Shown: one piece after another, positions 1 through 20,265 of the stretch
Layout: each line of letters starts with the position of its first letter
How positions within the stretch are numbered: the first letter of the stretch is position 1
Origin: a virus
Reading direction: 5' to 3' (one strand)
Virus record (IMG/VR): IMGVR_UViG_3300013004_000240
Coordinates: 1 to 20,265 of that record
Length of the DNA: 20,265 nt
Position numbers and translations under genes: made by a program
Notes under the pieces: generated by a model
Told to the model about the DNA's origin: nothing
What the model saw: the letters and a program-made list of their open reading frames with translations, nothing else
The model's database searches: none

Positions 1-317
1 GAAACAGGGAGAGAAGAGAGATCTAGTTTTACTGGCCGACGTTCTATTCCCAAAACAATAGACGCATTTACAATTTCATCTACTGCATTATCAATCTCGG
101 GATATATCGACATATTTCTATATTGAACAACAGATGCACTTTCATCGCGCATCGATGATGCATAATCTAATGCTGTTCCAAAAAATCCACCAGCTTCAAC
201 TGTTACAGTTCCATCATAAACTTCTGGAGCAGTAAAAGATTGCAGGCTTTTATTTTGTTTTTCCTGCTTGGTAGTTTGTTTTTTACCAAATTCAAATCCA
301 AAAGCTTCTATTTCCAT
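1..317 (-). CDS. 20: Portal vertex protein gp20, N-terminal part (cut by window edge)
   Basis: The first 105 codons of a T4-like portal protein; the gene runs off the left edge, so the C-terminal majority is absent. The portal dodecamer sits at one head vertex and is the docking point for terminase and the DNA channel. Seen: after a Lys/Gln-rich start comes a stretch with VVQYRNMSIYPEIDNAVDEI (about residues 58-77), matching the family's typical Y-R-x-M-x-x-Y-P-E-(V/I)-D-x-A-(I/V)-D-E-I-V signature. The start ATG (317-315) is preceded by GAAGAGG, a good ribosome binding site. It lies 14 bases after the second tail-tube gene, the usual gp18-gp19-gp20 order. Identification rests on this signature plus synteny. 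Confidence 0.9.
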   Translation of the reverse strand, partial: MEIEAFGFEFGKKQTTKQEKQNKSLQSFTAPEVYDGTVTVEAGGFFGTALDYASSMRDESASVVQYRNMSIYPEIDNAVDEIVNASIVLGIERRPVKLDLSSLPV

Positions 318-331
318 TTTTTCCTCTTCAC

Positions 332-862
332 TTATATTCTACTTGTTATATTGGTTATTTCAATATAATCGTAAATTATGATTACATTGAATGAATTCAT
401 AGTATTGGGTTGCATCATATTTAGAGACATTTGTTGTATTGCTGCGGGCCAACATCCATGTAATAAAAATTCTTTTAATGTGTTTTCTCCGTTTATATCT
501 AGATGCCTTATTCTCCAATTATATGCTTTATAATCATTCCCACTGCTGATATCAAAAGATTGATTTGTATTGTTATTGTTTATATTGTTTTGCCATTTTT
601 GAAACATTCGCCACAAATTGTTTGAAGTTCCGGTATCATCTAAAACAGTAAACGCCCAGTTTCCATAGTCTTTTTCTCCCGGATAATGAAATTTTCTTCC
701 AAAATAATCATATGTGAGAGTTTTTGTAGACATCTGTGGTATAATGCTAGATCTTACGTGAAATTTTGTAAAAGCACCTCCAGTAGGAATAGAACCAACA
801 ATTTCAAATCTATTGGATCTTGTTCCTCCAAAAAAGTTTTCTTTAAATTCGTTTAACATCAT
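332..862 (-). CDS. 19: Tail tube protein gp19-like, second copy
   Basis: A 176-aa protein of the T4 gp19 tail-tube family, whose hexameric rings form the inner channel of the contractile tail. Seen: an N-terminal FKENFFGGTRSNRFEI motif (residues 5-20), a central W-x-F-x-V-x-D-D strand region, and a C-terminal LDINGENTL...CWP...SFNVIIIYDYIEI block, all shared with the gene just upstream (859-1398). Its start overlaps that gene's stop by 4 bases (ATGA), so the two are translationally coupled. T4 has one gp19 of 163 aa, so one of this pair may be the major tube and the other a minor or terminal ring; the sequence does not show which. The 50-aa centre is Asn-rich (NNINNNNTNQ). Confidence 0.85.
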   Translation of the reverse strand: MMLNEFKENFFGGTRSNRFEIVGSIPTGGAFTKFHVRSSIIPQMSTKTLTYDYFGRKFHYPGEKDYGNWAFTVLDDTGTSNNLWRMFQKWQNNINNNNTNQSFDISSGNDYKAYNWRIRHLDINGENTLKEFLLHGCWPAAIQQMSLNMMQPNTMNSFNVIIIYDYIEITNITSRI

Positions 863-1398
863 TGAAGTCCTTCTGAAATATTGATATAATCATAAGTCAG
901 AGTAACATTAAACGCGACAAAATTGCTTTCTCCCATGTTTAAATTAATTTCACCTATTACGCTAGGCCAACATTTATAAAGAATTATTGTTCTTAAAACA
1001 TCAGAATTGTTTATATCAAGTTGTTTAATTTTCCAAGTTTTTTGGTATTGTCTGTAACTATAATCTCTATTTGTTGTATCTACTTTATGTGTATAATGTC
1101 CATCCATTCTTTCTTTCCATCTTTGAAAAGCTTGCCACAATCCCTGAACATTATTATCATCATAAACTCCAATAGTCCATGGGCTATATTGTCTATCTCC
1201 AGCAACATTAAGTAATCTTCCTCGGTATGGAATGCTTATTGTGTTTATCTGTACAAGTGGTAGAGATGCGGATATTATTTTAAAAGTAGAATCGTCGCTA
1301 TTTACAGATATGCCTGTTGGCCATTCAGGAGTAACAATAAAGCGATTTGCTCTTGTACCTCCATTAAAATTATCTTTAAAGAAGCTGATTGAATTCAT
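859..1398 (-). CDS. 19: Tail tube protein gp19-like, first copy
   Basis: A 179-aa gp19-family tail-tube protein. Seen: N-terminal FFKDNFNGGTRANRFIV (residues 6-22), SPWTIGVYDDNNVQGLWQAF in the middle, and a C-terminal LDINNSDVL...KCWPSVIGEINLNMGESNFVAFNV region, aligning along its length with the neighbour at 332-862. It follows the tail sheath gene by 4 bases, the conserved gp18-gp19 order, so this copy is the better candidate for the main tube subunit (inference from position). No separate promoter is visible; it should be read through from the late promoter in front of the sheath gene. Confidence 0.87.
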   Translation of the reverse strand: MNSISFFKDNFNGGTRANRFIVTPEWPTGISVNSDDSTFKIISASLPLVQINTISIPYRGRLLNVAGDRQYSPWTIGVYDDNNVQGLWQAFQRWKERMDGHYTHKVDTTNRDYSYRQYQKTWKIKQLDINNSDVLRTIILYKCWPSVIGEINLNMGESNFVAFNVTLTYDYINISEGLQ

Positions 1399-1402
1399 TT
1401 GA

Positions 1403-2692
1403 TTATTGTGTGTATGATAGAGATATCAACATATTGTCTACACTTAGAATTGGTTTTACCACAACTTGAATATTAAGTGTAGAAGAATTTTCAGTATTAT
1501 TTACAGAATTACATATAATTTGTGTTTTAGTTGTATCCAAATATGGTGCAAACGGATCTAGCGCAGTTTGAACTTCGGATATTACTTGATCTCTTGTAGT
1601 TTGATTATTAATATCAAATACATGTTTTAATCCTATTTGATTGATCACTTTTGTCAAATCTGCTCTCATTCGGGAAGGTCCAACTCTATCATCAGCCGTT
1701 ATGGTTGCCGTGCTTGCTGTTGCACCGACATAATCGGAACCAAGGAACTTTGGATTGTAATTTACAAAGAAATTTACCTTATTAGTTCTTAGCAAATTAC
1801 GTAAAGAACTTTCCCATGCTATTGGATCAATTACATTTCCATTTATAACAGTAGATCTGTCCAGACCCGCCACAGAAAGATAAGATTCATTTCTACTCTT
1901 TGATCTAGCAAAAAAACCAGCTACATCGTTTACATTTGAAATTGTGTATGTAATTTTTGAGTTTGCCTGCAAAGTACTTACATCTAGATCAGTTATAGTT
2001 TTTAAACCTCTTACATTAAAGACTCTATTTGCTACAACAGTTCCACTTACAAATGAGGTATTTCCAAATAAAGATGCAAAATTTGCCATAGTGTATCCGC
2101 TACCAGTAATACCATCTGAACCGGGTATTGAAGGAAATACACCCAATGTATATGGTTGATCTATCAATAATTGAGCAATTGAAAAATCATGATTTGTGTC
2201 AACAAGAAGATCCATGTAGTTATTATTATCTGTAACATATTCACCTAATCCCGAAGCTTGTCCTGCAATCACCAGTGTACCGCCATATGCAAGATAATTT
2301 ATTGCATGTAAAAATTGATTTCCAATTTCTTTTGCAGTAATGTTTATACCATCAATATTAGTAAAAAAGCCAAAGGTTCCACCAGCTCCCGTCGCAGAAA
2401 TCAAACACGAAGTTACACCAGTCAATAAATTGAGATCACCAACCAAATCATATGGATTGTTATATACAAGATATGTGTCTGTAGTCAATCCTTTTGGTGG
2501 ATTTGCTAGAGATGTTCTTGCGTATATAAGCCATCCAAATAGGCCACCCGGATCTTTATTGGTTGCTCCATTAAATCCAGCAAAAGAAACTCCCGCATAA
2601 CCTGTACCGAGTCTCATTCCTGCTACAAATGGAAAGGTTAAATTTTCTTTAATATATTGACTTGAATTTACAAAAGAGCTTAGTGATGGCAT
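1403..2692 (-). CDS. 18: Contractile tail sheath protein gp18-like (short form)
   Basis: A 429-aa protein called tail sheath, the polymer that contracts around the tube to drive infection. Evidence is partly positional (between terminase gp17 and tube gp19) and partly sequence: FLHAINYLAYGGTLVIAG near residues 128-145, as in the sheath N-terminal domain, and a C-terminal half with WESSLRNLLRTNKVNFFVNY, RMRADLTKVINQIGLKHVFDINNQTTRDQV and a final β-rich VVVKPILSVDNMLISLSY, matching the conserved sheath C-terminal domain. It is much shorter than T4 gp18 (659 aa), so outer protrusion domains are probably missing. The usual N-terminal SPGV-x-V-x-E-x-D motif is not visible. A TATAAATA late promoter and AAAGGGA ribosome site precede the start. 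Confidence 0.8.
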   Translation of the reverse strand: MPSLSSFVNSSQYIKENLTFPFVAGMRLGTGYAGVSFAGFNGATNKDPGGLFGWLIYARTSLANPPKGLTTDTYLVYNNPYDLVGDLNLLTGVTSCLISATGAGGTFGFFTNIDGINITAKEIGNQFLHAINYLAYGGTLVIAGQASGLGEYVTDNNNYMDLLVDTNHDFSIAQLLIDQPYTLGVFPSIPGSDGITGSGYTMANFASLFGNTSFVSGTVVANRVFNVRGLKTITDLDVSTLQANSKITYTISNVNDVAGFFARSKSRNESYLSVAGLDRSTVINGNVIDPIAWESSLRNLLRTNKVNFFVNYNPKFLGSDYVGATASTATITADDRVGPSRMRADLTKVINQIGLKHVFDINNQTTRDQVISEVQTALDPFAPYLDTTKTQIICNSVNNTENSSTLNIQVVVKPILSVDNMLISLSYTQ

Positions 2693-2715
2693 TTTATCCC
2701 TTTATTAGATAAAAA

Positions 2716-2723
2716 TATTTATA
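2716..2723 (-). promoter_or_regulatory. T4-type late promoter before tail sheath gene
   Basis: On the minus strand this reads TATAAATA, a perfect match to the T4 late consensus. It lies in the 34-bp gap between terminase and sheath genes, with 23 bases to the sheath ATG, and a Shine-Dalgarno-like AAAGGGA falls in between. This is the only exact T4 consensus copy found in the window that sits in an intergenic gap. Confidence 0.7.
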
Positions 2724-2726
2724 ATT

Positions 2727-4379
2727 TTATGCAGGATACCAAACTGCGCCCCCATTTACAAATTCTTTGCCATCGTCATCATCATTTTGATTAAAATCTA
2801 ACAAAATATTATCATCTTCGGGTTTTTTTGCTTCTTCGTAATTTAATTTTGCACTTTCAATCAAGTCTGCATAATATTCTTGTCTTGTTAGCCATGAAAA
2901 AAATATTAAACACATGACTAAATCATCATTATGTCCTTCTTCAGCTTTATATGTATTAGATTTTGCGACAAATGTGGTCATTTCTTGGATTATACGTTCA
3001 TCATTTATTAAAATTTTATTTTCTTCAACCAATCTTTTAAATATTGCACAACCAATTTTTTTAGTTTGCATGGTTGTCCGCAATCCCATTTCACTTTTTC
3101 CACTAGCAAAGCCTTGAGACAAAATTTGACCTTTTCTGCCCATTATTTTTGTCATTAAAAGATTTTCATATTCCAAATCATTATAAAGTATGGATGATAC
3201 TTGCCCACCGATATCATTTGTTTCGACTAAAACATATGCATTGTTATATTTTTCTGCAACAGTTTTAATTATATTTGGAAAATTAAAAGGACTTATCGTA
3301 TTATTTCTAAAAGATGCTACATCTTTGTATGGAGCAGATGTTCCGTCTACAACCACAAATGCAGAATAATCATTTCCCTGTCCTCTGGATACATCAGCAA
3401 GTAAAAAGTAAATATTGTCTTTTTTTGGTTGTTCAAATATTTTAAGCCCTGAATCATCTTGTTCTATTGGTTCTTCTGGTGCCAAAACACTCAATTTTGA
3501 AGTGCTTATTAAAGTGTTTGAAGAACCAAGAAAACTACAACCATATTCTTGCTCAAATTGTTCCGAACTTGTATTAGCAATCTGTTCTGCTGCCCAATTA
3601 TCATCTCTCAACTTTGGACTTCCGGGACTTATTGGAGTTTCTCTCCAACTAACATCAACTGGAATAAATTTATTTTTTAACTTATGACCTTCTTGGCGAT
3701 TAGCATCAACCCAAAGTTTATGAAAATGATTCATGCCATTTGGGGTAGAAACAATAATAAGTTTAGTTGTAGTACCAGCAGAAATTGTTGGATATGTAGA
3801 TGTATAAAATTCTTCGGCTACGTGGCTAGGCAAGAAGGCGTACTCGTCAAGCAGGAGTAGATTATAGGAGCCGCCACGGATGGCTGTAGACGATGTTGCA
3901 TCGCACATGACCCTAGACCCGTTTTCAAGCTTAAAGCTCGTCTTATTCCATTCTACAACTCCTTGTTGGAGAAAATGTGGTAAATTTTCATAAGCAAGTT
4001 GAAGTTTTGAAAATAATTCTTCTTTTGCTGTCTTAAGTCTGTTTGCCAGAATAGCAACGTTAACACTTTGATTAAAACAAATATAATGGCATATGTAACT
4101 GGTTACACAGGTAGATTTACCACATTGACGAGGCCATTTAGAAATTGTAAATCTATTATCATGAATTGCATTTATAAATTTTTGTTGATATTTGTATAAA
4201 TTAAACGGTACAACCCCTTTATCAAGAGTTTTTACTTTTACATATTTTTCACAAAAGTATACAGGATCTTTTGCACATTTTATATATTCTTCAAGCTGTT
4301 CTTTTGTATATTGTAATGAGATTCCCGGTAATTTTAAATTTGGATTATTCCGGTAACCCTGTTGATTGTTTTTTATCAT
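2727..4379 (-). CDS. 17: Terminase large subunit gp17 (packaging ATPase/nuclease)
   Basis: A 550-aa packaging motor: an ATPase that pumps DNA through the portal and a nuclease that makes the headful cuts. Seen: Walker A RQCGKST at 84-90 (T4: SRQLGKTT), Walker B LLLLDE at 174-179 with catalytic Glu179, coupling motif STPNG at 211-215, and an RNase H-like nuclease with DVSRGQGNDY (Asp329, Asp337), Glu386 in VLVETND and GHNDDL (Asp485/486). All expected catalytic residues are present, and length is near T4 gp17 (610). The start overlaps the end of gp16 by 35 bases, suggesting coupling. Codons for about residues 147-189 are far more GC-rich than the rest of the gene (see findings). The C-terminus has an acidic QNDDDDGKE run. 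Confidence 0.97.
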   Translation of the reverse strand: MIKNNQQGYRNNPNLKLPGISLQYTKEQLEEYIKCAKDPVYFCEKYVKVKTLDKGVVPFNLYKYQQKFINAIHDNRFTISKWPRQCGKSTCVTSYICHYICFNQSVNVAILANRLKTAKEELFSKLQLAYENLPHFLQQGVVEWNKTSFKLENGSRVMCDATSSTAIRGGSYNLLLLDEYAFLPSHVAEEFYTSTYPTISAGTTTKLIIVSTPNGMNHFHKLWVDANRQEGHKLKNKFIPVDVSWRETPISPGSPKLRDDNWAAEQIANTSSEQFEQEYGCSFLGSSNTLISTSKLSVLAPEEPIEQDDSGLKIFEQPKKDNIYFLLADVSRGQGNDYSAFVVVDGTSAPYKDVASFRNNTISPFNFPNIIKTVAEKYNNAYVLVETNDIGGQVSSILYNDLEYENLLMTKIMGRKGQILSQGFASGKSEMGLRTTMQTKKIGCAIFKRLVEENKILINDERIIQEMTTFVAKSNTYKAEEGHNDDLVMCLIFFSWLTRQEYYADLIESAKLNYEEAKKPEDDNILLDFNQNDDDDGKEFVNGGAVWYPA

Positions 4380-4809
4380 TATTCACAACCTCAGCTTCCA
4401 TATAATTTTTTTCAGTGCTTCTTTCTTTATTCAAAATATTTTGAAGATCTTTTGTAGATCCAACAAACACTGAATTGTTTGTTTGTTTTACTTCAACTTT
4501 TTGATTTGTTGTATCTTTTACTTTTTTATGCACATCAATAACATTATTATTTAAATCTGCCATCGTTTTTAACAAAATTGCAACAACTTCAAATGCTCTG
4601 GGGCTATCTGATTCCGTTGCAACCTTTAAAGCACTTTCTAAAGCAACATTTCCCGTGCCAATTAAATTTTTTAAATTTGATTGTACTAGTTCATAGTCTT
4701 TTTGTAAACTTTGAATATCAAAGGTACCTCCAGAACCAGAATTTTGAATGGTTTTATCATTAGTTGGTTCTATTGAAAACAATTTTGCTAAATTTTGATT
4801 TATATTCAT
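4345..4809 (-). CDS. 16: Terminase small subunit gp16
   Basis: A 154-aa regulatory subunit that forms rings, recognises DNA ends or pac-like sites and stimulates gp17. Seen: a central helical segment YELVQSNLKNLIGTGNVALE...ATESDSPRAFEVVAILLKTMADLNN (residues about 39-90), which carries the family's (S/H)PRA-(F/Y)-EV pattern, followed by a Lys-rich helix and NNSVFVGSTKDLQNIL near 111-126, typical of T4-like gp16. Its last 35 bases overlap gp17. It starts 2 bases after gp15 and has no obvious Shine-Dalgarno, so it is probably translated by coupling. Confidence 0.88.
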   Translation of the reverse strand: MNINQNLAKLFSIEPTNDKTIQNSGSGGTFDIQSLQKDYELVQSNLKNLIGTGNVALESALKVATESDSPRAFEVVAILLKTMADLNNNVIDVHKKVKDTTNQKVEVKQTNNSVFVGSTKDLQNILNKERSTEKNYMEAEVVNNDKKQSTGLPE

Positions 4810-4811
4810 TA

Positions 4812-5471
4812 TTAATCAAATTCTATGATATTATTATCACTACTATCGATTGTGGTAACATTTGCAATATTTCCATAGATATAAGATTTTGCTAAAAAAC
4901 TAAATGTCGTTATATGCAATCTTCTACTATTAAAATCGCCTTCATATCTATCGGTCATATTATTTGAAATCATTACAATTGGAATATTTACTGTTGATTG
5001 ATTTTCATTTAAATCTAAACTTATTACGTGATCTGGAACAAAAAAAGGCATAATTTGTTCTACAATTTGTAACATGTCATCAACATGTCTTGTGTATATG
5101 AATAAATTGAATCCAACATTTACTGGAATTTCATTTGCAATTTGTGTTCCTGTATTTTGGCAAACACCCTTTGTAGAAGTTAATGTCTGTGTGGGGGCAA
5201 ACCGCACTCTTCTTCTAGAAGGATCGGACACAATATTATTCATAATAAAACTTATTCTTGGAAGTTGATTTTCTATTCTTGTTCCGTCTGTTATGGAAGA
5301 TGGATTTAACAATCTTTGAATAAATTTTTCTTGTGAAGAATAAGTTATGGGAACTTGTATTTTTGTTGTTGGTCCAGTACCATTTTCATGGTGAACAATA
5401 ATATTGCTAAAAAGCGTTCCAAACCCAACAATCAATTTTCTTAAACTTTTATTATAATAATATCCAAACAT
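4812..5471 (-). CDS. 15: Tail completion/sheath stabiliser gp15
   Basis: A 219-aa homologue of T4 gp15 (272 aa), which caps the head-proximal end of the tail and joins it to the neck. Seen: MFGYYYNKSLRKL at the N-terminus (T4: MFGYFYNSSFRRY), FSNIIVHHENG, VPITYSSQEKFIQRLLN, LPRISFIMN, a middle LFIYTRHVDDMLQIVEQIMPFF (T4: LSIFTRYEDDMFQIVEQILPYF), and a C-terminal F-L-A-K-S-Y-I-Y-G block. Its ATG shares one base with the gp14 stop (TAATG), and GGGAT upstream can act as a ribosome site. Confidence 0.95.
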   Translation of the reverse strand: MFGYYYNKSLRKLIVGFGTLFSNIIVHHENGTGPTTKIQVPITYSSQEKFIQRLLNPSSITDGTRIENQLPRISFIMNNIVSDPSRRRVRFAPTQTLTSTKGVCQNTGTQIANEIPVNVGFNLFIYTRHVDDMLQIVEQIMPFFVPDHVISLDLNENQSTVNIPIVMISNNMTDRYEGDFNSRRLHITTFSFLAKSYIYGNIANVTTIDSSDNNIIEFD

Positions 5472-6139
5472 TACGATCCCTCATTACAATTTTCGCCCGG
5501 ATTATTGGCATCAAAAGAATACAAAGAAGCTTCATCTTCAAGTATTTCATTTATTCCAGCCGGTGTTCCAAGAATATTATTGTCTGGCAAGAATGTTGCT
5601 CCAGAATTGGCTCCTGTACTGGTATATGGTTGATTTACTTGTTGATTTGGTGTGGTTATTTTTTCATAACTGTATGTGAAGAGTTCAGCTGTTATTTGGT
5701 ATGAATAAAGCTTTCCAAGAGGATACATTGGATTCTCATGTTCTACGAAATTAATTTCAAATAAAGATTTTGATTGTGGAAAATAAATTAAATCGCCTTC
5801 TCTGGGCCTAATAATTTCCGTGTCTATATCTGTAACTTGTTCTTTAAATCTTCTTCTAGCAACAAGTAATATTACCTTATCTTTTATTTCTATTCCAAAT
5901 TGAGTGATTACATCAGTTCCTTCAAATCCTCTAAAAGAAATCAAATACATTTCAATGGTATATATTTTTTCAAACATAGAAGATGGATCTTCTCCAAATA
6001 ATCTATCTATGTTGAAATATTTTCTTGGAATATAGAAGCAATCTTGACCCATACCCTGAATAAGTTCAACAGTTATATCTTCCAGTAATCTTTGTTCTGA
6101 AAGGTTTGTTGTATTATTGATATAGGGATTTGTGGCCAT
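5471..6139 (-). CDS. 14: Neck protein gp14
   Basis: A 222-aa homologue of T4 gp14 (256 aa), which with gp13 completes the neck so that filled heads accept tails. Seen: SEQRLLEDITVELIQGMGQDCFYIPRKYFNIDRLFGED near residues 14-51, the characteristic start of the family; FGIEIKDKVILLVARRRF; and RPREGDLIYFPQSKSLFEINFVEHENPMYPLGKLYSYQITAELFTYSYE around 111-160, a fold shared by neck and head-tail connector proteins. It sits between gp13 (4-base gap) and gp15 (1-base overlap), as in T4. The C-terminal 60 residues are low-complexity and acidic. Confidence 0.93.
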   Translation of the reverse strand: MATNPYINNTTNLSEQRLLEDITVELIQGMGQDCFYIPRKYFNIDRLFGEDPSSMFEKIYTIEMYLISFRGFEGTDVITQFGIEIKDKVILLVARRRFKEQVTDIDTEIIRPREGDLIYFPQSKSLFEINFVEHENPMYPLGKLYSYQITAELFTYSYEKITTPNQQVNQPYTSTGANSGATFLPDNNILGTPAGINEILEDEASLYSFDANNPGENCNEGS

Positions 6140-6143
6140 AGTA

Positions 6144-6986
6144 TTAACCTATAAGCGGATCTGGTGGAAATTCGTAATTTTTTAATAATTGCATTTCTAT
6201 TTCTTGGGCTTCTCGCATTCCTTCTTGCATTATTGCAGGAGCATTAAGTTGTGCGCCACCCGGTAACGGCATTCCACTATATTTCATTAAATTTTGAGCC
6301 CATTGTTTTTTCAAAATTGCAGCAAAATATCTTTGAAATAGTCTATCTTCCCAAACTTTTGGATAATCATCAGTGTTTATTTTTACGTAGGCTTCAACAA
6401 GCAAATAATTTCCAGCAATTAATCCACTATAATTTGATCCTTGAAGTTCATAATCCAAAAATAATCGATTTGTGGTTTTTTGAAATGTATAAGCCATCGG
6501 ATAATTAAATACATCATTTATTAACTTTATATAAGACATTGATTCCATATATGATGCCATCGGACCCATCGGATAACCAGATTGATTGAAATATAAACCA
6601 AAAAAATCAAAAAGAGTTAATTGATAACGAAGATCAAACATATAATCTCCAACTTGTCCCGATGGCATATATACTTTGGTTATCGATAAAATATCATCAG
6701 CAATGGGCCAGAAGCCAGTTGAACCATTTGAATGGGTTATTCCTTGTGCTCCTAACGCAGGACCAAATTCAGAAGTATCAAAATATCTTTGGGCAATATC
6801 TTTTTGTTCTACTTGATAAAGATAAAGAGCTCTTTGATTAAAATCAAAGTGCCTTTCTTGCATATATTTTATAGCTTCATCTAATCTATCTTCAATTTGT
6901 TGAGGATCAACATTTACCTGTATTACAGGAGCACCCAAAGAGCGCATAGTGTAATCAATAAATTCTTGTCTTGAAGTAATTGGCAT
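6144..6986 (-). CDS. 13: Neck protein gp13
   Basis: A 280-aa homologue of T4 gp13 (309 aa), the head-completion/neck protein that binds the portal after packaging. Seen: RQEFIDYTMRSLGAPVIQVNVDPQQIEDRLDEAIKYMQERHFD (residues about 6-48), closely following the family pattern of L-G-x-P-V-I-x-(I/V)-N-V-(D)-x-x-Q-(V/I)-E-D-R-(I/L)-D-E-A. It leads the gp13-gp14-gp15 trio and is preceded by a late-promoter motif only 8 bases before the ATG, with no Shine-Dalgarno sequence in that gap. Confidence 0.95.
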   Translation of the reverse strand: MPITSRQEFIDYTMRSLGAPVIQVNVDPQQIEDRLDEAIKYMQERHFDFNQRALYLYQVEQKDIAQRYFDTSEFGPALGAQGITHSNGSTGFWPIADDILSITKVYMPSGQVGDYMFDLRYQLTLFDFFGLYFNQSGYPMGPMASYMESMSYIKLINDVFNYPMAYTFQKTTNRLFLDYELQGSNYSGLIAGNYLLVEAYVKINTDDYPKVWEDRLFQRYFAAILKKQWAQNLMKYSGMPLPGGAQLNAPAIMQEGMREAQEIEMQLLKNYEFPPDPLIG

Positions 6987-6994
6987 CTTAAAAT

Positions 6995-7002
6995 TATTTA
7001 TG
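6995..7002 (-). promoter_or_regulatory. Late promoter before gp13
   Basis: CATAAATA on the minus strand, overlapping the stop codon of the preceding gene and ending 8 bases before the gp13 ATG. By analogy with T4, transcription would begin about 6 bases after the motif, leaving a leader of 1-3 bases. Confidence 0.55.
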
Positions 7003-7450
7003 AATTACGATTTACATTGTTTATCGCATCAATAATTTTTTCTTTTTGTTCATTTGAACCAATAGTAACTTTTATATATTGAAGTTTTTCTGGTTCAAAA
7101 TTTTCAATTTGTTGTTTTCTGTGAGCTATTTCTGGAATAAAAAAATTAGGATCATAATTAGAAAATCCCGGCATTTTTACAGGGCACTGTAACACTGGAT
7201 AATCTAATTTTGAATACTCTTCTGATTCTTTTATCAACCATGTATGAGGTTTATCACCACAACCACATCTACCACAATAATTTTTCCCGGGGGTTGAACT
7301 GTTTCTCAAAAAAGGACATTGAATAATTTCATTATTTCCAAAACAAGATAAAACTCTCAATTGTTTTGTTTCAATGTCTGTTTTTTTATTATTTACACCA
7401 CGGGATGCGATAGAAGCTGCAAACATTATCATTTTTTTAAACATAATCAC
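6998..7450 (-). CDS. Cysteine-rich conserved-looking protein of unknown function
   Basis: A 150-aa protein placed between the baseplate wedge genes and gp13. Function not recognised. Seen: a Cys cluster in the middle: C36, then C45-P-F, C59-G-R-C62-G-C64-G, and C89-P, ending in a KMPGFSNYDP stretch. The spacing suggests a metal-binding knuckle (zinc or iron), but there is no catalytic motif I can name. The N-terminus MIMFKKMIMFAASIA is short and hydrophobic, with two Met-rich candidate starts; AAAGGGTG precedes the first ATG and supports it. I believe similar Cys-cluster proteins occur near neck genes of marine T4-like phages, but this is from memory and untested. Confidence 0.75.
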   Translation of the reverse strand: MIMFKKMIMFAASIASRGVNNKKTDIETKQLRVLSCFGNNEIIQCPFLRNSSTPGKNYCGRCGCGDKPHTWLIKESEEYSKLDYPVLQCPVKMPGFSNYDPNFFIPEIAHRKQQIENFEPEKLQYIKVTIGSNEQKEKIIDAINNVNRNS

Positions 7451-7456
7451 CCTTTA

Positions 7457-8089
7457 TTAAAAGTATTCATATACAACTGCAGTTCCGGCTGGAAATACGT
7501 GTTCCTCTAAAAATGTTTTATATTGATCAAAATCAGATTGATATAGTGATTGAATTTGAATTGTTATGATATTAGTATTGCCAGTAAACACTACAATAGA
7601 GTCCCACGGTATTCCTAGCAAATTACTTATAAGATATTTTATTGCCTGTGATGTTCCTTTTACAGTAAAATAATTTAAATCAGCTTTTATAAAAAATTTT
7701 TTAATATTTTTAATGTTGTTTTTTAAACCAGTTTGAGAAAAATCTGCTCCGGGAAAATAAAAATCCAAATAAGCTTCCCAAAATTGTTGTTTAGAAAATA
7801 ATGGAAATCTTATATTTTCCCAATCCAGTTGGGCGCCATAACCATATTCCAAAGAAAGAAGCCAACGCATATAATTTTTAATTATTGGAACAACTAAAAC
7901 ATTTGAATTTTCATTATATTCTTTCACAATCCAAGAAGGAAATAAAGATTCTATGGTAAGTTTATCAGATAACCATTGTTGTTTTTCAATATCATAAAAA
8001 TCAGAATTGTATAAAAATTTTGCTCTTTCTACGAGCCTATTTATTTTATTTTGTTCGGAAACAGGAAGATTTGAAAAAAATAAAATCAT
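7457..8089 (-). CDS. Probable baseplate wedge protein (gp7/P2 gpI positional analogue)
   Basis: A 210-aa protein whose ATG overlaps the gp6 stop by 4 bases (ATGA). Seen: mixed α/β sequence, Trp/Tyr-rich middle (NYMRWLLSLEYGYGAQLDWENIRFP cut across residues 72-96), then a FTVKGTSQAIKYLISNLLG segment near 142-160, which resembles the K-G-T-x-x-(A/S)-(L/I)-K-x-(L/A)-(L) pattern of P2-type tail protein I and related wedge proteins. In many contractile systems the J/gp6 protein is followed by I/gp7, its wedge partner; the order gp25-gp6-this gene equals W-J-I. Assignment is therefore by position and a weak motif, not by clear homology. Confidence 0.55.
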   Translation of the reverse strand: MILFFSNLPVSEQNKINRLVERAKFLYNSDFYDIEKQQWLSDKLTIESLFPSWIVKEYNENSNVLVVPIIKNYMRWLLSLEYGYGAQLDWENIRFPLFSKQQFWEAYLDFYFPGADFSQTGLKNNIKNIKKFFIKADLNYFTVKGTSQAIKYLISNLLGIPWDSIVVFTGNTNIITIQIQSLYQSDFDQYKTFLEEHVFPAGTAVVYEYF

Positions 8090-9162
8090 TGTTGATATAC
8101 CACAGAAATTCCTAAAACAGTTTTATCAGACAAGTAATCCAATAATTGTGCTATTCCACTTGAAGACAACCCATTAACATAAATTTTTACTTGACCCGGA
8201 TAATTGCCGGATACAACGCTTATCAAAGATTCATCTGATGTCCCAGATATACCTGAAGATATAATTGCGTTTTTGTAATCTTTTACAGTAACGCATCTTT
8301 CTTGTCCTGTTGCTTTAAATAAAAGTTTAGCTTTCGCCTCAGCGACACTTATTTGATTATATCCCCCGCTCGGAAGTTTTGAAGTTCCAAATAAAACATC
8401 AGATCTATTAAATATGGTGGCATTGTTTCCAACATTTCCATTAGAAACAATTGCTTTAACTAATACAGTGCTACTGGTGTTTATTTCTCTTGAAGAAGAA
8501 AAATTATTTGTAACAACATAACCATTTGGACCATTTATAACAGTAAAATGTGTATTGTTTCCTGTTTGTGTGGTTGATGATTTTTCTACTCTAGTCCATT
8601 TTGTAACAGTGGACGAACCAATAGATGTTTCATACATATTAATAGTCGCTGGATCTATATTCAACGGTAAAACACAAGTTTGGGTTTCATAATCATAGTT
8701 TGTAAAACTTACAACTTCATTTCCAGAATATAAAACTATACTTTTTGAAGAACCCAAAGAAACTTTTTCAATATTAAAGAAGAATATATCAGCACCATTT
8801 GTCGCTCTTGCTTTAAATGTACTATAATCTTCCAACGTTGCTCCATTGGCTATTATAGTTCTGGAAGTAGATGCTGATTGTACCGGAGCCACTAAGATTG
8901 AAGAATTTGCTGCGATTCCAAGAACCGATTCTAAAATATTTGCCGTAGTCGCAAAACTGTTTATAAAACCAAATTGCGCATAAACTCCATTATATGCAGT
9001 TACTGTAGATAAAATATTTAAAAGCAAATTTACAGAACTGGCATCATTTCTAAAATCTAAATCTTTTAAATCGCTTTGCTGCTCTAAAAAAGAAATTAAT
9101 GATGATTTGATATTATCAAAATCCAATGATGCTACGTTTAAATTTTGTAATTGATATGTCAT
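8086..9162 (-). CDS. 6: Baseplate wedge protein gp6 (J-like)
   Basis: A 358-aa wedge protein; gp6 dimers form the inner ring of the baseplate that triggers sheath contraction. Seen: LNVASLDFDNIKSSLISFLEQQSDLKDLDFRNDASSVN (split near residues 6-43), matching the N-terminal signature of T4-like gp6, then NILSTVTAYNGVYAQFGFINSFATTA, and a C-terminal VSVAEAK-like region with ATGQERCVTVKDYKNAI, as in baseplate J proteins. It is much shorter than T4 gp6 (660 aa), closer to simple J proteins. An upstream in-frame ATG at 9186 would add 8 residues inside gp25; the start at 9162 is preferred because it forms a TAATG junction with the gp25 stop and gives the expected N-terminus. Confidence 0.9.
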   Translation of the reverse strand: MTYQLQNLNVASLDFDNIKSSLISFLEQQSDLKDLDFRNDASSVNLLLNILSTVTAYNGVYAQFGFINSFATTANILESVLGIAANSSILVAPVQSASTSRTIIANGATLEDYSTFKARATNGADIFFFNIEKVSLGSSKSIVLYSGNEVVSFTNYDYETQTCVLPLNIDPATINMYETSIGSSTVTKWTRVEKSSTTQTGNNTHFTVINGPNGYVVTNNFSSSREINTSSTVLVKAIVSNGNVGNNATIFNRSDVLFGTSKLPSGGYNQISVAEAKAKLLFKATGQERCVTVKDYKNAIISSGISGTSDESLISVVSGNYPGQVKIYVNGLSSSGIAQLLDYLSDKTVLGISVVYQQ

Positions 9163-9539
9163 TATAGTTCTACCTCTATTAAGCAACTAACATTATCTTG
9201 ATATTTTATACCATCAAATAAAGAAAAAGTTACTTGGAATTGAAAAAATTGGTTTGATTGACTCAATAATTTAACCTTTACATTATTTAATTTTACTATT
9301 GCGGCTTGAATATATGCTGCCAAACTTAATTCCAAAACACCAACATCGTTTGTGCCATATACATAAGTAAAATAATCAGAACCAAGGCTCATATTAGAAA
9401 TCAATTCACCTTTTTGTGTTTTTAATATGTGTTCAATATATTGAGTAATAGCATTAAATCCGCTAACAACAGAAATATCTTTCTTTGTTCTTGCGGTTTC
9501 TATTTTTTCCATTAAAATTGAAAAATCTTTTATAGCCAT
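9162..9539 (-). CDS. 25: Baseplate wedge protein gp25 (lysozyme-like fold)
   Basis: A 125-aa homologue of T4 gp25 (132 aa), which nucleates sheath assembly and binds gp6 in the baseplate core. Seen: an N-terminal DFS-x-L...T-x-K-x-D-I-S region, the conserved FNAITQYIEHILKTQKGELI segment (residues 28-47), and LGSDYFTYVYG at 52-62. The E-P-R core often seen in the family is not visible. It is followed by gp6 with a 1-base overlap. A CTAAATA motif ends 8 bases before its ATG and no Shine-Dalgarno is present. Confidence 0.9.
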   Translation of the reverse strand: MAIKDFSILMEKIETARTKKDISVVSGFNAITQYIEHILKTQKGELISNMSLGSDYFTYVYGTNDVGVLELSLAAYIQAAIVKLNNVKVKLLSQSNQFFQFQVTFSLFDGIKYQDNVSCLIEVEL

Positions 9540-9547
9540 TTACATAA

Positions 9548-9554
9548 TATTTAG
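9548..9554 (-). promoter_or_regulatory. Late promoter before gp25
   Basis: CTAAATA on the minus strand within ATCTAAATATT, in the 16-bp gap between the hub gene and gp25 and just beyond the hub stop codon. It ends 8 bases before the gp25 ATG, the same spacing as at gp13, gp48 and the 637-aa hub gene. Confidence 0.6.
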
Positions 9555-9555
9555 A

Positions 9556-10356
9556 TCATGTATAATCAGCATCATAGTCTGTTGTACCAGTTGTATTAAT
9601 TTGATTTTCTGGGAGTTGTGTTAAAGATAAAGCAGTTTCATGTGTTCCAGAATTTGTTATTACGTGTTTTACGCCTATGATATAATACAAACCGTTTAAT
9701 TTTGATGCAGAAGAAGAGAACGGATAGCCACTAACACCATCCGCTTTAATTTTTACAACTTTACCTATTTTTAAAGTAAAATCACCGGCAACAGTAACGT
9801 CAATTTTAGAGCAATATTTTAATGCGTCTAAAAATTCCGCTCTTTTTACTGGAGTAATTTTTGGTGTATTCCAAAAGGTTGCCACATTTAATCTTAATTT
9901 TAAATATGCTGCATAATTTGGACCAATATCTGGGCATGTGCAGCTATATGATGCATCTGGAGTGCCCCACAAACAACCAAGCCAACTTGCCCCAAGATTT
10001 GGATGTAAATTTACTTGATCACATTCGGTTGAAGGGTCATTTAAGTAAACATCTATTGGCTGAAAAGTATTTAAAAGATTTGTTTGCGGTACTGTTGCAC
10101 CTTTCCATAAGTTATAATTATAACCAGAATTTCCACCACAAGATCCGGAAGCACCAGAATTCAAAAATCCAAGCTGTTCTGCTATTACTTTAATACTTGA
10201 ATAGGTATCAAAACAATTTTCAAGAGATGTTGGAGGACCGCAAACCCCTCTAGTAATTGTTGAATTTGCACAAATATATACCCCTCTTGAATTTAAAGTA
10301 TAAAAAGCTTCTTGGCTGTAATTAGTTCCATAAGTTTGTATTTGTTTTCCAGACAT
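9556..10356 (-). CDS. Baseplate hub protein, small subunit (hub-domain protein)
   Basis: A 266-aa protein, probably part of the central baseplate hub. Seen: the C-terminal third (about 183-248) has a β-barrel-like pattern, TVAGDFTLKIGKVVKIKADG...LNGLYYIIGVKHVITNSGTHETALSLTQL, resembling the G-x-Y-x-(V/I)-x-x-V-x-H...T-x-L-x-L end of gp27/gpD-type hub proteins. The first 140 residues hold eight of nine cysteines (29, 39, 48, 73, 112, 128, 139, 141; also 182) and a GASGSCGGNSG linker. An upstream ATG at 10374 adds six residues, but that codon overlaps the GGAGGA ribosome site that serves the ATG at 10356, which is therefore preferred. It starts one base after the 637-aa hub gene stops, so the pair may act as one split hub protein. 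Confidence 0.6.
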   Translation of the reverse strand: MSGKQIQTYGTNYSQEAFYTLNSRGVYICANSTITRGVCGPPTSLENCFDTYSSIKVIAEQLGFLNSGASGSCGGNSGYNYNLWKGATVPQTNLLNTFQPIDVYLNDPSTECDQVNLHPNLGASWLGCLWGTPDASYSCTCPDIGPNYAAYLKLRLNVATFWNTPKITPVKRAEFLDALKYCSKIDVTVAGDFTLKIGKVVKIKADGVSGYPFSSSASKLNGLYYIIGVKHVITNSGTHETALSLTQLPENQINTTGTTDYDADYT

Positions 10357-10357
10357 A

Positions 10358-12271
10358 TTATGCTGTTCCTCCACTTATACAGCACCCATCAAAAGCATTT
10401 TCTGCAGAAAAATGGTATACAGATTGACCATTTTCTGTGTGTTTACATAATTTAACGACATGGAATATATCTTCAGAAGGTAAAATATCTTTGGATTTTG
10501 CTCCTATTGGTCTCATTTTAAATCCTGCAGGCACACAATCTAGAATATAACCCGGTGGAATGTAGCCGGTGCCCAAAGCTCTTTCATTTAAATTTATTGC
10601 CCATGTATCATCTTGAACAGCCGAAGATTTTAATGAATCGTATGACCATTTTTCAATTTGATAAAAATAATCAATTGAACATGAGCCACCAGAAGCCCCA
10701 CTACCGCCACAATCACCACAGGAACCTGGGTTGGAAGTAGAACCAGAAGCTCCAGTAGGTCCATCAAAAATCAGTTTATTCCATTTATATCTGTATTTTT
10801 TACCAACCGAATTTCCTTCAGAACAATTATTATCTTCTTCATACTTTAATAAAGCAGCAAAAAAACATTCTTCATCGTTTTTTTTACCCATACAACAAAG
10901 AGAGTACATTATAAAATTTTGAAGTTCAATTTCTCGTATTTTTTTCAGTCTTTCGTCGGTATCATTTATAGTCGATAAAAAACTATTGTAACGAATGTCT
11001 ATAATTTTTTGTAATTTTGTATCTTGGCCCGGAACTGATGTTGAAAAAGTTTGTGCATCTGGATAATGTGGATGCACCTCAGTCATATCAAACATATTTT
11101 TCCACATCTCGGTATTATCAACATAGGGCATGTATTGACTTGCACCCATAAAATTTAGATTAGAATATGATTTTTCTGTTCCAAATTGTTGACCCATATG
11201 CGCATGGTATGAAGAATCATTCAATGATTCTAATCCATCATAATAACCCCAATGATTATCATATATTAATTGATCAGCTCCCGGAACCGCCTGTTGCAAT
11301 CCATCCGCATCTATTATTTCAATATTATATTTTTGTCCTTCATCTTGAAACTGATATGACAAACAGGATGTATTATACGCATCTACATCATCACCAGAAA
11401 TACCAGTCGGAATGGAATCTAAAAGTTTTGGTGTTTTTTTGATGTAATAATAATTTTTTGAAATAAATTGAATGCCGGGATTTGTATTGAGATAATAAGC
11501 TTTTCTGTAGACTTTACCATCTGACAATTTTTGTATTACTGCATCACCTGTATAGATACCAACTTTTACCGGATCTGCCGCAGAATCATCATCATTTGGA
11601 TTTCTGTGAAAATATTTAAAATTTACAGATCCATCGAATTCCGTCCAAAACATAAATTGAGGAGTACCGTAATCCAATCCAGCGTGTATATCACCCACAG
11701 CCGAAGAAGCAAGATAATTTAGATATTCTATTGGATTGTCTGCTACACTTTGTTGTCTTTCATGCAGAGTATTCAATGGCTTATATACTACATAATTTGT
11801 TGTTGGATCTGAAAATCCTCCAGCATTATTAAAACTAGATTGTTTTAACAAATCTACAAATTCATTTATAAGATAAACTTGTGGTTTTGTGATACCAAGA
11901 GTTTTTATCAAAGATGATTTTTGTACTTTTTTGTAATATAAATTTGACAGATATATTCCAACAAAATTTTCTTCTGTATCCGAGGCTGCATTGTTTATGT
12001 AACTAACGGCAGTTATGTCCATTTCCCACACATTACCATTAAAAAATGTTACGTATATTTTTTCTATTTTATTTATTTTTATATAAGAAATTATATCTTT
12101 AAAATCTTTTACAATAAGAACACCATTTGGAAAAACGTCATTGACGTTTTCTACCAATTCTAATTTTTCAAAAATACATTCGGTGTTTTGTCTAGTTATA
12201 TTTAAAGAACCGAGTTGTATTGATTTTATAGTAGAATAAGCTGGATTAAATTGGCCTTGTGTATTTGGCAT
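10358..12271 (-). CDS. Baseplate hub protein, large subunit (gp27-like)
   Basis: A 637-aa protein, the largest in the cluster. Seen: a β-rich N-terminal region (IQLGSLNITRQ...VFPNGVLIVKDFKDIISYI), then NPIEYLNYLASSA...PQFMFWTEFDGSVNFKYFHR (about 179-223), a typical hub pattern of a helix followed by F-x-F-W-x-(D/E)-x-x-G-x-x-x-F. Residues 400-500 are helical and charged, 503-533 form a Gly/Ser/Cys-rich linker (GPTGASGSTS...CGDCGGSG), and the last 100 residues look β-rich. There are 13 cysteines, including C459-C460 and C630-C631 pairs. No lysozyme (gp5) motif was seen. Placement between gp53-like and gp25 fits a hub component; gp27 is the nearest T4 analogue, at moderate certainty. Confidence 0.65.
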   Translation of the reverse strand: MPNTQGQFNPAYSTIKSIQLGSLNITRQNTECIFEKLELVENVNDVFPNGVLIVKDFKDIISYIKINKIEKIYVTFFNGNVWEMDITAVSYINNAASDTEENFVGIYLSNLYYKKVQKSSLIKTLGITKPQVYLINEFVDLLKQSSFNNAGGFSDPTTNYVVYKPLNTLHERQQSVADNPIEYLNYLASSAVGDIHAGLDYGTPQFMFWTEFDGSVNFKYFHRNPNDDDSAADPVKVGIYTGDAVIQKLSDGKVYRKAYYLNTNPGIQFISKNYYYIKKTPKLLDSIPTGISGDDVDAYNTSCLSYQFQDEGQKYNIEIIDADGLQQAVPGADQLIYDNHWGYYDGLESLNDSSYHAHMGQQFGTEKSYSNLNFMGASQYMPYVDNTEMWKNMFDMTEVHPHYPDAQTFSTSVPGQDTKLQKIIDIRYNSFLSTINDTDERLKKIREIELQNFIMYSLCCMGKKNDEECFFAALLKYEEDNNCSEGNSVGKKYRYKWNKLIFDGPTGASGSTSNPGSCGDCGGSGASGGSCSIDYFYQIEKWSYDSLKSSAVQDDTWAINLNERALGTGYIPPGYILDCVPAGFKMRPIGAKSKDILPSEDIFHVVKLCKHTENGQSVYHFSAENAFDGCCISGGTA

Positions 12272-12272
12272 T

Positions 12273-13112
12273 TTAATTATATTTAACGGTTATAAAACTG
12301 GCTTGAAGAGTTCCCAATTCACTTGCTGGATAAGCAAGTATATTTTTAGATTTATTTTCAATAGTTTCTATTACAGAAATTTCTTTTGTTTGAGTTGGTT
12401 CTACTGGTACCGAGATTGGTTGTTTTTCATCTACTGTTACAAATGAAGAAAATTTATCTTTAAATATTGATTTTCCATCTTCTGGTTTTTTTAATTCAAT
12501 TACTTTTGATAGATATTTCTTTTTAATTCCCGTATAAACCGATTTTTGTATTTGATAACCGGTTGCGCTCGGATAGATAACACACAATCTATCTCCTGTC
12601 GGACCATCGGGAGTAACAAAGTCTCCTGTAGATCCTTTTTGTCCCTTTATTACCATGTTTCCGTCATAAAAAGAAGTAGATTCTATAACAGCAAGTGGTC
12701 CATTAAGATCAAAATTTCCAACAGAAGACCACTCCGCAGAATAACCACTATTTTCTGTATATGGCATAATTACACTTCCTTGGGGATAGGCTATTCCACT
12801 ATTCCCTGCTTGATCCAAATAAAGTAAAAAATTTATTTTTTGTTCATTATTTTGTTTAAAAATTGTTGTATTTGCTTGCAATAAATCAAATGGATTTATT
12901 TTTTTATTTGCTAGCATAAAAGTCCAAAAAGAATTTGCATCTTGATATATAGTATATGCGGCTTCAAGCAATGTCGTCTTCGAATCTATATTGATTGTGT
13001 CGGACGGTAAGGTTATGGTATCCGAATCAATATATGTAAAAAAATCAGATATTTCAAATGTTCCGATTGTGCTTACAAAAGATTTTTTTGGTAAATTTTC
13101 AAAGTATTTCAT
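12273..13112 (-). CDS. 53: Baseplate wedge protein gp53-like
   Basis: A 279-aa protein resembling T4 gp53 (196 aa), the wedge component needed to join wedges around the hub. Seen: MKYFENLPKKSF at the N-terminus and LLEAAYTIYQDANSFWTFMLANKKINPFDL near residues 48-77, matching the family pattern of (A)-x-x-x-Y-x-(D)-x-x-x-(F/Y)-W-x-x-(L)-L-x-N-x-x-x-(D/N)-P-F. The middle has short Gly-x-y triplets (KGQKGSTG, DGPTGD, about 155-174), a collagen-like insertion. The C-terminus is LysM-free and Lys/Glu-rich. The gene sits between gp48 (4-base gap) and the hub gene. A weak GGAT ribosome site precedes the start; there is no promoter motif. Confidence 0.7.
   Translation of the reverse strand: MKYFENLPKKSFVSTIGTFEISDFFTYIDSDTITLPSDTINIDSKTTLLEAAYTIYQDANSFWTFMLANKKINPFDLLQANTTIFKQNNEQKINFLLYLDQAGNSGIAYPQGSVIMPYTENSGYSAEWSSVGNFDLNGPLAVIESTSFYDGNMVIKGQKGSTGDFVTPDGPTGDRLCVIYPSATGYQIQKSVYTGIKKKYLSKVIELKKPEDGKSIFKDKFSSFVTVDEKQPISVPVEPTQTKEISVIETIENKSKNILAYPASELGTLQASFITVKYN
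12280..12286 (-). promoter_or_regulatory. Possible late promoter before gp27-like hub gene
   Basis: TTAAATA on the minus strand, a one-base variant of CTAAATA, ending 8 bases before the ATG. It lies inside the last codons of the gp53-like gene. On its own it is weak in AT-rich DNA; the identical 8-base spacing to that of three better motifs is what supports it. Confidence 0.4.
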
Positions 13113-13116
13113 TTAA

Positions 13117-13938
13117 TTATCCATTATAACCAAAAAATGCGTCTGAAACTTCTGATTTAGACCATGTTGCGTTTGCTTGAGGTACATATGTTCCCGTTTC
13201 AAACTCTGTGAATACAAGACCAAGCAAAGTCAAAGATGAGCCTCCATTTGGTAGATATCGAATGACGCTATCAGCATCATCATTCTTTTTTACTATTACT
13301 GTGTTTAAAACACACACCAAAGGTTCTCCAAGCCAATTTGCTGTTAAATTTGCATCTCCCCCCAAAGACACTCCATTTCCTCTAGTTACTGTTATACTCC
13401 AAAGATTTTGAGGATATGTTCTTTCTGGTAAATTTGATGCTAAGGTTGGATATGAGGCTTTTCTAAATGTTCCCACTATATTTTCAATACCTATACTTTC
13501 TTCATTTGTTTTTGGAACCAAAATATATTGAAAAAAGTATTGTTTTCTTGCTTCGCTAACCATTGTCATTTCTGCAATATTACTAAATCTTCTATAAGTA
13601 GATGTTGCAAATAATCTTTCGTGATAAAATAAAGATGGTTGTAAAACCCTAGAAATCATATTTATTGCACCACCGATATTAAATCCTCCGCTATTTGCTA
13701 AACCAGCTCTGCTGATCAGAGGTCCCACTGGATTTGCGTTGCTCTCACCATATTGGTGCGATGCTTGATAACCGGGTTCTTTAGGCATAGGTAATTTTAT
13801 ATGTGCAAAAGCACGATTTATAACCCCGGGTCTAGTTCTTTCAAAATTTTTAAGAGAATAGTTTGCAGCATGAAAATTCATCCATAAAGGCTGTTCTGCT
13901 GCATATACTCCAAAGGGATATTGGTATAATGATGGCAT
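13117..13938 (-). CDS. 48: Baseplate tail tube cap protein gp48
   Basis: A 273-aa homologue of T4 gp48 (364 aa), which caps the baseplate hub and, with gp54, starts tube growth. Seen: SLYQYPFGVYAAEQPLWMNF at the N-terminus, IKLPMPKEPGYQ near residues 48-59, a middle RKQYFFQYILVPKTNEESIGIENIVGTFRKASYP region (about 134-167), and YPQNLWSITVTRGNG followed by β-strands, a layout shared by tube-cap proteins. The open frame extends upstream to 14013, but that start lies past the late-promoter motif, overlaps the divergent gp4 gene and adds an unlikely 25 residues; the ATG at 13938 is preferred. Confidence 0.8.
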   Translation of the reverse strand: MPSLYQYPFGVYAAEQPLWMNFHAANYSLKNFERTRPGVINRAFAHIKLPMPKEPGYQASHQYGESNANPVGPLISRAGLANSGGFNIGGAINMISRVLQPSLFYHERLFATSTYRRFSNIAEMTMVSEARKQYFFQYILVPKTNEESIGIENIVGTFRKASYPTLASNLPERTYPQNLWSITVTRGNGVSLGGDANLTANWLGEPLVCVLNTVIVKKNDDADSVIRYLPNGGSSLTLLGLVFTEFETGTYVPQANATWSKSEVSDAFFGYNG

Positions 13939-13946
13939 TTCTATAC

Positions 13947-13953
13947 TATTTAG
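13947..13953 (-). promoter_or_regulatory. Late promoter before gp48
   Basis: CTAAATA (followed by G) on the minus strand in the 37-bp gap between the divergent gp48 and gp4 genes, ending 8 bases before the gp48 ATG. It should drive the whole leftward structural cluster. It stands back to back with the gp4 promoter, 10 bases away. Confidence 0.65.
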
Positions 13954-13963
13954 ATAAAAATCC

Positions 13964-13970
13964 CTAAATA
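13964..13970 (+). promoter_or_regulatory. Late promoter before gp4
   Basis: CTAAATA on the plus strand, only 5 bases before the gp4 ATG at 13976. With a T4-like start about 6 bases after the motif, the transcript would begin at or next to the start codon, i.e. leaderless. No other ribosome site is available. Confidence 0.6.
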
Positions 13971-13975
13971 ATTTT

Positions 13976-14395
13976 ATGGCATATAAAACAAAATTTACAC
14001 CAACAAATCCCAAAAAATATATAGGAGATCATGCAAAAATTAATTGCAGATCCCTCTGGGAAAGAAACATTTGTAAATTTTGTGATCAAAATGAATCAAT
14101 TGTAAAATGGTCTTTCGAAGAAATTACAATTCCATATTTCAGTCCATTAGATAAAAAAATTCACAACTACTATCCAGATTTTGTAATTCAATTTAAAAAT
14201 AAAAATGGTTTGCAAACATGGATGGTGGAAGTAAAACCAAAAAAACAAACACTGTTAAAAGAAAACGCATCTAAAAAAGAAAAAATATCATGGATAATAA
14301 ACACTGCAAAATGGGAAGCTGCAAAAAATTATTGCAATAAAAATAACATGGTATTCAAAATAATAACTGAAAAGGAAATATTTGCTAATGACTAA
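13976..14395 (+). CDS. 4: Head completion nuclease gp4
   Basis: A 139-aa homologue of T4 gp4 (gp50.65; about 150 aa), a head-completion protein with a nuclease fold that acts after packaging and before tail joining. Seen: MAYKTKFTPTNPKKYIGDHAKI (split: MAYKTKFTPTNPKKY, IGDHAKI) versus T4 MAYSGKWVPKNISKYRGD, then RSLWERNICKFCDQN, and a PD-(D/E)-x-K core: P67-D68, E85-V-K87 with PKK after it. The helix INTAKWEAAKNYC matches T4 VNTDKWKAAQSL. Start is certain from this N-terminal alignment. It is divergent from gp48 and overlaps the next gene by 8 bases. Confidence 0.93.
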   Translation: MAYKTKFTPTNPKKYIGDHAKINCRSLWERNICKFCDQNESIVKWSFEEITIPYFSPLDKKIHNYYPDFVIQFKNKNGLQTWMVEVKPKKQTLLKENASKKEKISWIINTAKWEAAKNYCNKNNMVFKIITEKEIFAND

Positions 14396-14963
14396 TGCAA
14401 ATAGCATAATTACAGTTAAAGAGTTTTTTGATAGACACGGTGGAATACAAAGAAGTAATAGATTTTCTGTTTCAATCAGCGGTCTGCCTGCAGATTTTCC
14501 ACAAATTACACCAGATGATTTTAAAGTAGAATCTGTTGCTATGGCTGCAAGATCTATCGATTCTATTGCAGATAATTTAGCTGGTTATGGTAGCGGAAGA
14601 TCGGTTCCGAGATCACAAAGATTTATTCCGGGAGTTTTATTAAATTTTCCTGTAACAAATGATAGCTTTATTATAGATTTTTTTAATACTTGGTTTAATA
14701 AAATATATTCCGGTGGAAGAATTACTGGAAATTTACAAGCACCATTCCAATTACAATATTACAACGATATTGTATATAATTGCCAATTAAAAGTAAAACT
14801 ATTAGATTTAAACGGTGAAGTAAATAAAATTTATACATTCTATGAAGTCTATCCAATTGAAAATATACCAGTAGAACTCAATATGTCTGAACCAAATAAA
14901 ATTATGACATATCAGGTGTTATTAAACTATAGAGAATTTACAATAGAAAGTCCACAACAATGA
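14388..14963 (+). CDS. 54: Tail tube initiator gp54-like (tube fold)
   Basis: A 191-aa protein of the gp19/gp54 tube fold, likely the ring that starts tube polymerisation on the baseplate. Seen: FFDRHGGIQRSNRFSVSISG near residues 13-32, the same G-G-x-x-R-x-N-R-F pattern as in the two gp19 proteins, β-rich centre, and a C-terminal LLDLNGEVNKIYTFYEVYPIENIPVELN...TYQVLLNYREF, equivalent to the tube C-terminal strands. It is shorter than T4 gp54 (320 aa). Assignment to gp54 rather than a third gp19 rests on its place with assembly genes gp4 and gp26. The ATG at 14388 has AAAAGGAAA upstream; a TTG two codons earlier is less likely. Its stop overlaps the next start (ATGA). Confidence 0.65.
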   Translation: MTNANSIITVKEFFDRHGGIQRSNRFSVSISGLPADFPQITPDDFKVESVAMAARSIDSIADNLAGYGSGRSVPRSQRFIPGVLLNFPVTNDSFIIDFFNTWFNKIYSGGRITGNLQAPFQLQYYNDIVYNCQLKVKLLDLNGEVNKIYTFYEVYPIENIPVELNMSEPNKIMTYQVLLNYREFTIESPQQ

Positions 14964-15625
14964 GTGATTTATTATCTTGTTTAAATGAAATGTTACCGAT
15001 ATATGAGACAACTTTACCATTTTCTAAACAAAAAGTTTTTTTTAAGCCATTTAAAGTAAAAGATGCAAAAGCAATAGGAATAATTTTACAAGAAGATGAT
15101 AAAAAATTAGCTTTGAAAGCAATGGTTGAATTAATAAAAAACAATTCACCAGAGTGTGATGTTTTAAATCTATGTTTAGCTGATGCAGAATTTTTGTTTC
15201 TTCAAATAAGATCCAAAAGTGTAGACGAAGTATTGCATCTTGTAAAAAATAATGAAAAAATTCAAATAAATATTTCAGAAATAAAACATAGAAATTGTGT
15301 AAAAACAGAAAAAATTGACATTGGAAATAATATTTCAATATTTTTAAAGACTCCAATAATAAAGGATTTATTAAAATTAGATAAGTTGGACAAAGAAGAA
15401 TTGTTTAAAAGTGCAATAGAAAAAATAATAGTAAAAAACGAAATATACAATTTTAATAAATTTATTACTGATGAAATAAAAACTGCTTTAGATAATTTAC
15501 CACTTTCAGTTGTTCCAAAAATTGATAAATTTTTAAAAGAACAACCGGAATTATATGTAAATTTAAAATTTAATTCGTCTGAAACGGAGGTATCTGGACT
15601 TTTAAATTTTTTTATCTTTCGGTAA
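14960..15625 (+). CDS. 26: Baseplate hub assembly protein gp26-like (zero-frame product)
   Basis: A 221-aa protein resembling the T4 gp26 family of baseplate hub/assembly proteins (T4: 208 aa). Seen: LPFSKQKVFFKPFKVKDAKAI near residues 19-39, matching the family's (I/V)-x-F-(R/K)-P-F-x-V-K-(E/D) start, and LCLADAEFLFLQIRSKSVDEV near 71-91 (family: (D)-x-E-(Y/F)-L-F-L-x-(I/L)-R-(A/S)-K-S-V). The C-terminal part is Lys-rich and helical. The frame ends at TAA 15623-15625, which lies inside a strong hairpin just after a slippery T run; a -1 shift would bypass this stop and give a 286-aa fusion. The ATG overlaps the stop of the gp54-like gene. Confidence 0.75.
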   Translation: MSDLLSCLNEMLPIYETTLPFSKQKVFFKPFKVKDAKAIGIILQEDDKKLALKAMVELIKNNSPECDVLNLCLADAEFLFLQIRSKSVDEVLHLVKNNEKIQINISEIKHRNCVKTEKIDIGNNISIFLKTPIIKDLLKLDKLDKEELFKSAIEKIIVKNEIYNFNKFITDEIKTALDNLPLSVVPKIDKFLKEQPELYVNLKFNSSETEVSGLLNFFIFR

Positions 15626-15666
15626 AGTTTTTTGATTTAAAAGATTATTTTATATCAAACTTTACC
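15604..15666 (+). promoter_or_regulatory. Candidate programmed -1 ribosomal frameshift signal
   Basis: In the gp26-like reading frame the codons run TTA-AAT-TTT-TTT-ATC, giving two overlapping slippery heptamers, A-AAT-TTT (15604-15610) and T-TTT-TTT (15607-15613). Seven bases later a long hairpin begins: 15621-15627 (GGTAAAG) pairs with 15660-15666 (CTTTACC), a 3-base TTT bulge follows, 15631-15636 (TTTGAT) pairs with 15654-15659 (ATCAAA), then after one T-T mismatch 15638-15642 (TAAAA) pairs with 15648-15652 (TTTTA), closing a GATTA loop. The zero-frame stop is inside the first stem. Slippery site, spacer length and stimulatory stem all match the standard -1 model. Confidence 0.7.
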
Positions 15667-15819
15667 TTAATAAATAATTTTAATTGGAGTCTTGCAGATA
15701 TAGAAAATATGATTTGCTGGGAAAGAGAAATATATCTAAAATTGGTGATAGATTATCAAGAAAAGAAAAAACAAAAACAAATGCAATCTGTAAATGGAGT
15801 AGATTTTTATAACCTATGA
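15613..15819 (+). CDS. Frameshift extension of the gp26-like protein (gp51-like C-terminus)
   Basis: A 68-codon open frame in the -1 phase relative to the gp26-like ORF, reached by slipping on the T run. It is open from 15583 (after a TGA at 15580) to the TGA at 15817-15819. It contains no ATG before 15709 and no usable GTG or TTG near its beginning, so it cannot easily be a separate gene. Its translation looks real: FFDLKDYFISNFTLINN, then WSLADIENMICWEREIYLKL, a pattern (L-x-x-(L/I)-E-x-M-x-x-W-E-x-x-(L/I)-Y) like the C-terminal end of T4-type hub assembly chaperones (gp51/gp26 relatives), then a Lys/Gln-rich tail. Its stop overlaps the next gene's ATG by 3 bases. Confidence 0.7.
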   Translation, partial: YLSVKFFDLKDYFISNFTLINNFNWSLADIENMICWEREIYLKLVIDYQEKKKQKQMQSVNGVDFYNL

Positions 15820-16250
15820 ATGAAGAACAAAATAATTTTCAAATAGATGTTCAGGCAGAGCAGCAAGCAATGTCACAAGCTTTGGATGAAAATAACTTCA
15901 ACCCAAGCCAATTAATTCATGTTATGAAAGATATTCCGTTGCCTGAAACTGTTTTTTATACCGCAACAGACAGTTTTAAATCAAATTTAATAACATCTCA
16001 ATCTTCTACACAAGAAGTGGGTTTTCAAATAAAAGTTGATGCTGAAGAAGCTTATTTGAAAGCAGAAGATACAGAAAAAAAATTATTAATGATGGCAATG
16101 GGCATACAAGAACTGTCAGAGGGAATACAGCCCGGTTGGTTAGAAAACAGAAATAAAGATGATTTTGAAGAAAGAGTTGTCGTTGAACCTGTAAATTTAA
16201 TTTTTGAAAGTAGAAGAGATAGAATGAGTCTTTTCCCAAAATGGTCTTAA
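15816..16250 (+). CDS. Unknown 144-aa protein, last gene of plus-strand assembly block
   Basis: Function not recognised. The start ATG overlaps the stop of the -1 frame extension (ATGA), implying translational coupling to the frameshift product. Seen: acidic, soluble, Gln-rich N-terminus (MNEEQNNFQIDVQAEQQAMS), a central LPETVFYTATDSFKSNLI, a helix EEAYLKAEDTEKKLLMMAMGI, and a basic C-terminal end ESRRDRMSLFPKW. No membrane segment, no Cys, no catalytic motif. In T4 the genes after gp26/gp51 include hub genes and the tape measure; this protein is too short for a tape measure. It ends 4 bases before a bidirectional terminator, so it closes the operon. A role in tail assembly is inferred only from position. 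Confidence 0.75.
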   Translation: MNEEQNNFQIDVQAEQQAMSQALDENNFNPSQLIHVMKDIPLPETVFYTATDSFKSNLITSQSSTQEVGFQIKVDAEEAYLKAEDTEKKLLMMAMGIQELSEGIQPGWLENRNKDDFEERVVVEPVNLIFESRRDRMSLFPKWS

Positions 16251-16254
16251 AATA

Positions 16255-16280
16255 AAAAAGGCCCCTTTCGGGGCCTTTTT
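16255..16280. terminator. Bidirectional terminator between assembly operon and gp32
   Basis: An 11-bp perfect inverted repeat, AAAAAGGCCCC (16255-16265) and GGGGCCTTTTT (16270-16280), with a TTTC loop. The GC stem flanked by A and T runs makes it a Rho-independent terminator for both convergent transcripts: the rightward operon and the leftward gp32 gene. Confidence 0.92.
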
Positions 16281-17137
16281 CAATCCTTCTCCATTTCGGA
16301 GAAATACTGTAGAGGATCCTTTTCCTCCACATCTTCCACAACTGAAGTCTCTTCAACATCATCCTCAATGTTCTTGCTTTCAGCAAACTGAGCACGAATG
16401 TCGTCACCGACAGACTTCTTAAATCGGGCATTCAATTCATCAAAGCTCTTAAACTGGCTCTTGTCGATAAATGGCTTGAGGGGATATTGCTTCTTCCAAA
16501 TTTCCTCAAGCTTCTTGTCGTCACCACCAAATAGCGGTGCAGGAGATGCAAATTCACTTCGGTCATAGTTAACATAACCACCGACGTTGCGAATCTTGAT
16601 CTTAAAATCTGCACCAGTCCAGAAGTTGAACGGATCTACTGCAACTTCATCTTGGAATTCTGGATGAGCAAGGCTCTGGATCTTCTGGAAGATCTTGGTA
16701 CCATACTGATAAAGGAAAACCTTTCCCTTGTTCTCTGGATTGGCAGGATCTTCGATGACCAAGATGTTGGAAATGTATGTCAGCTTACGCTTACGTTGCC
16801 GTGCAATGTTCTTGTCATCCTCAATACCACTATTCCACAGTTCCGTGTTTGCTGCACATACCGGGCACTTTTCACCGATGGTCGTGGGGCAGTTCTCATA
16901 GAACCAACCGCCCTTGCCCTTAAAAGTGTGACTATAGACTGCAACGAAAGGTGCATCCTCGCCATCAACTTCAGGAAGGAATCGGACAACCGCGTATCCG
17001 TTGCCAGCCTTATCGATACCCGGCTTCCATAGCCGTTCATCCTTATAGCCCTCCTTGGAGGTCATCTTATCAAGACGCTCTGTTAGGGCTGCGACTGAGT
17101 TCTTACTCTTCTTCTTAAAATCTGAAAAATTCGCCAT
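16280..17137 (-). CDS. 32: Single-stranded DNA-binding protein gp32
   Basis: A 285-aa homologue of T4 gp32 (301 aa), which coats single-stranded DNA in replication, recombination and repair and interacts with other replication proteins. Seen: N-terminal basic KKKSKNSVAALTERL (8-22), equivalent to the cooperativity region; WKPG...GYAVVRFLPEVDGEDAPFV at 37-65; zinc ligands H70, C83, C91, C94 (T4: H64, C77, C87, C90, same H-x12-C and C-x2-C spacing); an aromatic-rich OB-fold core (FLYQYGTKIFQKI, NVGGYVNYDRSEF); and an acidic C-terminal tail rich in Glu/Asp from about residue 258. Base composition is clearly more GC-rich than the flanking late genes. It has its own promoter and leader hairpin. 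Confidence 0.97.
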   Translation of the reverse strand: MANFSDFKKKSKNSVAALTERLDKMTSKEGYKDERLWKPGIDKAGNGYAVVRFLPEVDGEDAPFVAVYSHTFKGKGGWFYENCPTTIGEKCPVCAANTELWNSGIEDDKNIARQRKRKLTYISNILVIEDPANPENKGKVFLYQYGTKIFQKIQSLAHPEFQDEVAVDPFNFWTGADFKIKIRNVGGYVNYDRSEFASPAPLFGGDDKKLEEIWKKQYPLKPFIDKSQFKSFDELNARFKKSVGDDIRAQFAESKNIEDDVEETSVVEDVEEKDPLQYFSEMEKD

Positions 17138-17150
17138 ATTCTTTCTTTCC

Positions 17151-17167
17151 CCAAGGATCTTCCTTGG
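17151..17167 (-). promoter_or_regulatory. Leader hairpin upstream of gp32 ribosome site
   Basis: A 7-bp perfect hairpin (CCAAGGA, AGA loop, TCCTTGG on the minus strand) ending directly before GGGAAAG-type purine sequence and 13 bases from the gp32 ATG. T4 gp32 represses its own translation by binding a leader with a folded element upstream of the ribosome site; this hairpin sits where such a nucleation structure would be. The link to autoregulation is inference. Confidence 0.5.
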
Positions 17168-17183
17168 CCTAAATGACTGATGT

Positions 17184-17211
17184 AAGATATCCCAAACTCC
17201 AGATCAGTCAA
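17184..17211 (-). promoter_or_regulatory. Sigma70-like promoter for gp32
   Basis: On the minus strand, TTGACT (17211-17206) and TATCTT (17189-17184) separated by 16 bases, placed about 47 bases before the gp32 ATG. The -35 overlaps the gp33 stop codon. It would give gp32 early or middle expression separate from gp33. Confidence 0.5.
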
Positions 17212-17437
17212 CTGGAAGTTTGTGGTTTTTTGATTTTTTTAGTAAATGTAAAGATTTTGCTTCTTTTTCAATTTTTTCAATTAACGGCTTTGTTAAAAGT
17301 TTTCCGGCAGCAGATGGTTCTAGATTCATTTCGTTGGAAAGTTCTAAAACACAATCCATAAAAGATAAATCTGTAATTTTTACCCTTTCTAAAACTTTAT
17401 TAGAAAACTTTTCTTTTGCTGCATCATCTATATACAT
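17204..17437 (-). CDS. 33: Late transcription coactivator gp33-like
   Basis: A 77-aa protein resembling T4-type gp33 (T4: 112 aa; shorter in aquatic phages), which bridges host RNA polymerase and the sliding clamp gp45 to activate late promoters. Seen: FSNKVLERVKITDLSFMDCVLELSNEMNLEPSAAGKLL (about 11-49), following the small helical pattern I associate with gp33 (x-(S/R)-(Y/F)-(M/I)-(D/E)-A/C-(V)-x-x-x-x-E-x-x-x-(I/L)-E-x-x-x-x-(G/K)-K-L-(I/L)), then LIEKIEKEAKSLHLL and a basic tail ending KLPVD. It lies next to gp32, as in T4-like genomes. A CTAAATA motif occurs 64 bases upstream. Short length limits certainty. Confidence 0.7.
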   Translation of the reverse strand: MYIDDAAKEKFSNKVLERVKITDLSFMDCVLELSNEMNLEPSAAGKLLTKPLIEKIEKEAKSLHLLKKSKNHKLPVD

Positions 17438-17484
17438 GTTGATACTATACTCATATATTCATTAAAATCAATAATTAAAAGGAT

Positions 17485-17508
17485 CTAAATATTCCTAGAT
17501 CTATTTAG
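17485..17508. promoter_or_regulatory. Overlapping divergent late promoters in a palindrome
   Basis: A rightward CTAAATA (17485-17491) and a leftward CTAAATA (17508-17502) sit 10 bases apart inside a near-palindrome centred on CCTAGATC. The rightward copy would drive the virion gene at 17528 (36 bases to its ATG, with TAAGGATAAA as ribosome site); the leftward copy points to gp33, 64 bases away. Because each motif fires across the other, the two transcripts would overlap at their 5' ends. Confidence 0.55.
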
Positions 17509-17527
17509 ATTCGTATAAGGATAAAAT

Positions 17528-18511
17528 ATGCCAGTACCAACACCAGGACCCGGAGACGGAGAAGACGGAAACGTATTTATCGAAACTGGAGGCAATAGTT
17601 TTTATGTTGCAACAGATGCAGTTCTTTTTGAAGGACTTACTGCACAGTTTCAATTAATGAAATTGGCTTACGGGCCCACCGGTTCTGCTACAATAGTATC
17701 ACAAGTAGATCCACTTCCAGTAAATATTTTTGGTGGTGGTATAACAGCAAATATCATTGGTTTCTGTGGTGCGATTGAAGGTATAGCTGGCGGAACTCCA
17801 GTAACAGTTGACGGGACAGTATATGCAACAGGAATATCTTCAGCACCAGTATTTGTTAGAACATATACTGGATATCAGGTTGAAGTAACCGGAGGCGTTC
17901 CAGCAAATCGATTAAAAGATTCTATTTCTGTATTTGGTCCTTCTGGTAGTACATGGATTTTTGCTAATTTAGTTAATCAATCTGGAGCGCAAATTGGAAA
18001 TTCTGCAAATCCAATGTTTGTTCAAATAAGTGGTGCAACAATCAATGCATTTATAAGTCCAAGCATTGGTGTTACTAATAATGCTTTGACACCGCTTTTC
18101 ATTACTGGTGTCACTGGTGCCACACCAGTTACAGTAAATGTCGGCAATACTGTAGGAATAAATGATACCGCGATCTTAACGGGAATGACCGCTCTTTATG
18201 GTCAGCTTCTTTCTTTGAATCTGGGATTAGCTACTGCCATGCCTTCGGGATTCAAAACAGGAAGAACTTCTTCCACATTTCCATCAGTACAACAACTTGA
18301 TTCCGGCTACACCTGCGGTAAGGGAGTATCGGTTAAAGCTCTTTCAACAAATACAGATTTTATTTATATAGGAAATTCTGGTTCATTCTCTGGCAGTGTT
18401 GGTCATGCGCTTGATCCCGGCGATAGCGTATTCATAACCATCAACAATTTAAATAAAATTTATATTTTGTCTGCAAGCTCAACACAAACTGTGACATATC
18501 TAGCTTCGTAA
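17528..18511 (+). CDS. Probable virion structural protein with internal β repeats
   Basis: A 327-aa protein, function not recognised. Seen: Pro/Gly-rich start (MPVPTPGPGDGEDG); a Gly/Thr/Val-rich, β-strand-like body; four loose copies of a P-x-(F/P)-V-x-x-x-x-G-x-(T) unit at about 62-74 (PLPVNIFGGGIT), 107-118 (PVFVRTYTGYQV), 161-172 (PMFVQISGATIN) and 189-200 (PLFITGVTGATP); and a C-terminal domain with FIYIGNSG...LDPGDSVFITINNLNKIYILS (278-315), the pattern of small β-sandwich decoration or fibre domains. Such composition and a late promoter point to a virion surface or fibre-type protein (inference). It is followed after one base by another probable structural gene. Confidence 0.65.
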   Translation: MPVPTPGPGDGEDGNVFIETGGNSFYVATDAVLFEGLTAQFQLMKLAYGPTGSATIVSQVDPLPVNIFGGGITANIIGFCGAIEGIAGGTPVTVDGTVYATGISSAPVFVRTYTGYQVEVTGGVPANRLKDSISVFGPSGSTWIFANLVNQSGAQIGNSANPMFVQISGATINAFISPSIGVTNNALTPLFITGVTGATPVTVNVGNTVGINDTAILTGMTALYGQLLSLNLGLATAMPSGFKTGRTSSTFPSVQQLDSGYTCGKGVSVKALSTNTDFIYIGNSGSFSGSVGHALDPGDSVFITINNLNKIYILSASSTQTVTYLAS

Positions 18512-18512
18512 T

Positions 18513-19811
18513 ATGCCTTTTAATCCTACATTAAACAATGTAAGAGTATATAAAAATTATGGTATTTCTGTATATGGGAATACCTATGATCCAATTTTTA
18601 CAAAAGGTTGGATAAATTCCACTCCAAATATTTCAATATCTGGAACAACATGTTATTTGGATTATTCAAACACATTTGACACATCGGATAGAACCTTTTT
18701 AAAAAAGACTTTTGGTGTAGTCCCAGCAGGAACAACATTTTATGTTTCACCTGTAGAATATTATGATCCAAATACAGATTATAGAACATATATTGGTGGA
18801 ACATGTTTATTCCAATCCACATTCAATGGTGGAAAAATAATTATCGGTAAAGTTATTGGTGGATTTACATATACACAAAATTATAACTTTTTTAATCAAG
18901 AAAATTTTATAACCACACCACAGTATAATTTTACTTACACCGGAACTACGGGCTTCAATTATATTTTAAATTCCTTCCCAACAATAAATCAAACAAATTT
19001 AAAAAGAATGGGATTTTTGGGAAATCGTTTAAATTTTGAAGAATATATTGAATTCTCTGGTGCAACTGGTTTGAATTATGGAAAGTTGAAAATTGATTCT
19101 GTAGTCTCTTTGAAAGACTCTCAGGAAGCCTTATATCTCACGGGCACAGCTCAAAATCAAGATCTGACTCAATCACCGACTGAATTAAAAATGTATATCC
19201 GTGGAAGTTCAGATGTAGATGAGATTCAAAAACCACAGAATGTCTTGGGAATATATAGAATTCATAATGCAGAAAATCAACTTGTTGATTGTTATGAAAA
19301 TCAAAATGAATATCAGGCCCATTTAAGAAAACAAACTTTAGGATCCACATATAGTGGCTATTGGGTTCAATGCGAAACCTGCCCAACTACAATTTATGGA
19401 GAAGATTTAGCAGTTGAAGATTTTGTTTCAAACATGTTGTTTGATAACTTGCTGTTCGTGTATGTCAATACAACTGTTACTACATCTTTCCCAGATTTTA
19501 CTCCAGTGTATAACAGATCACTCCTAACACAGAGAAATCTTACAGGAAACCCTCAAAACGCATCATCATTGACTTTCTCTATAAAAACTGGATTAAAAAT
19601 TGATTTAAGTCACTCTTCGTTACAAAACTGGACATTTGACATTTATATAGATCCAGCATATACGGTTCCATTAACTACAAATTTTATAAAAACTGGAACT
19701 CCCGGATTCAACAATGCTTTCGTATTGGTGCAAAAAAACGAAAGCACACCCAATCAACTTTATTGTAAGTTAATTGGTCCATCCGTTCTTCCATTAACTC
19801 TCAGTATATAA
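18513..19811 (+). CDS. Probable virion structural protein, unrecognised
   Basis: A 432-aa protein of unknown function, beginning one base after the preceding stop with no clear ribosome site, so probably translated by re-initiation. Seen: rich in Tyr, Phe, Asn and Thr (GISVYGNTYDPIF, FTYTQNYNFFNQENF), almost no charge clusters, only five or so Cys including C-E-T-C (about 288-291), and repeated short β-strand patterns; the C-terminal 120 residues (NLTGNPQNASSLTFSIKTGL onward) look like a β-sandwich. No signal peptide or membrane segment. The shared operon and terminator with the 327-aa protein suggest a partner pair in the virion, perhaps fibres or baseplate decoration. Confidence 0.65.
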   Translation: MPFNPTLNNVRVYKNYGISVYGNTYDPIFTKGWINSTPNISISGTTCYLDYSNTFDTSDRTFLKKTFGVVPAGTTFYVSPVEYYDPNTDYRTYIGGTCLFQSTFNGGKIIIGKVIGGFTYTQNYNFFNQENFITTPQYNFTYTGTTGFNYILNSFPTINQTNLKRMGFLGNRLNFEEYIEFSGATGLNYGKLKIDSVVSLKDSQEALYLTGTAQNQDLTQSPTELKMYIRGSSDVDEIQKPQNVLGIYRIHNAENQLVDCYENQNEYQAHLRKQTLGSTYSGYWVQCETCPTTIYGEDLAVEDFVSNMLFDNLLFVYVNTTVTTSFPDFTPVYNRSLLTQRNLTGNPQNASSLTFSIKTGLKIDLSHSSLQNWTFDIYIDPAYTVPLTTNFIKTGTPGFNNAFVLVQKNESTPNQLYCKLIGPSVLPLTLSI

Positions 19812-19840
19812 AAAAACCTCCGATTACTCGGAGGTTTTTT
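19811..19840. terminator. Bidirectional terminator after the virion gene pair
   Basis: A 13-bp perfect inverted repeat, AAAAAACCTCCGA (19811-19823) and TCGGAGGTTTTTT (19828-19840), loop TTAC. It overlaps the last stop codon of the rightward operon and ends 20 bases before the leftward gene, so it can stop both convergent transcripts. Confidence 0.92.
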
Positions 19841-19860
19841 CTAATGTGTTTGATACACAA

Positions 19861-20097
19861 TCAACGAGAACGATTTCTCATTACACGATAATAAGAACGT
19901 CCGTTGCGCGTTTCCCGAATTACAGTGTAATTCATGTCAAAACGATCAAAAGCCTCACGGAGATCGTGCATTGTAGCACGCATATTTTGCACACTGAAAC
20001 GCTTTCTTGCAACACCCGCTGTTAGTGGCGAACCGTTGCGCATAAAATCAAACACCCTCTGAAGTTTTGTAGGACGATCAACTGTAGTAATTTCCAT
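19861..20097 (-). CDS. Small winged helix-turn-helix DNA-binding protein
   Basis: A 78-aa basic protein. Seen: KLQRVFDFMRNGSPLTAGVARKRFSVQNMRATMHDLREAF (about 11-50), which fits helix, then an L-T-x-x-x-A-x-x-x-F-x-V-x-N turn and a recognition helix with M-x-x-L-R, followed by a wing-like pair of strands YTVIRETRNGRSYYRV (57-72). This is the layout of small phage winged-helix proteins that read DNA; the regulon is unknown. It is GC-rich compared with the late genes and is preceded by a sigma70-like promoter and AAAGGAAA ribosome site, so it is probably expressed early. Confidence 0.65.
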   Translation of the reverse strand: MEITTVDRPTKLQRVFDFMRNGSPLTAGVARKRFSVQNMRATMHDLREAFDRFDMNYTVIRETRNGRSYYRVMRNRSR

Positions 20098-20126
20098 AAA
20101 TTTCCTTTTTTATAAGAAGTTGTACT

Positions 20127-20154
20127 AATATAACCTGTATATATTGACTGTCAA
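20127..20154 (-). promoter_or_regulatory. Sigma70-like early promoter for winged-helix gene
   Basis: On the minus strand, a perfect TTGACA (20154-20149) and TATATT (20132-20127) with a 16-base spacer. It lies about 30 bases before the gene's ATG. Confidence 0.6.
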
Positions 20155-20173
20155 GTATTATGCTAAATAATAT
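20144..20173 (+). promoter_or_regulatory. Sigma70-like promoter for the right-edge gene
   Basis: TTGACT (20144-20149) and TAATAT (20168-20173) with an 18-base spacer. The -35 shares the palindrome TTGACTGTCAA with the leftward promoter. A CTAAATA motif (20163-20169) overlaps the -10, so the gene could also be read late. Confidence 0.5.
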
Positions 20174-20192
20174 GGACTGAGGAGACTCCCCT

Positions 20193-20265
20193 ATGAGCAA
20201 GCGGAATCGTCAGTTTGTCAGACATGTGAAAAATCATCTGGCAGAATACGGCATGAGCCTTATCA
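20193..20265 (+). CDS. Start of an unidentified gene (cut by window edge)
   Basis: The first 24 codons of a gene running off the right edge. The ATG is preceded by a strong GAGGAG ribosome site (GGAG at 20181-20184) and a promoter. The visible part is basic (MSKRNRQFVRHVKNHLAEYG) and helical. It faintly recalls the first helix of phage SprT-like putative metalloproteases, but 24 residues cannot support a name. Confidence 0.6.
   Translation, partial: MSKRNRQFVRHVKNHLAEYGMSLI

Follow-up and report, generated by a model that had tools for sequence, protein, structure and literature searches.

A GC-rich block at the Walker B motif of a T4-like gp17 gene as a possible hotspot of short-tract exchange

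GC-biased gene conversion in eukaryotes and bacteria leaves a recombining segment that is GC-richer than its surroundings; none of the papers found demonstrates this for phages. In T4-type phages, exon co-conversion accompanies intron homing or intron-less homing (td/I-TevI, SegF, SegG; reviewed in PMC2988022); action from other loci is known for the freestanding endonucleases of these phages (PMC2988022, PMC2993671). In fungal mitochondria, the exons of host genes that lie beside mobile introns show raised diversity (PMC5378118).

The gene analyzed here is the large terminase gene gp17 in a window of 20,265 nucleotides (the whole stretch of viral DNA studied) from an AT-rich lake phage. As in T4-type co-conversion, a short tract at an essential, invariant site would be copied between co-infecting phages, with conserved coding sequence as the target of endonucleases; the difference is that the footprint here extends over hundreds of phages in which no intron, intein or endonuclease gene resides, and that a GC excess is added to it. 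The split intein found in phages CE1 and JK32 and in loci L464 and L465 (see below) sits in the same gene and at the same codon, but the element is absent from the window's clade. The fungal introns offer a parallel in that a local coding footprint persists though intron presence and polymorphisms no longer match; there the footprint is raised within-species polymorphism, whereas here it is tracts and GC3 that diverged phages have in common. With GC-biased gene conversion the locus has in common that recombination signal and GC3 excess coincide, but its edges are sharp.

A preliminary description of the window had reported a 128-bp block of about 54% GC between flanks of 27-28%, with an intact frame encoding Walker B. 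Both statements were borne out: 69 of the 128 positions at 3815-3942 are G or C (53.9%) versus 26.7% at 3755-3814 and 28.2% at 3943-4020, and the motif reads LLLLDEYAF in an uninterrupted reading frame. The best-scoring GC segment of gp17 is 3815-3921 (57%). When GC3 was scanned along the gene, as that description had proposed, it was 0.62 in codons 146-188 and 0.15 in codons 1-100 plus 231-550. The observed 42-codon maximum was 26, while 5000 within-gene synonymous-codon shuffles reached a maximum of 23 (p<=2e-4). Among the genes of the 20 kb, the only other one of comparable GC3 is that for a gp32-like single-strand DNA-binding protein (16280-17137, minus strand, PF08804), with 0.48 throughout its length versus 0.11-0.26 in all remaining window genes. 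Coordinates of the features are given in Table 1.

Table 1. Features of the gp17 region and of the two further GC3 islands (window positions unless a locus is named)
Feature	Position	Strand	Basis or remark
gp17-like large terminase, T4-like, 550 aa, carrying the block	2727..4379	-	PHROG phrog_2, E 1.8e-59; tblastn to Kyanoviridae gp17, 49-51% identity
GC-rich core (codons 147-189), which includes D178 and E179 of Walker B	3815..3942	-	Composition, codon preference, ortholog-group GC3 scan
Tract of low synonymous divergence, codons 125-192, probable exchange hotspot	3804..4007	-	Common to pairs of otherwise saturated relatives; same place in independent marine set
DE/Y, between codons 179/180, counterpart of split-intein site DE/C	3842..3843	-	Uninterrupted here
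Three GACGA copies, possible protein-binding motif	3844..3942	3844 (-), 3889 (+), 3938 (-)	Suggestive only
gp16-like small terminase, control gene	4345..4809	-	phrog_445, E 1.7e-31; overdispersion 0.79-1.02, no hotspot signature
gp18-like tail sheath, control gene	1403..2692	-	phrog_23, E 3e-6; overdispersion 0.91-1.10, no hotspot signature
GuaC/IMPDH catalytic-loop region, second GC3 island	L357:16813-17844, residues 141-200	-	GC3 excess and synonymous-divergence variance
gp46-like recombination ATPase, C-terminal ATPase motifs, third GC3 island	L355:864-2582, residues 421-500	-	22 sequences only

Freshwater relatives of the window phage were retrieved from IMG/VR with patterns outside the block, giving 80 loci (L002-L081) at 79-88% protein identity. 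The further loci drawn by pattern (L082-L263) are skewed in favour of the block, so the main freshwater statements rest on L002-L081. GC3 was raised at gp17 codons 145-186 in nearly all of these 80 relatives, and the edges fell at the same places, close to codons 144/145 and 186/187. An ordinary AT-rich block was present in L067, L070 and L071, and also in L218 among the pattern-drawn loci; values were low in L075 and L078-L080. Among 53 ortholog groups of six related genomes, the gp17 block had the highest local GC3 excess (z 11.0; runner-up 6.1). The GC3 island is a family trait and is not private to the window phage.

The abrupt composition change in the window would be expected if the block had been imported once, and recently, from a GC-richer phage, or if the assembly were chimeric, and the preliminary description had named both. 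Because the island is common to most of the independently assembled relatives, which were drawn by patterns outside the block, either event is effectively excluded; the database search for a near-identical GC-rich block, which that description had also put forward, was run by blastn and returned no match among isolate phages. The block edges had further been taken as breakpoints, but the exchanged tracts (codons ~125-192, see below) are wider than the GC-rich core at 145-186. Since the tracts exceed the core and GC3 is ordinary in codons 125-144, a uniformly GC-rich donor fails to explain the edges. What remains of the earlier proposal is a local gene conversion and a tie to homing elements at this conserved site, which together are the best reading of the data, and not a one-off GC-rich import.

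Codon preferences in the block were strongly site-specific and comprised rare codons (ACG147, GTC157, TCG163, GCG166, CTA174) as well as AT-ending ones. The block holds 46 of the 502 sites, and 24 of the top 50 codon-preference sites fall in it (p 5e-15). At fully conserved residues the GC3 excess was 0.000 outside the block (n=224) versus +0.255 inside. Since conserved residues elsewhere are without GC3 excess, protein conservation does not explain the island, and codon optimality or accuracy was rejected on the same ground; ordinary codon optimization is ruled out because the preferred codons include rare ones. Selection on translation might still act if accurate or timed decoding of the segment favoured given codons. 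The segment is catalytic, and a mild GC3 rise occurs at Walker B and at the STPNG motif across T4-like gp17, but the comparison of conserved residues and the preference for ACG, TCG, GCG and CTA speak against this possibility, which moreover gives no reason for distant phages to have near-identical tracts; it seems very improbable. RNA structure, another option raised earlier, found no support, as folding was no better than in synonymous shuffles (mean z +0.13, both strands, 49 phages) and no Rfam family scored above threshold. An overlapping gene was also rejected, every alternative frame having stops in 22-49 of 49 phages.

Distant relatives are saturated at the synonymous sites of gp17. The exception is the surroundings of Walker B, where some distant pairs are near-identical over ~50-75 codons (codons 125-192 in the freshwater set and about 150-208 in the marine set). 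Variance across distant pairs, in a test with non-independent sequence pairs and without a formal null, was 1.4-1.9 times binomial only near codons 120-200 (freshwater) and 140-220 (marine), and ~1.0 elsewhere. Near Walker B 7-8% of distant pairs were nearly alike versus 0.1% expected. The neighbouring genes gp13, gp14, gp15, gp16, gp18 and gp19 lacked this signature, with variance ~1.0 and a highest single window of 1.24.

The marine set, independent of the freshwater one, consisted of 80 Kyanoviridae-like contigs, ~50% identical to the window protein. Its hotspot lay at the same place in gp17, with a peak at codons 160-199. In codons 155-205 synonymous divergence had almost no link to that of the remaining gene: first, values of 0.04-0.06 occurred at an amino-acid distance of ~0.2, where controls gave ~0.48; secondly, the standard deviation was 0.13-0.2 versus ~0.07 in controls. 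Patches of near-identity, with saturation outside, were found in L276/L295 (codons 156-205) and L323/L346 (codons 151-208). L276 agreed with the distant L295 rather than with L297, its near relative (23 versus 3 codons, p 5e-14), and the exchange tract conflicts with the relationship of the remaining gene. Close marine pairs can differ strongly in the block and distant ones can be nearly identical. These comparisons clearly point to recurrent short-tract exchange around Walker B in the marine relatives. A third, diverse set gave a weaker signal at the same place; in this set (L393-L463) the nuclease domain contains a second overdispersed site, codons 320-359.

Within the clade of the window phage itself, the tract occupies codons 125-192 in those distant freshwater pairs whose block has low divergence, while codons 101-124 and most of 193-240 are saturated. 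Inside the block the divergence of near pairs is 2-3 times slower, and no clear block replacement was seen between close freshwater relatives; this and the renewed saturation of the block at large distance count against exchange in this clade. In an IQ-TREE comparison of block and backbone, every gp17 window rejected the backbone tree, not the block alone. Given the surplus of local sharing and the GC3 excess in the same stretch, short-tract exchange in this clade is likely but not proven. The slow divergence of near pairs would also fit a functional DNA element in gp17, such as a packaging-initiation or protein-binding site under purifying selection on synonymous sites. The concentration of codon preference in the block, rare and AT-ending codons included, agrees with such an element, and GACGA(G) is the most over-represented motif; the three GACGA copies, perhaps part of the element, are spaced by 45 and 49 bp, and the 20 kb window holds only 15 copies in total. 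However, between distant freshwater phages the block is fully saturated (0.52-0.55), and because it saturates at large distance a fixed nucleotide constraint fits poorly. The block is ordinary and AT-rich in L067, L070, L071 and L218, the usual relation of likeness and distance can be reversed in marine pairs, and GACGA is absent from the top motifs of the marine set. A DNA element is considered unlikely.

Overdispersion is higher where the amino acids are more conserved (rho 0.52), and homology by itself may thus promote exchange at Walker B. If so, a near-invariant stretch (codons ~80-222) would keep enough DNA identity for relaxed recombination, and exchange would maintain the likeness, with no endonuclease involved. 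This would suit a clade without a homing element, and very active recombination has been predicted for T4-type phages (PMC2993671). Yet windows that start at codons 80-90 come close in conservation (0.964-0.967) and have a variance of only 1.01-1.09, the tracts form short patches inside the gene, not long one-sided swaps, and the GC excess is unexplained by homology alone. We regard this explanation as doubtful, if somewhat better placed than a DNA element.

Across gp17 windows, GC3 excess and variance were correlated (Spearman 0.59 freshwater, 0.40 marine, 0.42 diverse). The coefficient was 0.40-0.60 in four of five sets, and 0.35 (p 0.07) for gp46. GuaC/IMPDH and gp46, which had been picked beforehand as GC3 islands from a genome scan, were overdispersed where the scan had flagged them (variance 1.67 and 1.4-1.8, respectively); GuaC has an additional overdispersed stretch without GC excess. 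It is possible, if only tentatively proposed, that catalytic motifs in T4-like core genes (Walker B in gp17, the catalytic loop in GuaC/IMPDH, the C-terminal ATPase motifs in gp46) are narrow recombination hotspots of fixed position, at which diverged phages continue to share patches of ~200 bp and which biased repair enriches locally in GC. A strongly two-part genome composition was observed in L358 (G001, ~81-97 kb) and L364 (G004), where ~15 kb of small genes with GC3 0.5-0.9 lie in otherwise AT-rich relatives.

Escherichia phage vB_EcoM_CE1, Shigella phage JK32 and two phages of IMG/VR (loci L267, L268, L392/L464 and L465) have a gp17 that is interrupted at DE/C, after the Glu of Walker B and before the Cys that follows, by apparent intein halves; between these lies a gene for a TnsA-like/endonuclease-I-like (PD-(D/E)XK) nuclease. 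The insertions in gp17 are putative inteins, to judge by sequence and position. The DE/C site corresponds to window codons 179/180 and to the marine hotspot centre (codon ~180). The intein-bearing gp17s are of the Straboviridae type, with ~35-40% protein identity. A search of viral contigs for the endonuclease of the Walker B intein gave 10 relatives, of which only those of L464 and L465, both T4-like and Straboviridae-type, lie in gp17. Other gp17 inteins are at Walker A in Escherichia phage 241 and phage fENko-Kae01, and near codon 279 in Providencia phage PSTRCR_127 (L269), where the apparent intein is at QEH/C and a SegE-type GIY-YIG gene lies between the gp17 halves.

Neither gp17 nor its flanks contained an intein, intron or endonuclease gene in ~260 freshwater contigs, in which the gp16-17 and 17-18 spacing is uniform, and none was found within gp17 in the 80 marine contigs. 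The residue after DE is Tyr in the window gp17 and Phe in the marine set, and neither Tyr180 nor the marine Phe can serve an intein at this site. Because no element is present and Tyr180 is unsuited to an intein, we infer an endonuclease trigger in the window's clade rather than observe one. The scar of a homing element suggested in the preliminary description is thus favoured by the split intein and endonuclease at the same codon in Straboviridae, while the freshwater contigs themselves count against it.

Taken together, the block may best be explained as the core, enriched in GC, of a hotspot at gp17 Walker B where short tracts are exchanged repeatedly, with homing endonucleases as the presumed trigger; we give this reading a probability of about 0.45. 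During co-infection, a break in the DNA of one phage, at Walker B or close to it, would be repaired from the co-infecting phage, so that about 150-230 bp are copied and the remaining gene is unchanged. Homing endonucleases directed at the invariant site, whether freestanding or associated with an intein or intron, might make the breaks. A homing trigger is proposed because the split intein and the PD-(D/E)XK-type endonuclease gene lie at the exact codon in Straboviridae; as the cause, homing endonucleases are leading but unproven. GC enrichment may be a by-product of GC-biased repair or of a circulating allele. The sharp GC edges at 144/145 and 186/187 count against biased repair, since a smooth bias would predict otherwise.

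If this is true, exchange driven by homing or endonucleases acts on essential genes of phage lineages between which recombination has otherwise ceased, and a local GC3 island together with excess variance of synonymous divergence would be a simple signature by which to find these sites in phages from metagenomes. Endonuclease targets could then be mapped from the GC islands of AT-rich phages, even after loss of the element. The Walker B segment of terL, a common phage marker, may depart from the history of its gene.

Three further observations were made. In L199 (1371-2808, minus strand), gp17 lacks codons 93-156 and the frame is broken at the join, by either an assembly error or a true deletion. 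A gp4-like head-closure protein in the window (13976-14395, plus strand) matches the TnsA-like nuclease fold PF08722, a family also matched by the gp17 intein endonuclease. Directly downstream of gp17 in marine loci (e.g. L315, L340, L396), a four-cysteine, zinc-ribbon-like protein of ~80-100 aa with no Pfam match is encoded, and it was present in 97 of ~150 such loci.
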